Source of the DNA: Streptomyces sp. HUAS 15-9
GTDB lineage: Bacteria > Actinomycetota > Actinomycetes > Streptomycetales > Streptomycetaceae
Direction of reading: 5' to 3'
Assembly: GCF_025642155.1 (NCBI RefSeq)
Contig: NZ_CP106800.1
Location: forward strand, 32,072-96,071
DNA: 64,000 nucleotides
The translations under genes were made by a program, and so were the position numbers. Numbering within the stretch: the first letter of the stretch is position 1; every line of letters begins with the position of its first letter. Positions 1 to 64,000 of this stretch are shown here, one piece after another. Below the pieces are notes generated by a model. It saw only the letters and a program-made list of their open reading frames with translations. It was not told the DNA's origin and did not search any database.

Positions 1-437
1 TCGTCCTTGCCAAGGGCACAGGCGACTTGGGCGACGGCTTCGGCGAAGGCCGGGCCGGGCAGCGTGCCGGAGGTGGCGCCGGCCTCGGGCAGCGACGGGT
101 ACTCCTCCAGGGGCAGGGTGGGCAGGGTGAAGCGGGCGGATCCGGCGCGCAGCACCAGGCGAGGGCCGGTGAGTTCGAGGTCGACGTTGCCGCGGACGCG
201 GGCGACGATGTCGGCGAGCAGCCGTCCGGAGACGACGGCGCGCCCGTTGTCGGCGACGGTGGCGGGGACGACGGTGTCGGCGGAGGTGTCGTAGTCGAAA
301 CTGCTGACGCGCAGGGTGCCGTCGCTGGCGTCCAGGAGGAGTCCGGCGAGGACGGGGGCGGGTGGCCGGGTGGGGAGGCTGCGGGCGGCGTAGCCGACGG
401 CGGAGGCGAGGTCAGCTTGATCCAGGGTGAGCTTCAC
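1..437 (-). CDS. dnaN: DnaN-type DNA polymerase III sliding clamp (beta), 3' part outside window
   Basis: The first 145 residues are visible; the gene runs off the left edge. It starts at GTG 437 with MKLTLDQADLASAV, followed by APVLAGLLLDAS, DYDTSADT, VVSGRLLADIV and LPLEEYPSLPE, which follow the order of domain 1 of bacterial beta clamps. The clamp encircles DNA and tethers the polymerase. A plasmid-borne paralog would let the element supply its own clamp. It is the most distal gene seen in the long leftward array. The call rests on domain 1 only, since domains 2-3 are not visible. Confidence 0.85.
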   Translation of the reverse strand, partial: MKLTLDQADLASAVGYAARSLPTRPPAPVLAGLLLDASDGTLRVSSFDYDTSADTVVPATVADNGRAVVSGRLLADIVARVRGNVDLELTGPRLVLRAGSARFTLPTLPLEEYPSLPEAGATSGTLPGPAFAEAVAQVACALGKD

Positions 438-561
438 GAAAACGGGTTCCTGTCTGTGCTGTGGGTCGTGGGCACTGGGGGAGGGGCCGGCCGCTTGCGG
501 GCGACCGACCGGGGTGCGGGCGGCGAGCGCCGGCGGGAGGTCGCGGCCCAGGTCCTCGCGG

Positions 562-1206
562 TCACCTCGACTCCGCGGCCTCGAGGCGCGCGGTGAGGTG
601 CGGATTGGCGGCGGTGATGTCGTCCAGGAGCTTGCGGCTGGGCTTCCACAGGCGCTGCGATCCGGTGGCGTAGACGGGCTCGGGGAGGGGCTGGACGTGC
701 GCGAGCTGCCAGTGGAAGCAGCCGTGCTCGGACCAGCGGGTGCAGGTGCCGTCGTCCGCGTGGATGCCTGTGAGGTCGGCGACGGCGACGACGTGTCCCT
801 GTACCGGTTCGTAGCCGTCGGGCAGCACCGCGCGCACGTGGGGCAGGGTCAGGGCCCGCCTGTCGACGGTCTGGCCGCCGTGGATGAGGAGCGTGCCGCG
901 CCAGTGGGTGCTCCACACCCGGTTCTCGATGCGCTTGGCGATCTCCTCGTCGGTGAGGGCGATCAGGTCCGACCAGGGCGGCTGGATGGTCATCGCGCGC
1001 ATCTTGGTGGAGTTCGGGTCCGAGGCCGGGGCCTGGTGGCGGGAGCTGATGCTCTGGCCCAGCAGCTCGAAGTTGAGGCGCTGCTGCTCGGCGGTGAGCG
1101 GCGCCGGCCGTTGGGGCGCGGTGAAGAGGGCACCGGTGGGTTCGGCTTCGTGGCGGGCCCGGGCGTAGAGGCGGGCGTCGTAGGCGTCCGCGATCGTGAC
1201 GGTCAC
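562..1206 (-). CDS. ASCH-domain protein
   Basis: 214 aa. The central block MRAMTIQPPWSDLIAL, then IENRVWSTHWRGTLLIHGG and GHVVAVADL, has the shape of an ASCH domain, a PUA-like beta-barrel thought to bind RNA or nucleotides. The GTG start at 1206 overlaps the stop of the upstream gene by four bases (GTGA), so the two are translationally coupled. The N-terminal ~65 residues and C-terminal ~35 residues are not recognised. A second ASCH domain in the window is fused to a synthetase-like protein at 37361-38797. Confidence 0.7.
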   Translation of the reverse strand: MTVTIADAYDARLYARARHEAEPTGALFTAPQRPAPLTAEQQRLNFELLGQSISSRHQAPASDPNSTKMRAMTIQPPWSDLIALTDEEIAKRIENRVWSTHWRGTLLIHGGQTVDRRALTLPHVRAVLPDGYEPVQGHVVAVADLTGIHADDGTCTRWSEHGCFHWQLAHVQPLPEPVYATGSQRLWKPSRKLLDDITAANPHLTARLEAAESR

Positions 1207-1499
1207 CGGGACTCCTCCGGCTCAGGGTCCGTCTTGAAGACGGGGGTGCGGCCGACGGCGATCAGCAGGACCTGGAGGGCGGTGCCGGGGTGGCTGTGCT
1301 CCTGGGTGGCGGGCAGGCCGCAGGAGAAGCAGTCGGCTTCCGCGCCGGCCCAGGCGACGTTGCAGCGTCCGCACAGGAAGCTGGGACCGCGGCGGGGCAG
1401 GGGACGGCGGCGCCCCAGGCCGATGGCGCGCATTCTGGCGGCTGCGGCCTGGCGGGCTTTGCGGGTGGGGGAGTGGGCGGGGCGGGGTCGGGACGGCAT
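1203..1499 (-). CDS. Small zinc-ribbon protein
   Basis: 98 aa. The arginine-rich N-terminus is followed by a four-cysteine ribbon, CGRCNVAWAGAEADCFSCG, at about residues 43-61, which probably binds one zinc. The protein may bind nucleic acid or act as an adaptor; no closer family is recognised. The start at 1499 is preceded by GGAG at a good distance, and the stop overlaps the start of the ASCH gene. It is one of many small zinc-ribbon proteins in this array. Confidence 0.65.
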   Translation of the reverse strand: MPSRPRPAHSPTRKARQAAAARMRAIGLGRRRPLPRRGPSFLCGRCNVAWAGAEADCFSCGLPATQEHSHPGTALQVLLIAVGRTPVFKTDPEPEESR

Positions 1500-1592
1500 G
1501 ATGAGGGTGCTCCTCTCGCCTGCGGGCGCGATGGTGTGGCCCGGGACGGCCGGCTGGTTTCTCAGGCCGAAGGCGGCCGTCCCGGGGCGGGT

Positions 1593-1841
1593 TCAGGTCG
1601 GGGTCCTGGCGTCGAAGCGCAGGGTGTGAGCCAGGACGATCGGGGTGAGGGCGAGGACGTCGTCGTAGCGGGGGTCGATGGCTGCGCCGTCGCGGGCGGC
1701 CTGTTCGGCCGGGCTGTTGGCGAGCTTGCGGGCGGCCTCGCGGGCGAGGTACGCGCTGGCAGCTTCTTTGATCACGTAGCTGTGGCGGGTGCTGGCCTCA
1801 TCGAGCAGGCGGAAGGTCACCAGCCACGGGTCGGAGTGCAT
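1593..1841 (-). CDS. Hypothetical protein, 82 aa
   Basis: A small acidic protein, mostly predicted helical, with no recognisable motif (MHSDPWLVTFRLLDEASTRH start). It is kept because it lies in line with its neighbours, has coding-like composition and leaves only short gaps (93 bp and 34 bp). The Shine-Dalgarno sequence is weak (GAAGCG). Confidence 0.5.
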   Translation of the reverse strand: MHSDPWLVTFRLLDEASTRHSYVIKEAASAYLAREAARKLANSPAEQAARDGAAIDPRYDDVLALTPIVLAHTLRFDARTPT

Positions 1842-1875
1842 CGCTTCGTCCGTGCACGGTCGGCGTCAGCGGGCC

Positions 1876-2448
1876 CTAGAAGGGCGGCTCAATGCTGGTG
1901 TGTGCCGGGTCGGCGTAGCTGCTGGATCGGATCCGCAAGCGGTAGTCGCAGTCGATGGGGGCGCCGGGGGCGGTGTCGAGTTCGTCCAGCAGGACGATCA
2001 GGTGGTCCTCGTCGACCAGCTCCACGCTGAGGTAGGTGCCGCAGGAGCAGGGGGCGATGAGGGTGAGGACGTGGACCAGGTCGCCGTCCTCGCCGAAGCC
2101 TTCCTCGCGGCGGGTGTAGTGGAGCCACCAGCCACGCAGCCCGTCGGCGGAGCCGAGGTAGGTGACGGCGGAGGCCATCAACTGCGCGTCGGGTACGGGC
2201 GGGTGGCCGGTCCAGGACATGGCCTGCACCACGGTGTCGAGGGTGTCCGGGAAGGCGCCGGTGAGTACGGCGTCGGCGTTGAGGACGGCCTGGAAGGCGG
2301 CCTCTTCGTCGTGCTGCTCCTCCCGCTGGGACAGGTCGAATTTCTGCACCCGCTGGTGCAGGGCGACGATCGGCTCAAGGCCGGTGTCGTTGTCGTGCGG
2401 ACGGTCGTCTCGGTTGTGGAGGGCGGGGGCGAGTTGAAGAACGGTCAT
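1876..2448 (-). CDS. Hypothetical protein with IAPCSCG motif; paralog of the 5279-5770 gene
   Basis: 190 aa starting at ATG 2448, preceded by GGAGG eight bases upstream. The core VLTLIAPCSCGTYLSVEL, followed by DEDHLIVLLDEL, matches VLTLIAPCACGSGYVDFQL and ENEDDLLEIL in the gene at 5279-5770. The two are therefore paralogs about 3 kb apart. The CxCG could be half of a metal site. It is soluble, with no membrane segment. Function unknown. Confidence 0.6.
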   Translation of the reverse strand: MTVLQLAPALHNRDDRPHDNDTGLEPIVALHQRVQKFDLSQREEQHDEEAAFQAVLNADAVLTGAFPDTLDTVVQAMSWTGHPPVPDAQLMASAVTYLGSADGLRGWWLHYTRREEGFGEDGDLVHVLTLIAPCSCGTYLSVELVDEDHLIVLLDELDTAPGAPIDCDYRLRIRSSSYADPAHTSIEPPF

Positions 2449-2498
2449 GAGGGGTGGTCCTCCGCTCGGGATCCTGCGTAGGGCCGGTCGGGTCTGTC

Positions 2499-2541
2499 CG
2501 GTCCTCCGCACCGCCCCAACCCGTGTGCGGGGTTGGGGCGG
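2499..2541 (-). repeat. Intergenic hairpin, family copy 1
   Basis: The block CGGTCCTCCGCACCGCCCCA (2499-2518) leads into a perfect 12-bp inverted repeat (2511-2522 with 2530-2541). The same 20-base block recurs at 5811 and 6707. It lies between two leftward genes and probably acts as an attenuator or processing site. Confidence 0.6.
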
Positions 2542-2558
2542 CACGGGCGGCCGTCAGC

Positions 2559-2975
2559 TCAGGCGGCGGCGTTGTCCATGCGGAGTTCGGCGAGCGCGAT
2601 GCCGTACGTCGCGCAGGCGCCGGAGCAGAACTCGCGGGCGGGCTCGGTCGATCCGCTCACGTGGACGAGGACCCAGCCGCGCTGGGGGATGCGGTCGGCC
2701 TGACCGCAGCCCTCGGTGGGACACGGGGTCCGTACGGCGGTGTTCGCCTCGGGGCGGGAGGTGCCGGCGGCGAACTTCCCGCCGTTCCACTTGTGCTGCC
2801 CGGCGGCCCGGGGCGCGCGACCGGCCTGCCGTGCCTCGGACTTGGCCTGTTCGTCGTCGCGCTTGGCCTGCAGGCAGCCGCACGCTTCGGTGGCGGGGAC
2901 CTTGCGGCGGGTGTGCTGGCGGTGGCCGCGCAGGGTGCCGTGCTCGATGCCTTCTTCCTGGCCGCTGAGGCTCAC
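2559..2975 (-). CDS. Small zinc-binding hypothetical protein
   Basis: 138 aa from GTG 2975, preceded by GGAAGGAG, and overlapping the stop of the upstream gene (GTGA). A basic, charged N-terminal half with a CGCL pair is followed by CPTEGCGQADRI and, near the end, FCSGACATYG. That gives two Cys pairs that could form one treble-clef or zinc-ribbon site. No family is recognised. Third member of a tightly coupled four-gene block (2559-4673). Confidence 0.6.
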   Translation of the reverse strand: MSLSGQEEGIEHGTLRGHRQHTRRKVPATEACGCLQAKRDDEQAKSEARQAGRAPRAAGQHKWNGGKFAAGTSRPEANTAVRTPCPTEGCGQADRIPQRGWVLVHVSGSTEPAREFCSGACATYGIALAELRMDNAAA

Positions 2976-3283
2976 GGGGTTGCTCCTTCCGGAGTGGTGG
3001 GGTTCGGGCGGGTGGCCGGCTGCTGGTTGTCCATGAGGGCGAGGAACTCCCGGCCGAGGTCGACGTCGGCCAGGAGCACCCGCAGGATCGAGGCGAGGCC
3101 GTCGCGTTCGATCGGGTTGAGGCGGTCCCAGACCGCGTGCGCGTCGCGGTGGGCGCCGACGGCCTTCAGGTAGTCGGCCTCGGTGCTGACCGTGCGGTTG
3201 GCACCGCACCGGCCGCAGCGGAAGACCGCTTGGTCCCATCCCTGCGCTGCCGTGTTGAGGCGCGAGGCCCCGCTGGCGCTCAC
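2972..3283 (-). CDS. Small zinc-finger-like hypothetical protein
   Basis: 103 aa from GTG 3283. Near the N-terminus FRCGRCGANRTVST is followed about 15 residues later by GAHRDAH, a C2H2-like arrangement. The rest is helical and charged. It is joined to both neighbours by four-base GTGA overlaps, so it is expressed with them. Function unknown; a nucleic-acid-binding role is only a guess from the finger. Confidence 0.6.
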   Translation of the reverse strand: MSASGASRLNTAAQGWDQAVFRCGRCGANRTVSTEADYLKAVGAHRDAHAVWDRLNPIERDGLASILRVLLADVDLGREFLALMDNQQPATRPNPTTPEGATP

Positions 3284-3666
3284 TTCTCGCCCCTGTCCTG
3301 TGAGTCGAGGTGGGAGGGGAGTTGGGCGAGCAGCAGACGCAGGGTCCGTGCCATCACCACGGTGGGTTCGGTGAGGTTGCCGCAGGACAGCCAGTGGGCG
3401 AGGTCGCGGTGCCCAGAGAGGTCCACGGTGTAGATCGCGGTCGGCGTACGCCCGTCGCCACCGTCGATCCACGCCTGGAGGGTGATGCGGCCCGTCTCCG
3501 GGTCGGGGTCGGCGCCGACCGACCGGCCCGCGCCAGTGTTCGTGAGGATCGCGGCCGGAGCGCCGGGCCCCATGGTGGGCTCCCACGCCTGTCCGAGTCC
3601 CGCGCGCAGGGCGGCGGCGAGGCGTTCGACCGGGTCCAAGGTCGGTTCGATAGGGGGTGTGTTCAC
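3280..3666 (-). CDS. Hypothetical protein, 128 aa
   Basis: It starts at GTG 3666 and overlaps the kinase-like gene upstream by four bases. The middle contains TPTAIYTVDLSGHRDLAHWL and the C-terminus is helical (MARTLRLLLAQLPSHL). No catalytic motif, signal peptide or membrane segment is seen. Its coupling to a P-loop kinase-like protein and two zinc-finger proteins suggests a shared process. Confidence 0.55.
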   Translation of the reverse strand: MNTPPIEPTLDPVERLAAALRAGLGQAWEPTMGPGAPAAILTNTGAGRSVGADPDPETGRITLQAWIDGGDGRTPTAIYTVDLSGHRDLAHWLSCGNLTEPTVVMARTLRLLLAQLPSHLDSQDRGEK

Positions 3667-4673
3667 GACCGGACCGCCTCCGTGTACTGCGTCTGGCGGT
3701 CGTCGCCCTCGGGGTCAGCTCCGGCCTCCCAGTCGGCGGCCTCGTGGTCGATCTCGCCTTCGTAGCCGCAGCCTTCGCAGATCAGACCGTCGCAGGTCTC
3801 GTGCTGGCCCTGGTAGGCGCGCAGCAGGTCGGTGGCGCTGTAGGCGGGCACCCAGGCCGGACCACAGGGTTCGTCGTCGTCGCGGTCGGTGTCGTTGGGG
3901 CAGGGCACCAGGACGTCGAAGCCGAAGTTGCCCTCGCCGTCGGCGTCGTGCCGGTAGGCAAGAGTGAGGAAGTCGCCAGCGACTTCCAGGACAACGACAC
4001 GGTCGTTGCCGGTGACGAGGTCGGAGCCGTCCTTCCAGGCGGCCAGGCGAGCGATCTCCGGGCCGAAGTAGCGGCGCAAGCGCCAGGCGTCGCCCGGCTT
4101 GACGCCGCCGTCCAGGCCGAGCTCGAGGCGCCGGGTGTCGCTGACCCGCTGCAGCAGCGTGCCGAGCCGGCCGAGACGCTGGATGCCGGGGGTGAACTCG
4201 GCGTAGTCGAAGCCCTCTTGCAGCAGGCGGTCGGGGGAGGCGGTGGCGACCATGGCCTGGTGCTGAGCGCGGACGGCGGCCTCAGGCACCTGCTGGTCAC
4301 CGGTGCGGGAGGCGTTGCGTTCCAGGCACACGCTCAGCGGTGTGGGCACGATCAGGGCGACGGTGGGAACGCCGTAGCGGCGTGCCGTGGCCAGGAGCGT
4401 GGCGCGGTCTTCGGGGTTGATGGAGGTCGCGTCGATGACGGAGGTCAGCCCGCGGCGCAGGCGGGCCTCGAGGACGCGCAGGAGGGCGAAGACGGCGTCG
4501 CCGGTGGCGGACTGGTCGCCGGCGGAGTCCGAGACCAGGGCCCTGTAGTGGTCGAGGCTGAGGACCTGGGTGGGCGCCCAGGTGCTGGCCAGGGTGGACT
4601 TGCCCGAGCCGGCTGGGCCGATGAGGACGATGACGGCTGGGTCGGGGAAGTCGGTGTCGAGGAACGATGTCAC
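3663..4673 (-). CDS. P-loop polynucleotide-kinase-like ATPase
   Basis: 336 aa from GTG 4673. The Walker A motif GPAGSGKST is at residues 19-27. SVIDATSINPEDRATLLA and VPTVALIVPTPLSVCLERN at about 79-120 match the second strand and lid region of polynucleotide-kinase-type (AAA_33) P-loop kinases such as the 5'-OH kinase of T4 Pnkp. The C-terminal ~170 residues contain acidic stretches and a CxxC (ICEGCG) and resemble nothing I know. Probable role: phosphorylating a nucleic acid end or nucleotide. It heads a GTGA-coupled block. The substrate is inferred from family only. Confidence 0.65.
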   Translation of the reverse strand: MTSFLDTDFPDPAVIVLIGPAGSGKSTLASTWAPTQVLSLDHYRALVSDSAGDQSATGDAVFALLRVLEARLRRGLTSVIDATSINPEDRATLLATARRYGVPTVALIVPTPLSVCLERNASRTGDQQVPEAAVRAQHQAMVATASPDRLLQEGFDYAEFTPGIQRLGRLGTLLQRVSDTRRLELGLDGGVKPGDAWRLRRYFGPEIARLAAWKDGSDLVTGNDRVVVLEVAGDFLTLAYRHDADGEGNFGFDVLVPCPNDTDRDDDEPCGPAWVPAYSATDLLRAYQGQHETCDGLICEGCGYEGEIDHEAADWEAGADPEGDDRQTQYTEAVRS

Positions 4674-4729
4674 GGTGGGGCTCCCTGCGGGAACGAGGCG
4701 CTGGGTGGGCGCGGGACGGTCGGCGGGGC

Positions 4730-5185
4730 TCACTTGGCGGCCGCGATGGCAGCCGCGACGGTTTCCACGGTGTGGTGGAAGGCCTGGTCCAGGGCGTAAG
4801 CGCCGCCCAGGGGGCCGCCCAGCTGGTAGAAGTTGCCCTTGCCGGTGGCGTCCGCGACGGCCTTGAGGTGCATGCGCCGGTCGGCCCACCAGTGGGTGCC
4901 GGCCGACAGGGCGAGCGCCGCGGCGACCCAGCCGGGCTTCAAGCGCAGGCCGAGCACGCGGGATCCGGCGTACAGGACGGCGGCCTGGGTGGCGGTGTAG
5001 GTGGCGACGTGCGCGGTGCACGCGATGCGCCCGGCCCGGCTGGACTGGCCATCGTTCCCGTCGTGCTGGCCCTTGGTGACGGCCTGGTGGTCGGACTGGA
5101 TCCAGTGGTCACCCAGGTCCGCGGCCATACGCATCAGGGCGTAGACGGCGGCGAAACGGGCGGCTCGGGGGCTGTGATCGGTCAT
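4730..5185 (-). CDS. Membrane protein resembling DUF3307
   Basis: 151 aa from ATG 5185, with GAGGAG upstream; an in-frame ATG at 5203 is possible. The N-terminal segment ALMRMAADLGDHWIQSDHQA and the block CTAHVATYTATQAAVLYAG resemble DUF3307 proteins, which have His/Asp residues near the membrane. Hydrophobic stretches near residues 73-90 and 98-115 suggest membrane segments. Its function in plasmid arrays is unknown. Confidence 0.5.
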   Translation of the reverse strand: MTDHSPRAARFAAVYALMRMAADLGDHWIQSDHQAVTKGQHDGNDGQSSRAGRIACTAHVATYTATQAAVLYAGSRVLGLRLKPGWVAAALALSAGTHWWADRRMHLKAVADATGKGNFYQLGGPLGGAYALDQAFHHTVETVAAAIAAAK

Positions 5186-5228
5186 GCTGGAGGTGCTCCT
5201 CATCTCGTTGTTCGGGCTGCGGGAGAAC

Positions 5229-5273
5229 GGGGGCGGCCGCAGGCGTTCTTGGTCGGATGCGGCGGCCGCCCCC
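5229..5273 (-). terminator. Strong intergenic hairpin
   Basis: A 12-bp perfect inverted repeat (5229-5240 with 5262-5273; arm GGGGGCGGCCGC) sits between the end of the 5279-5770 gene and the start of the 4730-5185 gene. It probably acts as a partial terminator or attenuator inside the leftward array. Confidence 0.5.
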
Positions 5274-5278
5274 GGGCG

Positions 5279-5770
5279 TCACTTCGTGGTCGGGGCGTGC
5301 GGGTCGGGGACGCTGGCGCACTCGCCGTCGTCGTGCGGGACGCGGCCGTGCGTACGGCGCAGGTCGGTGAGGATCTCCAGCAGGTCGTCCTCGTTCTCCA
5401 GCTGGAAGTCGACGTAGCCGGAACCGCAGGCGCAGGGCGCGATCAGCGTGAGAACGTCGCGGGCACCGTCGTCCTCGCTGATGTCGAGGGTGTGGTGCAG
5501 CCAGAGACCGCCCTCCAGCCAGGCGACGGCGCTCGCCTCCAGCCGGTTGTCCTTCACCGGGATCTGGCCGGCCCAGTCCTCGCCGTCCAGGACCTGGCCA
5601 ACGGTGGCGCCGTAGGCGTTGTAGACGTGGTGGGCGGCGGCGATCTCTGCGTCGTCGCGCTGCTCGGCCTCGGTGTAGGTGTCGAGTTCGCTGACCATCG
5701 CGAACAGGCGGGCCAGCGGGGAGGCGTCGTCCAGAGCGGGGGCGATGACGGGTTCGAGGATGTCGGTCAC
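5279..5770 (-). CDS. Hypothetical protein with IAPCACG motif; paralog of the 1876-2448 gene
   Basis: 163 aa from GTG 5770, with AAGGAG upstream. It shares DVLTLIAPCACGSGYVDF and a following acidic helix with the 1876-2448 product, and both have an N-terminal helical region with many Asp/Glu residues. It has lost the C-terminal extension of its paralog. Soluble; function unknown. The hairpin repeat family occurs next to both copies, suggesting duplication of a gene-plus-spacer unit. Confidence 0.6.
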   Translation of the reverse strand: MTDILEPVIAPALDDASPLARLFAMVSELDTYTEAEQRDDAEIAAAHHVYNAYGATVGQVLDGEDWAGQIPVKDNRLEASAVAWLEGGLWLHHTLDISEDDGARDVLTLIAPCACGSGYVDFQLENEDDLLEILTDLRRTHGRVPHDDGECASVPDPHAPTTK

Positions 5771-5810
5771 AGGGTCTCCTTGGTGCGTCCGGGGATCGGG
5801 CCCATCTGCC

Positions 5811-5854
5811 CGGTCCTCCGCACCGCCCCAGCCCCGGTCGGGGGTTGAGGCGGC
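5811..5854 (-). repeat. Intergenic hairpin, family copy 2
   Basis: The same block CGGTCCTCCGCACCGCCCCA (5811-5830) is followed by a G-rich partner arm ending near 5854; the stem tolerates one G-T pair. It is located just upstream of the 5279-5770 gene. Confidence 0.55.
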
Positions 5855-5874
5855 GCAGGGGGCCGTCAGGCGGC

Positions 5875-6666
5875 TCAGGCGCACGCGAGGGCGGGGGCGT
5901 TCGTTTCGAGAGCGGTGCCGAGCAGAAGCGCGCGGATGCTCTTCTCGTAGTCGCCTCGGCAGATGCGGTCGTGCATCAGCTGGCCGGCGGTGAGGCACCA
6001 GGCGCGCAGGCTGATCGACTTGATGGCGTCCTGGTCGGCGCCCACGGTGGTGAGGGCCTTCTCGGCGGCGGCCCGGGAGAGCTTCTCCGCCACCTCCTTT
6101 GCTGCCTCCCGCCGGGAGTAGCGCGCCCTGAAGTGCACCCAGCTGCTCAGCGCGTAAGTGTCGTCCAGGCGCTCAGCCCAGGCGTCGTACCGCTGGCGGG
6201 TGCCGTCCGGGTCGGCCGTCCACTCCGCGGCCCACTGCCGGGCGAGGTCGGGCAGCTGACGGTCGATGAGGTCCATGACCTTCTTGCCGCGGTGGCCGAA
6301 GGCCCGCCAGATCTCGGTTTCCTCCACGACGCGCAGCTGGTGGGCGAGCAGCTCGTGCCGGTAGTACTGCCCGCCCCAGGTGTGTGTCTCCCCGAGCGGC
6401 TCGACGATCCACAGCCGGACCGGCCACTGGACCGGCCACTCGCAGCGGCGGTCCAGGACCTCACCGACGCCGCGCTGGGTGTAGGTGCGGAAGTAGGAGA
6501 ACGCGCTCTCGTCGAACCACTTGTGCTTGCCCGGACTGGGGTGGTCGACGACCTGGCCCACGTGCTCGGCGAGGTTGACAGTCGTGTACGCGCCGGTGGA
6601 GCCGCTGGTACGCGGAACGGTGCCGTCGGGCATGGTGACCATGTAGTGGTGCTGCGGCTGGTTCAC
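5875..6666 (-). CDS. Hypothetical protein, 263 aa
   Basis: It starts at GTG 6666 with GGAGGCC upstream. The N-terminal ~90 residues, with GSTGAYTTVNLAEHVG and GKHKWFDESAFSYF, look like a folded beta-rich domain. LWIVEPLGETHTWGGQYYRH may be a substrate-binding strand-loop. The C-terminal half is helical. It could be a plasmid maintenance protein; I do not recognise the family. No membrane segments. Confidence 0.55.
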   Translation of the reverse strand: MNQPQHHYMVTMPDGTVPRTSGSTGAYTTVNLAEHVGQVVDHPSPGKHKWFDESAFSYFRTYTQRGVGEVLDRRCEWPVQWPVRLWIVEPLGETHTWGGQYYRHELLAHQLRVVEETEIWRAFGHRGKKVMDLIDRQLPDLARQWAAEWTADPDGTRQRYDAWAERLDDTYALSSWVHFRARYSRREAAKEVAEKLSRAAAEKALTTVGADQDAIKSISLRAWCLTAGQLMHDRICRGDYEKSIRALLLGTALETNAPALACA

Positions 6667-6706
6667 AGTTGGCCTCCGAGGGGCTCTGGGGTGGGCCGGA
6701 CTGTCC

Positions 6707-6746
6707 CGGTCCTCCGCAACGCCCCAGCCCGCGGACGGGTTGGGGC
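6707..6746 (-). repeat. Intergenic hairpin, family copy 3
   Basis: CGGTCCTCCGCAACGCCCCA (6707-6726) differs from copies 1 and 2 by one base. It is followed by a partner arm (6736-6746) that pairs with 6721-6731. It lies between two leftward genes. Confidence 0.55.
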
Positions 6747-6760
6747 GGCACGGAAAGCCG

Positions 6761-7156
6761 TCAGGCTGCGGCGCGTTCGACGACGGGGCGGTGCAGGTCG
6801 CGGTGGTGGAGGGCGACCTGGTGGCCGCGGCGGCGAAGGCGCCGGGCCAGCAGGTAGGCCGTGACACCGGCGCGGTGCTTGCCTCCTGCGCAGCCGACGG
6901 CGATGTGCAGCGGGTGCTGTCCGGCGCCGGGGCCGCGGGCGTAGGCCTGGGTCTGGGCGACGGTGGCGGCGAGCAGCTGCTCAATGCCGGGGGTGCGCTT
7001 CACGGCCCGGATGACCTTGCGGTGGCGGGCGGTCAGGGTGCGCAGGCTCGGGTCGAAGTGCGGGTCGCGGAAGTGCTGGCGCAGGTCGAGGACGATGTGC
7101 GCGTCAGCGGGCCGGGGACCGTGCAAGTGCCCGAACGAGGTGATGCGGATGTCCAT
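6761..7156 (-). CDS. RapZ C-terminal-domain-like protein
   Basis: 131 aa from ATG 7156 (GGAGG upstream). AHIVLDLRQHFRDPHFDPSLR, then GIEQLLAATVAQTQAYA, then LHIAVGCAGGKHRAGVTAYL and VALHHRDL follow the C-terminal domain of RapZ/YvcJ proteins, where the GC(T/A)GGKHR loop binds small-molecule ligands. The N-terminal P-loop ATPase half of RapZ is absent, so this is a stand-alone C-domain. Stand-alone forms are known in actinobacterial phages and plasmids; their role is not established. Confidence 0.75.
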   Translation of the reverse strand: MDIRITSFGHLHGPRPADAHIVLDLRQHFRDPHFDPSLRTLTARHRKVIRAVKRTPGIEQLLAATVAQTQAYARGPGAGQHPLHIAVGCAGGKHRAGVTAYLLARRLRRRGHQVALHHRDLHRPVVERAAA

Positions 7157-7173
7157 GAGGGTGGCCTCCGGGC

Positions 7174-8097
7174 TCAAGACGGGCCGGTGGCCCACGGGTC
7201 GTCGACGTCGCTCCCGGACGGGCGGACGGCTGCGGGGGAGGGCCGTTCGGCCGCTTCCTCGTCCTCCTCGTCGTCGCCGTAGCCGTCGGCGGCCTCACAG
7301 CCCAGGGAGCAGTAGGACCCGGCGTGGAAGAAGGGGGCGCCGCACAGGGCGCACTCCTTCTCTTCCGGCTCCTTCGACCAGTCGATGACGATGCTGGGGT
7401 CGATGCAGGCGGGGCAGCGGCCGTCGGCCTGGTCCCATACACCGCCGATGCAGCCGTCGGCGCAGTTACTGCGGAAGGTGCAGCCGCACTCCCGGCACAT
7501 GATCTTCGGGGCGGGGGAGGGTTCGGCCGGCATGGCTGCGGTGAGGGTGTCCCACAGGAGGGTGCTGGGGCCGAACCGCGGGTCGGCGAGGGTGATCTGA
7601 AGGGCGTCCGCGACGGCATCCACGGCGTGCGGGAGCTTCGGCCACATCGCCTTCAGGTCCGGCAGGCCGAGGGCCTGGCCGAAGAGGTTGTCGGCGCCGT
7701 CGCCGGTGGTGACGGTGATCCCGGTGCCGGGACCGTCGTACTCGAAGTCGAGCCAGTCGTTGAGGGCGATCTCCAGGCCGGCCTTTTCGGCGGCGTCGAC
7801 CAGGCGGCGGATGAGAGCCGGGTCGGTGGCGAAGCCCTGCACCGCCGCGCGCTGCTGCAGCTGCCCGTCGACGAAGCCGGCCTGCGCAGCCTGGATGAGG
7901 AATCCGGCGCGGTTGGCGGTGGCGAGGGCCGTGGTGTGCTCAGCAAGGGCGGGGTGGGGGCGGTGGTTCGCGCGGTGACCGGGGAGGCTGCGCACGGTGC
8001 CCTCCCACCAGGCGGCGGTGACCTTGCCGAGGTCGGTCAGGGTGCGGGCGGCCTGCCAGCGGGCACGGTCGGCGCGGCTCATCCATAAGCGCCTCAT
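7174..8097 (-). CDS. DUF6919-like protein with C-terminal zinc ribbons
   Basis: 307 aa from ATG 8097 (GGAGGA upstream). The N-terminal ~180 residues (SRADRARWQAARTLTDLG, TANRAGFLIQAAQAGF, GLEIALNDWLDFEYD) resemble the actinobacterial DUF6919 family, which is often encoded on Streptomyces mobile elements. The C-terminal third adds cysteine pairs (CRECGCTF, CADGC, CPACI, CALCG, YCSLGC), enough for two or three zinc sites, and an acidic tail. Cytoplasmic. Function unknown. Confidence 0.6.
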   Translation of the reverse strand: MRRLWMSRADRARWQAARTLTDLGKVTAAWWEGTVRSLPGHRANHRPHPALAEHTTALATANRAGFLIQAAQAGFVDGQLQQRAAVQGFATDPALIRRLVDAAEKAGLEIALNDWLDFEYDGPGTGITVTTGDGADNLFGQALGLPDLKAMWPKLPHAVDAVADALQITLADPRFGPSTLLWDTLTAAMPAEPSPAPKIMCRECGCTFRSNCADGCIGGVWDQADGRCPACIDPSIVIDWSKEPEEKECALCGAPFFHAGSYCSLGCEAADGYGDDEEDEEAAERPSPAAVRPSGSDVDDPWATGPS

Positions 8098-8133
8098 GCG
8101 GTTCCTCCAAGCGGCGGTGGTCCGAAGTGGTGA

Positions 8134-8171
8134 CCCGGCCCGGGCGCGATCACGGGCACGCCCGGGCCGGG
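8134..8171 (-). terminator. Intergenic hairpin
   Basis: A 13-bp perfect inverted repeat (8134-8146, CCCGGCCCGGGCG, with 8159-8171) between the DUF4097 gene and the DUF6919-like gene. Likely attenuator. Confidence 0.5.
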
Positions 8172-8248
8172 CGGTGCTGGCCGGTCGGCCACCGCCGGCC
8201 CCGGCGCCCGCTGAGCGCGGTGGTCGGGGCCGACAGAAGCCGGCCGGG

Positions 8249-9460
8249 TCAGCTCTTGTGGACGGCGCCGTTGTGGGTGCTGGTGCGGACGTCCAGGTCC
8301 TGGCGGCCGCGCACACCGCGCAGGGTGACCGAGCCGTTGTGGGTGCGGGCCACGATCCCGCCGGTGGCACGGGGGGTGGCGGCGAGGTTCAGGGTGCCGT
8401 TGTGGGTGATCACACGGGCGTCACTGCCGCTGTAGCTGCCGATCATGGTGTGGCCGTTGTGGGAGTCGATGTCGACCGACTCCTGGATGGCCTCGAAGGT
8501 GTAGTTGCCGTTGTGGCCGTCGATCTTCGCCCGGCCGACGACTCCGGCGCGGACGTGCCCGTTGTGCGTGTCCATGCGCAGGGCAGCCAGCGGGCCGTCG
8601 ACCTCGAGGTGGGCGTTGTGCGACTTCACGCTGACGCCGGACCCGGCCGGAAGGGTGACGAGGACCTCGATCGGGCTGGAGGCGACGCCGCCGGAGACGC
8701 CGCCGATGGTCATGTTGCCGTTCCCGTCGATCGTGACGCCGGTGAGGTTGCCGTAGACGACGCCGGCGCTCTGGAAGACCGTGGTACGGCCGCGACCGGT
8801 GTTGATGATCTGGGTGACGCCACCGGTGCCCTCCATCTCCGGGACGATCACGGTGAGCCGGTCCCCGTTCAGCGAGACGGTGCTGCGGCGGACGGCGTCC
8901 GCGGAGGGGCCGGTCTTGTCGTCGGTGCGCACCGTGGCGGTGGGGACGGTCGCGCGCGGGTCGACGGTCACCTTGACCGTTCCGGACGGGCAGGTGACGT
9001 CGGCGAGATACGGCCGCCCGGTGGGCGTCTCCTGCCGGTTCTGCTCGTCCGCGGGCTTGGTGGTCGCGACGCCGGTCTCGCTCTTGAGCAGGGTGACGAG
9101 CTCGGCCGCGGCCGCGGCGGGCATCGCGTGCTCGCGCATCAGATGGGCGGCGGGGTCCTGACCGGTGGTGATGGCGCGCTGGTAGGTGGCGCGGAAGCCC
9201 GGCAGTTGCTTGTTGAACATCGCCTGGATGAACTCCTGCGCCCACGACTCGCCCTGCGTGCCCTGCGCGACCATCTGCGTGACGGCCCGCTGGAACTCCT
9301 CCTGCGCCTGGTCCTCGGGCAGGGCGGACGCGATGGTGATGAACAGGTTGGTCGCCATGGCGGCCGTGGGCTCGCTGACGCCGTACTCAGTCATGAAGTC
9401 GCGGATGAGTTCGTCACGTTCGGCGCCGGTGAGGCTGGCGAGCTGGTCCTTGCTGAACAC
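8249..9460 (-). CDS. DUF4097-type beta-helix protein with HNG repeats
   Basis: 403 aa from GTG 9460 (GGGGGGAG upstream). Residues ~1-130 are helical. From ~170 onward the chain is beta-rich with seven regularly spaced His-Asn-Gly/Ala triplets (KSHNA, DTHNG, DGHNG, DSHNG, ITHNG, RTHNG, STHNG) 17-22 residues apart. This matches the DUF4097 right-handed beta-helix fold, one turn per repeat. There is no signal peptide or anchor, unlike many DUF4097 proteins, so it is probably cytoplasmic. It could be a scaffold or adhesin-like factor in transfer. Confidence 0.65.
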   Translation of the reverse strand: MFSKDQLASLTGAERDELIRDFMTEYGVSEPTAAMATNLFITIASALPEDQAQEEFQRAVTQMVAQGTQGESWAQEFIQAMFNKQLPGFRATYQRAITTGQDPAAHLMREHAMPAAAAAELVTLLKSETGVATTKPADEQNRQETPTGRPYLADVTCPSGTVKVTVDPRATVPTATVRTDDKTGPSADAVRRSTVSLNGDRLTVIVPEMEGTGGVTQIINTGRGRTTVFQSAGVVYGNLTGVTIDGNGNMTIGGVSGGVASSPIEVLVTLPAGSGVSVKSHNAHLEVDGPLAALRMDTHNGHVRAGVVGRAKIDGHNGNYTFEAIQESVDIDSHNGHTMIGSYSGSDARVITHNGTLNLAATPRATGGIVARTHNGSVTLRGVRGRQDLDVRTSTHNGAVHKS

Positions 9461-9510
9461 GGGTTCTCCCCCCGGTTGGGTGTGTTGGGTGTGGTCGTCG
9501 CGCAGAGCGG

Positions 9511-9945
9511 TCAGGCGGCCTTCGGGGAGGCCGGCGGGATGTAGGAGCTGGGGTGGGCGGGCGTGCCGTCGTGGCACTCCAGGCAGATGCCGAGCGAGGT
9601 ACGCAGGCAGCCGTAGTAGCGGCGGCCGCACTCGGGGCAGGTCTGGCGGGCGGCCATGGCCTTGTCGAGCGCGTATTCCTGGGCGAGCGTCATCGGCCGG
9701 ACCGGCTTCGCCTTGGCGATCTCGTAGAGGAAGCCGTTCTTCGGGCCGAGGGTCTCGACTTCGGCGACGACTTCCAGGCCGCGGATGCTGAGGCCCATCG
9801 CGCGCAACTGCCGTTTGGTGGCGAGTCCTTCGGGTGCCTGGTTGCGCTTGTAGACCGGGATGGTCAGCTCGGGCTCGGTGGGGGCGTACGGGTCGACGTC
9901 GACCAGGTCGTCGTTCTCTTGCGGGTCGAAGTCGCCTGCACGCAC
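9511..9945 (-). CDS. RRQRL-motif zinc-binding protein
   Basis: 144 aa from GTG 9945 (GGAGAGGGG upstream). KRNQAPEGLATKRQLRAMGL resembles the RRQRL signature of a small actinobacterial zinc-protein family. CPECGRRYYGCL followed by LGICLECHDG gives a four-Cys zinc site. It is the first gene of the leftward run that starts beside the small HTH gene. Function of the family is unknown. Confidence 0.6.
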   Translation of the reverse strand: MRAGDFDPQENDDLVDVDPYAPTEPELTIPVYKRNQAPEGLATKRQLRAMGLSIRGLEVVAEVETLGPKNGFLYEIAKAKPVRPMTLAQEYALDKAMAARQTCPECGRRYYGCLRTSLGICLECHDGTPAHPSSYIPPASPKAA

Positions 9946-10000
9946 GGGTGTCCCCTCTCCGGCTGAGTTGGTGTTCTCGGTCGGTGCACAACCACCATGC

Positions 10001-10050
10001 TGTAAACGAGTTTCTTCTGTCAACAGGTTTACAAGCGAAAGACGTTGACA
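10001..10050. promoter_or_regulatory. Divergent promoter with 7-bp operator arms
   Basis: TGTAAAC (10001-10007) and GTTTACA (10027-10033) form an inverted repeat with a 19-bp spacer containing CTGTCAACAG. A rightward -35-like TTGACA lies at 10045-10050, with GATCCT 17 bases later. A leftward TTGACA (complement of 10018-10023) points toward the RRQRL gene. The adjacent HTH protein is a candidate binder. Confidence 0.5.
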
Positions 10051-10080
10051 GGTGGCGCGTGGGGCTTGATCCTCGAAGGC

Positions 10081-10314
10081 ATGACGAACACAGCACCCGC
10101 CGCTCAGCACGTCGGCGTCACGGAGATCGGAGAGATGCTGAACGTCAGCCGCCAGCGGGCCAACAGGCTCGTGGCCAGGCCCGACTTCCCGGCACCGGTG
10201 GCCCAGACGAAGGCCGGCCGGGTGTGGGAGAGGGCGGCTGTCGTGCAGTGGGAGAAGGGCTGGGACCGCGACAACGTCGGCGGCCGGCCCCCGAAGAACA
10301 CCGCCCAGCAGTAG
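10081..10314 (+). CDS. Small helix-turn-helix protein (AlpA/excisionase type)
   Basis: 77 aa from ATG 10081. VGVTEIGEMLNVSRQRANRL followed by RPDFPAPVAQTKAGRVWERA is the winged HTH pattern of AlpA/excisionase-type DNA-binding proteins. It is the only rightward gene in the first 24 kb and sits beside an inverted-repeat operator, so it may control the divergent promoter. The predicted transcript leader is very short, so it may be leaderless. An excisionase role is possible but no integrase is present in the window. Confidence 0.7.
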   Translation: MTNTAPAAQHVGVTEIGEMLNVSRQRANRLVARPDFPAPVAQTKAGRVWERAAVVQWEKGWDRDNVGGRPPKNTAQQ

Positions 10315-10363
10315 GGCGGGCAGCCCACGGTTCCCACATTTGAGAATCGGGCGCCGCGTACGA

Positions 10364-10397
10364 GGTGCGCCGCACGGATCTTTCCGTGCGGCGCACC
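10364..10397. terminator. Bidirectional terminator
   Basis: A perfect 14-bp inverted repeat (10364-10377, GGTGCGCCGCACGG; 10384-10397) with loop ATCTTT lies between convergent genes ending at 10314 and 10427. Confidence 0.75.
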
Positions 10398-10426
10398 GGT
10401 GTTTCACGCGGGAAACTCCGCCCGGC

Positions 10427-10732
10427 TCAGCGGCGGGCGGCCCGGGCGGCGGCGTCCCGCATGATCTTCTTGCCGTCGGGGTGGGCGTTGACGGCCGCGA
10501 TGATGGCGTCCGTCCAGGCCCGCAGGCCGCTGTGGCCGCGCTGCGCCTGGTCGCGCTCGGTGTGGGCCTGCGCGAGCTGCTGGGCGAGGGTGGGGCAGGT
10601 GCAGGCGTCGGCGTCCGGGTCGTGCAGCCGGGAGATGCATCCGGGCACCAGCCAGCGGGTTCCGTCGGGTTCCTGTACCCAGTAGCAGGCCAGCGGAGGC
10701 CGGGGCCTGTTCGTCTCCGTGCCGTTCAACAC
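10427..10732 (-). CDS. Hypothetical protein, 101 aa
   Basis: It starts at GTG 10732 with AAAGGAAGG upstream. LACYWVQEPDGTRWLVPGC, CISRLHDPDADACTCPTLAQ and a helical C-terminus suggest a small metal-binding domain (three or four Cys) plus a helix. It is the last gene of the conjugation block before the terminator at 10364. Function unknown. Confidence 0.55.
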   Translation of the reverse strand: MLNGTETNRPRPPLACYWVQEPDGTRWLVPGCISRLHDPDADACTCPTLAQQLAQAHTERDQAQRGHSGLRAWTDAIIAAVNAHPDGKKIMRDAAARAARR

Positions 10733-10808
10733 GCCTTCCTTTCCGGGTCCTGGCCGTTCTCCGCCCGGTCCGCGCGCGGGGCGCGGGCCGGACAGGCAGC
10801 GGTCAGGG

Positions 10809-11543
10809 TCAGTTCAGCGACGGCGGCTGCGTGGGGTCGTACGGCTGGTACGAGGGCTTCGGTTCCGGGTGGTGGCAGTGGATCTCGGCGCGGACCTCGG
10901 GGGCGGGCGGCGTCTGGTTGTGTACGTCGACGTTGATGAAGGCGGCCGGGGAGAGGCTGATGCCGCGCAGCGCCAGGACGGACAGGGCCGCCCAGGCCAG
11001 GACCGCGATGCCGGCGGCGACCTCGCGGCCGGGGCTGGGGGTGCCGATCCAGACCATGGCGACGGTGGCCGCGCCCCACGCGGTCCAGGTGAGGCGGGCT
11101 CCGCCGTTGCGGAGGTAGCCGAGGATGAACGCGACGACGCCGACCGCCTGCCAGGTGCTGTAGGCGGTGGTGGCGTCGACGGGCAGCGCCTGCGTGCGGG
11201 TGGCGAGGTAGGAGCGGACCGGCTGGTCGATGGTGGCGAGCAGGCCGGTGTGGTCGCCGGTCGGGGCGGACCAGGGCAGGGCCCGCGCCGCGTCGATCAC
11301 GCTGGTGCCGATGCCGTACAGCGAGAAGAACGCGGCCGCGGCGACGGCGAGGACGATGACGGTTTTGATCCATCCGGCCATGAGCCGCCAGCCGTAGGTG
11401 GGGGCCATCCGGATGTCGTTCAGGCGGCGGCCGAGCCAGCCGTGTTCGCCGCTGAACTGCTTCCACCAGCTGTAGGCCCGAGCCTGGGTGGTGGGCTTCT
11501 GCTGGCGGTCGGCGCGGGAGTGGGGGAACGGGGTGACGCTCAT
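10809..11543 (-). CDS. Four-helix integral membrane protein of the transfer block
   Basis: 244 aa from ATG 11543. Hydrophobic helices fall at about 60-80, 131-144, 151-168 and 174-193, with a cytoplasmic-looking N-terminus (WWKQFSGEHGWLGRRL) and a C-terminal proline/histidine-rich tail after INVDVHNQTPPAPEV. It resembles no named transfer protein that I know, but lies in the membrane-protein-rich part of the conjugation array, so a role in the mating channel is plausible. Confidence 0.6.
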   Translation of the reverse strand: MSVTPFPHSRADRQQKPTTQARAYSWWKQFSGEHGWLGRRLNDIRMAPTYGWRLMAGWIKTVIVLAVAAAAFFSLYGIGTSVIDAARALPWSAPTGDHTGLLATIDQPVRSYLATRTQALPVDATTAYSTWQAVGVVAFILGYLRNGGARLTWTAWGAATVAMVWIGTPSPGREVAAGIAVLAWAALSVLALRGISLSPAAFINVDVHNQTPPAPEVRAEIHCHHPEPKPSYQPYDPTQPPSLN

Positions 11544-11563
11544 GGTGGTGTCGCCTCTCGTGG

Positions 11564-11773
11564 TCAGCGGGACGGGCTTGAGCTGGGGGCGGCGGGCGCG
11601 GTGTGCGCCGGCCTGGGCGGGTCGGTTTTGGTCGCGGCGTCGCTGCTGTGGGTGCCGATGTAGAAGCCGCCGATCAGGCCGAGGATGAGCAAGACCTTGT
11701 GCCGGTTGGCCTTCCACCAGGTGGGCGGGGCGGGCTCGGTGAGGACACCTATGACGGCGGGCGCTTTCGCCAA
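11564..11773 (-). CDS. Small single-pass membrane protein, paralog of the 12835-13044 gene
   Basis: 69 aa from TTG 11773 (GGAGAG upstream). PPTWWKANRHKVLLILGLIG starts a single transmembrane helix, followed by GTHSSDAATKTDPPRPAHTA. The 12835-13044 product has the same length and the same pattern (WW..NRHKVL, GF..G, S.DA, AHTAPA), so the two are duplicates separated by two genes. Probably a small inner-membrane subunit with the C-terminus outside. Confidence 0.6.
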   Translation of the reverse strand: MAKAPAVIGVLTEPAPPTWWKANRHKVLLILGLIGGFYIGTHSSDAATKTDPPRPAHTAPAAPSSSPSR

Positions 11774-11910
11774 AGCGACTGCTCTCCTTGTGGGTTGTCC
11801 GCAGGCACTGCTGCGGCGGGGACGGGGTGCTGGGGAGGCCCGGTCGGCCTGTCCGGCCCCCGGAGCCGCCGCGAGGGGCGGGGCGCCGGAGGCCGGGCGG
11901 GCAGGCCGGG

Positions 11911-12198
11911 TCAGGTCGCCGGCGCGGGGGTGGGAGCGGCGGCGCAGTCGCGGCACAGGTACTGCCGCTCGGTGCTCAGCGGGTCGGTTAGGACGCTCGT
12001 GCCGATGGGGGTGAGGGCGTCGCAGCCGTCGCAGCGGGGGCCGAGCAGCTCGCGCAGCTGGTCCAGTTGCTGGGCGAGCTGGGCGCGTTCGCCGGGGAGC
12101 ATGTCGCCGACGATGCGGCGGGCGCCCGGCAGGTCCTCGTTCATGACGGCGTACAGGGCGGCGGTCTCGGTGAAGGCGGTGACGGTGGGAGGGTTCAT
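11911..12198 (-). CDS. Hypothetical zinc-ribbon protein, 95 aa
   Basis: It starts at ATG 12198 and overlaps the upstream stop by four bases (ATGA). A helical N-terminal half with EDLPGARRIVGDMLPGERAQ is followed by a zinc-ribbon-like pair, CDGCDALTPIG and YLCRDCAAA. Its length and design resemble small regulatory adaptors in Streptomyces plasmid arrays. Function unknown. Confidence 0.6.
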   Translation of the reverse strand: MNPPTVTAFTETAALYAVMNEDLPGARRIVGDMLPGERAQLAQQLDQLRELLGPRCDGCDALTPIGTSVLTDPLSTERQYLCRDCAAAPTPAPAT

Positions 12199-12722
12199 GC
12201 GCCGCTGCCGATGGCGATGGTCGGGATGGTGCCGACGGGCCAGCAGGGTCCGGCGCACGGGGTGCGGTCGGGCAGGTGGTGGGGGTGGAGGATCGGGGCT
12301 CCGTTGGCGGCGTGCATGCCGCGGTAGCGCCACACGATGCCGGGGCGGCGGCGGTCGTCGCTGGCGGGCACGTAGTCGGCGTCCAGGTCGAAGGTGCGGG
12401 CGGTGGCCGGGTCGGTCCACGTGCCGGGCTGGTCGGTGACCTGGCTGAGCAGGCCGCTGCCGGGGTCGGTGTAGCGGTTGACGAGGCCGTCCAGCTGCGC
12501 GCGGATCTTGTCGGCGTTGGCGCGGATCCAGTCGGGGACCAGGTGCTCCTGGCCGCGGGGCGCGTAGTGGGAGGCGCTGTCCTGGGGGTCGGCCTCGAGG
12601 GCCTGGTCCAGGTGGGCCATGGCCGCGACCAGTTCGGTGACGACGGGTGCTTCGATGCGGACGACTCTGGCGGCGTGCTGGCAGTAGCGGATCTCGGTGG
12701 GGCTGAGGGGGGCGGTGGTCAA
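12195..12722 (-). CDS. Hypothetical protein, 175 aa
   Basis: It starts at TTG 12722 with AAGGAG upstream. The N-terminal half is helical; the C-terminal half is beta-rich with DADYVPASDDRRRPGIVWRY and ends in TPCAGPCWPVG. No membrane segment or known catalytic motif. It is coupled to the downstream zinc-ribbon gene and sits between the two copies of the 69-aa membrane protein. Confidence 0.55.
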   Translation of the reverse strand: MTTAPLSPTEIRYCQHAARVVRIEAPVVTELVAAMAHLDQALEADPQDSASHYAPRGQEHLVPDWIRANADKIRAQLDGLVNRYTDPGSGLLSQVTDQPGTWTDPATARTFDLDADYVPASDDRRRPGIVWRYRGMHAANGAPILHPHHLPDRTPCAGPCWPVGTIPTIAIGSGA

Positions 12723-12834
12723 CGAGGGCTCCTTGCAGGCGAGTCGGGGTGGGGCCGGGCGGCCTGTCCGGTCCTCGCCCTGTGCTGCCGCACGGGGGCG
12801 GCGATGGGGGCGAGGGCCGGGCGGGCGGTCCGGA

Positions 12835-13044
12835 TCACGGCGTGGCCGGGGTGACGCTGTCGGCGGGCGCGGTGTGCGCGGGCGGCGTGTTGGTGGCGGC
12901 CGGGGCGTCGGTGCTGTTCTGGCCGAGCAGGAAGCCGACGATCAGCGCGAGGACGGCGAGGACCTTGTGGCGGTTGGTCTGCCACCAGCCGGGCTGGGGC
13001 GCGGGCTGGAGGGTGAGGACGGGTCCGGGCTGCTGCTTGGGCAT
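12835..13044 (-). CDS. Small single-pass membrane protein, paralog of the 11564-11773 gene
   Basis: 69 aa from ATG 13044 (AAGGAG upstream). QPGWWQTNRHKVLAVLALIV begins the single membrane helix; the tail TNTPPAHTAPADSVTP mirrors its paralog. The N-terminal part differs, and a Lys-rich collar before the helix suggests the N-terminus is cytoplasmic. Both copies sit among conjugation membrane proteins. Confidence 0.65.
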   Translation of the reverse strand: MPKQQPGPVLTLQPAPQPGWWQTNRHKVLAVLALIVGFLLGQNSTDAPAATNTPPAHTAPADSVTPATP

Positions 13045-13106
13045 GGCGGATCGCTCCTTGGCGAGGTGGAGGGAAGGACGGTGCGGGCAGGCCGGTCGGC
13101 CTGGCC

Positions 13107-13140
13107 GGTCCTCGGGGCCGCCGGGGGCGGGCCGAGGACC
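13107..13140 (-). terminator. Intergenic hairpin
   Basis: GGTCCTCGG (13107-13115) pairs with CCGAGGACC (13132-13140). It lies between the 13171-13773 and 12835-13044 genes. It shares the GGTCCTC element with the hairpin repeat family further left. Confidence 0.45.
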
Positions 13141-13170
13141 AGGCAGGTCGGCAGGACAGGGGTGGTGGGG

Positions 13171-13773
13171 TTACTGCTTGTTGCGGTTGCCGTCGCCCCA
13201 CTGGATGTTCACGTCGCCGCCGCGGCCAATGAGCCGGTTGCCTCCGGTGTCGATCTGCGGGGCGAAGACGACGGTCGACGGCTCGCTGCCGGTGCCGTGG
13301 TCGCTGCCGGTGTGGCCTGCGGCCTTGGCGAACAGGGAGCGGGCGACGGCCATGCCGCCGAACAGGATGACGGCGAGGACCAGGGCGACCTTCCAGAGCA
13401 TGTCGAGCACGTCCACGAGGCCTCCCAGGGCGGGTGCGGCGATACGGAGGGCGACGGCGCCTCCGAGGGCGAGAGCGGTGATGCTTCCGGCGACCATGCC
13501 GATCGCCTTCGCCCAGGAGGGCATCGGCTCGCGGGGCGTGGCGACGGGAACGGGGTCCAGGCGGTGTTCCACGGGGCGGCCCCAGGCGATGCGGCCGTCG
13601 GGGAGCTGGACCTGGACGGAGCCGGGGACCGGTACCTGGTAGAGGGTCAGGGCCGGGGCGGGCGCGTGCTGTACGACCTGGTGGTGCTGGGGGGCGGGCT
13701 GCCAGATCGCGGTGGGCAGGGCGGGGGTGCGGGGGCCGACTTCCTGGTCGACCAGGTGCTGCTCGGTGTTCAT
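13171..13773 (-). CDS. Two-helix membrane protein of the transfer block
   Basis: 200 aa from ATG 13773. A proline/glutamine-rich cytoplasmic N-terminus (~85 residues) is followed by two membrane helices (about 89-110 and 126-145). The polar C-terminus ends in Gly/Asn-rich RLIGRGGDVNIQWGDGNRN. No known family. The architecture (long polar N-terminus, helical hairpin, polar tail) fits an accessory mating-pair or spread protein. Confidence 0.6.
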   Translation of the reverse strand: MNTEQHLVDQEVGPRTPALPTAIWQPAPQHHQVVQHAPAPALTLYQVPVPGSVQVQLPDGRIAWGRPVEHRLDPVPVATPREPMPSWAKAIGMVAGSITALALGGAVALRIAAPALGGLVDVLDMLWKVALVLAVILFGGMAVARSLFAKAAGHTGSDHGTGSEPSTVVFAPQIDTGGNRLIGRGGDVNIQWGDGNRNKQ

Positions 13774-13859
13774 CGGGCGCTCCAGGGGAGTCGGGTACGG
13801 CCGAGGCCGGCCCCTCGGGGGAGAAGGGACCGGCCTCGGTGGTGGGGCGGGGTGGGTTG

Positions 13860-14162
13860 CTACAGATCGCCGTGCTCGGCGGCGGCGTCCAGCTCCGCGA
13901 GGGTGGCGTACTGGCGGGGGAGCCGGGAGCAGCCGCGGATGCGGACGCCGGCGGCCCGGCCGCTGGTCATGAGTTCGGTCAGCCGGTCGCGCTCGGGGCC
14001 GGACAGTCCAGCCAGGAGTGCGGGTGCGTCGTCCAGGACGACGGTGAGCGTCGGGGCCGGGGTGGGCTCGGTGCCGAGGCGGGCGGTCCTTTCGCGGACC
14101 AGGGCGGTGGCCTGGTCCAGGAGCCTCAGTGCGGTGGTGGGGGTGGGGTCGGTGCTGGGCAT
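13860..14162 (-). CDS. Mini-protein resembling the Walker B region of an FtsK ATPase
   Basis: 100 aa from ATG 14162. TLTVVLDDAPALLAGLSGPE followed by LTELMTSGRAAGVRIRGCSR has the order of the Walker B strand and the next conserved helix-strand (GRAAGI...TQRP) of FtsK/TraB translocases, but there is no P-loop and no other ATPase part. It lies 17 bp downstream of the full translocase gene. It could be a regulatory mimic or a remnant. The match is short. Confidence 0.5.
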   Translation of the reverse strand: MPSTDPTPTTALRLLDQATALVRERTARLGTEPTPAPTLTVVLDDAPALLAGLSGPERDRLTELMTSGRAAGVRIRGCSRLPRQYATLAELDAAAEHGDL

Positions 14163-14179
14163 GGGCGTTCTCCTTCGGG

Positions 14180-16246
14180 TCAGGCGGCGGCCATGTAGCC
14201 GTCGGCGTGCTCCTTGTGGATCCAGGCGCCGTGGCCGATGTTGACGACCGGCACGGCCGGGTCGTCCTTCATCCGCTTCAGCGCGGTGCGCACCTGCGGG
14301 CCGGTCATCTGCAGCGACTTGGCGATGATCGCCGGGGGTGCGGGCTTGCCGTGCTTGTGGAGGAAGGCGACGATCTTCCGCGTGGTGTCGGACTTCGCCG
14401 CCGCATCGGGCTGGACGGCGTCGGGCACCTTCTCCATGGACGGCGCGGCAACGGCCGTCCTCCCGGGCTTCTTCGCCGGGGCGGGGGCCGTGTCAGTGAA
14501 CCGGTCCGGGTCGTAGGTGTACTGCTCGCCCGCGTTGCGCAGGCGCAGCATCAGCGCGTGCTCGTCGAGGATGTGCCGGAGGATCGGCAGGGCGTCGATG
14601 CTGTCCTGCTCGATGCCGGTCGTTTCGCCCTCGTGGGCCAGGCCGAAGGGGTCTTCGACGTACGGGGCGCGCCACATCGCGGCCCGGTTGTCAGGTCCGG
14701 CGAGGTAGCCGAGTCCGCCGGTGCCGCTGCCGTCGTTGAACTCCTTCGGGATGGCGCCCGGGTCGACCCCGGCCAGGGCGCTGCCGGCGGCCCGCTTGCC
14801 GGTCGCGGACGAACCGGAGCGCAGGACGGCGTTGTTGCCGCCCTGCAGCAGGTCGCGGATCAGGGTCTCGCCGCCCAGCTCGCTCGCGTTCGGCGACTGG
14901 TTGGCGAGGCGGAACTTGATGCCGACCTTCCGGGCTTCCTTCGCGAGGTCCCCGATGATCTTTACGGCTTCCTCGCCGTACTCGGGGTCGTTGAGCAGGT
15001 CGTGCGCCTCGTCGAGGGTGACGGAGATGAGCGGGTCGGGATCGCCCGGCACGAAGAAGGCGCGGCCGACGCGGGTGCGGCCCTTGTCGTCGACCCACTT
15101 CATGCGGTTGTAGCGCTGGCCGCGCTCCTTCATCAGGGCGTGGATGGCGCGCAGCACGACGATGCCGAACGCGTTGCCGGGGGCGAACACGCAGACGCCG
15201 TCGGGCCAGTCCGGCAGGGACAGGCCGGCCTGCGGGTCGATGACGATCGAGCAGACCAGCGGGCTGCGCCGTTCGATGCCGAGCAGTCCGTCCAGGAGGC
15301 GGGACTTGCCGGAGCCGGTGGTGCCGGTGACGAAGGAGTGCACGGCGCCGGATCCCGGCAGGAAGAACCGGTAGTGGGCGGGCTCGCCGTCGTAGTAGAT
15401 GCCGATCGGGGCGAGTCCGGTCTCCGGGTCCAGCACGTGCTGGGGGCCGAACAGGGTGCCCTTCTTCAGCGGGTTCTCGGTGAACACGCTGATGCGGCCG
15501 CGGCGGGGGCCGAGCTGCTCCATGGTGATCAGGTCGAGGTCGTCGATGTCGAGGGCGGAGGCGGTCTCCACCAGCCGCAGCTCGAACTTCTTGTTCCTCG
15601 GCAGGAGCACCTCCGCCGTCCAGCCGCCCTTGGGCAGGGCGACCGGCGAGATGAGCTTGCTCTTGGGGTACGGACCGTCGGAGACGGCGGCGTACTCCAT
15701 CCAGTCCAGCATCTGCCGGGTGAGCTCCGGGGTCTTCGCCGCCGGGCGCCGTCCCCAGCGCCGCCACGCCCAGGCGCCGTAACCGAGCGACCAGGCCAGC
15801 GAGGAGCCCCACCAGGGGTTCTCGCCCCACTCGGGTCCGCCCACGCTCGCCATGGTGGTGAGCAGGGTGGAGCCGGTCAGCGGCATGGACAGGCCGATGT
15901 ACCGGTCGTGTTCGGCGGGCAGGGTGCGGGCGGGCCGCCACTCGCCCTTCCACTTGACCAGGCCCGGGACCCAGCCCCACGCGCCGGCGGCCGCGGCCCC
16001 GGCGAAGCCGAGGGTGAGGGCGGTCTTCCAGCCGTCGGGCGTGGCGGACAGCAGTTCGCCGGCCGGGCCCATGCTGGCGGCGGTGGCGGCGAGGGTGAGG
16101 CGGCCGCGGTTGTCGAGTGCCCACTGGGAGAGGGTGCGGGACTGCTTCTTGCCGGTCGCCGCCTGGGCCGTGGCCGGGTTGGTCTGCGCGGCGAGGAAGG
16201 CGGCGAGGTCGACGTACTGGGGGGTGGGGTTCTTCGGGGCGCGCAC
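14180..16246 (-). CDS. FtsK/TraB-type conjugative DNA translocase
   Basis: 688 aa from GTG 16246. One or two hydrophobic stretches near residues 73-97 and 143-162 suggest membrane anchoring. Walker A GTTGSGKS is at 308-315 and Walker B LISVTLDEAHDLL at 406-418, followed by GIKFRLANQSPNASEL. The C-terminal ~70 residues form a winged-helix-like domain (GPQVRTALKRMKDDP), in the place where TraB-type pumps read plasmid DNA. Streptomyces elements use such a single ATPase to move double-stranded DNA between hyphae. This is the central transfer gene. Confidence 0.85.
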   Translation of the reverse strand: MRAPKNPTPQYVDLAAFLAAQTNPATAQAATGKKQSRTLSQWALDNRGRLTLAATAASMGPAGELLSATPDGWKTALTLGFAGAAAAGAWGWVPGLVKWKGEWRPARTLPAEHDRYIGLSMPLTGSTLLTTMASVGGPEWGENPWWGSSLAWSLGYGAWAWRRWGRRPAAKTPELTRQMLDWMEYAAVSDGPYPKSKLISPVALPKGGWTAEVLLPRNKKFELRLVETASALDIDDLDLITMEQLGPRRGRISVFTENPLKKGTLFGPQHVLDPETGLAPIGIYYDGEPAHYRFFLPGSGAVHSFVTGTTGSGKSRLLDGLLGIERRSPLVCSIVIDPQAGLSLPDWPDGVCVFAPGNAFGIVVLRAIHALMKERGQRYNRMKWVDDKGRTRVGRAFFVPGDPDPLISVTLDEAHDLLNDPEYGEEAVKIIGDLAKEARKVGIKFRLANQSPNASELGGETLIRDLLQGGNNAVLRSGSSATGKRAAGSALAGVDPGAIPKEFNDGSGTGGLGYLAGPDNRAAMWRAPYVEDPFGLAHEGETTGIEQDSIDALPILRHILDEHALMLRLRNAGEQYTYDPDRFTDTAPAPAKKPGRTAVAAPSMEKVPDAVQPDAAAKSDTTRKIVAFLHKHGKPAPPAIIAKSLQMTGPQVRTALKRMKDDPAVPVVNIGHGAWIHKEHADGYMAAA

Positions 16247-16409
16247 GGCGGTGATCCCTTCATGCTCGGGGCGTTGGAGGACGGGTTGGGGGACCCGGTG
16301 CTCCCCACCGCTCCCGAGCCGCGCAAGGGGCGCGCGGTTCGGGAGCGTCTGGGCAACACGGGGGCCGGGCCCGCCGGTTGGCAGGCCCGGGGGCTACGGG
16401 GTGGGGCGC

Positions 16410-17135
16410 CTATTCGGCGTTGTAGAAGGTGTTCTGCGCCATCGGGACGTCGGCGTCGTCGACGGCGTCCTGGATGCGGCCGTGGTGGCGGTGCGCGGTC
16501 CGCGCGGCGACCTCGGCCTGGTTGACGGAGATGTCGGTGGCGTTCTTGTATGCGTCGGCGGCGGTCTTCTGCCCGGTGATCAGGTCACCGAGCATGTTCA
16601 TGTTGCCGACCGTGTAGTTGTCGACCTTGAGCGCCTTCAGCTCCTCCGCGATGCCGTTCATCCGCTCGGCCATCTCGCCGGACCAGGCGGCGAGGTTGTC
16701 GACGTCCTCCTGGCGGGATTCGACTTCCGCGCGGATGGTGTTGAGCGCGTTGAGCAGGGCGCTGTGGTTGACGACGTCGCCGATCTTCGTGATCGCCATA
16801 GGTCGGGTTCCTTCCTGTTCGGGGGGTTCATCGGGGTCGACGTCCTCGATGACGCCGCTGAAGTCCTCGGGGGCGTCGATGTCGTCTTCCGGATCGATCA
16901 GCCCGTAGCCGGGGTCGTCGGGGGAGCCGAGGGTGACGATGTCCTCTTCCTGCCAGCGGCCGCGGTCGCTCTCGAACTCGTAGTCCGCGTCGAACCACGG
17001 CCACGAGTCGCCGGCGTAGCGGGGGGCGTAGATGACGGTGGTGCCGATCCGCGTGTAGTGGACGTTGACCTGCCGGGAGATGCCGTCTTCCTCCCACGTC
17101 CACACGTACGGCTCGACCCTCCGGGGCTCGCTCAC
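16410..17135 (-). CDS. Coiled-coil protein sharing a C-terminal domain with its upstream neighbour; possible internal start
   Basis: 241 aa from GTG 17135, overlapping the upstream stop by GTGA. Residues ~1-110 (YVWTWEEDGISRQVNVHY and an acidic region) are beta-rich. Residues ~113-241, beginning MAITKIGDVVNHSALL, are helical and end TAHRHHGRIQDAVDDADVPM. That C-terminal part matches the C-terminal part of the 17132-18418 product (YKSHGGIAEAV). An in-frame ATG at 16799 has AGGAAGGA upstream, so a 129-aa short form may also be made. Probable transfer accessory protein. Confidence 0.6.
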   Translation of the reverse strand: MSEPRRVEPYVWTWEEDGISRQVNVHYTRIGTTVIYAPRYAGDSWPWFDADYEFESDRGRWQEEDIVTLGSPDDPGYGLIDPEDDIDAPEDFSGVIEDVDPDEPPEQEGTRPMAITKIGDVVNHSALLNALNTIRAEVESRQEDVDNLAAWSGEMAERMNGIAEELKALKVDNYTVGNMNMLGDLITGQKTAADAYKNATDISVNQAEVAARTAHRHHGRIQDAVDDADVPMAQNTFYNAE

Positions 17136-18418
17136 CGGTCGTAGTAGCCGGCCTGGGCGGCCTGCTCGATCGGGGAGGACTGGACGGCCTCGGCGATGCC
17201 GCCGTGGGACTTGTAGGCGGCGGCCGCGGCGGCGGTGGCGAAGTCGCCGGCGTCCTTGGCGGCGGCGCCGTACTGGGCGGCGGCCTGGGACTGGGTGTGG
17301 ATGGACTCGCGCAGCGCGTCGACCTCCGCGCGGGTCTTGGCGTCGACCTCGAGGTCGGCCATCTCCGCTTCGATCTGGTCCAGCCGGTCGGACAGGGCCT
17401 TGTCGTCGGCGGCGATCGCGAGGGCCTCCTCCGAGCGCATCTCGCACATCGCCTTCGTCAGGGTCAGTGCGTTCATCAGCCCGTCCAGGGTGCGGATCTC
17501 GGGGATGACCGTGGCAGGTGAGGACATGAGGTCTCCGTTCTGTGCGGGGTCGGGCACCACCGCCAGGTGGCGGCGCCCGGCGGGGGATTCGGGTTCGGCG
17601 GGCTTCGCCTCGGAGGCCTTGGCTTCGGCAGCGCGGGCCCGTTCCTCGGCCGCTTCCTCGCGCTCCTTGGCCTCGCGGGCTTCCTTCTGCGCGGCGAGGA
17701 CCTTGTCGGTCGCCGCGCGGTCGCGGGTGTGCTCGGCTTCCTTGCGGGCCTCCTCGGCCTTCGCCTCCGCCTCCCTCCGTTGCCTGATGGCCTCTTCGAG
17801 GACGGCGTTGAGGTCGATGTAGGGGCCGCCGGGCAGGTTCGGGATGCCGGTGCCCGCCTCAGCAGTCGCCGGGGAGTCTTTCGTCTCCTCCGGCTCCTCC
17901 TTCGTGTCCGGATCGTCGGCTTTCGCGTCCGGGTCGGCGGTCTTCGGCGGCTCGGTCGGCTTCGGCGGGTAGGGCGGGGGAGGCCCGGCCTTCGCCTTCG
18001 CCTCCTCCGCCTTCTTCTTCGCCTCGAGCTCTTCCTTCTTCCGCTGGCGCTCCTCCGCCTTCACCTGCATCTTGCGGCGGTGCTCTTCGCGGATCTCCGG
18101 CCAGCGTTCGCGGTAGCCCTCGCCGACGGCCTTCCACATGGTGGAGCCGGTCTCGGTGATGACCGCGAGCGGGTAGGCGGCAGCGCCGCCGACCTTGGCG
18201 CTGCGCGGGGCGGCAGCGCTGAAGGTGCCGCCCGGCTCGGTTGGTCCGGGATTCTTCACCACGGTGGTGGAGCCGTCCTTCGGGCCGCTGGCGGCGACCT
18301 TCTCGACGGTCTTACGGGACTCGGGGGTGTCGTAGCGGCGGTTTTCGGTGCCGGTCACCTTCTCCACGCCGCGGGCTCCGGCGTAGGCGATGGCGATCAG
18401 CAGGATGAGTTCGAACAC
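17132..18418 (-). CDS. Membrane-anchored coiled-coil protein with shared C-terminal domain; possible internal start
   Basis: 428 aa from GTG 18418 (AGGAGG upstream). FELILLIAIAYAGARG is an N-terminal membrane anchor, followed by Lys/Glu/Ala coiled coils (about 120-170 and 225-285) separated by a proline-rich linker. Residues ~298-428, beginning MSSPATVIPEIRTLDG, repeat the domain of the next gene. An in-frame ATG at 17527 is preceded by GGAGACC, so a 131-aa short form is plausible. The design suggests a scaffold linking membrane and translocase. Confidence 0.6.
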   Translation of the reverse strand: MFELILLIAIAYAGARGVEKVTGTENRRYDTPESRKTVEKVAASGPKDGSTTVVKNPGPTEPGGTFSAAAPRSAKVGGAAAYPLAVITETGSTMWKAVGEGYRERWPEIREEHRRKMQVKAEERQRKKEELEAKKKAEEAKAKAGPPPPYPPKPTEPPKTADPDAKADDPDTKEEPEETKDSPATAEAGTGIPNLPGGPYIDLNAVLEEAIRQRREAEAKAEEARKEAEHTRDRAATDKVLAAQKEAREAKEREEAAEERARAAEAKASEAKPAEPESPAGRRHLAVVPDPAQNGDLMSSPATVIPEIRTLDGLMNALTLTKAMCEMRSEEALAIAADDKALSDRLDQIEAEMADLEVDAKTRAEVDALRESIHTQSQAAAQYGAAAKDAGDFATAAAAAAYKSHGGIAEAVQSSPIEQAAQAGYYDR

Positions 18419-18435
18419 GACTCGATACCTCCTGC

Positions 18436-18903
18436 TCAGGCCAGGCCGAAGGCGCCGGCGACCAGGTGGCCGACGGTCGTGATGACCCAGGCCAGGGAGG
18501 TCTGGATGAACTCGCCGATGGGGCCGGGGATGGTGGAGGCGAGTACCGGCAGGACGGCGCCCAGGATCCGGGTGCGCATCTCCACCTTCTTGGTGACCAG
18601 GTCGTTGACGAACACGGCGGTCACGAACAGGGCGGGGAAGCCGGTGACGATCAGGCCGGTCCACTCGCCGATCGAGCTGGTCGACCAGTTGTTGACCGTG
18701 TTGACGGTCTCGTTCCACCAGTGGCCGGCCGGGGTGGCGACCATGGCGGCCGAGGCGGTGGCGATCAGCACGGCCTGGGCGCGGTCGGTGTGGAGCTTGT
18801 TGGTGACCTTGTTCAGTCCGGGCAGCTTCTCCGCGTAGTAGAGGAGTGCGGCGGACCCGGCGCAGGCCCCGCCGGCGGCGGCGCTGACAGCGGCGTCGAT
18901 CAT
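18436..18903 (-). CDS. Integral membrane protein of the transfer block
   Basis: 155 aa from ATG 18903, with AAGGAC upstream. Hydrophobic helices lie near residues 5-22, 44-60, 84-100 and 113-150, with short loops carrying HWWNETVNTVNNW and TKKVEMRTR. Three or four membrane passes. It is the first membrane gene downstream of a region with GTCACAG repeats, so its transcription may be controlled there. No known family. Confidence 0.6.
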   Translation of the reverse strand: MIDAAVSAAAGGACAGSAALLYYAEKLPGLNKVTNKLHTDRAQAVLIATASAAMVATPAGHWWNETVNTVNNWSTSSIGEWTGLIVTGFPALFVTAVFVNDLVTKKVEMRTRILGAVLPVLASTIPGPIGEFIQTSLAWVITTVGHLVAGAFGLA

Positions 18904-18947
18904 GGTTTTGGGTGTCCTTCCTGGACTCGGTGGGGGTTTGACAGGGC

Positions 18948-19078
18948 GTCACAGAGCGTCGTAATCTCGCGCGCGCACGGGCGCGCCTGCGCGCGCTGGT
19001 GCGCGCGGCCGTACGGGTGGGGTCTGTTTCAGCTGTCACAGCGGCTTGTCACAGGTCTCGTCACAGCTCGTGTCACAG
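18948..19078. repeat. GTCACAG direct repeats and CG-alternating tract
   Basis: GTCACAG occurs at 18948, 19035, 19048, 19060 and 19072; the last four are spaced 13, 12 and 12 bp. Between the first and second copies (18967-19008) is a nearly alternating CG/GC tract. The layout resembles iterons or a multi-site operator in front of the 18436-18903 gene. Confidence 0.6.
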
Positions 19079-19086
19079 CCGGGCGG

Positions 19087-19359
19087 TCACTGTGCGTGCG
19101 TCTCGCGGATGTGCTCGAGGGCCTGTGTGGCGGCCTCGTAGGCGCGGGCGCGGGCTTCCGCGGGGAGCTTGTCGAGGACGCCTCGGAGGCGGTCGAAGGT
19201 GACCGCGGCGACCATGTCCGGGCCCTCCTGGCGGGCTTCCTCCAGGCGCTGTCCCCAGTGCTGCGCGCGCCGGGCCTGCTTCTCGGCCCGCTTGCGCCGC
19301 AGTGTCTTCTTCCGCTGCGGCGGGTTGTTCCACGGGGCGGATTCGCTGGTGTCGCTCAC
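19087..19359 (-). CDS. Hypothetical basic protein, 90 aa
   Basis: It starts at GTG 19359 (GGAGG about ten bases upstream). A very basic N-terminal half (QRKKTLRRKRAEKQARRAQH) is followed by a helical C-terminus (RLRGVLDKLPAEARARAYEA). The charge suggests nucleic-acid binding. It lies between the SpdB-like gene and the GTCACAG repeats, so it might bind them; nothing shows this directly. Confidence 0.5.
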   Translation of the reverse strand: MSDTSESAPWNNPPQRKKTLRRKRAEKQARRAQHWGQRLEEARQEGPDMVAAVTFDRLRGVLDKLPAEARARAYEAATQALEHIRETHAQ

Positions 19360-19505
19360 CTGCGGTTTTGCCTCCTTCCAGGGCGGTTTCGTGGCAGGGT
19401 TGGTGCCGGCGCTTCGGCGCCTTCACCGTGTCCCCGAGGTGCCAACATCACTTCGGGGGCCGGTGGAGCCGTCGAATAGCTCGTTTTCGCAGGTCGGCGG
19501 CCTTT

Positions 19506-21245
19506 TCAGGCCGCCTGGGCGGTCTGACCGCCGTCCTGCTCGTCCAGCAGCTGGAGCGCGCGCTGCTTGCGGTCCTGGGCGGAGCCGGTGGAGATGCCCA
19601 GTTCCTCGGAGATGACGCGGACGGTGACCGCGCTCTCGCCTCGGGCCTGGATCATCGCGGCGACCCGGTGGGTGTCCCAGTCGACCTGGCTCATGCGGGC
19701 CATGGCGGCGGCTTCAACCGCACGCGCCTCGTGTTCAGCGGCGCGGGCGCGGAGTTCAGCGGCCTGTTCCTTCGCGGCCTCCTGGCGGGCGAGGGATGCG
19801 GCGATTTCCTCGTTGTCGAGCTGCTCCTGCTTGGCCGCGTTCACCGTCGCGGCGCGGTGTTCAGCCTCCTTCCGCTCGTGTTCAGCGGCCTCTTCGAGGG
19901 CCTTCGCCCGGGCGGCTTCGGCCTCGGCCAGGCGCTGCTGTTCCTGGGCGATTCCGGCCTGGCGGGCGAGTTCGTCCTGCTGGGCGCGGGCGGCCGCGTC
20001 GGCCTGGATCCGGCGCTCTTCCTCGGTGGCCTGCGTGGCCATCTGCTGCTTCTCCAGACCCCAGCTGGCCTGCACCTTCTCCCGTTCGATCTGGGCGAGG
20101 GTGCGGCGTCGCTCGGTCTCGTCGGCGAGCTCCTGCGCTTCGGCTGCGGCCTGGTCCTCGGCGAGCTTGAGCGCGTGCTGACGCTTGGCCTCACGGAGTT
20201 GAAAGTCCGCCTCGGCTCGTTGAATCTCCGCCTGAGCCTCGCGTTCCGCTTCGGCTCGGGCGATCTTCAGCTGACCTTCGGCGCGGATCTTGTCGACCTC
20301 CGCTTGAATGCGAGCGGCCCCGAGTTGAACATCGGTCTTGACTCGCTGAATCTCGGCCTCGGCACGCTGAACAGCGGCCTGGGCCTCCCTCTCGATCCGC
20401 TTGGTCTCCTCCACCAGCGGCACCCCGAGGGCGCGCTCCACGCTGAACCCGAAGGGCGCCAGCTTGAACGGCAGCATCTCGTTTGCGGACGCCGCCTTGC
20501 GCCAGCCCCGCGGATCGTTCTCGTACTTCTGGCGCAGGCCCTCGCGGTAGATCCGCAGCTGCTGGTGTTGGGCAGCGACCACCGTGTAGGGGAGGTTGTA
20601 GAGCCGCATCCGGCGGGCGAGGCGGGGCGTGGACAGCGGGGCGAGGATCCACCGGGTCAGCGGGACCGACCCGAGCGGGGTGGCGCCGGCCAGCAGGTCG
20701 GCCATCCGGCCGATGTAGTGGCGGGCGGCCTCCACGGCGATGATGAACAGCACCGGGATGACGCCGTGCATGGACGCCGCGAGCGGGTCGTCCGTCACCG
20801 GCCCCCCGGCGGCTGCGTTGAAGGCCACCGTGGCGGCTGTCAGGCCGTGGGCGGCCCAGCGCAGGATCGGCAGCGGCATCCGCTTGCGCATCATGTAGAG
20901 ATCGAGCGCCAGGAGCACGAGGATCCCGGCGTCGATCCCGATGGGGAACGCGTAGGAGAAGCTGCCGAAGTGCTTGCTCTCCGCGAGGTGGCGCAGGGTG
21001 TTGTAGGAGCCGGTGAAGCCGATCGCGGCGAGCACCGTGCCGCCGACGCCGGCGATGACGGCGAGCATCCGCATGGTGCGCGGGTCGCTGTCCGACGCGG
21101 ATTCCGTGGTCTCCGGAACGTCGTCCGTCTCGGCTACAGGCTCGGGGTGGAGGTCGGCCCGCAGGGCGGGCGGGGTGTCTGGGGCGGGGAAGTGGTCGGT
21201 CGCCGGTTCGGCGTCGGAGCGGACCAGGTCCGCGGGGATCGTCAT
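19506..21245 (-). CDS. DUF2637 / SpdB-like spread protein with long coiled coil
   Basis: 579 aa from ATG 21245. Four membrane helices lie at about 59-80, 100-118, 128-146 and 158-172, with the DUF2637 signature (IGIDAGILVLLALDLYMMRK, LRWAAHGLTAATVAFNAAA). A ~240-residue Glu/Ala/Arg coiled coil (about 280-520) follows, and a C-terminal HTH-like segment (VISEELGISTGSAQDRKQRA). SpdB/DUF2637 proteins are linked to spread of plasmid DNA through Streptomyces mycelium. The HTH plus coil suggests DNA tethering at the membrane. Confidence 0.75.
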   Translation of the reverse strand: MTIPADLVRSDAEPATDHFPAPDTPPALRADLHPEPVAETDDVPETTESASDSDPRTMRMLAVIAGVGGTVLAAIGFTGSYNTLRHLAESKHFGSFSYAFPIGIDAGILVLLALDLYMMRKRMPLPILRWAAHGLTAATVAFNAAAGGPVTDDPLAASMHGVIPVLFIIAVEAARHYIGRMADLLAGATPLGSVPLTRWILAPLSTPRLARRMRLYNLPYTVVAAQHQQLRIYREGLRQKYENDPRGWRKAASANEMLPFKLAPFGFSVERALGVPLVEETKRIEREAQAAVQRAEAEIQRVKTDVQLGAARIQAEVDKIRAEGQLKIARAEAEREAQAEIQRAEADFQLREAKRQHALKLAEDQAAAEAQELADETERRRTLAQIEREKVQASWGLEKQQMATQATEEERRIQADAAARAQQDELARQAGIAQEQQRLAEAEAARAKALEEAAEHERKEAEHRAATVNAAKQEQLDNEEIAASLARQEAAKEQAAELRARAAEHEARAVEAAAMARMSQVDWDTHRVAAMIQARGESAVTVRVISEELGISTGSAQDRKQRALQLLDEQDGGQTAQAA

Positions 21246-21513
21246 TGTGTGCTCCTTGATCGGTCGTGCCGGGGGCGGCGGGGGATGGCGGGTGGGGGTC
21301 GCTCAACCCCGGGGGTCTGCCCGACCTGGCGGGCGAGGACAAGGCGCCGGCCCGCAGTGCGGGCGGGCTGCTGTCCGAAGGCCCGTTCGGCGGGCGCGAA
21401 GTTGGGTGCCGCTCCCGGTCGGCGGGAGCCAGCGGAGCGGACCAGAGGGGAGGCCCCGGGCGCTCCCTGCCGTCCCCGCCGCAGGGCGGGGGCGACAGGC
21501 AACTCGGGGAGGT

Positions 21514-21681
21514 TCAGCCCTTGTTGCGGTTGAGGTAGGCGTCCTGCAGCCGGCCGAACGACTCGACCAGCCGGGCCGCGGCCCCGCAGAGGGACTCGGG
21601 CGTGCAGGTTGTGCAGGTGTCGGCGTGTTCGCGGAGCGCCCGGTCGGCGGCCATGTACCGCTGGTACAGGTCGTCAGCCAT
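21514..21681 (-). CDS. Small Cys-containing protein, 55 aa
   Basis: MADDLYQRYMAADRALREHA, then TCTTCTPESLC with four Cys, then a helix ending LNRNKG. Its ATG at 21681 overlaps the stop of the 28-aa gene upstream (ATGGCTGA), giving a coupled chain WhiB, 28-aa, 55-aa. It may be a small metal-binding partner of the WhiB-like protein. Real coding is supported by the tight coupling, not by family recognition. Confidence 0.55.
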   Translation of the reverse strand: MADDLYQRYMAADRALREHADTCTTCTPESLCGAAARLVESFGRLQDAYLNRNKG

Positions 21682-21760
21682 GCGCGCGGCGGCCGAAGTC
21701 GTGATCGGAGTTGGTGCGACGGAGCGCGTCTTGCAGGCGCTGACGTTCGGTGTCGCTCAT
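21674..21760 (-). CDS. Very small protein, 28 aa
   Basis: MSDTERQRLQDALRRTNSDH plus eight residues. It overlaps the WhiB-like stop by ATGA and the next start, so it is at least a translated coupling peptide; a separate function is uncertain. Confidence 0.4.
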   Translation of the reverse strand: MSDTERQRLQDALRRTNSDHDFGRRAHG

Positions 21761-22032
21761 GCCGTCGCCCCCTTCTTGTTCTTGGCCTGGCTGGCGCGGT
21801 TGCGGGCGGCGCGCCGCTTCAGCGAGCGCCGTTCGTCCTCGGACAGGCCTCCCCACACGCCGGAGTCCTGGCCGGACTCCAGCGCCCACTGGAGACAGGT
21901 CTCGATGACGGGGCATCGACGGCAGCACGATTTGGCCTCTTCGATTTGGATCAGGGCCGGGCCGGTGTTGCCGATGGGGAAGAACAGCTCCGGGTCCTCG
22001 TTGGCGCACTCGGCGCGGAATCGCCAGTCCAT
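21757..22032 (-). CDS. WhiB-like iron-sulfur transcription factor
   Basis: 91 aa from ATG 22032. Cys9, Cys37, Cys40 and Cys46 give the C-Xn-CxxC-x5-C iron-sulfur ligand set, followed by GVWGG at 58-62 and a basic C-terminus (RRSLKRRAARNRASQAKNKK) for DNA contact. WhiB-like proteins bind sigma factors and respond to redox state. Its start overlaps the stop of the 22032-22367 gene (TAATG). Plasmid-encoded Wbl proteins are common in Streptomyces and may tie transfer to development. Confidence 0.85.
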   Translation of the reverse strand: MDWRFRAECANEDPELFFPIGNTGPALIQIEEAKSCCRRCPVIETCLQWALESGQDSGVWGGLSEDERRSLKRRAARNRASQAKNKKGATA

Positions 22033-22367
22033 TACTTCGCGCCTCCGTTCGCGCCGGCCTCGCGGACCAGGTGGTCCGACGTCGTCCATACGGTGCCGAT
22101 CGGGAAGGGCTCGCCGCCGGGGCGGAGCACGTCCTTCACGATCAGCGCCCACTGGGCGCAGCGGCGCTTGAGCAGTTCGCGGGCCCGCTGCGGGTCGCGG
22201 ACCACGGCGAGCACCTCGAAGGCGCCGTCGCTGTTCTGGTAGATCGCGCCCGTGTCGCGGGGGCCGATCTGCTCGTCGACGACCCGGCGCAGTGCTTCGA
22301 GGGTCGTGGTCTCACCGCTCGCGGCCGCGGGCGGGGGGAGCGGGTGTGTCATGCTGAGGGTGTGCAA
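22032..22367 (-). CDS. Hypothetical protein, 111 aa
   Basis: It starts at TTG 22367 with GGAGG five bases upstream; an ATG at 22352 is the alternative. Contains TLEALRRVVDEQIGPRDTG, NSDGAFEVLAVVRDPQRARE and PFPIGTVWTTSDHLV, a small alpha/beta domain. No catalytic motif. Coupled by TAATG overlap to the WhiB-like gene. Confidence 0.55.
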   Translation of the reverse strand: MHTLSMTHPLPPPAAASGETTTLEALRRVVDEQIGPRDTGAIYQNSDGAFEVLAVVRDPQRARELLKRRCAQWALIVKDVLRPGGEPFPIGTVWTTSDHLVREAGANGGAK

Positions 22368-22451
22368 CAGGGCCTCCAGGTAGGTCCGTTCGAACAGCCC
22401 CCGGTGGCCCCCGGGGGCTGTCGCCTTTTCGGTCGGCTGTCGTACGAGCAG

Positions 22452-22499
22452 CCACGGCCGCCGCCCTCCCCGTGCTGGTCGGGAGGGCGGCAGCCGTGG
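22452..22499 (-). terminator. Terminator-like hairpin
   Basis: An 11-bp perfect stem (22460-22470, GCCGCCCTCCC; 22481-22491) is extended by outer arms CCACGGC/GCCGTGG. It lies just after the 22520-23245 gene in the leftward direction. Confidence 0.6.
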
Positions 22500-22519
22500 T
22501 CGTTCGTGGCGAGGTGCGC

Positions 22520-23245
22520 TCAGGCGGCGGGCTTCTTCAGCAGCGGGAGACCAGGTCCCTCTGCGGGGGCGTCGCCGTCGGGCAGCTGGGCACGCTGTGC
22601 GTCAGCGGCCTGAACGTCCGCGATGACGGCGGCCCACTCGGCCTTCCGCCGGCGCGGCAGCTGTTCGGCCAGGTGGCGCTCGGCCTGCTGCCGCAGCTCC
22701 TCCATGCCCGCGCGGACCTGGCGCCGCTTCGGCTCCTGCCGCTGCAGCCGGGTGTAGAGAGCGGCGAGACGTGCACCATCGGTGCAGCCCGCGCGGCCGG
22801 GGCAGGCCGCGCACTGCTCGCAGTGGGCCCGGTACGCCTTGAGAGCCGCCGCCGCGGTGAGCGGGGCCGGGGTCACCTTGCTGACCGGCGGGGCGACGGT
22901 GGTGCCCATCCGCTTCACCCGGGTGGTGTGCCGGGCGCCAGCGTCCATGGCCTGGTTCTGACGGCGGTCGGCCAGCCTCTCGTACCTGGCGAGCCACTTC
23001 TCGGGGATGATGTCGAACCAGATGCGCTGGCCGCTGCCGGGGCAGCGGGGCACACGGTCCTCGGTGCGGCGGTGCCGGGGCTGGCCACTGTGCGGCTCGG
23101 CCCGATGTGCGGTGATCATGCGGCCCTCCACCGTGCGCCAGGTCTTGCAGTCTGGGCAGACGACGGACCGCTCCCCGGGACGAAGATTGATCAGGTCGGG
23201 CCGGATCTCGCTCGCCTTGAGCGGAGTCCGCTGGTTGTGCTTCAT
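22520..23245 (-). CDS. Zinc-ribbon hypothetical protein, 241 aa
   Basis: It starts at ATG 23245 (GGAGG upstream). VVCPDCKTWRTVEGRMITAH and RCPGSGQRIWFDI form a zinc-ribbon-like N-terminal domain, a long basic helical middle follows, and HCEQCAACPGRAGC adds a second Cys cluster. It resembles nucleic-acid-binding adaptor proteins in actinobacterial plasmids and phages. Function unknown. Confidence 0.6.
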   Translation of the reverse strand: MKHNQRTPLKASEIRPDLINLRPGERSVVCPDCKTWRTVEGRMITAHRAEPHSGQPRHRRTEDRVPRCPGSGQRIWFDIIPEKWLARYERLADRRQNQAMDAGARHTTRVKRMGTTVAPPVSKVTPAPLTAAAALKAYRAHCEQCAACPGRAGCTDGARLAALYTRLQRQEPKRRQVRAGMEELRQQAERHLAEQLPRRRKAEWAAVIADVQAADAQRAQLPDGDAPAEGPGLPLLKKPAA

Positions 23246-23283
23246 GAGGAATGTCCTCCAAGACGGCGGGTTGCGTTCTCCGC

Positions 23284-23316
23284 CCCCCACGGGCTTATCG
23301 GAAAGGGCCGTGGGGG
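23284..23316 (-). terminator. Intergenic hairpin
   Basis: CCCCCACGG (23284-23292) pairs with CCGTGGGGG (23308-23316). It is located upstream of the 22520-23245 gene in a 278-bp spacer that otherwise shows nothing recognisable. Confidence 0.45.
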
Positions 23317-23523
23317 ACAGGCAGCGCAACTGCTGTCGGCTGCGCCCGCAAAGAGCCGACCGGGGACCTCGTGGTACGTCTCCCGGCACCCACCATCAGG
23401 TGAGCGATCACACAACTCAGAGCGGTGCTGCGCTATTTGGTTTTGGGGTGGTGCTTGGGGCCGTCTCCGGCTTCCCACCACCAGGGCCGAGCGGGGCGCG
23501 GTCCTGATAGAAGGCGTCCGGGG

Positions 23524-23835
23524 TCAGCTGGCGAAGCGGTCCATCTGCGCCTGCAGGAGCGCGGCCTGGCTGGTCTTGCCACCGCCCGTGGTGCCGCCGA
23601 TGAGGAGGTGGAGGGTGCCGGCCTCCCGGCGCTGGGCCAGGTCCTCGGCGGTGGCGAGGTCCACGACGACCTGACCGCCCTCGGCGTGACGGCCGAGGAC
23701 GAACCGGTTGGTGGCGATGGCCTCGGCGAAGGCCGGGCTCGCGGCCTCCACCGTGTGCTCGTAGCCCTCGATCTCGGCGGTGGACCAGGTGGTGACATCG
23801 CCGTGCGCGGCGCGGAAGGAGTCCGGGGTCTGCAT
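23524..23835 (-). CDS. Mini-protein ending just after an FtsK-like P-loop
   Basis: 103 aa from ATG 23835 (GAGAGG upstream). The C-terminus reads LHLLIGGTTGGGKTSQAALL, a Walker A motif in FtsK/TraB context (compare HSFVTGTTGSGKSRLLDG in the 14180-16246 product), and the protein stops 11 residues later. There is no Walker B, so it cannot be a complete ATPase. It may be a truncated translocase or a decoy subunit able to enter an FtsK ring. Confidence 0.55.
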   Translation of the reverse strand: MQTPDSFRAAHGDVTTWSTAEIEGYEHTVEAASPAFAEAIATNRFVLGRHAEGGQVVVDLATAEDLAQRREAGTLHLLIGGTTGGGKTSQAALLQAQMDRFAS

Positions 23836-23878
23836 CGCAATCAGGTCCTCTCGGTGTTGATCGGCGGATCGGCGGGGT

Positions 23879-24274
23879 TCAGGCGGCGAGCGGGGCGACG
23901 GTCACGGTGCCGCGGAACGCGGACACCTCCGTGTTCGCGGGGTTCAGCTGGGAGGCGTACGGGAGGAGGACGTCGACCAGGCGCTCACGGACCAAGGCGG
24001 TGACGGCCGGGTCGGCGACGATGTCGCGGGCGGCGGCCAGCCGGTTCTCGCGGGCCTCGATCGCCTCGATGGCGGTGTAGATGTCCAGCCCGTCCAGCTG
24101 CTCGTGGGCCAACGTGCCGGCCTCGTACAAGTCGAGCGGCGTACCGAACGCCACGTCCAGGTCGACATCGCCGAACTCCGGGAACTCCACCTCCAACTCG
24201 TCCAGGAGCGCGAGGGTCTCGCGGTCAAAGGACTCGCTGGCGAGGCTGGCGGTGGGACGGCGGGTGATCTTCAC
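23879..24274 (-). CDS. Hypothetical protein, 131 aa; first gene of the leftward array
   Basis: It starts at GTG 24274 with GAGGAG upstream. Acidic and helical: LALLDELEVEFPEFGDVDLD, then DGLDIYTAIEAIEARENRLA. No membrane segment or known motif. It lies directly downstream of the operator-controlled leftward promoter and so is the first gene of the transfer array. Confidence 0.55.
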   Translation of the reverse strand: MKITRRPTASLASESFDRETLALLDELEVEFPEFGDVDLDVAFGTPLDLYEAGTLAHEQLDGLDIYTAIEAIEARENRLAAARDIVADPAVTALVRERLVDVLLPYASQLNPANTEVSAFRGTVTVAPLAA

Positions 24275-24379
24275 GGGGTGGAGCTCCTCTCGAAGGGGTG
24301 TGACCTGTCGGTTCAGTCGAGTAGGCCAGCGCAAGGTGATCAGACGGTCTCCGTAGGTGACCCCTCCTGCACTGACCTC

Positions 24380-24423
24380 AGTGAAGCAAATCTCTTTAAA
24401 GAGGTCAACAGTTCTCCATAGAG
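24380..24423 (-). promoter_or_regulatory. Leftward transfer promoter with GntR-type operators
   Basis: On the minus strand TTGACC (24403-24408) and TTCACT (24380-24385) are spaced 17 bp. The perfect palindrome CTCTTTAAAGAG (24392-24403) lies between them and CTCCATAGAG (24414-24423) just upstream. Both match the site at the GntR promoter, so binding there should block the promoter. Confidence 0.65.
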
Positions 24424-24480
24424 ATCCTGTGAGATCCTTGCACCGGCGCGCGAGCGTGGCTTCGCTCTTCGCCCGGCCCG

Positions 24481-24499
24481 TACGATCAGCTCTATAGAG
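24481..24499 (+). promoter_or_regulatory. GntR gene promoter and operator
   Basis: TACGAT (24481-24486) is a good -10 sequence, followed immediately by the perfect palindrome CTCTATAGAG (24490-24499) at the expected transcription start. This suggests autoregulation. Confidence 0.6.
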
Positions 24500-24520
24500 A
24501 GAAAGAGCCTGGGGAGATAG

Positions 24521-25279
24521 ATGAGCCGCGAGTCCAGCACAGACCAGCCCAAGTACCTGCGCATCGCCGCAGAGCTGCGGGCGATCCTGGAACGCGGTGA
24601 CTACGCCCCTGGCGACCGGCTGCCAGGCGAAAACACGCTCGCCGCTGACTTCGGCGTGGCGTCCCTGACCATGCGCCAAGCTCTCGGTCTGCTGCGAGGC
24701 GAAGGCCTGGTGGGGTCCCGCAAGGGATCGGGCTGGTATGTCGAGGACTTCCGCCCCATTCGCCGTCGTGGCATTCCCCGACTGGCGCGTGACCAGTGGG
24801 GAAGCGGCAAGACGATCTGGTCCGCCGACGATGACCGCTCGCCAGACGTTGACCAGGTCACGGTTACCGAAGGAGCGGTCGCGCCTCAGCACATTGCTGA
24901 GGTGCTCGACCTCGCGGAGAACGAGACCGTCTGCGTACGCAGCCGTCGATACGTCATGGAGGGCCGACCCGTCATGCTCGCGGCGTCTTACCTCCCGCAG
25001 ACCCTGGTCGCTGGATCGGCAATCACCGAGGCCAATCCGGGTCCAGGCGGAATCTACGCTCGCCTTGCAGACCTCGGGCACGCGCCTACTCGGTTCCGTG
25101 AGGAGATCCGGGTGCGTATGCCATCTGGGGAAGAAGTGGCGCGGCTGTCCATTCCGGCCGACCGGTCCGTCATCAAGTTGGCTCGCACCGCCCTGGATGC
25201 TGACGGACGGGCAGTTGAAGTCAATGAAATGACCATGGACTCCGCCGCGTACGTGCTCGACTACGAGTTCGACGCCTGA
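24521..25279 (+). CDS. GntR-family (HutC type, UTRA domain) regulator of transfer
   Basis: 252 aa from ATG 24521 (GGGGAGATAG upstream). The N-terminal winged helix (KYLRIAAELRAILERGDYAP, then TMRQALGLLRGEGLVGSRKG) is followed by a UTRA ligand-binding domain from about residue 95 (VCVRSRRYVMEGRPVMLAAS, ending in EVNEMTMDSAAYVLDYEF). Such proteins (KorSA, KorA and TraR types) repress transfer genes of Streptomyces plasmids. It is divergent from the leftward array, with matching palindromes at both promoters. Confidence 0.85.
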   Translation: MSRESSTDQPKYLRIAAELRAILERGDYAPGDRLPGENTLAADFGVASLTMRQALGLLRGEGLVGSRKGSGWYVEDFRPIRRRGIPRLARDQWGSGKTIWSADDDRSPDVDQVTVTEGAVAPQHIAEVLDLAENETVCVRSRRYVMEGRPVMLAASYLPQTLVAGSAITEANPGPGGIYARLADLGHAPTRFREEIRVRMPSGEEVARLSIPADRSVIKLARTALDADGRAVEVNEMTMDSAAYVLDYEFDA

Positions 25280-25382
25280 TGGACCCGCTTCGTGCCCCAG
25301 GCGCTGCGGGTTGCTACTCCCGCTACACAGGGAGCCAACCCACAGTGCCCGGCGCGCACGAAGCCGATCGCAAGAGCCCATG

Positions 25383-25409
25383 CGTCTCACCGGTCCCGCC
25401 GGTGAGACG
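25383..25409. terminator. Bidirectional terminator overlapping a stop codon
   Basis: CGTCTCACCGG (25383-25393) and its complement (25399-25409), loop TCCCG, lie between convergent genes. The stop codon of the leftward gene is inside the left arm. Confidence 0.65.
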
Positions 25410-25671
25410 GCATCAGCAAAGCCTTCAAGACCAGGCCTGTCACGCTGGTGCTGGCCACGGTGGTGACGATGTCCCGGACCACCAGGAGCATGACCGAGAT
25501 GACAAGGCCAACAGTCAGGATTGCCGTGGCGGCTACAGCGGCTCGGGCCCAGTGGCGCGTCCTCGGCAACGGTGTGTGCTCGCCGCAACGGCAGCCCAGG
25601 ACTGGGGGGTTGGATGTGAGGTCGGTGGAGCGGCCGTGCGCGTCGGTCACCAGGTGCCGGTTGTCGGTCAT
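25387..25671 (-). CDS. Small membrane protein, 94 aa
   Basis: It starts at ATG 25671 (GAGGAGG upstream). A polar N-terminus with GCRCGEHTPLPRTRHWARA is followed by one or two membrane helices (AAVAATAILTVGLVISVMLL, then TSVTGLVLKALL). It is alone on its strand between the GntR and HTH/TPR genes. Function unknown. Confidence 0.5.
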   Translation of the reverse strand: MTDNRHLVTDAHGRSTDLTSNPPVLGCRCGEHTPLPRTRHWARAAVAATAILTVGLVISVMLLVVRDIVTTVASTSVTGLVLKALLMPSHRRDR

Positions 25672-25750
25672 GGTGTCCCTCCTCAACTCGCCGCCAGATC
25701 ACATGAATTTGCTGATCACAACCGTCTGATGGGGGAGCATGACCAGACGA

Positions 25751-25810
25751 GGTCCGGCAGCGGTCCCGTACCGGACCAGTCCGGGACATGAAGAGGACCG
25801 CTGCCGGACC
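25751..25810. repeat. Nested inverted repeats upstream of the HTH/TPR gene
   Basis: The 16-bp arm GGTCCGGCAGCGGTCC (25751-25766) pairs perfectly with 25795-25810, and CCGGAC-CA-GTCCGG (25771-25784) lies between them. It ends about 80 bp before the start codon at 25894 and is a candidate operator or cruciform. Confidence 0.6.
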
Positions 25811-25893
25811 AGGGCCCTTGCTCTGCTGACTAGCCGTCGTCGCAGCACGACACTGGGCGCTGCAGAGCACGTATTCGTGACTCGGGAGGACCG

Positions 25894-27216
25894 GTGGCCG
25901 GCAACGCGCGCAAGGGAGATCCGCGTACGACGTTGGAGTTCCTGCTGCGCCAACAGCCGCGTACGTACGAAGAGATCGTCCGTGAATTCGGGCGTCTCGC
26001 TGACGAGTTGGGTGAGGACGTCACGCTCAGCTCTCGGCACCTTCGTCGGCTGGCCAGTGGGGCACGGGCTGGCACAACGCCAGTCATGCGTCGTGTTCTG
26101 CAGCAAATGTTCGGCAAGCCGCTCGATGAGCTTCTGGCGCCGTGGGACGGCGGAGCTCTACCGGCGGTGGACGAATCCACGGGGCTGGTCCTGGCTACAG
26201 GGCAGCCAACTGCGGACCGGGAGTTGATTGAAATGGCGGCACGACGCGCTAAGAGTTTCGCCCTCGCGGCAGGCCAGACGGAGTTGACGTCCGGCGTGAT
26301 GGAACAGGTACACGCGGATGTCCAGCGGCTGGCGACCGACTACCCGCAGCTTCCATTGTCGGAGCTGCTGCCAGACCTGATCACCACGCAGGACACCGTC
26401 TTCACGCTGCTGGAACAGCAACGGCGCCCCTCTCAGGCGCGCCAGCTCTATTTCCTCGCTGGTGTCACGGGGGGTCTGCTCGCGAAGGCTTCGCACGACA
26501 TGGCCGACCCGCACGCGGCGCTGACGCAGGCCCGAACGGCGTTCGTGTGCGCCGACAACGCGGACCACAACGGTCTGCGGGCCTGGATCCGCGGCATCCA
26601 GTCGCTCGTCTCCTACTGGGCCGGCCGCACCCGGGAGTCCGTCCGCTACGCCCAGTCCGGCGCGGAGTTCGCGACGACTAACACGTCCAGCGTGTGGCTG
26701 CCGATGAACGAGGCCCGCGCCTGGGCGGCACTCGGCAACGCGAACGCGGCGCGGGCCGCCATCGAGCGGGCGGAGGACGCCTGGGACGGCGTGCAGGAGG
26801 ACGAGGTCGACGAGCTGGGCGGTCTGTGCAGCTTCGGCCGCACCCGGCAGATCTACTACGCGGCCGAAGCCCTGTCGTGGCTGCCCTCCCAGGCCGACGC
26901 GGCAGGCGACTACGCCACCCGCGCCGTGGAGGCCTACGCGGACACCGCGTCTCCGGAGTGGGCATTCGGCGACCAGGCCGGCTCGCACAGCGCCCTGGCC
27001 ATCGCACGTATCCAGGCTGGAGAGCTGGAAGGCGCAGAAGAAGCCGTGGCGCCCGTCCTCGGGCTTGCTCCCGAGCAGCGCATCAACGGAATCATCAACT
27101 GCACGGAGCGGGTGCACCGCGCTCTGCGGGACTCGCCGCTCGCCGACGCTGGCGCCGGTCTGCAGGAGCAGATCGAGATCTTCACGCGCACGCCCCTGAA
27201 GTCCCTGCCCCGTTAG
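25894..27216 (+). CDS. HTH plus TPR-like regulatory protein
   Basis: 440 aa from GTG 25894 (GGGAGGACCG upstream). The N-terminal ~75 residues (RTYEEIVREFGRLADELGED, HLRRLASGARAGTTPVMRRV) look like an HTH domain with a pathway-regulator style. The rest is a helical TPR-like repeat array (residues ~110-430; ARQLYFLAGVTGGLLAKASH, EARAWAALGNANAARAAIER). Streptomyces encodes many such regulators; here it precedes an acetyltransferase with only an 8-bp gap. Confidence 0.7.
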   Translation: MAGNARKGDPRTTLEFLLRQQPRTYEEIVREFGRLADELGEDVTLSSRHLRRLASGARAGTTPVMRRVLQQMFGKPLDELLAPWDGGALPAVDESTGLVLATGQPTADRELIEMAARRAKSFALAAGQTELTSGVMEQVHADVQRLATDYPQLPLSELLPDLITTQDTVFTLLEQQRRPSQARQLYFLAGVTGGLLAKASHDMADPHAALTQARTAFVCADNADHNGLRAWIRGIQSLVSYWAGRTRESVRYAQSGAEFATTNTSSVWLPMNEARAWAALGNANAARAAIERAEDAWDGVQEDEVDELGGLCSFGRTRQIYYAAEALSWLPSQADAAGDYATRAVEAYADTASPEWAFGDQAGSHSALAIARIQAGELEGAEEAVAPVLGLAPEQRINGIINCTERVHRALRDSPLADAGAGLQEQIEIFTRTPLKSLPR

Positions 27217-27224
27217 GAGTCCCG

Positions 27225-27767
27225 TTGACGTATCCGATCCGCATCGTCGGTGACCACGTCGTCCTGCGCGAGTTCACCCGCGATGACGCCGCCGACGTCC
27301 TTGCCATCATTGGTGATGACAAGGTCACGACCTGGCTCAGCTTCGACAGCCGCGACCGTGACCAGGCCGTCGCCATGATCGAGGGCACGCTCGAGCGCGC
27401 TCAGCAGGAGCCCCGGACGGAGTTCTACCTCGGGGTGACCAAGCGCGACGACGACCGCGTGATCGGATTCGCCCGGATCGGGCTCAGTGGCGTCCAGGCC
27501 GGGAAGCTGGGCTACGCCATCGCAGCTAAGGAGTGGGGTCGCGGCTACGCCAGGGACGCGGCCCGCGCTCTGGTCACGTACGCGTTCAAGGAGATCGGTC
27601 TCCACCGGATCACCGCGGCGATCGGTCCGGACAACGCCGCCTCAATCGCGGTCGTGCAACAGCTCGGTTTCACCCGCGAGGGCGTGCTACGCGACCACGT
27701 GTTCACCAACGGAGCGTGGCGCGACAGCGCGCTGTTCTCCGTTCTCGCCCACGAGTGGAGCTGGTGA
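27225..27767 (+). CDS. GNAT N-acetyltransferase (RimJ/RimL type)
   Basis: 180 aa from TTG 27225 (AGGAG upstream). RIVGDHVVLREFTRDDAADV, then YLGVTKRDDDRVIGFARIG, LGYAIAAKEWGRGYARDAAR (acetyl-CoA-binding WGRGYA) and DNAASIAVVQQLGFTREGVL are the ordered motifs of the RimJ/RimL GNAT family, which acetylates N-termini or small molecules such as antibiotics. Its last codons overlap the next gene. Confidence 0.85.
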   Translation: MTYPIRIVGDHVVLREFTRDDAADVLAIIGDDKVTTWLSFDSRDRDQAVAMIEGTLERAQQEPRTEFYLGVTKRDDDRVIGFARIGLSGVQAGKLGYAIAAKEWGRGYARDAARALVTYAFKEIGLHRITAAIGPDNAASIAVVQQLGFTREGVLRDHVFTNGAWRDSALFSVLAHEWSW

Positions 27768-28324
27768 TGGCTGGGCGGTTCGTTCACTGCGCCGGCCGGA
27801 CCAAGCTCACCGAGGACCAGGTCGAAGTACTGAGGCGCGCCGATCCTCAAACCCCAGTCGACGCGTTCACTGGCTTGCAGTGGTGCGAGTTGTCGAACGG
27901 GCACACAGGAGTACCGCACCACAGCGAGGTCACGTCCATCTTCGAGGGGAACAACTGGTGGGTGCGCTGGGACGACGATGTGCACGAGCTCGTCACGCTG
28001 GACAGCTGCCCCGTCGATTGGAACCCGCAGGACGAAGTCAAGTCCCAACCATGCGGACTCTTCCCTGGCCACCCCGGCCGCCACGGCTGGGCTGAGAAAG
28101 ATCCCGATACGTGCGCACACGCCGGGGCGGGAACTCCCCGGCAGATTTCCGAAGCCGTCACGTTCGACGGCCGCTACATCTCCGTCTTCGAAGCGCCGTG
28201 CTTCGGATGCCCGGCACGGATGGTCCAGGTACGGATCCTGGATCCGAAGCAGGCCCGGCCGCCACAGGACCTCGGCGCCAGCATCAGCATGTGGTCATTC
28301 CTCGGCCCGGAGGCGGGGCTATGA
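27767..28324 (+). CDS. Hypothetical protein, 185 aa
   Basis: It starts at ATG 27767, overlapping the GNAT stop; an in-frame GTG is directly upstream. Contains TSIFEGNNWWVRWDDDVHEL, CGLFPGHPGRHGWAEKDPD and CFGCPARMVQVRIL, with paired Cys and His that could bind metal. Cytoplasmic. No family recognised. Last gene of the three-gene rightward operon. Confidence 0.55.
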   Translation: MAGRFVHCAGRTKLTEDQVEVLRRADPQTPVDAFTGLQWCELSNGHTGVPHHSEVTSIFEGNNWWVRWDDDVHELVTLDSCPVDWNPQDEVKSQPCGLFPGHPGRHGWAEKDPDTCAHAGAGTPRQISEAVTFDGRYISVFEAPCFGCPARMVQVRILDPKQARPPQDLGASISMWSFLGPEAGL

Positions 28325-28435
28325 CCGAAGCGATGGTGGCCGACCAGAGCGTTTGTATGTTCCTACCGGAAGACCCTCTTCCTGGTGCATCCGGCGCTGA
28401 TCGTGAATGCTGTTCTGGTCCTCTGCTTCCCGTCA

Positions 28436-28466
28436 GGCGGGCGGCCAACTCGGAAAGTTGCCCGCC
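28436..28466 (+). terminator. Probable terminator of the 25894-28324 operon
   Basis: GGCGGG (28436-28441) pairs with CCCGCC (28461-28466), and inside it CAACT (28446-28450) pairs with AGTTG (28456-28460). It is in the 260-bp spacer before the convergent 28585-29241 gene. Confidence 0.4.
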
Positions 28467-28584
28467 GGACGGGAGATCCGGCGAACCCGGCAAATCCCTC
28501 TTGGCGAATCCGGAAAAGTCTGTTCGGATCAAGGGCACTACAGACGCGACCTGCGCGTTTGTAGTCGAGAACGGGTCGAAGACG

Positions 28585-29241
28585 TCATCGGGGAGGTGCA
28601 GCGAAGGGATGCGCGAGGTGCGGGGGAGCGTCCTGGGTCTTGTCCGTCTCGGGGTTGCGGGGGCGCAGTGCGCGCAGCGCGGCCCTCAGCGTCGGCTCGT
28701 AGTCCGCGGGGTTCCAGTCGTCGGGCACGGTCACCTTCGTCCGCAGCCGCTCCCCTCCGACGCGGTGGATCTTGCAGTCGACGAACGGGATCAGGCCGAG
28801 GCCCTTGGCGTGGATGAGGACCGGTTTGCCAGCCTTCACCATGTCGATGACCTCGAGGCGGGCGGTCTCGCCCAGCCGGTAGACGTGGCCGTTGGCGCCG
28901 CGTTTGGTGGAGCCGACGACGACCATGCCGTCGAAGCCGGCCGCTTCCTGCTTCCACTTCTCCGCGTAGGTCTCCGGCGTGAACAGGTCGTCGAACTGCA
29001 GGAGCTCGGTCCCGGGCAGCCGGTGGCGGATCTTCGCCAGGCGCCGGTCCCACTCCCTGCGGCGGGCGATGTGCGGGGTGGCGCAGATGTAGACGCGGAC
29101 CGGGTCGCCGACCTTCCGTCCTTCGCGGATCTTCTTCATGGCCGCGATGTACGCGCGCTGTTGCGCGGCGGTCGCGTAGGTGGCCACGCCGGGGTCCAGG
29201 GCGTCCCAGCCGAGGGGAGGGGATGCAGGCATGGACGTCAT
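28585..29241 (-). CDS. Nucleoside 2-deoxyribosyltransferase-like protein
   Basis: 218 aa from ATG 29241 (29232 is an alternative). VRVYICATPHIARRREWDRR, then LPGTELLQFDDLFTPETYAE, FDGMVVVGSTKRGANGHVYR and TARLEVIDMVKAGKPVLIHA follow the flavodoxin-like order of the deoxyribosyltransferase/YtoQ superfamily, including a conserved E in a late helix. Such proteins act on nucleosides or serve as SLOG-type nucleotide sensors. It is monocistronic and convergent with the preceding operon. Catalytic activity is inferred only. Confidence 0.6.
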   Translation of the reverse strand: MTSMPASPPLGWDALDPGVATYATAAQQRAYIAAMKKIREGRKVGDPVRVYICATPHIARRREWDRRLAKIRHRLPGTELLQFDDLFTPETYAEKWKQEAAGFDGMVVVGSTKRGANGHVYRLGETARLEVIDMVKAGKPVLIHAKGLGLIPFVDCKIHRVGGERLRTKVTVPDDWNPADYEPTLRAALRALRPRNPETDKTQDAPPHLAHPFAAPPR

Positions 29242-29390
29242 CTTCCCCTGAGCCACTGTCAGGCCCCGTCGCTGCACTCCGAGATGTCCCTTCCACACGG
29301 TTCTCGCCGACTCACCCGCGACGCCCTCTGCACGAAGCGTGAGCGACGCTGTATGGTGGCTGCGATCAAGATCTACCTGAATATTGAAAA

Positions 29391-29417
29391 CCCCCAGCGC
29401 CTAAGCAACGCCGGGGG
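29391..29417 (+). promoter_or_regulatory. Structured leader hairpin
   Basis: CCCCCAGCGCC (from 29391) and CGCCGGGGG (ending 29417) form a short hairpin with loop TAAGCAA, 17 bp before an AGGAGG site (29434-29439). It looks like a translation or transcription control element for the small gene at 29446. Confidence 0.4.
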
Positions 29418-29445
29418 AGTAGAGAACCTAACTAGGAGGCTCTCG

Positions 29446-29595
29446 GTGTTCATGGCACCACTGTACCCGTGGGCCTTCCAGGCCACACAAGATCCCCGCC
29501 GTCTTCGCGATCACTCGCGCCGCACGTCAGCGGGGTCTTTTCGCGTTCCCGCGCACCCCGACCAGCCCTCCGCGGAGGGGGTCGAGATGACGTAG
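29446..29595 (+). CDS. Possible small protein, 49 aa
   Basis: GTG 29446 has AGGAGG six bases upstream, and an ATG follows two codons later. The peptide starts VFMAPLYPWAFQATQDPRRL and is basic. It is preceded by a hairpin leader. It may be a short gene or a leader peptide. No family is recognised. Confidence 0.35.
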   Translation: MFMAPLYPWAFQATQDPRRLRDHSRRTSAGSFRVPAHPDQPSAEGVEMT

Positions 29596-29890
29596 GTCTG
29601 GGGCGGCATTCGCCGCCGGGACGCTCAGCCACCCAGGTGACTCGCAATCACCCCGGCTGGCGCCCCATCTGTCTCCAGAGGGTTTCGCACGCCCTCTGAA
29701 GGGATTGTCCGTCCGGTTCGCACCCGGTCGAACAGTTCGATCTCTGGTTCTCGCCGAACCACAAAGCACCACGAGGGGGCTTCGTCATGCCCTCTTCTAC
29801 TCGAAGGAGGCCGTCGCCATTTTGCACCACCAGCTTGCCTCGCGCCAGCCTGACAATGCCCGGTTGATCCGGGTTTGCCAGCCTGGGCTG
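29596..29890. other. Spacer with no clear gene
   Basis: Short reading frames occur on both strands, for example a 46-codon leftward frame from 29788 (MTKPPRGALWFGENQRSNCS), but none has a convincing family or coupling. GAGGGTTTCGC and GCGTGCGAAACCCTC-type inverted elements near 29677-29700 suggest structure. I see nothing certain here. Confidence 0.3.
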
Positions 29891-30058
29891 TCACATGTGA
29901 CGGAAAATGTCCGCCCCGTACGTCCCGAATGTGCGGTTGTTCGGGTCGGCTTCGGGGTTGCCCCGAGGGTTCCTGCTGCGGTTGTCCACAGCCGCGGGGC
30001 CCGTTCGGCGCGTCATCTGTCTACAGGTGATCTGGTCCATGGTCGCCGGATGGATCAT
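29891..30058 (-). CDS. Possible small protein, 55 aa
   Basis: It starts at ATG 30058 with GGAAGGA nine bases upstream: MIHPATMDQITCRQMTRRTG, then an Asn/Arg-rich stretch ending in GADIFRHM. It is divergent from the 30085 gene with only 26 bp between starts. The ribosome site supports it, but there is no family match. Confidence 0.35.
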   Translation of the reverse strand: MIHPATMDQITCRQMTRRTGPAAVDNRSRNPRGNPEADPNNRTFGTYGADIFRHM

Positions 30059-30084
30059 GTTCTGACGTCCTTCCGGGCGGGCCG

Positions 30085-31581
30085 ATGAGTGCCGTGGCGG
30101 CGCCGGCCGCCGTGATGGTTCCCGCTGCGCGTTCGTCAGTCGACGACGTCGCGGTCGACGTGCTGCCCGCGCTCTACGTGCCGGAGGCGCGGCAGTGGCT
30201 GTCAACGTCGGCGGGCCGGGTCGCGCCGGAGGGCTACTCGTGGATGCAGGGGGTGCACTGGGTGGCGGGTTCGGGTTTGTACGAACCGCGTCGGCACCGG
30301 TCGCACGGTCCGCGTTCGTTCGGGCGGACGACGGTGTTCATCGCGCAGCTGCTCAGCGAGCTGTCGCCGTGCCGTCCGGGGATCGAGTACCTGATGCGTC
30401 GCACCGGCCTGACGAAGCGGGCGGTGCAGAGCCACCTGCAGATTCTCCGGGAGACCGGGCTGCTTGCCTACATCGTGAAGGGCACGCGACAGCGGGGCGG
30501 GCCGCCGCAGGCGTCGGAGTTCGCGCTGATGCTGCCGCCCGAGTTCGATGCCGCGCTGGGGATCCGGACGGCTGGTGAGGGCACCGGGCGGCGGGTGACC
30601 GGGATCGCGGAGTTCGGTCGCAAGTTGATGGCGAAGCTGGCAGCGAAGGCGGCCCGGAAGGTGCGCCGGCCCCGGTCGCCGATGTCCTCGAGGACCGCGC
30701 CGAAGGCTGCCCGAAAGGGGGCTACGGAGGCCTCTGTGACTGCTGTTTCGGCGGAGTCCCGTTGCACCCCAATGGGGGGTAGTTCCTCAAGTGTTTCGAC
30801 TGCGAGTACTACTTCCTTCCCCCCTGAGAGCAAGCTCGCAAGCGGGGGCAGCGAGTCACCCATCCCGGAGAAGTCCAAGGCCAAGGCCGGCGGTCGCCGG
30901 AAGCTGAACACGGTCGGACGCCGCTTCCAGCTGGCGAGGGAGCTCACCCAGGAACTGGACTGGCTGCGCGGCTGCTCGGTGCCCCGGATCGCCTGGGTGG
31001 CCCGGACCGTTGCTGATGCCGGATGGACCGTGACCGACGTCCGTGCCTGGCTGCACTTGCGCGGCGAGGCGGCCCACGTCCGTCGGGGCTCCGGGCTGCT
31101 CGCCGTGCTGCTGGCCAACGCGGTGACCGTGCTGGACACCCCGGCCAAGCGGGCCGAGGCTGTTGCCCGGTGGCGCGGTGCTCAGGAGGCGGCCCGCCGT
31201 GACTGCATCCAGCAGGTCCGTGCCCAGCGGGAGCGGTTCGAAGGGGACTGGGAGGCACCTTCCAGCCGCTCCGTCCAGCGCGAGGTGGCGCAGGCGTTCG
31301 CCCAGGTCCGCGAGGTGGCTAACGGCGGCCGCCACCAGGACCAGGCCCCCAGCGTCGATGACCGGTGCGTGGACCCGGAGCTGAATGACCCGCAGGTCGA
31401 GCAGATGCGCGAGCAGGCGCACGGCGAGCTCATGCGGGGCGTGACCGACCTGATCGACCTGGCGGTCGACTCCATGGGCCCCGAGGCCGCCGAACAGCTC
31501 TACGGGGCGGACCTGATGCGCCGCGCCCGCCAGCTGGCAACTGCTACCCGCAGCTCGCTCATGACCATCACCCACCGGTAG
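30085..31581 (+). CDS. Winged-helix protein, candidate replication initiator
   Basis: 498 aa from ATG 30085. A winged helix lies at about 84-150 (FIAQLLSELSPCRPGIEYLM, LTKRAVQSHLQILRETGLL, then a wing). A Ser/Ala/Lys-rich linker (~190-270) leads to a helical domain with LARELTQELDWLRGCSVPRI and GWTVTDVRAWLHLRGEA. Streptomyces linear-element proteins of this build are usually annotated only as HTH or replication proteins. The DciA (helicase-loader-like) gene follows after 9 bp, which supports an initiator role. Evidence is context, not homology. Confidence 0.55.
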   Translation: MSAVAAPAAVMVPAARSSVDDVAVDVLPALYVPEARQWLSTSAGRVAPEGYSWMQGVHWVAGSGLYEPRRHRSHGPRSFGRTTVFIAQLLSELSPCRPGIEYLMRRTGLTKRAVQSHLQILRETGLLAYIVKGTRQRGGPPQASEFALMLPPEFDAALGIRTAGEGTGRRVTGIAEFGRKLMAKLAAKAARKVRRPRSPMSSRTAPKAARKGATEASVTAVSAESRCTPMGGSSSSVSTASTTSFPPESKLASGGSESPIPEKSKAKAGGRRKLNTVGRRFQLARELTQELDWLRGCSVPRIAWVARTVADAGWTVTDVRAWLHLRGEAAHVRRGSGLLAVLLANAVTVLDTPAKRAEAVARWRGAQEAARRDCIQQVRAQRERFEGDWEAPSSRSVQREVAQAFAQVREVANGGRHQDQAPSVDDRCVDPELNDPQVEQMREQAHGELMRGVTDLIDLAVDSMGPEAAEQLYGADLMRRARQLATATRSSLMTITHR

Positions 31582-31590
31582 GAGGCCCAG

Positions 31591-32463
31591 ATGACCGAGA
31601 CCACCACCATCGAGCAGGCCGGCTCGGACGGCCCCGAGCTGTCCGGTGTCGACCTCGCGCGGGTCGCGCTGCACGCCGCCCGCGATGCCGCCCGCAAGCG
31701 CGGCGAAACTGAGGCCCGGATGCCGCGCCGCCGCACACAGCGTGTCGTGAAGCGCGACGGCCGCGAGCCGAGCGGGTTCGCCGCCGTGCTCCAGGGCCTC
31801 ATGGCGGAGCGGGCCTGGGCGGTCCCGGCCGCAGGCGGCAGCGTCCTGGACCGCTGGCCGGACATCGCAGCCGCGGTCTCATCCCGGCTGCCCGAGCACG
31901 TCCAGGCCGTGGCCTTCCACCCGGAGAGCGGGCAGCTGGACCTACGCCCGGACTCACCCGCCTACGCCACCCAACTCCGCCTGATCACCGCCCGGATCAT
32001 CACCGCGGCGAACCAGGAAGTCGGCACCGACGCCGTCCGCACCGTCCGCGTCCTGGCCGCCGGCGCCGCGCCCGAGCCCCGTACGGCGGAGCCCGCCCCG
32101 CAGACCACGACCGCGCCCCCGGCGTCGGTGAAGACCCGCGACACCGCCTCGCCCGGCTACCACCAGGCGCTGGCCGCACACATGGCCGTCGCCCCCGACA
32201 GGCGGGTGGACCCGGGCATCGCGGAAGCAGTCGAGCGGCAGACCAGGGCCATGCGCGAGCTCAGCCGGCGGGCCTTCCCCGAGCCGGAGGCGTCCTCGGA
32301 CGACCAGCCGGCCCCGATCGAGGCGGCCCGCATCCAGCGCCGCCGCGCGTCCGAAGCCACCCACACCCTGGCGCTGCGCCGGGCCCGGGCCGAACGAGCG
32401 GCCCGTCAGACCGGGACGGCGGCTGCCACGCCGCAGCCCCCGGCGGTCCGGCGTACGGCGTGA
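31591..32463 (+). CDS. dciA: DciA / DUF721-family protein
   Basis: 290 aa from ATG 31591 (AGGAGG upstream). SGVDLARVALHAARDAARKR and FAAVLQGLMAERAWAVPAAG, then VLDRWPDIAAAVSSRLPEHV and LDLRPDSPAYATQLRLITAR, match the DUF721/DciA domain (about residues 60-155), which loads or recruits the DnaB helicase in bacteria lacking DnaC. Chromosomal Streptomyces dciA lies near recF and gyrB; this is an extra copy with a ~130-residue Ala/Arg tail. Decayed copies of that tail occur at 42225 and 43793. Confidence 0.8.
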   Translation: MTETTTIEQAGSDGPELSGVDLARVALHAARDAARKRGETEARMPRRRTQRVVKRDGREPSGFAAVLQGLMAERAWAVPAAGGSVLDRWPDIAAAVSSRLPEHVQAVAFHPESGQLDLRPDSPAYATQLRLITARIITAANQEVGTDAVRTVRVLAAGAAPEPRTAEPAPQTTTAPPASVKTRDTASPGYHQALAAHMAVAPDRRVDPGIAEAVERQTRAMRELSRRAFPEPEASSDDQPAPIEAARIQRRRASEATHTLALRRARAERAARQTGTAAATPQPPAVRRTA

Positions 32464-32641
32464 ATGCGCAGGCCAGGACCGACGGCGGACAGCCTCACCG
32501 GCGTGCCGGTTGAACTGGGCGATCGCCACCGCCTCCGTACCGTCCCGACATCTGCTTCTCGTAACCGGATCATTCGGCGCATTGCCGAATGACAAGATTG
32601 AGGATCTGCCAGGCGCAGGCAACGATCGGAGACCACAAGCG

Positions 32642-33544
32642 ATGCCGAAGAAGCGTAAGAAGAACCGCAAGGCGCCCCGGCAGAACAGCCCCAGGCGAAG
32701 CACTTCCCCGCAGCAGGCAGGTGCGCAGCCCGCCGACGGGGAAGCCGATTGGGAAAGCCTTCCCGATGAGGACTTCGACCCGCTCAGCGCCCTGGCCGAC
32801 CGGTATCCGACTCCGGCTGACGCAGTGAAGGCCGTCCAGGCCGGCGAGCCGGTGGAGTGGATCGGCGACGTTGAGGGCGCCACGATGCGCCACCGTGTCC
32901 TCCTCGCCGACAACGGTGAAGCCGTAGTCGAGCAGGCCGTCTTCCTCGACGGCACCCTGGAGCAGATGGTGCTGTGCGCAGCGCACCAGGCCGGCGAGCA
33001 CGGCAGGGACCAACTGCACACGGGCGTGCTCGCCGCTCTCGCCGCCCTGCACACGGTGATCCGGCCGATTGTGGAAGCCGGCGTCCGTAAGGTCCGTCCC
33101 GACTACACCGCTGCCGTACTTGAGTCCTTCCACGAGGCGCCCGAACCGAACGGTCCGGGCACACCGGTGTTCGGATGGCGTACCTTCCACAGCGTCGGCC
33201 CGGACACCACCTGGGACGACACGATCGACACGGCCACCTGGAACAGCTCCACCATGATGTCCGGCTTGGTCGGGGACTCGGACGACGTACCCGAGCTCCA
33301 ACCTCCCCAGCTGGCCCGGCTGCTGCACGACCATGGCGTCCCGGTCATCCTCTGCGCCAACTGCGGCGACCCCATCACCGACCGTCACCCACGATGGAGC
33401 GGTGTCTGGGTCTCGCCCAGCAACGACAGCGGGCCACTGTGTGAGGCTCCCGTCCCTGCACTGCAGCGCCCGGCTCCCAGGCTCGGGTGGCTCACCGACG
33501 CAGAGTTCTGCTACCCGCACCAACCCGCACCCGTGGGCGACTGA
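32642..33544 (+). CDS. Hypothetical protein, 300 aa
   Basis: It starts at ATG 32642 (GGAGACC upstream). A very basic N-terminus (MPKKRKKNRKAPRQNSPRRS) is followed by an acidic segment, then an alpha/beta body (TMRHRVLLADNGEAVVEQAV, VFGWRTFHSVGPDTTWDDTI) and a Cys pair (ILCANCGDPITDRH, EFCYPH). The basic tail could bind nucleic acid. No family recognised. It ends at a strong terminator. Confidence 0.55.
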   Translation: MPKKRKKNRKAPRQNSPRRSTSPQQAGAQPADGEADWESLPDEDFDPLSALADRYPTPADAVKAVQAGEPVEWIGDVEGATMRHRVLLADNGEAVVEQAVFLDGTLEQMVLCAAHQAGEHGRDQLHTGVLAALAALHTVIRPIVEAGVRKVRPDYTAAVLESFHEAPEPNGPGTPVFGWRTFHSVGPDTTWDDTIDTATWNSSTMMSGLVGDSDDVPELQPPQLARLLHDHGVPVILCANCGDPITDRHPRWSGVWVSPSNDSGPLCEAPVPALQRPAPRLGWLTDAEFCYPHQPAPVGD

Positions 33545-33555
33545 CGACGTGCCAA

Positions 33556-33607
33556 GACGCCGCGGGGCAGGGGCCAGCCGAAGCGCCGGGACCTGCCCCG
33601 CGGCGTC
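33556..33607. terminator. Strong bidirectional terminator
   Basis: A 16-bp perfect inverted repeat (33556-33571, GACGCCGCGGGGCAGG; 33592-33607) lies between convergent genes ending at 33544 and 33613. Confidence 0.75.
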
Positions 33608-33612
33608 ACCGG

Positions 33613-35406
33613 CTATCGCAGTGGAGCCGCTCCCAGGGCAGGGGCGAGATCTTGGATGCCGTCGAGCAGTTCCCCAAAAGTGATCTTTTCGTCCGTGGGG
33701 CCGTAGTCGAGGGCCTGGAGCAGGGCGGTCCATCGTTGCGGCTGGGTGCCACAGAGGGCGAGCAGGTGGGGCAGGGCGAGGTCGGGCTCGCTGCGGGTGA
33801 GGATCTCGTCTGCGGGCAGCTGGCGCAGGTGATCGAGGGTGCGGTGGCGGGAGTCCAGGACGGCACGGTAGACGTCCCGGCGTGACCAGAACCCTTCGGA
33901 CTCGGGAGCGTCGAGCCAGGACTGCAGGACAGCGGCCGGGTCGGGGTGGCGGTCGAGCTCCTCGTCGGTGAGCAGCCGCAGCACGGCTTCGTTGGTGTCG
34001 GCCGGGGCAAGGGCGGCCGCGGCCGTGTGCAGCCACTCGGGGACGTCGTTCTGGTGGCAGAGCCAGGCAAGTTCGAGCGGGTGCAGCCCGGGGAGGGTAT
34101 CGGTGACCGCGGCGCGCGGGGTGTGCCGGTTGCCGGCGAGTGCGGTCAGCGCGGCGACGCGCCGGTGCTGGTAGTTGTGCTCCAGGAGGCGGACCGGACT
34201 GAGCAGGTCGGTGCCGTCGGTGACGCGGGACAGGCGGGGGCTGGGCGGGGTGGAGACGACGGCGGGCTGTTCCAGCGTGGCCAGCAGGGCGCAGGCCTTG
34301 GCCAGGTGGGCGGGGCTGGTGCTGAGCAGGGCCAGGTCCTCGGCAATCGCGACGGCCCGGTGCTTGCGGTCGTCGTTGCGCGGTGGGGTGAGCAGGCGGC
34401 CGCGGCGGACACATTCGTCGGCGGCCGCCTGCAGCTGGGTGGCTGCGATGTCGGTGAGACGGGGGTTGTAGCGGACCCGGTTGGCGATGTGGTGGAGCCG
34501 GTGGCGGGCGTTCACGCTCGGCTTGGGCAGGCCGGCCATCTCCGGCAGGCACAGGGCGGGCAGGCAGGCCCGCAGCAGGGCGGTGTCGAGCGCCGGCTCC
34601 GGCTCGGGCTGCTCGGCCGGGCTGTCGTCCGTGTCTCCGGTGAGGGAGGAGCTGCTGGCCGCTATCATGCGGCTGCGTCGGGACTCGACTTCGGCCTGGT
34701 CCAGCAGGAGGTGCTGGACGGCGGTGCCGAGGGTGGGGTGTTCGACCAGGTCGTGCCAGCGCTCGGGGCAGGTCGCGAGGATGCGCCAGGGAGCGCCTTC
34801 GCCGAACTCGTGGGGCAGGCCCCGGTCGACACGTTGCGCGAACTGCCATTCCTCGTGCTGCGGGTCCTTCAGCAGCCGGGCGAGCGGGGTGAGGGCGTGC
34901 TCCAGGACCGCGTCGAAGAGCGCCGGGGGGATAGGAGGGGCCGGTTCGGCGTCCGGCCGGTACAGGTGGCGGTTGGGCTCCCAGTCGGTGACGACGTCCT
35001 CGAGGTCGGTGTCGTGCATGCCGGGCAGCAGGCCGATCGCGGCGTCGACCTGGTCGGGGTGGCGGGCCAGGCCGATGACCAGGCCCGGCGTCGGGCGGTG
35101 GGTGCGCAGGATCGTCGGCAGGTCGCCGGCCACAACGACGCCCTGGCCGGCGAGTTCGGCGAGCTGCTTGTCGTCGGCCTGCTGAAGGAGTTGGCGGCGC
35201 AGTCCGGGGCGGGTGACGCGGCTGAGCAGGGCCGGCAGTGCGTCCGCGAGGGCCTTGGCGCGGCGCTCTTCGCCGCGGCTGTCGACGCCGTAGGGGGCCA
35301 GGGAGGTCGAGCACAGTGCCTCGATCACCGTGGGCAGTGCCTCGTCCGGCAATGCGTCGCTCACGGCGAGCTGCTGCCACAGCCAGTACGTCCCGGCGTT
35401 CACCAT
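33613..35406 (-). CDS. Large helical-repeat protein, 597 aa
   Basis: It starts at ATG 35406 (GGGGAGG upstream). Almost entirely helical, with repeated units such as RVTRPGLRRQLLQQADDKQL, DLPTILRTHRPTPGLVIGLA, NRVRYNPRLTDIAATQLQAA and VLRLLTDEELDRHPDPAAVL, suggesting a HEAT/ARM-like solenoid. There is no enzyme motif or membrane segment. In cargo regions such proteins can be sensors or scaffolds of defence modules; here that is only a guess. Monocistronic, with its own terminator. Confidence 0.55.
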   Translation of the reverse strand: MVNAGTYWLWQQLAVSDALPDEALPTVIEALCSTSLAPYGVDSRGEERRAKALADALPALLSRVTRPGLRRQLLQQADDKQLAELAGQGVVVAGDLPTILRTHRPTPGLVIGLARHPDQVDAAIGLLPGMHDTDLEDVVTDWEPNRHLYRPDAEPAPPIPPALFDAVLEHALTPLARLLKDPQHEEWQFAQRVDRGLPHEFGEGAPWRILATCPERWHDLVEHPTLGTAVQHLLLDQAEVESRRSRMIAASSSSLTGDTDDSPAEQPEPEPALDTALLRACLPALCLPEMAGLPKPSVNARHRLHHIANRVRYNPRLTDIAATQLQAAADECVRRGRLLTPPRNDDRKHRAVAIAEDLALLSTSPAHLAKACALLATLEQPAVVSTPPSPRLSRVTDGTDLLSPVRLLEHNYQHRRVAALTALAGNRHTPRAAVTDTLPGLHPLELAWLCHQNDVPEWLHTAAAALAPADTNEAVLRLLTDEELDRHPDPAAVLQSWLDAPESEGFWSRRDVYRAVLDSRHRTLDHLRQLPADEILTRSEPDLALPHLLALCGTQPQRWTALLQALDYGPTDEKITFGELLDGIQDLAPALGAAPLR

Positions 35407-35439
35407 GCTCTTTGGCCCTCCCCGGCGCGTTGACTCGGC

Positions 35440-35695
35440 GTGACCGGCCGGTCACCGCCGTTCCTGGTGTGACCGTACGCGTGGCGCCCGCCCACCGGCC
35501 CGGGTTTGGCGAAATGCCCGGATCGTCAACCGCGCAGTTCGCGCTGGGCTCGGTCGCGGAGCGCTGCGGGGCCAGCATGGCCTCGAGGACCACGCATTTG
35601 CGCTGGGTTCCGGCCGGCGATTTGGTGTCGTCGAGGACGCCCTGGAGGACGCCCTGTTCGATCTGGGCAAGCGGGGTGCGTTCACGTCGGTTCAT
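35440..35695 (-). pseudogene. Remnant of an AbiTii-like gene
   Basis: Read leftward from ATG 35695, MNRRERTPLAQIEQGVLQGV and LDDTKSPAGTQRKCVVLEAM resemble the N-terminal start of AbiTii-domain proteins (an abortive-infection-linked domain). The similarity stops after ~40 residues, and the frame then runs out of register into the next gene. The 16-bp palindrome GTGACCGGCCGGTCAC (35440-35455) marks the boundary. Confidence 0.4.
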
Positions 35696-35820
35696 GACTG
35701 CATTGCGCGAGGTCCCGACCGATACCACTTCCCCCGCCTGTGCGGTCATAGGGCTATTGCCGCAGGTAGGCGCGCCGTCCTGCGGGGCCGCGGGGTGGTG
35801 AACACACCCGGCTGGAATGT

Positions 35821-35857
35821 GGGTATTTTCTGGGCATCAAAGCGGGTATTTTGTGGG
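35821..35857 (+). promoter_or_regulatory. Paired direct repeats upstream of the synthetase-like operon
   Basis: GGGTATTTTCTGGG (35821-35834) and GGGTATTTTGTGGG (35844-35857) are 23 bp apart, unusually AT-rich for the window, and end about 20 bp before ATG 35878. A regulator-binding site is likely. Confidence 0.5.
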
Positions 35858-35877
35858 TAAGACCTGAAGGAGGTCTC

Positions 35878-36777
35878 ATGCCCACCGATGCCAAGACGCT
35901 GGCGGTCGAGCTGCGTCGCCTGTTGCGCCGGGGACTGCCGGTCGATCCTGCCGCCGTCGGCGGCGAGCTGCTGGACCTGCCCGGTGTCGTGGCGCGGGCT
36001 CACGGTTCGAACGATCTGGCCGTGCGCGCCCACGCCCTGGACGGGATGCTGCGCGGGCAGCTGGCCCGCCTGCCGCATGCCCCTCTCGCCCCGGCCGCCC
36101 GGCTGCTGTTCGGCGCAGTCCCCGCCACGGCGGGCGTGACGCTGACGGCCCGCCGGGCGGAGGCCGCCAAGGTCTCCGGTTACGAGGTGCACCACTTCCG
36201 CAAGCACATCGAGCCCCGCATCTGCACCCTGCTCGCCGAACAGCTGCTGGCCGACGCCCAGGCGTTCGCGGCCGCGCACGCGGCCGCGCCCCGTCTGTCG
36301 CCGGAAGCGGGCTCGCTGCGGCTGCCAGCGGACGTGTTCGCCTGGGAGGTCGCCGAACACGAGGAAGCGCTGTGCGAGCTGTGGTCGAGGCTGTACGCGC
36401 TGCGGGCTGCACTGCTGAGAACGGCGCGACTGGCGAGCATGGATGACGCCGTTCCGCCGGAGGCTTCGGATGAGGTGCTGTGGCGGTACGTGGCACTGAG
36501 GGCAGCCATCGCTCGCTACCGCGCTGCCTACGGCCCTGTCCTGCTGCCCGCTGACACCGCCCCGGTTGCTCCGGCCGACCTGGAGAAGCTGGCCGGGCCC
36601 CTGCCCCAACTGCCCCCGACCGACCTGGCGTTGCTGTCCGCCCTCCCCGTGACGGCCGATTGGCAGGCCTTCACCGCTCGGCTCGGTGAGACGGGCGACG
36701 GCGTGCGGATCCGTGACGCCTGGCACGAGGCCCTGATCGAGCAGTTGACCGACACCACCGCAAGGAGAACCGCGTGA
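35878..36777 (+). CDS. Helical hypothetical protein, first gene of the synthetase-like operon
   Basis: 299 aa from ATG 35878 (GAAGGAGG upstream). Helical throughout: LAVELRRLLRRGLPVDPAAV, GYEVHHFRKHIEPRICTLLA, DVFAWEVAEHEEALCELWSR. It has no enzyme motif; GYEVHHFRKHIEPRI is common to small Streptomyces regulatory and effector modules. Its GTGA overlap with the P-loop gene and the 20-bp gap after that make the three genes one operon. Probably a partner or sensor subunit; function unknown. Confidence 0.55.
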   Translation: MPTDAKTLAVELRRLLRRGLPVDPAAVGGELLDLPGVVARAHGSNDLAVRAHALDGMLRGQLARLPHAPLAPAARLLFGAVPATAGVTLTARRAEAAKVSGYEVHHFRKHIEPRICTLLAEQLLADAQAFAAAHAAAPRLSPEAGSLRLPADVFAWEVAEHEEALCELWSRLYALRAALLRTARLASMDDAVPPEASDEVLWRYVALRAAIARYRAAYGPVLLPADTAPVAPADLEKLAGPLPQLPPTDLALLSALPVTADWQAFTARLGETGDGVRIRDAWHEALIEQLTDTTARRTA

Positions 36778-37340
36778 GCACACCACATCCGCCCCGCCGC
36801 TTCGTCATCACCGGCGGCCCCTCTTCCGGGAAGGAGGCGGTCTTCGACGAGCTGCACAAGCGCGGTCTGCCCGCCTCCACCGGTGAGATCGCCCGCGAGA
36901 TCTACCGCAAGCACCGTGACCGGCTCGGCCGCCATCTGCAGGTCAGCGACCGCCGCGAGTACTCCCGGGAGGTCCTGGAGGGCTTCGTTGCCGAGTACTG
37001 CGCTCACAAGGCCGGCGACCGGTTCTACAACCGCGGCATCCCCGACGGCTACGGCTGGGACGCCTTCTTCGGCCTGGGCCCCTACCCGGAGCTGGAGGAA
37101 GCCGCCCGTACCTACCGCTACGACACCGTGTTCGTCCTGGACGCCCTGGACGACTTCACCACCGCCGACGACGTGGTCTGGGCCCGCGAACGCGAGATCG
37201 CCCGGGTCCACCAGCTGATCATCCAGGGCTACTACGACGCCGGATACCGGCCGATCTTCGTGCCCGTCGACTCCGCCCCGGCGCGCGTCGACTTCATCCT
37301 CGCCCAGATCTCCGCCCCACCTGCCACCTCACACACCTGA
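36774..37340 (+). CDS. P-loop ATPase/kinase with altered Walker A
   Basis: 188 aa from GTG 36774. FVITGGPSSGKEAVFDELHK, then STGEIAREIYRKHRDRLGRH, FYNRGIPDGYGWDAFFGLGP and YRYDTVFVLDALDDFTTADD follow the AAA_28/NadR-kinase-like P-loop fold, with a late helix RVHQLIIQGYYDAGY. The Walker A carries Glu (GKE) in place of the usual Thr/Ser that binds magnesium, so ATP hydrolysis may be altered. Coupled to both neighbours. Confidence 0.65.
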   Translation: MSTPHPPRRFVITGGPSSGKEAVFDELHKRGLPASTGEIAREIYRKHRDRLGRHLQVSDRREYSREVLEGFVAEYCAHKAGDRFYNRGIPDGYGWDAFFGLGPYPELEEAARTYRYDTVFVLDALDDFTTADDVVWAREREIARVHQLIIQGYYDAGYRPIFVPVDSAPARVDFILAQISAPPATSHT

Positions 37341-37360
37341 CCTCACCCGGGGGAAGACCG

Positions 37361-38797
37361 ATGACAACAACGCCGTTGCTCGTCTCGCCCAACAACGTCA
37401 CCGCCAACTGCATGGCCCGCGCGGTCGACCTGATCCGTCCCCGGATCCAGGCCACCAAGCCGCAGAACGTGGTCTTCAGCGTCGGCACCCAGATCAACGG
37501 CACCCCGCACCTGGGGACCTCGCTGGTGCAGACCGCCGCGTTCCTCCTCGCCCAGGCCGTGCGCAGGAACTTCGGGATCGACGCCACCGTGCGCTTCGGG
37601 GCCCTAGACAACGCCCCGCACGAGATCCGGCTGGACCCCGAGACCCACCACGCCTACCAGATCACCTACTTCCACGCCCTGGGCGCGGACGGCGTCGCCG
37701 ACATGATCGGCAAGTACTACCGCAACTTCTTCGACAGCCTCGCCGACGCCACGGGCATCGACTACGAAGTCCACACCTACACCCAGCAGCAGGCCGACCC
37801 CGCCTACCGGCTCGGCTTCCTCGCCACGCTGGAGCGCCTCGAGGAGATCCGCTGGGCCCTGGCCCCCTCCCACGGCATCGTCCACGTCCGGCTGCCCTGC
37901 CCCACCTGCGGCTGGGCTGAAAAACGCGCGGAACGCACCCGGCTGGACATACACGGTTCCGGCGGCGCCGTATTCAAGGCTGTGTGCACCGACCACGGCC
38001 CCTATGAGGTCCTGGTCACCCCCGACCGGCCCGAGCCGTACATCGACCTCGCCACGCTCTACCGCAACCTCGTCAAAGAGCGCCTGCCCGCACCGCCGCG
38101 CACCCTCAACGTCATGGTCAAGGGCGGCGACTGGGCCTACGGCTGCCAGCTGGTCGACGAGGCCTTCGCCGCCCTGCCCGGCCCCGGCGCCCCGCCACGC
38201 ATCTTCACGCCGATGGTGCTCACCGACACCGGCGCCAAGCTGTCAAAATCGCTGATCCGCGAGGGCACCGTGCCCCCGCCGCCCGGCGCCCGCCCGTGGA
38301 TGCTCGACGCCACCGCCTGGGACGGCAGCGTCGACGACTACGTCGACGCCATGGTCTGGCTGGTCGGCGTCATGCTCGCCGACCCCAAGCACTTCTACCG
38401 CTCCTACACCACCCAGGAGATCGACCGCCTCATGACCCGCCACACCGCAGCCCCCGCCCAGCCCCGCGCCCGGCACATGAACCTCTACCGCCGCTACTTC
38501 GACCTGGTCGCCTCCGGCCGTAAAACGATCGAGGTCCGCGTCCAGTACGCCAACCTGCGCAACCTCGCCGCCGGCCAGCACATCAAGTTCGCCTGCGGGC
38601 AGGACGAATGCCTGGTCCGCGTCGTCCGCGTCGCCCGCTACGCCTCCTTCGAGGAGATGCTCGACACCGAAGGGCCGGAGAACGTCAACCCCGACTCTCC
38701 GCGCGAGCAGCAGCTGACGAACATCCGCCGTATCTACGGCCCGGAGAAGGAGGCCTTGGGCGTCCTCGCCATCGAGATCGAACGCGTCACCGCCTGA
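37361..38797 (+). CDS. Class I aminoacyl-tRNA-synthetase-like protein fused to an ASCH domain
   Basis: 478 aa from ATG 37361. NVVFSVGTQINGTPHLGTSL holds a HIGH-like motif (HLGT, residues 50-53). LTDTGAKLSKSLIREG holds KLSKS (293-297), matching the KMSKS loop of class I synthetases in the style of LysRS-I. CPTCGW (180-185) and CTDHG (209-213) may bind zinc. There is no anticodon-binding domain; instead residues ~373-478 (MNLYRRYFDLVASGRKTIEV, LAAGQHIKFACGQDECLVRV) form an ASCH RNA-binding-like domain. Probable activity: nucleotidyl transfer or aminoacyl activation on a tRNA or nucleotide. Not a housekeeping LysRS. Confidence 0.7.
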   Translation: MTTTPLLVSPNNVTANCMARAVDLIRPRIQATKPQNVVFSVGTQINGTPHLGTSLVQTAAFLLAQAVRRNFGIDATVRFGALDNAPHEIRLDPETHHAYQITYFHALGADGVADMIGKYYRNFFDSLADATGIDYEVHTYTQQQADPAYRLGFLATLERLEEIRWALAPSHGIVHVRLPCPTCGWAEKRAERTRLDIHGSGGAVFKAVCTDHGPYEVLVTPDRPEPYIDLATLYRNLVKERLPAPPRTLNVMVKGGDWAYGCQLVDEAFAALPGPGAPPRIFTPMVLTDTGAKLSKSLIREGTVPPPPGARPWMLDATAWDGSVDDYVDAMVWLVGVMLADPKHFYRSYTTQEIDRLMTRHTAAPAQPRARHMNLYRRYFDLVASGRKTIEVRVQYANLRNLAAGQHIKFACGQDECLVRVVRVARYASFEEMLDTEGPENVNPDSPREQQLTNIRRIYGPEKEALGVLAIEIERVTA

Positions 38798-38809
38798 CCG
38801 CGTACACAA

Positions 38810-38854
38810 AGGCGCCCTGTCCCCGGCATTCCAGCTGCCGGGGACAGGGCGCCT
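38810..38854. terminator. Strong bidirectional terminator
   Basis: A 19-bp perfect inverted repeat (38810-38828 with 38836-38854, loop TTCCAGC) lies between convergent genes ending at 38797 and 38884. Confidence 0.8.
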
Positions 38855-38883
38855 CGCATGCTAACCGCGCCTGACCATCGTCG

Positions 38884-39111
38884 TCAGCGGCGGATATGGA
38901 CGGTCACATTGACGATCGCGCCGCCGGCGAAGACCGTGCCGCCGAACCAGGCCACAGCCGTGATCTGCTCCGTGTGTCCAAAGGCGGCCAGCAGGCAGAT
39001 CGCGACCATTGCCAATAGTGCAGTGAGGGCAGGCGCCGTCTGGCCGACGCGGGCAAGACGGGACGCCGGTCTCACTGATGTACTGTTTCGCGGTGTCGCT
39101 TCAGGATTCAT
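38884..39111 (-). CDS. Small two-helix membrane protein, 75 aa
   Basis: It starts at ATG 39111. A polar N-terminus (MNPEATPRNSTSVRPASRLA) is followed by two membrane helices (about 27-45 and 51-72) and a tail VTVHIRR. The ribosome site is weak. No family recognised. Confidence 0.5.
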   Translation of the reverse strand: MNPEATPRNSTSVRPASRLARVGQTAPALTALLAMVAICLLAAFGHTEQITAVAWFGGTVFAGGAIVNVTVHIRR

Positions 39112-39608
39112 CTCTCATGATTTCGCTCGTGCGGATGTGATCTCAGCGCGACACCGGGGAGTCCTCGGCCGTGCCCTGCGCCGTCCAAAGCTCGGGCATG
39201 ACCTCGGGGCTCCCCTTTGCGTGCCGGGACCACGATGGTCGGGCGGAGAGTACGTGCCCTGGCTTTGACCGCCACCCCCCGCGAAGAGATCCACGACGTA
39301 GAACTACACCGGCAGTTGACCGTGGACGCTTCGCTGCGCATCCTGCACCCACTGTCGGCGGGAAAGCCAATCCGGCACCCGTAGGAGTCGCAAGAACACC
39401 CTGGGGAGTCACACGAAATGCGGGCCGACAGGCGGTGCGGCTATCCCCAAGGCGGCTCGCTGATCTGCACGTTGGTCCTGCCGGCCTGCCATCTGCTCCG
39501 GCGTATGCAGACCCGGTTCGCGCAATTCGCTGCAACTTCGTGGCGCCCGCGTCCCGCGGCCCGTCAGGCTGGTCCTCGCATCTGACCGGCTGGACAGGGA
39601 GGACAGGC
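39112..39608. other. 497-bp spacer without a recognised gene
   Basis: Frames on both strands are GC-biased, low-complexity shadows without ribosome sites or motifs. It may hold the promoter of the 39609 gene. I see nothing else certain. Confidence 0.3.
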
Positions 39609-40172
39609 ATGACGGTCGCGGACAACCCGGTGGCGAGCGACGAAGACGTGCAGTCGGTACGCCGGTGGGTGCGGCTGTCGTGCACAGAGCCGGGCACCCA
39701 TCTGCCCGCCCTGGCCACGATCGCGCGGCAAGTCCAGCTGCCGACGGCCGTGGTCCGCTCCGCTCTGGAACAGCTCACCGCCGAAGGGCTGGTGACCCTC
39801 CACGATGGCTACCGCCTTTACAGCGTCGGCACGATGACCCCAACCGAGCGCGCCTACCGGCTCATCCGCGCCTCAATTCACCGCAGCTTCCTGCCGGGCG
39901 AGCGGTTCATGAACCGCGACGAGATCGCCCGCACGTTCGAGATCGGCACCAAGGAAGCCGCGGCCGCGGTGCGCCTGCTGGTGGCCGAAGGGCTGCTTGT
40001 GGGGCCGCGCGGGCAGTACGTCAACGAGTACAGCCCCCAGCAGCAGCGCCGGCGCGTGAAGCAGCTGCGCGAGCGCGCCAGCGATCTGCGCCGCGAGGCT
40101 CTCGAACTGATGAAGACGGCACGGGAGATTGAGCAGCAGATGGACGCCGACGACGGTGCGAAGGACACGTAG
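39609..40172 (+). CDS. Tandem winged-helix DNA-binding protein (GntR-like)
   Basis: 187 aa from ATG 39609 (GGGAGGACAGGC upstream). Two winged helices in series: residues ~15-75 (LATIARQVQLPTAVVRSALE, QLTAEGLVTLHDGYRLY) and ~82-145 (AYRLIRASIHRSFLPGERFM, KEAAAAVRLLVAEGLLVGPR), then a C-terminal helical coil. It lacks a ligand domain. Probable transcriptional regulator; it is convergent with the CoiA-like gene. Confidence 0.65.
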   Translation: MTVADNPVASDEDVQSVRRWVRLSCTEPGTHLPALATIARQVQLPTAVVRSALEQLTAEGLVTLHDGYRLYSVGTMTPTERAYRLIRASIHRSFLPGERFMNRDEIARTFEIGTKEAAAAVRLLVAEGLLVGPRGQYVNEYSPQQQRRRVKQLRERASDLRREALELMKTAREIEQQMDADDGAKDT

Positions 40173-40201
40173 CCCCGCCCGCAACGCCCGGCGCCCCACC
40201 G

Positions 40202-42061
40202 CTATTGGTAGCGCCAGTGCTCGTGGACCTGCTGCACGTTTGCCTGGAGCAGGTCGCGCAGATCGTCGTCGTCATCGGGCAGGCCCAGGCCCAGCGCACC
40301 GGCGACCTCGCGGTACGGCGTCGTCATATCCGGGTCTCCCGCGGCGACCAGACAGGACAGCAGCGCCTGGTCGGCCGGTGTGGCCCGGTCGGCCAGCGTC
40401 AGAACCTGGACGCGGTCCGCGAGCGTCATGTGGGGCAGTGCGGAGCCAAGTTGCTGCTCCAGGCGGTGCCAGCTGGTGGTGGTCTGCTCGCGGGCGGCCT
40501 TCTTGAGTGCCCCGCGGACGGCAGCGGCGGCGGATTCCACAACGCCCGGAGCGAGCTCGCGGCGCGCCTGGCGCGCCTGGCGTTCCTCGGCCCGCTTCTT
40601 GGCCCGGGTCATCCTCCTGATCCAGAAGCTCGCCTCTTGCCGCTCACTGTCGGACAGCCAGTCACCAGCGGTTTCCACGGCTGGGGCCAGTTCTTCCGTC
40701 AGTCTCCGCTGCTCGGCAGTAGAGAGATGGAATCGCTGGTCGAGGTGCTGAAGGATGCTCCTGGCCTGGACCACGGCCGCGCGACGTGCTCGCCGTTCCT
40801 TCCGGGAGGTGTTCGGCTCCTTCTTCGGCTCCTCCCTCTTCGGCTTCTCCTTCTTTGGCTCTTTCTTCTGCTGCTCCTTCGGCGCCTTGTGTGACCTGGG
40901 TGCTTCCTGTGGCTTGGAGCGTTTGCGCTGGGGGCGCCGTGGCGGGGGCAGGGTGAGGGGGGTGAGTACGGTCCGGGCCGATCCGGCGGCGGGCAGGCCG
41001 TCCTGCTCCCGGAGGAAGGCGCGGGCCGCGGCCAGGACGCGCTGCTCGGCGGCGCTGGCACCGCGGCGGGTGAGCGACACGGCGGTCGGCAGCTGGGAGC
41101 GCACATCGAAGGCGCGCTTCTCGGTGACCGCCTGGTCGAGTCCGGCGAACACGCGCTGCTGGTAGTCCTCGTGGCCGGTCAACCACGTCCGGGCCTCCTG
41201 AACGGCCTGCTCGGCTTCGGCGCGGGCTGCGCCGTCGAGGCTGTCGAGGAAGGGGCCGCTGCCGGCGCACAGGCGCCGCACGTGCTCGACAGTCCCAGAG
41301 CGCTGCGCTGCCTCCAGGCCGCGTATGAACCGGATAACGCTCTTCGGCAGGGCACCGGAGCAGTGTCCCGTCTCCGTCGCATGGGCGGGAGCAGCGGCAT
41401 GGTCACGAAGGATCTGGGCTGCGGCCGGAGTTATCAGGCCGTCGTCGGTCCACACGCAGTCGGCGAGGGGTACCCAGTCAGTCGAGCGGGCCAGGCTCTG
41501 CGTGCCGATCCAGACCCGCCGGTCGGCCCCGTCACTCTCGCACCGCACCCGGTACACATACGGGCAGCTCGACAGCACGCCCGGATCCGGCACCACACCG
41601 GGGCCGAGGACGACAGTACGGCCGCCGGCCCAGTCCGGCGGCACCAAGCCGTCCATGTGCACCCGCAGGGAGAGACCGTCTTCAAGGTCCACGTCCAGCA
41701 GCGAGCCGATCGGCTGCGGGAAGGCGAACCGGCCGGCCCGGCCGTGCTCCAGCAGGGACCGGGACATCGCCGACTTCACATACAGATGGTCGGCACTCGA
41801 CTCACCGACCCGTGGCCGGCGGCAGGCATGCGGGGCCCCGTTGGGCTGCGGAAAGTGCTGGAAATGACACTGACGATCGATGTACAGCTTGTGCGCCAGC
41901 TGGGCACCGCAGCCACCCAGGAGCACCCCGCACCAGAACGTGTCGTGGGCGTGCGCGCGCCGGAAGCCGTCCAGCTCGATCGCCTCGGTCGGCAGAACGA
42001 CCGGAACGTCCGAGTGCTCATCACCAACCACTGCAGTCTGAACCAGCCGCGTGTCGCGCAC
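40202..42061 (-). CDS. CoiA-like zinc/nuclease-type protein, paralog of the 43993-45675 product
   Basis: 619 aa. GTG 42061 is chosen because it aligns with the paralog start; TTG 42076 is possible. TFWCGVLLGGCGAQLAHKLY, CHFQHFPQPNGAPHAC and ADHLYVK give Cys44, Cys51, Cys65-His66, His69, Cys80 and His92, the zinc-binding N-terminus seen in competence-protein CoiA-like predicted nucleases. A beta-rich middle is followed by a ~230-residue Lys/Glu-rich linker and a helical C-terminal domain ending LQANVQQVHEHWRYQ. Probably a DNA-handling or defence nuclease; activity not shown. Confidence 0.55.
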   Translation of the reverse strand: MRDTRLVQTAVVGDEHSDVPVVLPTEAIELDGFRRAHAHDTFWCGVLLGGCGAQLAHKLYIDRQCHFQHFPQPNGAPHACRRPRVGESSADHLYVKSAMSRSLLEHGRAGRFAFPQPIGSLLDVDLEDGLSLRVHMDGLVPPDWAGGRTVVLGPGVVPDPGVLSSCPYVYRVRCESDGADRRVWIGTQSLARSTDWVPLADCVWTDDGLITPAAAQILRDHAAAPAHATETGHCSGALPKSVIRFIRGLEAAQRSGTVEHVRRLCAGSGPFLDSLDGAARAEAEQAVQEARTWLTGHEDYQQRVFAGLDQAVTEKRAFDVRSQLPTAVSLTRRGASAAEQRVLAAARAFLREQDGLPAAGSARTVLTPLTLPPPRRPQRKRSKPQEAPRSHKAPKEQQKKEPKKEKPKREEPKKEPNTSRKERRARRAAVVQARSILQHLDQRFHLSTAEQRRLTEELAPAVETAGDWLSDSERQEASFWIRRMTRAKKRAEERQARQARRELAPGVVESAAAAVRGALKKAAREQTTTSWHRLEQQLGSALPHMTLADRVQVLTLADRATPADQALLSCLVAAGDPDMTTPYREVAGALGLGLPDDDDDLRDLLQANVQQVHEHWRYQ

Positions 42062-42224
42062 CGTGGCGACCCCCAATCCCCCTTAGTCAACGATAGATCC
42101 GCAGGCAGCACGCACGACAGGAGCTTGCCGGGGCACCGATCGGGCCAGTGCTTGCCATTGCATGCGCGAGCACCGCCACGGCACCGGTGTCAGGCCAACG
42201 GCAGGGCGGTGGGCGAGGCCTGCT

Positions 42225-42430
42225 CCGTGGGTGGGCCCGGGCATCGCGGAGGCCGTGGCGTGGCCGACCAGGGCGATGCGCGAGCTGAGCCGATGGGCGT
42301 TCCCGGCCGGAGATATCCTCGGACGACCAGCCGGCCCCGATCGAGACGGCCCGCATCCACCGCCGCCGCGAGTCCGAGGCCACCCACGCCCTGGCCCCGT
42401 GCCGGGCCCGGGCCGAAGGCCGCCAGGGGC
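42225..42430 (+). pseudogene. Decayed copy of the dciA 3' end (copy 2)
   Basis: GIAEAV, TRAMRELSRWAFP and, in another frame, RRRESEATHALAPCRARAE match the end of the 31591-32463 DciA-like product (GIAEAVERQTRAMRELSRRA; RRRASEATHTLALRRARAER), with frameshifts. No start or N-terminal domain. It sits between the CoiA-like gene and the 42504 gene. Confidence 0.65.
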
Positions 42431-42503
42431 GGCCGGGACGGAGACACCGCTCTTGCATTGACTGGCATGCTTCATTTCCCACCCCTTCTGCAAGGAGACT
42501 GCA

Positions 42504-43313
42504 TTGGCCACGTTCGAGCCGCCGAAGAACTGGACCGAGCAGGATCGCGAGCACTACCTCCAGCAGGTCATGCGGAGCGGTTGGACGCGGATGCGTCCGT
42601 ACTCGCTTCTGTTCCTGCTCCTGGGGGTGGGGATCGCAGAGCGCGGGGCCACTCCGGAGGATCTGAAGCGCGGGGTGCGCAACGCTGACAACCCGGAAGG
42701 CAACTTGGATGCCTCCTGCTGGGAGGACCCTGAAGACCTCGACGATGAAGAACGTGCCCAGCACGCGACGCACGTTGAGGACGCTGAGCGCTATGCAGCT
42801 GCATACGGGCGGCCGCCCCTGCGCACCCACACCGATGTCCTGGACCTTCTTGTGGCGGCAGGCGCCATTTACGAGGTGCCCGACGGAACCGGCGTAGCGC
42901 GCTTCTACCCCAAGGTCCCCGCGCCTGCGCCCGCAGATGTGTTCCCCCTAGATGAGGAAGAAGCCGCTGTCCAGAGGCAGCTTCGGATCGACAGCGCATA
43001 CGAGGGCGACTCGTACCGCATCATCGAGCTCTTCGAACCTGACGGGAAACGCCACGAGGAAGTGGTGACCAGCCTGGACCGGCTCGCCCGGCTCATCAAG
43101 GGCGACCCCCACGACGCACGCGAGGCGGTCCGGCTCCTGACCGAGGCGGGCGACTTCGCCACCAGCCTCGATCTTGACGGCCTCCCGTCGCACAAAGTCT
43201 TCCGTATCCGGTGCAACTGGGACCGATTCGACCAGGCACGGATCGGGATTCAGGGCATGACCGAGGACGGCAGGCTCTCGGTCACGTTGCCCAGCGAACT
43301 GGACCGGCCGTAG
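42504..43313 (+). CDS. DUF6042-like hypothetical protein
   Basis: 269 aa from TTG 42504 (AAGGAGACTGCA upstream). SGWTRMRPYSLLFLLLGVGI, AERYAAAYGRPPLRTHTDVL and HEEVVTSLDRLARLIKGDPH resemble the actinobacterial DUF6042 family, a mixed alpha/beta protein of unknown function. No catalytic motif. It starts just after the decayed dciA tail. Confidence 0.5.
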   Translation: MATFEPPKNWTEQDREHYLQQVMRSGWTRMRPYSLLFLLLGVGIAERGATPEDLKRGVRNADNPEGNLDASCWEDPEDLDDEERAQHATHVEDAERYAAAYGRPPLRTHTDVLDLLVAAGAIYEVPDGTGVARFYPKVPAPAPADVFPLDEEEAAVQRQLRIDSAYEGDSYRIIELFEPDGKRHEEVVTSLDRLARLIKGDPHDAREAVRLLTEAGDFATSLDLDGLPSHKVFRIRCNWDRFDQARIGIQGMTEDGRLSVTLPSELDRP

Positions 43314-43396
43314 CCGCCGCCCGTCGTACAGCAGGAAGAGAGATCACAAATACGGGAAGGCCGGCCGGGTCGCCTGACGGCCAAGCCCAGTCGCAT

Positions 43397-43738
43397 TCAC
43401 TGGCCCACATGCTTCATCAGCGCTTCCCACAACTGGCTGTCGAGCCCGTTGATTTCGGCCTGGAGCTCTCGGACGTCTCCGTCTCCGCTGCCGATCTGGT
43501 CAAGCATGCTGTGGATGTTCCACATCAGCCTATGGGGCATGGCTACTTCACGCGGCAGCCCTGCCGTGCCCGTTGCCGGGACGCGCCACCCCAGGGGAAC
43601 CTGAGGATCTTGGTCGTGAGTGATCTCCTCAAGCACGGTGTCCGATGATGCTCCGCCAGCCTTCGCTTGGTTGATGAACTGCTCAAGCAGGCCGATCGTG
43701 ACCGGCTCATCCCACGTGACCTCAATATTCAGCCCCAT
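43397..43738 (-). CDS. Hypothetical protein, 113 aa
   Basis: It starts at ATG 43738 (GAAGGGA upstream). MGLNIEVTWDEPVTIGLLEQ, VPLGWRVPATGTAGLPREVA and a helical C-terminus (LQAEINGLDSQLWEALMKHV) suggest a small alpha/beta protein. No family recognised. Convergent with the 42504 gene. Confidence 0.5.
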   Translation of the reverse strand: MGLNIEVTWDEPVTIGLLEQFINQAKAGGASSDTVLEEITHDQDPQVPLGWRVPATGTAGLPREVAMPHRLMWNIHSMLDQIGSGDGDVRELQAEINGLDSQLWEALMKHVGQ

Positions 43739-43792
43739 AGCAGTCCCTTCTCGCGGCGAAGTCGCCCTATCCAAGCAGCCCCTTCGGGTGAG

Positions 43793-43912
43793 GTGCGAGC
43801 GGTGCCGCGAATCCGAAGCGATCCGGGTTCTTGCGCTGCGGCGGGCCCGGGCGGAGCGTGCCGCTCGTCAGGCCGACACGTCGGCTGTTCCTGCCGAGCC
43901 TGTCCCCTGCGT
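43793..43912 (+). pseudogene. Decayed copy of the dciA 3' end (copy 3)
   Basis: CRESEAIRVLALRRARAERA, then ARQADTSAVPAEPVPCVRRL, matches the last ~45 residues of the 31591-32463 product (ASEATHTLALRRARAERAAR, then TGTAAATPQPPAVRR). No upstream dciA sequence remains. It lies directly before the second CoiA-like gene. Confidence 0.65.
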
Positions 43913-43992
43913 ACGACGGCTTGAGCACGTCGATCGTCTGTGAGGCCAACGCCGTTGGTGGCACGATAAGTTGGAATGAAAGGTGGGGGTTC

Positions 43993-45675
43993 GTGCAGGG
44001 TGACAGGCGGCAGATTCAGACGGCGGTCCTGGGCGGCGCGGACTCGGAGGATCCGCTGATGCTGCCGCTGGAGGCGATCGAGCTGGACGCCTTCCGCCGC
44101 CATCACGAGCACGACACGTTCTGGTGCGGGCTGCTGCTCGGAGGCTGCGGCCTCCAGCTGACGACGAAGCTGTACACCGATCGGGTCTGCCACTTCGCCC
44201 ACTACCCCGGTCCCGACGGGCACCCGCACGTGTGCGGGCGGCGCGCCCGCGGCGTGAACAGCGCCGACCACCTGTACGTGAAGTCCGAGGCCGCCGCCTG
44301 GCTCCGCAACCGCGGCCTTCAGGCCGACTTCGAGTTCACCCAGCCCGAGGGAGCGCCGGTCGGCTCGGTCGTGGACATCCAGTTCCAGCACGGCGGGCTG
44401 CGCGTGCACTTGGACCAGGCGGTTCAGCCGGCGTGGGACCAGGACGGCCTCGAGCCGGTGCTCGGGATGTCGGTGCCGGTGGAGCGGGACACCCTGATCG
44501 ACCGCTGGTACGTCCATCGCATCCGGCTGAACAGCGAGGGCACCAGCCGGAAGGTCCAGATCGGCACGGAGGCGTTCGCGCGGGAACCCGAGTGGTTCGC
44601 GCTGGACGACTGCGAGATGACGGAGCGGGGGCTGTCGACGCCGGCGGTCGAGCGGATCGTCCGCGCCCGCAGCACACGCCCTCCGTCACGGTGGCCGACG
44701 GGCAAGGTCAAGAAGGTTCCGGGCACCGAGGCACGCGCCCAGGTCGTTCTGCGCCGGCTGGCTGATGCCCTGAAGGTGGAGTCCGTGGTCGTGGTCAACC
44801 GGGTACTGGGCGAGATCGCCGCCGTAACTGGTGTGAGCCAGCAGACTCAGGCCGAGCTGGACACGGCCGTGGCGGGGGCGAACCGCTGGCTGGAGGGGCA
44901 GGCCGAAGTCCGGCGAGACCTGTTCGCCCGCCTGGACGAGGCCGTGGCCGCCCGGCGCACCAAGCAGATCCGGGAACTCCTGGCCCGTGTCAACGCGACC
45001 GCGAGCCACGACCGCACCGACACCGAGGATGTCATCGCGGCCGCGGCCGCCGACTACATGACCGCCTTCACCTCGGAGGCCTACGAGCGGGTCCGGGGCA
45101 TCCTCGATGGTCTCAGCCGCACCGGGCGACATCTGCAACCTGCGCAGATGCGCCCCCTGGTGGAGAAGGCCATCCAGGCAGCGGCCGACGCAGGGAGCCT
45201 CACGGGCGACCGCGAAGCAATCCAGATCGCCTACTGGAAGGAGCGCGCGGGCCTCAACCAGCCGACCTCGCCCTCCCCGGCCAGGCCCGCCCGGGCGGCA
45301 CCCGCCGGAGACCAGCAGCAGCCCAGACGGAGGAATCTGCACAAGCAGGTGGCACGCCGATACTGGATCAAGAGAAGCTGCCCGCGCTGCCACGCCGGCC
45401 AAGGCCACAACTGCGTCATCGACAACCAGACCAGCACCGGCGAGGTGCGCAACGTCCCCCATGACGAGCGGCTCCAGCCGATCCTCGAAGAACGAAAGGC
45501 CAAACAGCAACAGCAGACCCCGCCACCGTCTCCGTGGCGCGTGTACGACGTCACGTGTCCCGACTGCAGCCAGGGCCCTGATGCTCGCTGTGAAAGCCCC
45601 GGCGGCCCGCACCGCTCACGAGTCGAGCTGGCCAAGGAGTACAGCCGTCTCCGGAAGCCCCCGCCGAAGAGGTAG
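43993..45675 (+). CDS. CoiA-like protein with C-terminal zinc motifs
   Basis: 560 aa from GTG 43993. It shares QTAVLGG, EAIELDAFRR, DTFWCGLLLGGCGLQLTTKL, CHFAHYPGPDGHPHVC and ADHLYVKSEA with the 40202-42061 product, so the two are paralogs in opposite orientation. Its linker is shorter, and the C-terminus carries two zinc motifs (CPRCHAGQGHNC...PHDERLQ and CPDCSQGPDARCESPGGPH) of the type seen in actinobacterial phage zinc-finger proteins. Probable DNA-binding or nuclease-like factor. Confidence 0.55.
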   Translation: MQGDRRQIQTAVLGGADSEDPLMLPLEAIELDAFRRHHEHDTFWCGLLLGGCGLQLTTKLYTDRVCHFAHYPGPDGHPHVCGRRARGVNSADHLYVKSEAAAWLRNRGLQADFEFTQPEGAPVGSVVDIQFQHGGLRVHLDQAVQPAWDQDGLEPVLGMSVPVERDTLIDRWYVHRIRLNSEGTSRKVQIGTEAFAREPEWFALDDCEMTERGLSTPAVERIVRARSTRPPSRWPTGKVKKVPGTEARAQVVLRRLADALKVESVVVVNRVLGEIAAVTGVSQQTQAELDTAVAGANRWLEGQAEVRRDLFARLDEAVAARRTKQIRELLARVNATASHDRTDTEDVIAAAAADYMTAFTSEAYERVRGILDGLSRTGRHLQPAQMRPLVEKAIQAAADAGSLTGDREAIQIAYWKERAGLNQPTSPSPARPARAAPAGDQQQPRRRNLHKQVARRYWIKRSCPRCHAGQGHNCVIDNQTSTGEVRNVPHDERLQPILEERKAKQQQQTPPPSPWRVYDVTCPDCSQGPDARCESPGGPHRSRVELAKEYSRLRKPPPKR

Positions 45676-45694
45676 GCAGAGAGCGATGGTGGAT

Positions 45695-45733
45695 AGCTGG
45701 GCCGTACGCAGACCTTTCCGCGGCGGCCCAGCT
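45695..45733. terminator. Probable bidirectional terminator
   Basis: AGCTGGGCCG (45695-45704) pairs with CGGCCCAGCT (45724-45733) between convergent genes ending at 45675 and 45747. Confidence 0.5.
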
Positions 45734-45746
45734 GCCATGTCGGCTG

Positions 45747-46082
45747 TCAGACCAGGCCCAGCGCAGCCAAGGTGGTCAAAGAGAGCCCCATAGAGACGGC
45801 GAAGGCACCTCCTGCGGAGAGGACGGCCTCGGCCAGTGACGCGCCGGTGGTGTAGGTGAGGATTCCGGCGCCGGTGGCCACGATTATCGAGATCAGGGCG
45901 CAGATCACGACCAGCAGCACTTTGACGCCGAACGACTGGTTGAACTCCAACGGTCCGGATGACCTTTCCGGTGGCCGGACCTGGGGCACACGGCTCTCAG
46001 CCCGACCACCACGTTGCCTACGTGGGGTCTTGCTGAGGCCGTGCCGACGTTCACTGGTCTCGGTGCCTTGCCAGGGCCGCAC
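45747..46082 (-). CDS. Small membrane protein with two helices
   Basis: 111 aa from GTG 46082; the first ~45 residues are basic and the true start may be internal. Membrane helices at about 53-76 (VKVLLVVICALISIIVATGA) and 84-110. No family recognised. The spacer 46083-46327 upstream shows nothing certain. Confidence 0.45.
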   Translation of the reverse strand: MRPWQGTETSERRHGLSKTPRRQRGGRAESRVPQVRPPERSSGPLEFNQSFGVKVLLVVICALISIIVATGAGILTYTTGASLAEAVLSAGGAFAVSMGLSLTTLAALGLV

Positions 46083-46327
46083 TATGGCTGTTCATCCCGG
46101 TGAGCTGGGAAGCAGGGGGTCGTGGGCTCAACAATCGGGCTCTCGAGGCATCAGCCACAGGCCCAGCAACGGCCACTCAGACAGCGCAATAAGGCTCAAG
46201 CCCGCTTCGGGGCGCCTTGTTGTCGGCCGACCCGGGACACGTCGGCATCCCAGGCTCGCGCATGTCGCACGCGCCCCGCACTGTAGTGGAAGGACCGCGC
46301 ACCAACCCTCGCGACACGCACACGTGT

Positions 46328-47236
46328 TCAGGCCGACGGCTGGCTGCCGGTCGTCGCCTGTTCAGTGGGCTGATCCAGCTGCTGCTGGCGGCGGCGCTGC
46401 TCGTTGCGCAGGCCTTCCACGTTCTGCGTGAGCCGGGCGAGGGCGGCGTCCTGGTCGTCATCCTGGTAGTCGCCGACCCCGTACTCGTAGCCATTGAGCT
46501 GTTCTTCGACGGCGTCGGCGGTCTGCTGCAGGAAGTAGGCCCGCTCCCGGTACTTGTAGTAGCCGGTGATGGCCGCGGACACGGTGATGGTGAAGCTGAC
46601 GGCGATCGTGGTGATCCTCTGCCAGTTCAGCGGCTCAGTGTCCAGGGACGATGCGGTGGTGGCGATGGCGGAGCCCACCATGATGACGGTCTGCAGCGTG
46701 TTGTGGACGCGTCGGTAGTGGCGGCTTTCGCCCTGGTACTGCTGGATGATGCCGCGAACGTCGTCGCGGTAGCGGCTGCGCCGGTCGCCCAGTTCCGGGT
46801 ACTCCTGCGCCCGGGCCATCGCCAGTTCTGAACGGAGCGCCTCAGCCAGCGCTTCCAGCTCCGGAAGCGGCTTGAACACGGTGCGCTGACCATCCCCGGC
46901 ATCCCGGGGCCGATCCCATACGCCGATCCACAGCGCGGCGGCCAGCAGTGCGACAAGCCCGCAGCCGATGGCGGGTTTCAGGAACGGGAGGGAGGTTCCC
47001 CAGGCCAGGATGGTGCCGGCCGCCCCGGCCAGGAGCGCCACCACGCCGACGACGACGCACACGCGCTGGGTTCGGGTGATGAACCGCGTCTTCGCGATGG
47101 CGCGTTCCATGTTCCGCACGGCCACCGTCAGGTACCGCACGGTCCGCGGCTCGTCTGCAGAGCCCTCTCCTTCCGCGAGCGCTGCATCCGCGTTCGCTAT
47201 CCGGCGCGGGAAGTCGTCGTCGATGTGGCGGCCCAC
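46328..47236 (-). CDS. SLATT/DUF4231-type four-helix membrane protein
   Basis: 302 aa from GTG 47236 (GGAGGGG upstream). Membrane helices at about 57-80, 88-107, 181-197 and 207-227. The segment SRHYRRVHNTLQTVIMVGSA, then TTIAVSFTITVSAAITGYYK and ERAYFLQQTADAVEEQLNGY, has the SLATT/DUF4231 layout. SLATT proteins are predicted membrane effectors in nucleotide-signalled defence. No cyclase or SLOG gene is adjacent here. Function inferred from family. Confidence 0.65.
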   Translation of the reverse strand: MGRHIDDDFPRRIANADAALAEGEGSADEPRTVRYLTVAVRNMERAIAKTRFITRTQRVCVVVGVVALLAGAAGTILAWGTSLPFLKPAIGCGLVALLAAALWIGVWDRPRDAGDGQRTVFKPLPELEALAEALRSELAMARAQEYPELGDRRSRYRDDVRGIIQQYQGESRHYRRVHNTLQTVIMVGSAIATTASSLDTEPLNWQRITTIAVSFTITVSAAITGYYKYRERAYFLQQTADAVEEQLNGYEYGVGDYQDDDQDAALARLTQNVEGLRNEQRRRQQQLDQPTEQATTGSQPSA

Positions 47237-47514
47237 CTGGTGCGCCCCTCCCTCTCCGATTTGGGCAGCGGGCCCACAGGGGTGAGGCGCACGACGAACT
47301 CCCCCGCAAAGCCTGGCTGTTCACGATCACCGATGACCCTGCCATGAGCGGCGCAGTGCCGACGACACCGCAAGGATGCGGTCTCGGTCATTTCGCAGCG
47401 AGAGCCGGGCAGTGTGACAGCCGGCCGCGTGCCGGTGCCGGCAGCTGCACAGGATGTGCGGCAGCCGAACCAGCAGATCCGCCCCCCCCTTTCCCGTTTG
47501 CTCAGGAGGCATCC

Positions 47515-48201
47515 ATGGCAGTGACCGAGCTCTTCATCGCGGACGAGATCAGGACCCGGCTGTCGGAGAAGACCCTCGCGGAGGCGGCGGCCCACCTGCA
47601 CAAGCGGGACTGCCAGACCTGCGGGAAGCCGCTCGGCGCCGATGCGCCCGCCCTGACAATCGACGACAACGGGCCGTTTCTGAGCGCGATGCTCAATCAC
47701 CAGAGCTGCCGCCCGTCGGGCTGGTACCACGTCCGCGCGGTCGTAGCCGGGGCTCACCTGTCGTGGACCAGCCGCTTCTTCACCCTGCCGGTCGATGACG
47801 GCGAGCGCGGCCCGCGCGCGACGTTCATTGTCTGCCCGCACCTCGAGGCGGTCACCCTGGACCAGGACGGCGGCGACGGCTGGGCGGTGAACACCGAACG
47901 GCACTGGCGGGCCCGCGGGTTCCGCCCCATGGGCCGTGAGCTGGTCGTCGACAAGTGGGTGGCCGACCAGGCCCCGCCCCGCGCCCGCCTGACCGGATCG
48001 ACCATCAACATTGACGCAGGCCTGGACGGACAGTGGTCGTCGTCGGCGGACCTTGAGACCATCAAGGCGTGCCGGAAGCAGAACGGGCTGCTGCTGGGCG
48101 TCTCCACCGTGTTCGAGCCGGTCTCCGCGACCGGACCCAACGACGTCCTGCGCTACGGCGCCGCCGGCCACATCTTCCTCGGCTGGGTCCCCCTCACCTG
48201 A
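47515..48201 (+). CDS. Hypothetical protein with N-terminal zinc ribbon, 228 aa
   Basis: It starts at ATG 47515 (AGGAGGCATCC upstream). A helical start is followed by CQTCGKPLGADAPALTIDDN and HQSCRPSGWYHVRAV, a CxxC...HxxC ribbon, then a beta-rich domain (DGWAVNTERHWRARGFRPMG) ending GAAGHIFLGWVPLT. Soluble. No family recognised. It is divergent from the SLATT gene with ~280 bp between. Confidence 0.55.
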   Translation: MAVTELFIADEIRTRLSEKTLAEAAAHLHKRDCQTCGKPLGADAPALTIDDNGPFLSAMLNHQSCRPSGWYHVRAVVAGAHLSWTSRFFTLPVDDGERGPRATFIVCPHLEAVTLDQDGGDGWAVNTERHWRARGFRPMGRELVVDKWVADQAPPRARLTGSTINIDAGLDGQWSSSADLETIKACRKQNGLLLGVSTVFEPVSATGPNDVLRYGAAGHIFLGWVPLT

Positions 48202-48306
48202 CCGTCAACCACCCTGCCACGTGAGCCAGTTGACGCCTGCCCGGCCCGGCGCTCGGCTAGCTGGCGCCGGGCCGGGATGTCGTACGCGGCCGGTAGCGTG
48301 GCGTGC

Positions 48307-48828
48307 ATGATCCCGCACCGAGCGTCCCCGGCCGAGCCGTGGCCGGGCTGGGTGACCAGCCGCGCGGCACAGGCCGTATACGGCGAGCACCTGGTCCGCA
48401 TCTCCGAACTCATTCCGGCCCTGCTCTACGGCCACATCATGGATCGCAAGGACCTGGCCGTCGCGCACGAGCAGGGCAATCAGGACCGGGTGCTGTCCGC
48501 CGTTCGCCTTCAGGCAATGGAGTACCGAGACGAGCTGCTGGAGACGGCCGTCGTCCTGGACGTGCTCGCCCTGTGCCACCCGCCGGGCGGCTACCTGCCC
48601 TGGCCCTACAAAGAGGAGCCCGACGGGCCGGACGAAGCGGATGAGGTGCGCACCGACGCCTCCAGCGTCGCCAGCCACCTGGCCGAGCACGACCTGCGCC
48701 ACGGCACGAGCCGGACCGGCGACATACCGCCGCCGCTGAAGGAAGGCTGCACGGAGGCGCAGCGCGACGCCGTGCGCGAGTACGCCCGCCGGGAATGGCG
48801 GGCGCGCGAAGACCCGAAAAGGGTCTGA
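48307..48828 (+). CDS. Hypothetical protein, 173 aa
   Basis: It starts at ATG 48307, apparently leaderless (a -10-like TAGCGT lies about 10 bases upstream, with no ribosome site). Helical: LVRISELIPALLYGHIMDRK, VLSAVRLQAMEYRDELLETA, with an acidic C-terminal part. No known motif. The next gene begins 38 bp later and may be cotranscribed. Confidence 0.5.
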   Translation: MIPHRASPAEPWPGWVTSRAAQAVYGEHLVRISELIPALLYGHIMDRKDLAVAHEQGNQDRVLSAVRLQAMEYRDELLETAVVLDVLALCHPPGGYLPWPYKEEPDGPDEADEVRTDASSVASHLAEHDLRHGTSRTGDIPPPLKEGCTEAQRDAVREYARREWRAREDPKRV

Positions 48829-48866
48829 CAGACGACACCCGACAGTGTCCTGAGGAGACGACACCC

Positions 48867-49574
48867 ATGGATTTTCCGGTATTCACCGATGCGGCGCCGC
48901 TGACCGCGCTCGAGGTCGAGGCGCTGCGCTCCTTGCACGTTACGTCGCAGGACCTGCGGCACGAGTACGAGTCCGCGCTCGCCCTCACCGGCCGTTGCTA
49001 CCGGCTGGAGGAGAACGCGCAGGTGTATACGCAGGGCCGAGCCCTGACCCACCACCCCGACGCCTTGCACCGGCTTGGCCGTCTGGCCGACCGCTACGAG
49101 CGCGGCGTCGGGTTGCTCGCCTGGCGCTACGCGAGCGCGGCCGTGGTGCTCGGCACCAGCATCCTGGACCGCGTCGTGGGCGGCCGGCCCGCCCTGACGG
49201 CAGCCGTGGTGACGGAGCTTTGCGAGGAGCCAGCCCTCGGCCAGCTGCGCGATGCTCTGTCGATCCCGTGCAGCGACCTGCTGATCGCGCGCGAGAGTTC
49301 GTTCCGGGACCGGCACGAGGAAGACCGCCGTGAACTGCTGCGTTCGGTGGAGGGCGTCATCGAGTGTGCTGCCGAGCTCGGCGACGGCGTCCCGACGGAG
49401 GCATCTGCCCTGTGGGCGGGGCGGCTCACCGATTTCGACCGCCTGGGTACGGACCCGCTGTACGAAGGCGTCCTGGAACGGCTCCTGCGGTTTGCCGACC
49501 AGTTCCCCAACGAGATCAGCTGGTACCTGAAGCGGTCCCGAGCCGGCGCGCTGCCCCACCAGATCCCCACCTGA
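48867..49574 (+). CDS. Hypothetical protein, 235 aa
   Basis: It starts at ATG 48867 (GAGGAGACG upstream). Helical: LTALEVEALRSLHVTSQDLR, RYERGVGLLAWRYASAAVVL, DQFPNEISWYLKRSRAG. No enzyme motif or membrane segment. Convergent with the 49617-50900 gene. Confidence 0.5.
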   Translation: MDFPVFTDAAPLTALEVEALRSLHVTSQDLRHEYESALALTGRCYRLEENAQVYTQGRALTHHPDALHRLGRLADRYERGVGLLAWRYASAAVVLGTSILDRVVGGRPALTAAVVTELCEEPALGQLRDALSIPCSDLLIARESSFRDRHEEDRRELLRSVEGVIECAAELGDGVPTEASALWAGRLTDFDRLGTDPLYEGVLERLLRFADQFPNEISWYLKRSRAGALPHQIPT

Positions 49575-49616
49575 CACAGCACATGGTCGGGCTGCCGACG
49601 CCCAGACGCCGCAGGT

Positions 49617-50900
49617 TCAGCGCTGGCGGCCGAACGGCCACCAGCTCCGCCGCGTCCGGCGACGCGGCGGAGCAGCCGGTCGTGGCGGTGTCGAGGGTCG
49701 CGGCGGCACAGGCGGGCGTGCCGGGGGTGCGGGCTCAGTGGGGACCTCATCCGGTACGACCGGACCGGGCGGGGACGGCGGCGTGGGCGGGGCAGGGGAA
49801 GCTGCGGGCGGCGGCACTGCGGTCGTCGGCGGCACCGGCGGTGTGGCAGTCGGTGGCGGCGCGTCGGATGTGGGCGGCCCGCTTGGGCGCGGCGGCCTGG
49901 GGGAGAGGCGGGCCGCCCGTCCAGGTCCTGGCTTGCGTGCGGCGGCCGCCGATCGGGTCTGCTGGAGGGTGCGCTGGGCGAGGGAGAGCGGCGGCGGGCA
50001 GGCGGGCCGACTGCTTCGGCCGGTGGCGGCGTCATACGTCCAGTGGGCGAGCTGCCAGTGTTCTTCGGCGAACATCTGCAGCTCGGGCCTGCCCCTGCGG
50101 GGTGTCCAGACCTTCCAGGTGCCGACGGCCAGGACGAAAGAGCCGGGCGCGAGCGGGTTGAGGAAGCTGGCGTGTTCGGACCGGATGCGTACGGTGAAGC
50201 CGCGCCCGTCGGCGAGCCGGAGGACCGGCCGTTTCTGGCTGTCGCGCTCCACAGCGGTGACACGGCCGTAGACGGCTACCGGGTGCTCGGGCTTCGCCGC
50301 GCCGGTCAGGCGCGCGTACAGCCGGGCATGGTCGCCGGATGCGGGGCCGTGGCAGAACTCGCCCCAGCCCACCGTCTGGGCCTCACCGGGGCGGCGCACC
50401 TTGAACTGGGCGACCACGTCCGGGTCGTAGTCGTGCTTCTGCAGGAACCGGGCGATGACGACCGCGCTGTTGATCAGAGGGGGCAGCAGCGGCCGCACCG
50501 TGGAGATGTTCACGCCGAACGGGTCGCCGGGGGCGGCAGGCCCCGTGTCGACTGTGGGGCCGGTGTCGATCTGGCCCAGGTCGTCGGGCAGCACCAGGTG
50601 CAGTTCGTCGCCTTCGATCACGGCCACGCCCTGGGAACCGTGCGCGATCTTCTGCAGGACTTCGGTGGGGTTGAGGGGGCAGATGTCCTCGTGCTGCCGG
50701 TCCTGGGCGAGCCGGAACAGCGCGGCCCGGGGAGCACGGCCCACCGTGGTGCGCTGGGACACCACCCGCGTCATGCAGAACGCGCAGATCAACGGGATCT
50801 TCTCGCGGCGCCACCACGGTTCGTCGTCGATCTCGTGCGCGAAGACCCTCTTGCCGACCTTGCCGTCCTGGTACAGGCGCGCCTTCTCCAACGCCTCCAA
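49617..50900 (-). CDS. CoiA-like N-terminal zinc motif plus OB-like domain, 427 aa
   Basis: It starts at TTG 50900 (AAGGGGG upstream); TTG 50891 is an alternative. IPLICAFCMTRVV (Cys39, Cys42) and RQHEDICPLNP (His70, Cys74) resemble the zinc-binding start of CoiA-like proteins. Residues ~220-290 (VAVYGRVTAVERDSQKRPVL, GSFVLAVGTWKVWTPRRGRP) look like an OB-fold. The last ~110 residues are Pro/Arg-rich. Possible nucleic-acid-binding protein. It lies divergently from tap. Confidence 0.5.
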   Translation of the reverse strand: MEALEKARLYQDGKVGKRVFAHEIDDEPWWRREKIPLICAFCMTRVVSQRTTVGRAPRAALFRLAQDRQHEDICPLNPTEVLQKIAHGSQGVAVIEGDELHLVLPDDLGQIDTGPTVDTGPAAPGDPFGVNISTVRPLLPPLINSAVVIARFLQKHDYDPDVVAQFKVRRPGEAQTVGWGEFCHGPASGDHARLYARLTGAAKPEHPVAVYGRVTAVERDSQKRPVLRLADGRGFTVRIRSEHASFLNPLAPGSFVLAVGTWKVWTPRRGRPELQMFAEEHWQLAHWTYDAATGRSSRPACPPPLSLAQRTLQQTRSAAAARKPGPGRAARLSPRPPRPSGPPTSDAPPPTATPPVPPTTAVPPPAASPAPPTPPSPPGPVVPDEVPTEPAPPARPPVPPRPSTPPRPAAPPRRRTRRSWWPFGRQR

Positions 50901-51121
50901 CCCCCTTGATCCACAGGGCTTTTAGGGGATCACGAATGGCAGGTGTGTGAAAAGACGGGCCAAGGCCAGGCGGTCCGCAAGGGGCCGCCTGGTACGCGGC
51001 CTCCGTCGCCCGGGCCGCACACAGCACCTTCATCGCCGCCGCCGGATCGCTCGTACGGGCCTGACCACCTCGGAGGCGGTTGCCGCGCTAGCAACCCAAT
51101 CCCGCAAGATGTGCGCTATCT

Positions 51122-51162
51122 GTACGCGTTTGGTACGCGATCCGTACGGTTCACGCTACAAT
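51122..51162 (+). promoter_or_regulatory. tap promoter with helically phased repeats
   Basis: GTACGCG at 51122 and 51133 and GTACGG at 51144 are spaced exactly 11 bp, just upstream of a -10 TACAAT (51157-51162). They are likely sites for a regulator, possibly the HTH domain of Tap itself. Confidence 0.5.
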
Positions 51163-51182
51163 TGAGGAACAGGAGGTGTTCC

Positions 51183-53423
51183 ATGTCCGAGTTGTTCGAC
51201 CGGGTCGACGCGCTGATCGCGTCCCGGTCCCCGCTGCCGCCGCCGGCGGAACGCAAGCGACTGCGCCAGGCCCACGGCTTCACGCTGGACGAGGTCGCTG
51301 AGGCTCTGCAGGTGCGGCGGGCGACCGTCAGCGCCTGGGAGTCCGGCAAGACGGAGCCCAGGCCCCCCGAGCGTGATGCGTACGCGCGCCTGCTCAGCAA
51401 GCTCGCGGAGCTCTACCCCGCCGACCTCAACTCCGCGGCTCCCGCTGAGGACACGGCCGTCCCGGAGACGTTCGCGAACGCTCCCGCCCCGGCGGCGGGA
51501 ACGCGGCCCGTGTCCACAGGCCCGGTCTCCGAGGCTGCGGTCATGACGACTGAACAGAACACCCGGCCCGCCTCCACGCCCGAATCGGCTCCGGCTGCGG
51601 CGTCCCGTCCGGCGCGCACCGCCAGGCCGTCGTCGACGTCGCGCCGCCCGGCCGCGCGGAAGGCCGCCCCGGCGAACACCCCGGCCGGTACCGACCCGCG
51701 TTTCGCCAACGGTCCGCTCGCGGTCGTCGACGTCGACAATGACGGCCAGGTCCTCGCGTACTGCGTCGGCGGCCTGGTCTTGGACGTGCCCGCCAAGTCC
51801 ATCCCGGCCCTGGTCGACTGGACCCTGCGCGAGGCGAAGCTCGGGCAGCCGAAACTGTCCGGCCCCGGCAAGGACGCCGACCCGCTGATCGTGCTCACCG
51901 AAGCCGCGCTGGAGCGCTACGGCCTTCCCGTCGCCCTCACCGAGGAAGAGCGGCTCGCCGGGCGCCTGCCGGAGGGCCACAAGGTCATCAAGCAGCTGGC
52001 ACGCGCCGACTGGAAGCTCACGAAGCGCGGGTTCGGGCCGTGGGCGCGGATCTACCGCCCGGCGCAGGGCTCGGAACGCAACTGCGTGCAGCTGTGCATT
52101 CCGTCGTGGAACGCGCTCGACACCCGCCACTGGGGAGATGCCGGGCAGCTCCCGCCGGCCGAACTCGCCCAGATGCTGGGCACGTACGCGTCGCGGGTGA
52201 TGACGCCGCGCGGATCGGCCGCCGTGACCAGCCTGGAGCTGATGACCGCCTTCCACCCGCCAACCCGCGCCTCCGAGCCGGACGCCAACGGCAAGCGGCA
52301 CAGCGAGCACAACCCCGGCAGCCTGGGCAAGGATCCCGTCGACCCCGCGCCGTGCGAGGTCCCCGACGGACACCCGCTGCTGAAGGACCTGCCGCGCTTC
52401 CACCGCCGCACCCCGGCGGAGAAGCTGTTCGAGGAGATCCTCGACTGGGCACGGCCGCTCACCGACGACGAATGCACGAAGCGGTACCTGGTCGGCATCG
52501 ACGTCAACATGGCCTTCGCGGCCGGGGCGAACGGCCTGGTCGTCGGCCTCGGTGAGCCGACGAACGTGAAGAACCCGGTGTTCGACCCGAAGCTGCCCGG
52601 CTCCTGGCTGGTCGACCTCTCCCACGTCGACCTGTCCCGCGTGAAGGTCGGCAAGGAGTGGGTGGAGCTGGACGCGAGCCTGCTTCCCAGCCCGTTCACG
52701 CCGACCGGCGAGCGGCCGACCGGTCCGGCCTGGTACGAGACGCGGACCGTCGCCTACGCGGTGGAGCTCGGCTACGACGTCGCCCCCCTCGAGGCGAACG
52801 TCCGCTACGAGAACGGCCGTTACCTGGACTCCTGGTACAACCGGCTGCGTGACGCGTACATCGACACGATGGCCGACCTCGGGGTCCCCGCTGACCTGCC
52901 GCCGCAGGAGTTCCTCAAGGCGATGGACGGCTACAAGGACCGCGACCCGCACCTGGCGATCGTGGTCTCCGCCGTCAAGGCGACCGTCAAGGGCGGCCTG
53001 GGCAAGCTGCGCGAACGCCCGCGCGGCGAGGGCTGGAAGTCCGGCGAGCCGTGGCGGGCTCTGTCGAGGCCGACGTGGCGCCCGGACATCCGCGCGGCCG
53101 TCATCTCCCGCACCCGCATCAACATGCACCGCAAGATCGTCAAGCACGCGGCCTACACCGGGCAGTACCCGGTCGCGATCCTCTCCGACTGCGTGGTGTA
53201 CGCCTCCGAGGGCCCCTCGCCGCTGGACTTCCTGCCCTACAAGGACGGCAAGCCGCTCCCGGGCGGCTGGAAGCTCGGGGTGAACCCTGGGCTGGTCAAG
53301 CACGAGGGCACCCAGACCGTGCTGTGGGCTGAAGAGGTCCGGGAGCGGTTCGAGGCGCCGGAACTCAACCTCGCCCGGTACATCAAGACCGGTGAGGTCA
53401 CCAACAAGGACGACGGGGAGTAG
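51183..53423 (+). CDS. tap: Telomere-associated protein Tap
   Basis: 746 aa from ATG 51183 (AGGAGGTGTTCC upstream). The N-terminal HTH (LRQAHGFTLDEVAEALQVRR, ATVSAWESGKTEPR; residues ~28-60) and the following Ala/Pro linker precede a large domain with VVDVDNDGQVLAYCVGGLVL, LDWARPLTDDECTKRYLVGI and LIVLTEAALERYGLPVALTE. These match Streptomyces Tap proteins (usually about 720-740 aa). Tap binds single-stranded 3' overhangs of linear replicons and recruits the terminal protein. tpg follows after 6 bp, the conserved arrangement. Confidence 0.9.
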   Translation: MSELFDRVDALIASRSPLPPPAERKRLRQAHGFTLDEVAEALQVRRATVSAWESGKTEPRPPERDAYARLLSKLAELYPADLNSAAPAEDTAVPETFANAPAPAAGTRPVSTGPVSEAAVMTTEQNTRPASTPESAPAAASRPARTARPSSTSRRPAARKAAPANTPAGTDPRFANGPLAVVDVDNDGQVLAYCVGGLVLDVPAKSIPALVDWTLREAKLGQPKLSGPGKDADPLIVLTEAALERYGLPVALTEEERLAGRLPEGHKVIKQLARADWKLTKRGFGPWARIYRPAQGSERNCVQLCIPSWNALDTRHWGDAGQLPPAELAQMLGTYASRVMTPRGSAAVTSLELMTAFHPPTRASEPDANGKRHSEHNPGSLGKDPVDPAPCEVPDGHPLLKDLPRFHRRTPAEKLFEEILDWARPLTDDECTKRYLVGIDVNMAFAAGANGLVVGLGEPTNVKNPVFDPKLPGSWLVDLSHVDLSRVKVGKEWVELDASLLPSPFTPTGERPTGPAWYETRTVAYAVELGYDVAPLEANVRYENGRYLDSWYNRLRDAYIDTMADLGVPADLPPQEFLKAMDGYKDRDPHLAIVVSAVKATVKGGLGKLRERPRGEGWKSGEPWRALSRPTWRPDIRAAVISRTRINMHRKIVKHAAYTGQYPVAILSDCVVYASEGPSPLDFLPYKDGKPLPGGWKLGVNPGLVKHEGTQTVLWAEEVRERFEAPELNLARYIKTGEVTNKDDGE

Positions 53424-53429
53424 CAGCCG

Positions 53430-53987
53430 ATGAGCGTGTTCGGGGACGGCCTGGACAAGGCGGTGCAGAAGGCGTTCACCCGGCCGGCGCCCAAGAGCGC
53501 GGGTGCGCAGATGCGCTACCTGGTCAAGCAGCTCAAGGGCACCAAGGCGGTCGCCCAGATGCTGCGGATCTCCCAGCGCACCGTTGAGCGGTACGTGAAA
53601 GACCAGATCAAGAAGCCGCGCCCGGACCTCGCCGCCCGGCTGGAGACCGAGGTGAAGAAGCGGTGGCAGCCGCAGATCCGTGCCCAGGCGCGGCAGAAGG
53701 CGGCGACCACCGGCGGCATCGTCATCGACACCCAGGCCCGGATCGGCTACACCGCGCCGATCGGCTCGACTGACGAGGACCGGCTGCGCCACCTCACGGT
53801 AGCGCTGCCACCGCAGTACGCCGCCCGCCTCTTCGAGGCCCAGGAGCAGGGCGCCACCGACCAGCGCCTGCAGGAGATCGCCGCCGAAGCGCTCAAGGAG
53901 GTGTACTTCCAGGACAACGGCCGCCGCGCCGGCCAGCTGGAGGAGGTGCGTTTCACCGACATCCAGCACCTGGAGTTCGACCTGTAG
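53430..53987 (+). CDS. tpg: Terminal protein Tpg
   Basis: 185 aa from ATG 53430 (GGGGAG upstream). FTRPAPKSAGAQMRYLVKQL, an HTH (AVAQMLRISQRTVERYVKDQ, residues 40-60), KRWQPQIRAQARQKAATTGG and RHLTVALPPQYAARLFEAQE match Streptomyces Tpg, which is covalently linked to 5' ends and primes end-patching. GSTDED at 112-117 places Thr114 at the position reported as the priming residue. Full length. Operon with tap. Confidence 0.92.
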   Translation: MSVFGDGLDKAVQKAFTRPAPKSAGAQMRYLVKQLKGTKAVAQMLRISQRTVERYVKDQIKKPRPDLAARLETEVKKRWQPQIRAQARQKAATTGGIVIDTQARIGYTAPIGSTDEDRLRHLTVALPPQYAARLFEAQEQGATDQRLQEIAAEALKEVYFQDNGRRAGQLEEVRFTDIQHLEFDL

Positions 53988-54003
53988 ACGTCCCGAACAT
54001 GCC

Positions 54004-54035
54004 GCGCGCCCCGGACTGGCTAGTCCGGGGCGCGC
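54004..54035 (+). terminator. Terminator of the tap-tpg operon
   Basis: A 14-bp perfect inverted repeat (54004-54017, GCGCGCCCCGGACT; 54022-54035) with loop GGCT lies 16 bp after the tpg stop. Confidence 0.75.
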
Positions 54036-54123
54036 TCGCGTATCCGCGGGGGGGTCGGATGTTCATGCACGCGATGCCGTGTTCAACGCGCAGGACCGGG
54101 ACGGGTCACTGGCTGGCGGCCGG

Positions 54124-55503
54124 CTAGACCCAGATCTCGTGCTCATTGCGGTAGTGCGGCCATGGCCGCCCGGCCTGCCGTGCGGCGAGGACGTGTTTGA
54201 TGCCCGCCACCCATGAGCCCGGCCGCAGCAGCTCAAGCAGGTAGCGCTCCAGCTCGGAGCGGCGCATCTGCAGCGTCCAGCCGGGCGTCATCGTCAGGCC
54301 TCCCGGCAGTGCCACGGCCCGCAGCTGTTCCTGCTGGTGGATCTCCATGACGACTTCGCCCGGCTGGAGGTCTGCCTTCCCCGGCGGGCGAACCCAGCGC
54401 GCGTCCAGGCCGGCCACCTGCAGCAGCCGGGCCAGGAGAGGACCGGAGGTCTCCACGGTGGCCACGGTGTAGTCGGCGATCAGGCGGGCGCAGGCCACGG
54501 GATGCAGTGGGTAGTTCGCCCAGGGCACCCTCAGCGGGTCGCGGGCCGTGCTGTCGAGGCTGGTGGCGTAGATGTTGTGGTCCTCGCGGCCGGCCGCGAT
54601 CCCTGCCCACTGCACGGCGGCGTCGACTGTCTGCTGAAGGCGCTGGTTGTACTGCTTCGAGGACAGTCCCTGCTGGGAACATCCGTACTGGTCCATGACG
54701 AACAGGGCCCGGCTGCCGGGCACCTCGGTGGCGTAGATGCCCTCGGTCGCGGCCCGATCCAGGGCCTCGCGCAGCAGGTCCAGGTGGGTGCGCAGCGGCA
54801 GGTTCAGGTCGTAGAGGAGCTCCGAGGCGTTGTCTCCGGGCAGCGGGCCGCCGTCCAGTACCGCCGCACGAGCCTGGTTGATCCGCCGTAGCTGAGCGCT
54901 CTTGGTGTTGTTCGGGTTGGTCTTGATCTCTTCCGTGTGGGGCGGGTGCACGCCGTCCCAGACCGTGATGTCGCCGATGCGCAGGCAGTTGGTCAGGTCG
55001 TGCAGGAGTGCGAAAGCACCGTCCTCCTTGAAGGCCCTCTCGACGTGTTCGCGTTCCGCCTGCAGTCCTGCCTTGCCGTGCATAAGGCCAGGCGACTGGT
55101 TGCGGCACAGAGCGAGGATGAACGGGCGGTGGAAGCCGAAGACGCGCCAGGCCAGCGCGTCGCCGACCGAGCGCAGCTGGCGGGCCAGCCGGTCGCACAC
55201 GTCCTGCTCGAACCGCCAGGTCGCCACGTCGGCGAGGTCGCGGCCCGACTGGGGCTCCGGCGCCTCCTGGTGCGGCCCCTTGCCGCTGCGCATCCGCTTG
55301 ACGACACGCTTGAACCCCGCCCGGTCCTTCTCCACTTCCAGCAGGCGGTTGAGCAGGTCCCGTTGAAAATCGACCCCGGCCTCCACCGTCTCGCAGTCGC
55401 GGAGCTGCTGAATGAGCTGAACCAAGACCGACTGCATCGCCTGATGGCGAGGGTGCACCATCATGTCGTCGGGGTCGTAGGCGTCAGCGTGGAACAAGCT
55501 CAT
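54124..55503 (-). CDS. Predicted PD-(D/E)XK nuclease
   Basis: 459 aa from ATG 55503. RIGDITVWDG (Gly-Asp at 177-178) followed by EEIKTNPNNTKSAQLRRINQ (E-x-K at 192-194) gives the D-x13-ExK core of a PD-(D/E)XK nuclease. The N-terminal ~160 residues are helical, and the C-terminal half is mixed alpha/beta with LERYLLELLRPGSWVAGIKH. It lies convergent to tap-tpg. It could act in defence or end processing; catalysis is inferred. Confidence 0.55.
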   Translation of the reverse strand: MSLFHADAYDPDDMMVHPRHQAMQSVLVQLIQQLRDCETVEAGVDFQRDLLNRLLEVEKDRAGFKRVVKRMRSGKGPHQEAPEPQSGRDLADVATWRFEQDVCDRLARQLRSVGDALAWRVFGFHRPFILALCRNQSPGLMHGKAGLQAEREHVERAFKEDGAFALLHDLTNCLRIGDITVWDGVHPPHTEEIKTNPNNTKSAQLRRINQARAAVLDGGPLPGDNASELLYDLNLPLRTHLDLLREALDRAATEGIYATEVPGSRALFVMDQYGCSQQGLSSKQYNQRLQQTVDAAVQWAGIAAGREDHNIYATSLDSTARDPLRVPWANYPLHPVACARLIADYTVATVETSGPLLARLLQVAGLDARWVRPPGKADLQPGEVVMEIHQQEQLRAVALPGGLTMTPGWTLQMRRSELERYLLELLRPGSWVAGIKHVLAARQAGRPWPHYRNEHEIWV

Positions 55504-55519
55504 CCCGTCAGTGTGACGA

Positions 55520-56059
55520 TCACGACGGTTCCCCGCTGTCGTTTTCCGCACTGCCGAAGCCAGGTTCGAAGCCCTTGAGTACGGGGTCGAGTTCGGCCGC
55601 CGCACCACACAGGGAACACAGCCGGGTGCCCGGATGCTCGGCAGCGTCCAGCGCCTGGTCCAGGGTGAGCGGCGGCGCCCCGGCGGGTGCTTCCTCGCAG
55701 TCGACGGCGTGGACGATGCCCCGGCCCGGACCGCGGCCGCCGTCCAGTTTCTGCAGGACCCATCCGGAGGGCCTGCGCGGTCCCAGGATCTCGCGCGCCG
55801 TCGACGGATTCTCCAGGCGCTCGGTGGGAACGTCGTCGTACGAGACGCCTTTGACCGGCTTCACGTGGGCGGGGGCCTGCACCCACACCGTGTACCAGGA
55901 GGGCACCACCTGGCTGTCCTGAACCATCCAGGCCGGGACCGAGACCTTGTACAGCCAGCCCTCCGGCGTCTGTCGGCGTTCGTGCAGACGGCCGGTGACC
56001 TCCTGGTCGTCCGGGAGGACCACGGTGATGGGCGGCGGCTCAGGCGGGGTGTCCGCCAC
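55520..56059 (-). CDS. Hypothetical protein with C-terminal CxxC, 179 aa
   Basis: It starts at GTG 56059 (AGGAGG upstream). Beta-rich N-terminal half (VVLPDDQEVTGRLHERRQTP, EGWLYKVSVPAWMVQDSQVV), then GRGIVHAVDCEEAPAGAPPL and a CSLCGAA pair near the end. The 17-bp gap to the nuclease gene downstream suggests coexpression. No known family. Confidence 0.55.
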   Translation of the reverse strand: MADTPPEPPPITVVLPDDQEVTGRLHERRQTPEGWLYKVSVPAWMVQDSQVVPSWYTVWVQAPAHVKPVKGVSYDDVPTERLENPSTAREILGPRRPSGWVLQKLDGGRGPGRGIVHAVDCEEAPAGAPPLTLDQALDAAEHPGTRLCSLCGAAAELDPVLKGFEPGFGSAENDSGEPS

Positions 56060-56061
56060 GG

Positions 56062-56421
56062 CTACGCGGCCTCCTGGTCCTCGCCGTCCCCGTTGCCGAG
56101 GGCGTGCCTGAGCTGGGAACGGGCATCGGGGCGTTCGGGCCCGGCGACCTCGTTCCAGAACGGGTGCGTGACGATCAGAGCGGCGAGGTCGCGTTCCCGC
56201 TCCCGCCGCGCGGCGACGTCCTTCTGCTCCTCCTCCGACCAGCCCGGCGAGGCGGGGTAGGCCGGGGACGCGGCGAGCCAGTAGCCCTCGGGGCGCTGCC
56301 ACGACTCCATAGGTTCCACGGAGTACGGCAGCCTTTTGACCAGGGCATTGAGGCTGGCGCGCACCTCGTTGAGGTCCTGCTGCGCCTGGAGGAGATCGCC
56401 GGGATAGTCGTACGTCGTCAC
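56062..56421 (-). CDS. Hypothetical protein, 119 aa
   Basis: It starts at GTG 56421, probably leaderless (TACTGT about 10 bases upstream). Helical: DYPGDLLQAQQDLNEVRASL, SVEPMESWQRPEGYWLAASP, WSEEEQKDVAARRERERDLA. It ends two bases before the next gene start, so the three leftward genes 56421-54124 form one operon. Family common in Streptomyces arms; function unknown. Confidence 0.55.
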   Translation of the reverse strand: MTTYDYPGDLLQAQQDLNEVRASLNALVKRLPYSVEPMESWQRPEGYWLAASPAYPASPGWSEEEQKDVAARRERERDLAALIVTHPFWNEVAGPERPDARSQLRHALGNGDGEDQEAA

Positions 56422-56522
56422 GGCCCAACAGTAGTTCGACCCGCCGACAGCGCCGTCCGTACGACACCGGGGGCGTGCTCGCTGCCGTCTGTCCACAGGT
56501 GACCTGACGGACGCTTCCCTCC

Positions 56523-57116
56523 ATGGATGATCAGCACGACTCGCAGCAGCCGGCCCCGCGTCGCGGGAAGGTCCTGGACGCCCTCGTACGGGCGGAGCGC
56601 AAGGTCTTCACCCGTCCTGCCCCTAAATCCGCCAATGCCCAGGTGAAATTCCTCCTCACACGCATGAAGGACTCCGCCAAGGACCTGGCGGAGCGCCTAG
56701 GCGTCTCCACCCGCACAGTGGAGCGCTACCGCGCCGGACAGCTGAAGAAGCCTCAGAAGAAGCTCCGGGAGGCCCTGACGGAGGAGACCGCCTCGGAGTG
56801 GCAACCGCAGGTCAGGGCACGAGCAAGGGAGCGCGCGGCCACCTCCGGCGGCATGCAGGTGGAGGTGTACGCCTACTTCGGGTTCACCGCCTCCGGGTCC
56901 TCGGACGACGGCCGCGAGCGGTTCATCAGCACGCCGATCTCGCCCACCTACGCCAAGGAGATCCTCCGGATGCAGGAGGCCGGTGCGACGGAGGAGGACC
57001 TGCATCCGATCGTCGCGGAGGCCATCACCGAGTCGTATTTCACGGATTGGGGCACCCGCTGCGATGGTCTGCGCGCGGATTTCACGCGCGTCCGCAGCAT
57101 AGATTTTCGGTTCTGA
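56523..57116 (+). CDS. Second, divergent Tpg-like terminal protein
   Basis: 197 aa from ATG 56523. FTRPAPKSANAQVKFLLTRM, an HTH (LAERLGVSTRTVERYRAGQL), EWQPQVRARARERAATSGGM and KEILRMQEAGATEEDLHPIV align with Tpg along its length. The priming Thr region reads SGSSDDGRER, so a Ser replaces Thr114. There is no Tap beside it. Either a second terminal protein with altered specificity or a degenerating copy; length and reading frame are intact. Confidence 0.75.
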   Translation: MDDQHDSQQPAPRRGKVLDALVRAERKVFTRPAPKSANAQVKFLLTRMKDSAKDLAERLGVSTRTVERYRAGQLKKPQKKLREALTEETASEWQPQVRARARERAATSGGMQVEVYAYFGFTASGSSDDGRERFISTPISPTYAKEILRMQEAGATEEDLHPIVAEAITESYFTDWGTRCDGLRADFTRVRSIDFRF

Positions 57117-57220
57117 CCACGCTGAATTCGGGGCCTGCTATAAACCGTATTCGGTGGGTCGCCGTACAGCGCTCTGGCGACGGCCCACCTCTTATTCGGC
57201 ACGACGGATGCGAGGCCCTG

Positions 57221-58009
57221 ATGAGTACGCCCTGGCCGCCCCGGCGCGGTGTCCGCCGCCCGCTCGCCCCGCGTGTGGCCGCGCCGCGCGAACCGTTCGA
57301 CCACGCCCGCGTCGGCCGGCGCGTCGTCCGCCGCCGCGCCAAAGGCATGGACGCCGGCGCCGTCGCACGCGCCCTCGAGGACGCCCGGGTCGACGCGCGG
57401 CAGGACTCCAGGCACGAGCACCTGGCCGACGATGAGCGCGGCCGCGCGGAGCTCGCGGAGTGGGAGCGCATCGACCAGCTGCTCGCCGCCGCCGCTCCCG
57501 GCACCGTCTACGCCCCGGACACCGACGACGTCGTCCAGGCCGAACTCGCCGCCGAAGCCGCGGCCGCCGCAGAGCGGGAAGTCCAACTGCGCGAAGCACA
57601 GCGGATCGCCGCCCGGGCCGATGAGCTCCAGGCGCTGCGTGAGCTGGGCACGCTGGAGCAGACCGACCCCCGCGAGGGTGACGAAGCCGTCCGGGACGAA
57701 CTCACCCGCCGCGCCGGGTCGTACGTGCAGACGGACGTCGACGCGTGGCTTGCGCACGCGCTGGCCGCGCACCGCGGGCACTACGCGGGCCCGGCGGCAC
57801 GCGAGGCCGCCGCCGGCCTCCTGCCGCCGCCGCTACTCGCGCATGCCGCGCTGCTCGCCGAACTCGCCCGCCTGGTCCCGGACGCAAGCCCGGGCCAGCT
57901 GGCGTTCGCGGCACAGCTTGCCGCTGCCGACCCCGAGGCCGCCGCCGATCTCGCGGCGTTCCTCACCCGCGCCGGCGGGGCGAACGACCCTGCGGGGAGC
58001 CCGGCCTGA
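57221..58009 (+). CDS. Hypothetical alanine-rich helical protein, 262 aa
   Basis: It starts at ATG 57221 (weak site GAGG). A basic N-terminus (RRGVRRPLAPRVAAPREPFD) is followed by long Ala/Glu/Arg helices and a helical C-terminal domain. It could be a coiled-coil DNA-associated protein; no family recognised. It is 104 bp after the second tpg and might be cotranscribed. Confidence 0.5.
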   Translation: MSTPWPPRRGVRRPLAPRVAAPREPFDHARVGRRVVRRRAKGMDAGAVARALEDARVDARQDSRHEHLADDERGRAELAEWERIDQLLAAAAPGTVYAPDTDDVVQAELAAEAAAAAEREVQLREAQRIAARADELQALRELGTLEQTDPREGDEAVRDELTRRAGSYVQTDVDAWLAHALAAHRGHYAGPAAREAAAGLLPPPLLAHAALLAELARLVPDASPGQLAFAAQLAAADPEAAADLAAFLTRAGGANDPAGSPA

Positions 58010-58192
58010 GCGAGCGCCAGGAGCTCGAGGCCGTTGTGGCGGTCTGGGCACCAGGGGGGCAGCGCGGATTCGGCCACTTCTGATCATTGCCCAGCTCACT
58101 TCGGACGCGGGTCGGTACGGTCGATCAGTTTGCGGCTGGTGCGGGCCGTCGCCGGGAAGTGTTCCGTCGGCGCGTCGTGACAGGGGGTACGA

Positions 58193-58744
58193 GTGGGCGA
58201 GATCGATCACGAGATAGCCGGGAAGGTCGCCGGTCTCCAGGGGGACATCAGCTCGGTGCTCGAAGAGTTACAGGGCCTGCCTGAAGACCATCCGCGCTAT
58301 GAGGCGCTCTTCGCGCAGCTGGTCAACGCCGGATCAGCGCTGCTGGAGTACGAAGCCCAGGCCCCTGCGAAACGGGAAGAGCCGCACCGGAAGGTCAGCA
58401 AGAGCGCCCTCACCTGGTCGGCGCGGGTGCACATGCTCGGGGCCGTACTGCTCACGCTGGCGCCGCTGACCGGCTGGATCGGCTGGGGCTGGGTCGCTCT
58501 CGCCGTCTTCCAGCTGCTGGTCGGGTTCGTGACCAGCGGGATGGACGCCCCGGTTCAGGGACACCGGGAGCTGCGCATCGCGGCGGGCGCCCTGGGGGCG
58601 GTCACCGTGCTGGTGCCCCTTCTCGTCTTTGACGTGCTGCCCGGATGGTTCTGGATCGCCGCGGCCGCCGGCTGGATCGGCAGCTTCGTCCTGGCGACCG
58701 ACGCCGACGCCGCACACGCGCGGGAAGGGAAGGCGGCAGCGTGA
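58193..58744 (+). CDS. Membrane protein with N-terminal coil, 183 aa
   Basis: It starts at GTG 58193 (GGGGGTACGA upstream). A helical N-terminus (~55 residues, DISSVLEELQGLPEDHPRYE) is followed by membrane helices near 79-97, 99-115, 128-146 and 151-169. The final GTGA overlaps the next gene. The pair looks like a membrane and coiled-coil module of unknown function. Confidence 0.55.
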   Translation: MGEIDHEIAGKVAGLQGDISSVLEELQGLPEDHPRYEALFAQLVNAGSALLEYEAQAPAKREEPHRKVSKSALTWSARVHMLGAVLLTLAPLTGWIGWGWVALAVFQLLVGFVTSGMDAPVQGHRELRIAAGALGAVTVLVPLLVFDVLPGWFWIAAAAGWIGSFVLATDADAAHAREGKAAA

Positions 58745-59718
58745 GCTTGGAAGGGTCGTACACGAGCCTGGACCGCAAGGTCCACAACCTTGAAACCAGC
58801 CTCCGGCACTCCCTGTCCGATGTGAGCTCCAAGCTGTCGGAGGTGGAGGACGCCGTCGACCAGCTGGAGGGCATCCCCCGCCGGGTCGACAGTCTCGAGT
58901 ACGACCTGCGGGAGGCGAAGGAGGAGACCGAGCGGGTCGAAAGCGACCTTGATGACCGCATCTCGGAAGTCGACGGGAGCGTGGACCGGCTCACTACCCG
59001 GGTGGCGGCGCTGGAGCGGTACCTGCGCCAAGCCGAGGGAGCCGTCGTCGTCGACCTCGATGAGGACCGCGGAGGCGAACTGCACGCCCTGACGGTCACC
59101 GTGAACAAGGGCCTCGCCGCGCAGGCCGGCCTCCTGCCCGACTACGAGCGCACCCGGCTGAAGCTGGCCGGTGACCATCTCAAGCACGCACGGGAGGAAC
59201 GGGGTCGGCACCGTGCCGCGGTCCTTCGCGCCGCCGCGGTCCTGGCCACCACGCAGGCGTCAGACGCGGAGCGGAAGGCGGCCGAACGCGACTTCAAGGA
59301 GTCCGCACCCAAGGCCCAGCAGGCTCACAGCCGGATCGGGCCACTGACGACCAGCGCGGAGGCGGCCCGTCAGAAGCTGGAGGCGGACGACGTCCTGCGC
59401 GCGAAGAACGCCAAGGCGATCGAGGCCGGCCAGCGGGCGAACACGAAGCTGCGGCTTCGGCTGCGCAGCCGGCTCTCCGACGCCCTCAGCGGCGCGGAGC
59501 TGCTGCCGGTGTGGTTCGTCACCGCGCTCGGTCCCATGGCGCCCTCACGCAACGCCAACGACTGGATGGACGCCGCGACCGATGTCCTGGCCTACCGGGT
59601 CACCTACCAGATCACCGATCCCGTGGTCGCCCTTGGCACTCCGCCCGATGGCCATCGCACATCACGCCGGACAGCGTGGCACCAGGAGCTGACACGAGAG
59701 CTGCGGCGCTGGGGATAG
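58741..59718 (+). CDS. Coiled-coil protein, 325 aa
   Basis: It starts at GTG 58741, overlapping the membrane gene. About the first 105 residues form a regular heptad coiled coil (SDVSSKLSEVEDAVDQLEGI, ERVESDLDDRISEVDGSVDR). A second helical region lies at ~130-250, and the C-terminus has LLPVWFVTALGPMAPSRNAN. Coupling to a membrane protein suggests a tethered complex. Function unknown. Confidence 0.55.
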   Translation: MSLEGSYTSLDRKVHNLETSLRHSLSDVSSKLSEVEDAVDQLEGIPRRVDSLEYDLREAKEETERVESDLDDRISEVDGSVDRLTTRVAALERYLRQAEGAVVVDLDEDRGGELHALTVTVNKGLAAQAGLLPDYERTRLKLAGDHLKHAREERGRHRAAVLRAAAVLATTQASDAERKAAERDFKESAPKAQQAHSRIGPLTTSAEAARQKLEADDVLRAKNAKAIEAGQRANTKLRLRLRSRLSDALSGAELLPVWFVTALGPMAPSRNANDWMDAATDVLAYRVTYQITDPVVALGTPPDGHRTSRRTAWHQELTRELRRWG

Positions 59719-59993
59719 TGCCCGCCGCCCCCGAGACCGGACACAGCCCGTGTCACGCTCACGCTCTGTCAGCATGACACGGGCTGTCACGCACTCCCGG
59801 AAAAGCGTCACGCTACCTCGAATACATCCGCGTATGTCCGATTTTAAGGCCAGTGAACCCCCTCTGCGGGCGGATCGCGGGCAGGGCGTGACACTCATGA
59901 TCTTGCCTCGCGTGCCCTCGTGTGCGATACGGAACGTAGCCACCCCGAGGTGCCGCGAAGGTCTCACGTCCCGCTCCCGCAGGGGGAGGCAGG

Positions 59994-60083
59994 CACTGAT
60001 CAGTCTTGCGACCTGTGTCATCGACCCCGGGTCCTGCCTGGTGGACACGCCTTCTGTGTCACTGATCAGCCGATCTGTGTCAT
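59994..60083. repeat. Imperfect direct repeats in a 497-bp spacer
   Basis: CACTGATCAG occurs at 59994 and 60060, each followed about 8 bp later by CTGTGTCAT (60013, 60075). The whole spacer 59719-60215 also has many GTGTCA/TGACAC motifs (for example 59751, 59774, 59886). Candidate replication or partition site; otherwise no gene is seen in it. Confidence 0.5.
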
Positions 60084-60188
60084 GGCGGCCAGCCGGACCC
60101 AGCATGGTGGCCGGGCGGCTGGGTCGCTGGGTCCGTGTCGGCCTGGGGCCGTCTCTTTCGGGGTGATTCTGCCGAATCCGTACCCGTG

Positions 60189-60207
60189 CTGTACGCCCTG
60201 CTGTACG
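60189..60207 (+). promoter_or_regulatory. Toxin-antitoxin operator
   Basis: CTGTACG repeats at 60189-60195 and 60201-60207, 12 bp apart and just before the antitoxin start, a usual layout for a ribbon-helix-helix operator. Confidence 0.45.
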
Positions 60208-60215
60208 TTCGAGGT

Positions 60216-60473
60216 ATGTCGAAATCAGTGACGATCCGGGTCCCCGAGGACCTCCACGCGCAGCTGCAGGAGCGGGCCGAGACCGAGGGCACCACGGTCA
60301 CCGCACTCATCACCGAGGCCGCACGCAACGCGGTCCGCGACCCCCGCCTCGAAGGCGCTGCGGAGGTCTTCCGCCAGTTCGTCGCCGACAACGCGGACGC
60401 GTTCGACGCGGCCTTCCCCGACGACGCCCCCGCCCGCCTGGACGCTGCCGAGGCCCCGGGGCGGGCGGCCTGA
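60216..60473 (+). CDS. Ribbon-helix-helix antitoxin
   Basis: 85 aa from ATG 60216. The start SKSVTIRVPEDLHAQLQERA, then TVTALITEAARNAV, is the ribbon-helix-helix DNA-binding fold (residues 1-42). The acidic C-terminus (RQFVADNADAFDAAFPDDAP) would wrap the toxin. The toxin gene starts 2 bp after the stop. Confidence 0.8.
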   Translation: MSKSVTIRVPEDLHAQLQERAETEGTTVTALITEAARNAVRDPRLEGAAEVFRQFVADNADAFDAAFPDDAPARLDAAEAPGRAA

Positions 60474-60474
60474 C

Positions 60475-60846
60475 GTGGAGCTCCACATCGACATCCGCTG
60501 GCTGCTGGAGCGCCAGGCGGAGGTGCTGCCCAAGCACCCCGAAGTCCACGACTTCTCCAACCTCGTGGCCGCCATCGCCCGCCACCGCGTCAACACCCCG
60601 CAGGTCGGCGTGACCGTCGACAACGCCTGGCGCGCGGCCGCCCTCATGCACGCCGTCATCCGGCTGCGCCCCCTCCCGGCCCGCAACGCCCTGTACGGCG
60701 CCGCGATTGTCGTGTCCTACATGGACGCCGCGGGCGAGGCCATCGACCCGCCCTACGGCGCGCTGATCGACCTCGCCCGCGACATCGACACCGGCCGCGC
60801 CGACGGGTACGACGCAGCCGACCGCATCCGCTCCTGGCGGCTCTGA
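60475..60846 (+). CDS. Fic/Doc-like toxin component
   Basis: 123 aa from GTG 60475. LHIDIRWLLERQAEVLPKHP, VAAIARHRVNTPQVGVTVDN and AAALMHAVIRLRPLPARNAL match the Streptomyces Doc-like family annotated as Fic-type toxins. The usual Fic core HxFx(D/N)(G/A)N is changed: RPLPARNALY carries Arg in place of His. The activity may therefore differ from Doc kinase. Paired with the RHH antitoxin. Confidence 0.7.
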   Translation: MELHIDIRWLLERQAEVLPKHPEVHDFSNLVAAIARHRVNTPQVGVTVDNAWRAAALMHAVIRLRPLPARNALYGAAIVVSYMDAAGEAIDPPYGALIDLARDIDTGRADGYDAADRIRSWRL

Positions 60847-60959
60847 ACACCGGGCCGGCGCCGAAGCAGGACTTAAGACCGCCTGCTGCTCGTTCTTCGC
60901 CGACAACCTGGCAGCGGCGGCGGCCGTTAACCACGGTGACCGTACGAAGGAGGAACACG

Positions 60960-61121
60960 GTGACCGATAGCCGCACTCTGGAGATCCCCGCCGACCTCGA
61001 CCGCTGGCATCCCAACGAGATCGGCGAGTGGCTCAGCGGCGTGGAGGACGACGAGGCAACCTCGGACGCCGACGTCGCCCGCGCCCGCCAGGCCGTGCAC
61101 CGCGCTCTCGGCATCGACTGA
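60960..61121 (+). CDS. Small acidic protein, 53 aa
   Basis: It starts at GTG 60960 (AAGGAGGAACACG upstream). LEIPADLDRWHPNEIGEWLS is followed by a helix (DADVARARQAVHRALGID). The length and strong ribosome site support it. No family recognised. It lies beside the toxin pair and may be its third gene. Confidence 0.5.
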   Translation: MTDSRTLEIPADLDRWHPNEIGEWLSGVEDDEATSDADVARARQAVHRALGID

Positions 61122-61324
61122 CGACCACAGCCGCAGATCCGACCGGTCGCGGGCGGTGCAGCTGGAACCGCCAGCCCCGCCCCACGGCGCCCGCTGCTCC
61201 TGGGGTGAGCCGGTTCAGGGTTCGGTGCGCAGTATTCGCACGACCCAGGACACCTGGCCACTGGACGGCCGCACCTGGGCAGCCGGCGCCGCTGCCTCCG
61301 AGGCAGTAGCCCGGCAGCGGCGTC

Positions 61325-61356
61325 TGCATAACATCGCAGATCTGCGATGTTATGCA
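61325..61356. repeat. 32-bp perfect palindrome with telomere-like arms
   Basis: The symmetric sequence 61325-61356 is perfect over 16 bases each side. Its inner half-arms ACATCGC/GCGATGT match those of the terminal palindrome at 63982-63998. A candidate binding site or structure for an end-replication or initiator protein. Confidence 0.75.
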
Positions 61357-61418
61357 TGAGATCTATGCACGGCTACTGCATGGAGCGCCCAGGCTGGTGC
61401 TGCTCGCCGTCTCCGTTC

Positions 61419-61573
61419 ACCTGTGCCTTTCCCCTCCGAGGGAAGGATGTACGCGGCTGCCCGCGGACTGCCGGTTGTTCTGCTTCTCCAGAACAACACG
61501 GTTCCTCTGGTGATACCGCCCTCTCGTGCAGCACCTCGGCGACCTGTGGTTTCCCCTGGGCGGGAACGATGTA
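61419..61573. repeat. Two imperfect direct repeats around a hairpin
   Basis: ACCTGTG...TTTCCCCT...GGGAA...GATGTA occurs at 61419-61451 and 61542-61573, each with a TTCCC/GGGAA inverted core. GTTGTTCTG (61474-61482) pairs with 61489-61497 between them. It lies in the 609-bp gene-free spacer 61122-61730. Confidence 0.55.
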
Positions 61574-61660
61574 TTGCGCTGGGCGGGACAAGCCGGTGCG
61601 CGTTCCCCGCCCATGGGGCCGCCCGTCCGGATCTGACACCCACCGCCCGCACTCGAAAGC

Positions 61661-61693
61661 GGCGCCGCGCCCCTGCCGGAGGGGTGCGGCGCC
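61661..61693 (-). terminator. Terminator of the RepL-like pair
   Basis: GGCGCCGCGCCCCT (61661-61674) pairs with 61680-61693 with one wobble, loop GCCGG; it lies 38 bp past the end of the leftward pair. Confidence 0.6.
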
Positions 61694-61730
61694 ACTGATG
61701 TCGTGTCACCCGGCCGGGCGGGCGGCCGGG

Positions 61731-62204
61731 TCAGCTGACGGCGTGCAGGGAGCCGCGCCTCTTGGCGGCCGCAGCCTTCTTGGCGGCCGCGGCGGCCGCG
61801 CGCTTCTTGCGCTGCTCGGCGAGCTGGTCCTGGTAGGCGGCGACGGCCCGGTGGTAGTCCGCGACGTAGGTCTTGCTGTCCAGGCGGTCCGCCTTGGGCA
61901 TCGCCTTGACGGCGGCCAGGGCCTCCTCGGGGGATGTGTAGCCGGCCAGCATCGGGTTGATCTGGTAGACGCCGTTGCGGACCTTCTTGACCAGTTTGGC
62001 CAGCTCCAGCTCCCGCAGCGCGGCGTTCACGCTGGGGCGGCTGAGCCCGAGCAGTTGACCGAGGGTGGCCTGGTCCATCGCGATGCGGCCGCCGGCCTCG
62101 CTGCGAGCCCGGAGCTTCAGCAGCGCCCGGTAGGCGGCGGGCGGCAGGTCCAGGTCGGCGAGAAGACCGTCGGCGTTGGTCGCCGACCACTTCAAGGTGC
62201 TCAC
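61731..62204 (-). CDS. Winged-helix RepL-like protein 1
   Basis: 157 aa from GTG 62204, overlapping the upstream stop (GTGA). AYRALLKLRARSEAGGRIAM, QLLGLSRPSVNAALRELELA and KKVRNGVYQINPMLAGY form a winged helix ending in the GxYxINP wing of Firmicute RepL-type initiators. The C-terminus is Lys/Ala-rich. It shares the HTH and the wing pattern with its partner. Candidate initiator or regulator of the right-end module. Confidence 0.6.
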   Translation of the reverse strand: MSTLKWSATNADGLLADLDLPPAAYRALLKLRARSEAGGRIAMDQATLGQLLGLSRPSVNAALRELELAKLVKKVRNGVYQINPMLAGYTSPEEALAAVKAMPKADRLDSKTYVADYHRAVAAYQDQLAEQRKKRAAAAAAKKAAAAKRRGSLHAVS

Positions 62205-62959
62205 TGGGCTGATCCCTCCTCCTGGCGCTGGGCACGGGCCAGCCGGCGTGCAGCGCGTTCTTCGGCCCGCTGCTTGCGCAGGTTCTCGATCGCCTCGCGC
62301 ATGTGCTCCAGCGACGGGAACCGCACCAGATCCGGCAGGGTCTCATCCTTGCGGATCTTCGCGATCGTCTTGTCCTGGTCGACCTGGACGTACTCGGCTT
62401 CGATCATCTCCGTGCCCGGGATGAACTCAGCTACACGGTACGAGTAGGGCGGGTTGAACTGGTAGATGCCACGGCGCACCTTGAAGACGATGCCGTGCGA
62501 CATGACTTCCGCGAGGGCCTCGTTGAGTTTCCCTCGGTGTACGTCCAGGACCGTCGCCATCTCCTCCTGGGTCAGACGGATCTGCCCGCCGGCCTTCTGG
62601 CAGGCGATCATCAGCAGAATCAGCCGCAGCGGCAGCGCCTCGCGGAAGTACTGCGCGATCAGGAAGAAGAACTCCAGCGAGTCCATGGAGAAGGCCTTGG
62701 GCCGCTCGGGAGTGTCGTAGAACTCCATCGGCTTGCGCTTGCTGCTCAGCGACAGGTGCCGGTCCGGGTAGCGGTTGGCCACCGAGTCCAGGTCGTCGAC
62801 CGGCTGGACCGGCTTGGACCACGCCTGGATCTCATCGTTGGGGGGCAGCTCCGGGCGGCGCGGCGCGCGCTTCGGTGCGGGATGGCGGCGCTGTGGCTCG
62901 GATGACACGAGGCTGCTCTCCACTTCGCTGATCTTGGACGGCAGAAGTATGTCAGCCAC
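62201..62959 (-). CDS. Winged-helix RepL-like protein 2
   Basis: 252 aa, start at 62959 (MADILLPSKISEVESSLVSS). A Pro/Arg-rich N-terminal ~75 residues is followed by ALPLRLILLMIACQKAGGQI, TQEEMATVLDVHRGKLNEAL and FKVRRGIYQFNPPYSYRV, the same winged helix with RxGxYQxNP as in the downstream gene, then a charged C-terminus. The two GTGA-coupled paralogs could act as a heterodimer on the repeats upstream. Confidence 0.6.
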   Translation of the reverse strand: MADILLPSKISEVESSLVSSEPQRRHPAPKRAPRRPELPPNDEIQAWSKPVQPVDDLDSVANRYPDRHLSLSSKRKPMEFYDTPERPKAFSMDSLEFFFLIAQYFREALPLRLILLMIACQKAGGQIRLTQEEMATVLDVHRGKLNEALAEVMSHGIVFKVRRGIYQFNPPYSYRVAEFIPGTEMIEAEYVQVDQDKTIAKIRKDETLPDLVRFPSLEHMREAIENLRKQRAEERAARRLARAQRQEEGSAQ

Positions 62960-63126
62960 TCCGACAGATATGTCGGTCTGGCTGACGTTCCGGCGTGTTG
63001 TGTCCCCTCAGGGGGGACAGATCTCCCCCCTGCGCGCTCCGGCGGACCGCTCAACGGGACGCCGTCGCGAATGTCGGCGTGGCTGACGTTTCGGGCTCGG
63101 AACCGTCGGCCTGGCTGACATTCGGG
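62951..63126. repeat. GTCGG(N)3GGCTGAC iterons
   Basis: GTCGGTCTGGCTGACGTTCC begins at 62972, GTCGGCGTGGCTGACGTTTC at 63073 and GTCGGCCTGGCTGACATTCG at 63105. An inverted copy at 62951-62965 pairs with the first, making one 36-bp inverted repeat across 62951-62986. Upstream of the RepL-like pair. Confidence 0.7.
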
Positions 63127-63190
63127 CCTCGATGTGACTCCTCAGGAGGTACACATCGGCGGCGTTGTGTACCTCCTGAGGTGACAGATC
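62998..63190. promoter_or_regulatory. Three related operator-like palindromes
   Basis: A CCTCAGG-centred element occurs at 62998-63023, 63132-63158 and 63166-63190. The first and third end GACAGATC. The first holds a 9-bp hairpin (63009-63017 with 63024-63032). The second and third together form a 16-bp perfect inverted repeat (63140-63155 with 63166-63181). Likely operators or an origin-linked control region. Confidence 0.6.
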
Positions 63191-63740
63191 GCCGGATGTG
63201 CACGCCTCTGACCAGCGGGTTCTTGATCTGGGTAAGTATTAGGTGGCCGAGGTCCACCCGCAGCCGCCGGCCGGACCCGTCGTGGCTGAGGCGGCTTCGC
63301 GTGCGGGCCCGTGGGCCCGCGCAGACCGTAGGCGGCACCAGCGGCTCTGAGTCTCGGGTGGTGCCCGCCGTGACGAGACAAGCAGCAGCAAGGCGTGGCT
63401 GGCGCCGCCGGGGGTTCCGCCGCCCGGCCCTGGGGGCCGTTCGGCTCCGGTACCTCCGAACCTCTGAATTCTCCCTTTCCCATATCTGAAGTAACGTTCT
63501 TCGACTGAGGCCCGAAGCTCCCCAATTCGTGATTCCTCGCGTGAGTTGACGGACCGAATCCGCATGCTGACGCCTTATCAAAAGACGCGCCCCGTCCGGG
63601 TGGTTGGGGGGTGTCTCGTGTTTCCGCCAACGGTACATGCTGCATCAACCTGATGCACGCGATACACTGGAACCCACACGAACGAGCGACCCGCACCCCT
63701 CGTAGCCAGCCCGGCCCGCGACAGCGGCCTACAAAATTCT
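63191..63740. other. Subterminal non-coding region
   Basis: No convincing gene. It holds hairpins GCGGGCCC-GT-GGGCCCGC (63303-63320) and TGCATCA-ACC-TGATGCA (63641-63657). Short loops like these also mark the telomere just to the right. Confidence 0.45.
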
Positions 63741-64000
63741 GGAGGCGCAGCCGGAAGGACCGTCAGGCGGGGGAGCGCAGCGGACCCGCCCAGGAGTGCG
63801 GAGCACTCCACAACTCCCCTACTAGAGGCCCCACTAGCCGCACCTGACACCCCGCCAGCCACGGCCGCGCGATGCGCGGCCGGCCAGGCGCGCATCGCGC
63901 GGCCCCACCGGTCCCTGGAGCGCAGCGGAAGGACCGCCGCGCATCGCGCGGGCCAGCGGGGCGCAGCGACCGCCCCACTGCACATCGCGCAGCGATGTGG
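63741..64000. other. Linear replicon telomere (right end)
   Basis: A chain of short-loop hairpins: GGAGGC-GCA-GCCGGA (63741-63755), GGAGC-GCA-GCGGA (63772-63784 and again 63917-63929), GGAGTGC-GGA-GCACTCC (63793-63809), CGGCCGCGC-GAT-GCGCGGCCG (63862-63882), CCGCGC-ATC-GCGCGG (63937-63951), GGGGCG/CGCCCC (63958-63976) and CACATCGC-GCA-GCGATGTG (63981-63999). The complement of the end reads CCACATCGCTGCGCGATGTG, like palindrome II of the classical Streptomyces telomere. Only the outermost ~13 bases (palindrome I) appear to be missing. Confidence 0.85.

Follow-up and report, generated by a model that had tools for sequence, protein, structure and literature searches.

The three genes p1, p2 and p3 form a real, conserved and undescribed cassette, which is self-contained and moves horizontally as one unit between actinobacteria. 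In the literature searched, no matching description was found of the cassette or of an ASCH domain together with a tRNA synthetase, in agreement with an earlier sequence-only reading, which knew of no described system with this gene set. The best explanation, to which we give an about even chance, is a mobile cassette in which p3 would activate an amino acid for an acceptor other than canonical tRNA, p2 would phosphorylate and p1 would regulate.

Layout of the cassette and its promoter array

The window is the whole stretch of 64,000 nucleotides that was analyzed (C3:32072-96071 of a 96-kb contig, from an actinobacterial genome of 9.6 Mb in three contigs). On its + strand, p1 (35878..36777, start ATG) encodes an all-helical protein of 299 aa, p2 (36774..37340, start GTG) a kinase-like P-loop protein of 188 aa belonging to AAA_28 (PF13521), and p3 (37361..38797, start ATG) a 478-aa protein with a class I synthetase core and an ASCH domain. 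The p2 start overlaps the p1 end by 4 nt. All three ORFs of the operon proposed earlier were present, and their third-position GC is coding-like. The proposed operon start, 35821, falls inside the repeat array and outside the p1 gene. A terminator-like hairpin with a perfect 19-bp stem was read from the sequence at 38810..38854 (+).

Positions 30001-44000 were compared with the nearest relative, the locus of Streptomyces griseomycini (L004), by blastn (E<=1e-10). The sole match was 35809-38863, at 88.95% identity. This stretch, listed as the unit of transfer, starts just ahead of the repeat array and ends just after the hairpin, which the two loci have in common.

Operator-like direct repeats, TGGGTATTTTCTGGGC (35820-35835) and CGGGTATTTTGTGGGT (35843-35858), lie 23 bp apart on the + strand (35820..35858). 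The window contained two matches (one with one mismatch), against 0.13 expected. TGGGY-N6-TGGGY was found between 150 bp before the p1 start and 40 bp past it in 35 of 37 promoter regions, which share descent and are thus not 35 independent events. L014 was dropped from this set as a copy and L130 as too short; the two failures were L024 and L027. The same pattern appeared in 4 of 7159 random windows from the same loci and in 21 of 7400 shuffles. The upstream repeats pointed out in the sequence-only reading are thus a conserved promoter feature. Half-site spacings peaked at 11 (56), 23 (41), 12 (21) and 34 (20). In the host genome, exact TGGGYATTTTCTGGGY occurs once, and one site with one mismatch lies on the large contig. 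The computations show that p1-p2-p3 stand behind a dedicated repeat array, with the hairpin at the far end.

Locus L027 carries the most divergent p1 (35-36% identity) and, as read by eye, TGGTG repeats in place of TGGGY. The divergent p1 together with the altered repeats would fit a p1-operator pair. p1 had no Pfam match at E<=1. Its predicted structure is all-helical (pLDDT 87.5 but pTM 0.61), and the model had no fold match at E<=0.001. By fold comparison, residues 42-135 weakly resemble sigma-factor regions. Residues about 86-133 were read as a possible helix-turn-helix-like module, and long helices follow. p1 would bind the TGGGY array and control the operon, and perhaps sense the substrate or product. 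N-terminal stretches related to p1 were also found in other actinobacterial proteins. In one of them (L120:1432-2580), the region fused to this stretch matches a Macro domain below threshold; a second protein (L122:1348-2493) resembles it by eye and had no Pfam match.

The P-loop ATPase named in the sequence-only reading is an AAA_28 protein, since p2 scored 81.6 bits against PF13521 (cut-off 27). Its conserved motifs are LGRHL and NRGIPDGYGW; at least five invariant arginines and two invariant histidines surround LGRHL. p2 would phosphorylate the acceptor or the product of p3.

The genes around the operon were also inspected. The adjacent minus-strand ORF at 38884-39111, taken earlier for an AbiTii remnant, had no Pfam match at E<=0.01. 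Among 10 proteins around the operon, the only PADLOC matches at E<=0.01 were two weak ones to Csa3 (HTH). These searches did not confirm the AbiTii neighbour. A DciA-like gene (PF05258) lies at 31591-32463, and ARAGORN called a tRNA-Thr inside it on the other strand. For a 597-aa protein encoded at 33613-35406 (-), neither Pfam (E<=1) nor PADLOC (E<=0.01) gave a match.

The synthetase core and ASCH domain of p3

The core, residues 19-372 (37415..38476, +), was delimited by predicted structure and motifs. The AF2 model (pLDDT 92.1) matched class I LysRS (PDB 1irx) best, and class I synthetases filled the list below the 1irx, BshC and ASCH rows. The match to 1irx stops at residue 361 of the 507-residue chain, where p3 goes on as ASCH. 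Thus, a HUP-type core that lacks an anticodon domain and is followed by ASCH, as the earlier reading had it, was borne out by structure prediction. Against the class I LysRS family PF01921, p3 scored 11.1 bits, under the cut-off of 27, so that sequence alone leaves the core unplaced and the predicted structure places it. The Macrococcus relative of p3 reached 23.8 bits.

The HLGT and KLSKS motifs noted from the sequence are present in p3, as PHLGT at residues 49-53 and KLSKS at residues 293-297. P[HR].GT was found in 96/99 p3 ORFs and KLSKS in 95/99. Four of the exceptions are truncated or broken ORFs (L032, L035 and L046 lack P[HR].GT; L036 lacks KLSKS), and KLAKS or KISKS replaces KLSKS in L096, L097 and L099. 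A metal-ligand-like cluster of C180, C183, C209 and H212 was invariant in both alignments. These computations show that p3 has an adenylation core of the class I LysRS/BshC type, in which the catalytic signatures are retained, and that ASCH takes the position of the LysRS anticodon domain. Activation of an amino acid by p3 is likely, as it fits the predicted fold and the kept motifs.

Since class I LysRS is its closest structural match, p3 might be a spare lysyl-tRNA synthetase for translation. This is extremely improbable: p3 failed the PF01921 cut-off, it has ASCH and no anticodon domain, and its amino-acid-pocket region reads unlike that of the host LysRS-I. Moreover, a complete LysRS-I is encoded elsewhere in the host genome, and lysine charging therefore does not require p3.

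The ASCH domain, residues 369-477 (38465..38791, +), was found by fold match and by PF04266 (39.3 bits; cut-off 21.2). Its octapeptide, GRKTIEVR, occupies residues 386-393, and G386, K388, E391 and R393 were each >95% conserved in an alignment of 96 ASCH sequences and the query. The available parts of the published descriptions define the octapeptide as GxKxx[ETS]xR and give a Thr in it (Thr24) as the nucleophile of YqfB amidohydrolases. In p3 the place of this Thr holds Glu (E391), which makes a YqfB-type amidohydrolase activity unlikely.

ASCH could be an RNA-binding part. p3 would then aminoacylate a tRNA or a modified RNA base, and p2 would prepare or repair the RNA. A core without an anticodon domain suits this idea, as do, in the portions of the literature seen, Glu-Q-RS, a CysRS that charges SelC-like tRNA, and the frequent fusion of PUA/ASCH domains to RNA-modifying enzymes. 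ASCH was basic in the five fused p3 proteins examined, but acidic in 3/3 split-type proteins examined, and YqfB-type ASCH proteins are described, in the part of the source available, as not binding nucleic acid. Furthermore, no recurring tRNA gene was found near the 42 loci scanned; the 8 tRNA genes predicted, in 6 loci, differ in identity. Relatives that lack ASCH also retain the core signature in metabolite-type operons. We consider action on RNA a less likely possibility.

Distribution and mobility

Loci were drawn from the best 80 of 106 p3 relatives. Type A has p2 beside the fused p3, type B has neither p1 nor p2 and mostly a separate, adjacent ASCH gene, and type C comprises p3 relatives without ASCH. 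Among 100 loci and the window, type A accounts for at least 34 distinct loci, a count that takes in the window and both of the identical copies L013 and L014. p1 was present in 33 of 34; the one locus without it, L031, is from a MAG. The search started from p1 found operons in the host and in G450 and G393, both new and with p2 and p3 after p1, and one operon cut by a contig end. The search started from p2 found the host, G046 (with p1 and p3) and one distant AAA_28 protein in another setting; on viral contigs, p2 found one contig, which also carries p3. Pairwise distances correlated at 0.88 (p1-p2), 0.80 (p2-p3) and 0.71 (p1-p3) over 495 pairs. The searches started from p1 and p2 agree with the loci found by p3 that the genes travel together, a point on which the earlier proposal depended. 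In a quick tree, type A formed one side of a branch with support 88 (not starred). p3 relatives were present in 13 of 394 class genomes. Remoter AAA_28 relatives are widespread: they occur in 69 plasmid records, and in 67 of these the identity is under 60%.

Five type A loci have resolvase genes nearby, and in three a long gene was read as a Tn3 transposase. One Actinomadura violacea contig holds two identical copies of the cassette (L013 and L014) with resolvase and transposase-like genes.

Type B comprised 61 loci and a host-genome copy, and was found in Streptomyces, plasmids, three phage records (Picard two, Mojorita one) and viral contigs. Regulators of five or six XRE/TPR-like clusters lay within 6 kb in 46/61 loci and methyltransferase-like genes in 20/61, the names in both cases coming from reading. 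Within 2.5 kb of type B loci, a slightly different form of the array pattern was searched and none was found. The host copy, at C2:131094-132538 of a 249-kb contig (L002, L147), is split (synthetase 49% and ASCH 61% identical) and is preceded by a HATPase-like gene. In the Streptomyces phages Picard and Mojorita, the pair (L098:11986-13457) lies between lysis and integrase genes and adjoins a DUF397/regulator module. These genes, phrog_35625 ("tRNA synthetase") and phrog_19935 ("RNA-binding protein"), correspond to the two domains of p3 as adjacent genes; they differ from the cassette in being split, in lacking p1 and p2 and in being annotated without known function.

The relatives are sporadic, occur on plasmids, prophage-like contigs and phage genomes, and the layout is that of an autoregulated unit. 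Such features would suit a defence or toxin-antitoxin-like system, in which phage infection would lead to growth arrest, caused either by the product of p3 or by an action of p3 on tRNA or nucleotides, and p1 would serve as repressor and sensor. ASCH toxin-antitoxin operons with AAA ATPases have been predicted, according to the accessible part of the literature. In the same direction, a PycTM-like (PF18967) gene (L100:7200-7682) is the close upstream neighbour of a type B pair carried by a linear plasmid of Streptomyces koelreuteriae, and one L004 neighbour matches CBASS-type HNH effector models. However, the cassette has no effector domain, and p1, p2 and p3 had no PADLOC 2.0.0 match at E<=1. 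The 150 neighbours examined came from 30 type A loci. Among 25 of the 64 PADLOC families listed for them, none occurred in more than two proteins; their Pfam families were diverse, the commonest being HTH (7). The support for a defence role is scattered, and we regard it as unlikely.

Gene company of the relatives and the proposed reaction

The ASCH-less relatives lie in metabolite-type operons. In Pantoea, a tight operon contains a methyltransferase, the synthetase, a LOG-type protein, a DMT exporter and Ham1; in Macrococcus, two ATP-grasp genes and the synthetase stand with a divergent MFS gene. The p3 homologue of G626 (L181), 50% identical and without ASCH, lies in a cluster (L181:354-12547) of PALP, OCD, carbamoyltransferase, methyltransferase-like, PhyH and transport genes. 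G467 and G561 share a conserved operon (L182:982-10602, L183:3676-10421) of M20, AlaDH/PNT, methyltransferases, the synthetase-like gene and an AdoMet decarboxylase-like gene; related genes are found in L184 (G776), where the frames of M20 and the synthetase run together. This gene company favours amino-acid ligation in small-molecule pathways. Among the loci with ASCH, the fused p3 of L033, L082 and L185 is followed by a gene read as low-molecular-weight-phosphatase-like.

Of the functions suggested in the sequence-only reading, an aminoacyl-linked metabolite is favoured on the basis of the relatives' operons, and the acceptor to which p3 attaches an amino acid is probably not a normal tRNA. 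p3 would activate the amino acid with ATP, and the acceptor, bound by ASCH, would be a small and perhaps nucleotide-like molecule. The mobile-cassette explanation rests on the predicted fold, the kept motifs, the invariant Cys/His cluster, ASCH in place of the anticodon domain, the host LysRS-I elsewhere, the small-molecule operons of the relatives, the lack of a recurring tRNA partner and the dedicated promoter array.

Aminoacylation and/or phosphorylation might instead serve to inactivate an antimetabolite from outside, with p1 sensing the drug. This would also fit the metabolite-type operons, some of which have exporters, and a mobile one-promoter cassette may be seen as typical of resistance genes. 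Since no drug or export gene lies inside the cassette, resistance is doubtful and seems quite unlikely. As a further, improbable and speculative reading, p3 (with p2) might make an aminoacylated, phosphorylated nucleotide-like messenger that p1 reads via the 11-bp-periodic operator, in a mobile signalling or immunity cassette. This would be a peptide-bond relative of nucleotide second-messenger systems, on plasmids, transposons and phages.

Synthetase-like enzymes that modify RNA, such as Glu-Q-RS, transfer an amino acid to a tRNA base, in the case of Glu-Q-RS for queuosine; we know of no Glu-Q-RS with ASCH. As far as its accessible description goes, Glu-Q-RS is a class I core without an anticodon domain, like p3, from which it differs in being GluRS-derived. 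BshC (4wbd) and MshC (8hfn, 3c8z) resemble p3 in fold only; the ligation of cysteine to a glucosaminide is a feature of those ligases, and ASCH and p1/p2 are new in the cassette. SbzA, AcmF and the MetRS-paralogue/cupin systems (Iyer 2010) are likewise synthetase-like enzymes in metabolite pathways. They belong to other synthetase families (Ile, Ala, Met); a dependence on aminoacyl-tRNA is described for SbzA and AcmF, and the available parts of these sources mention no ASCH. The ASCH-containing (PIN)-GNAT-EVE operons, in the accessible part of their description, have ASCH beside an AAA ATPase in mobile or conflict settings, as here, but the cassette has no GNAT, PIN or EVE.

Synthetase cores repurposed outside translation are already known for several amino-acid families. 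The class I LysRS-like lineage described here spans at least actinobacteria, Pantoea, Macrococcus and phages and pairs with ASCH, fused or as an adjacent gene, and in one lineage it is accompanied by a dedicated promoter array and two further genes, one kinase-like and one helical. If p3 acts on RNA, it would represent a new RNA aminoacylation route. If an aminoacyl metabolite is made, p3 would define a new ligase family in a compact, testable three-gene unit.
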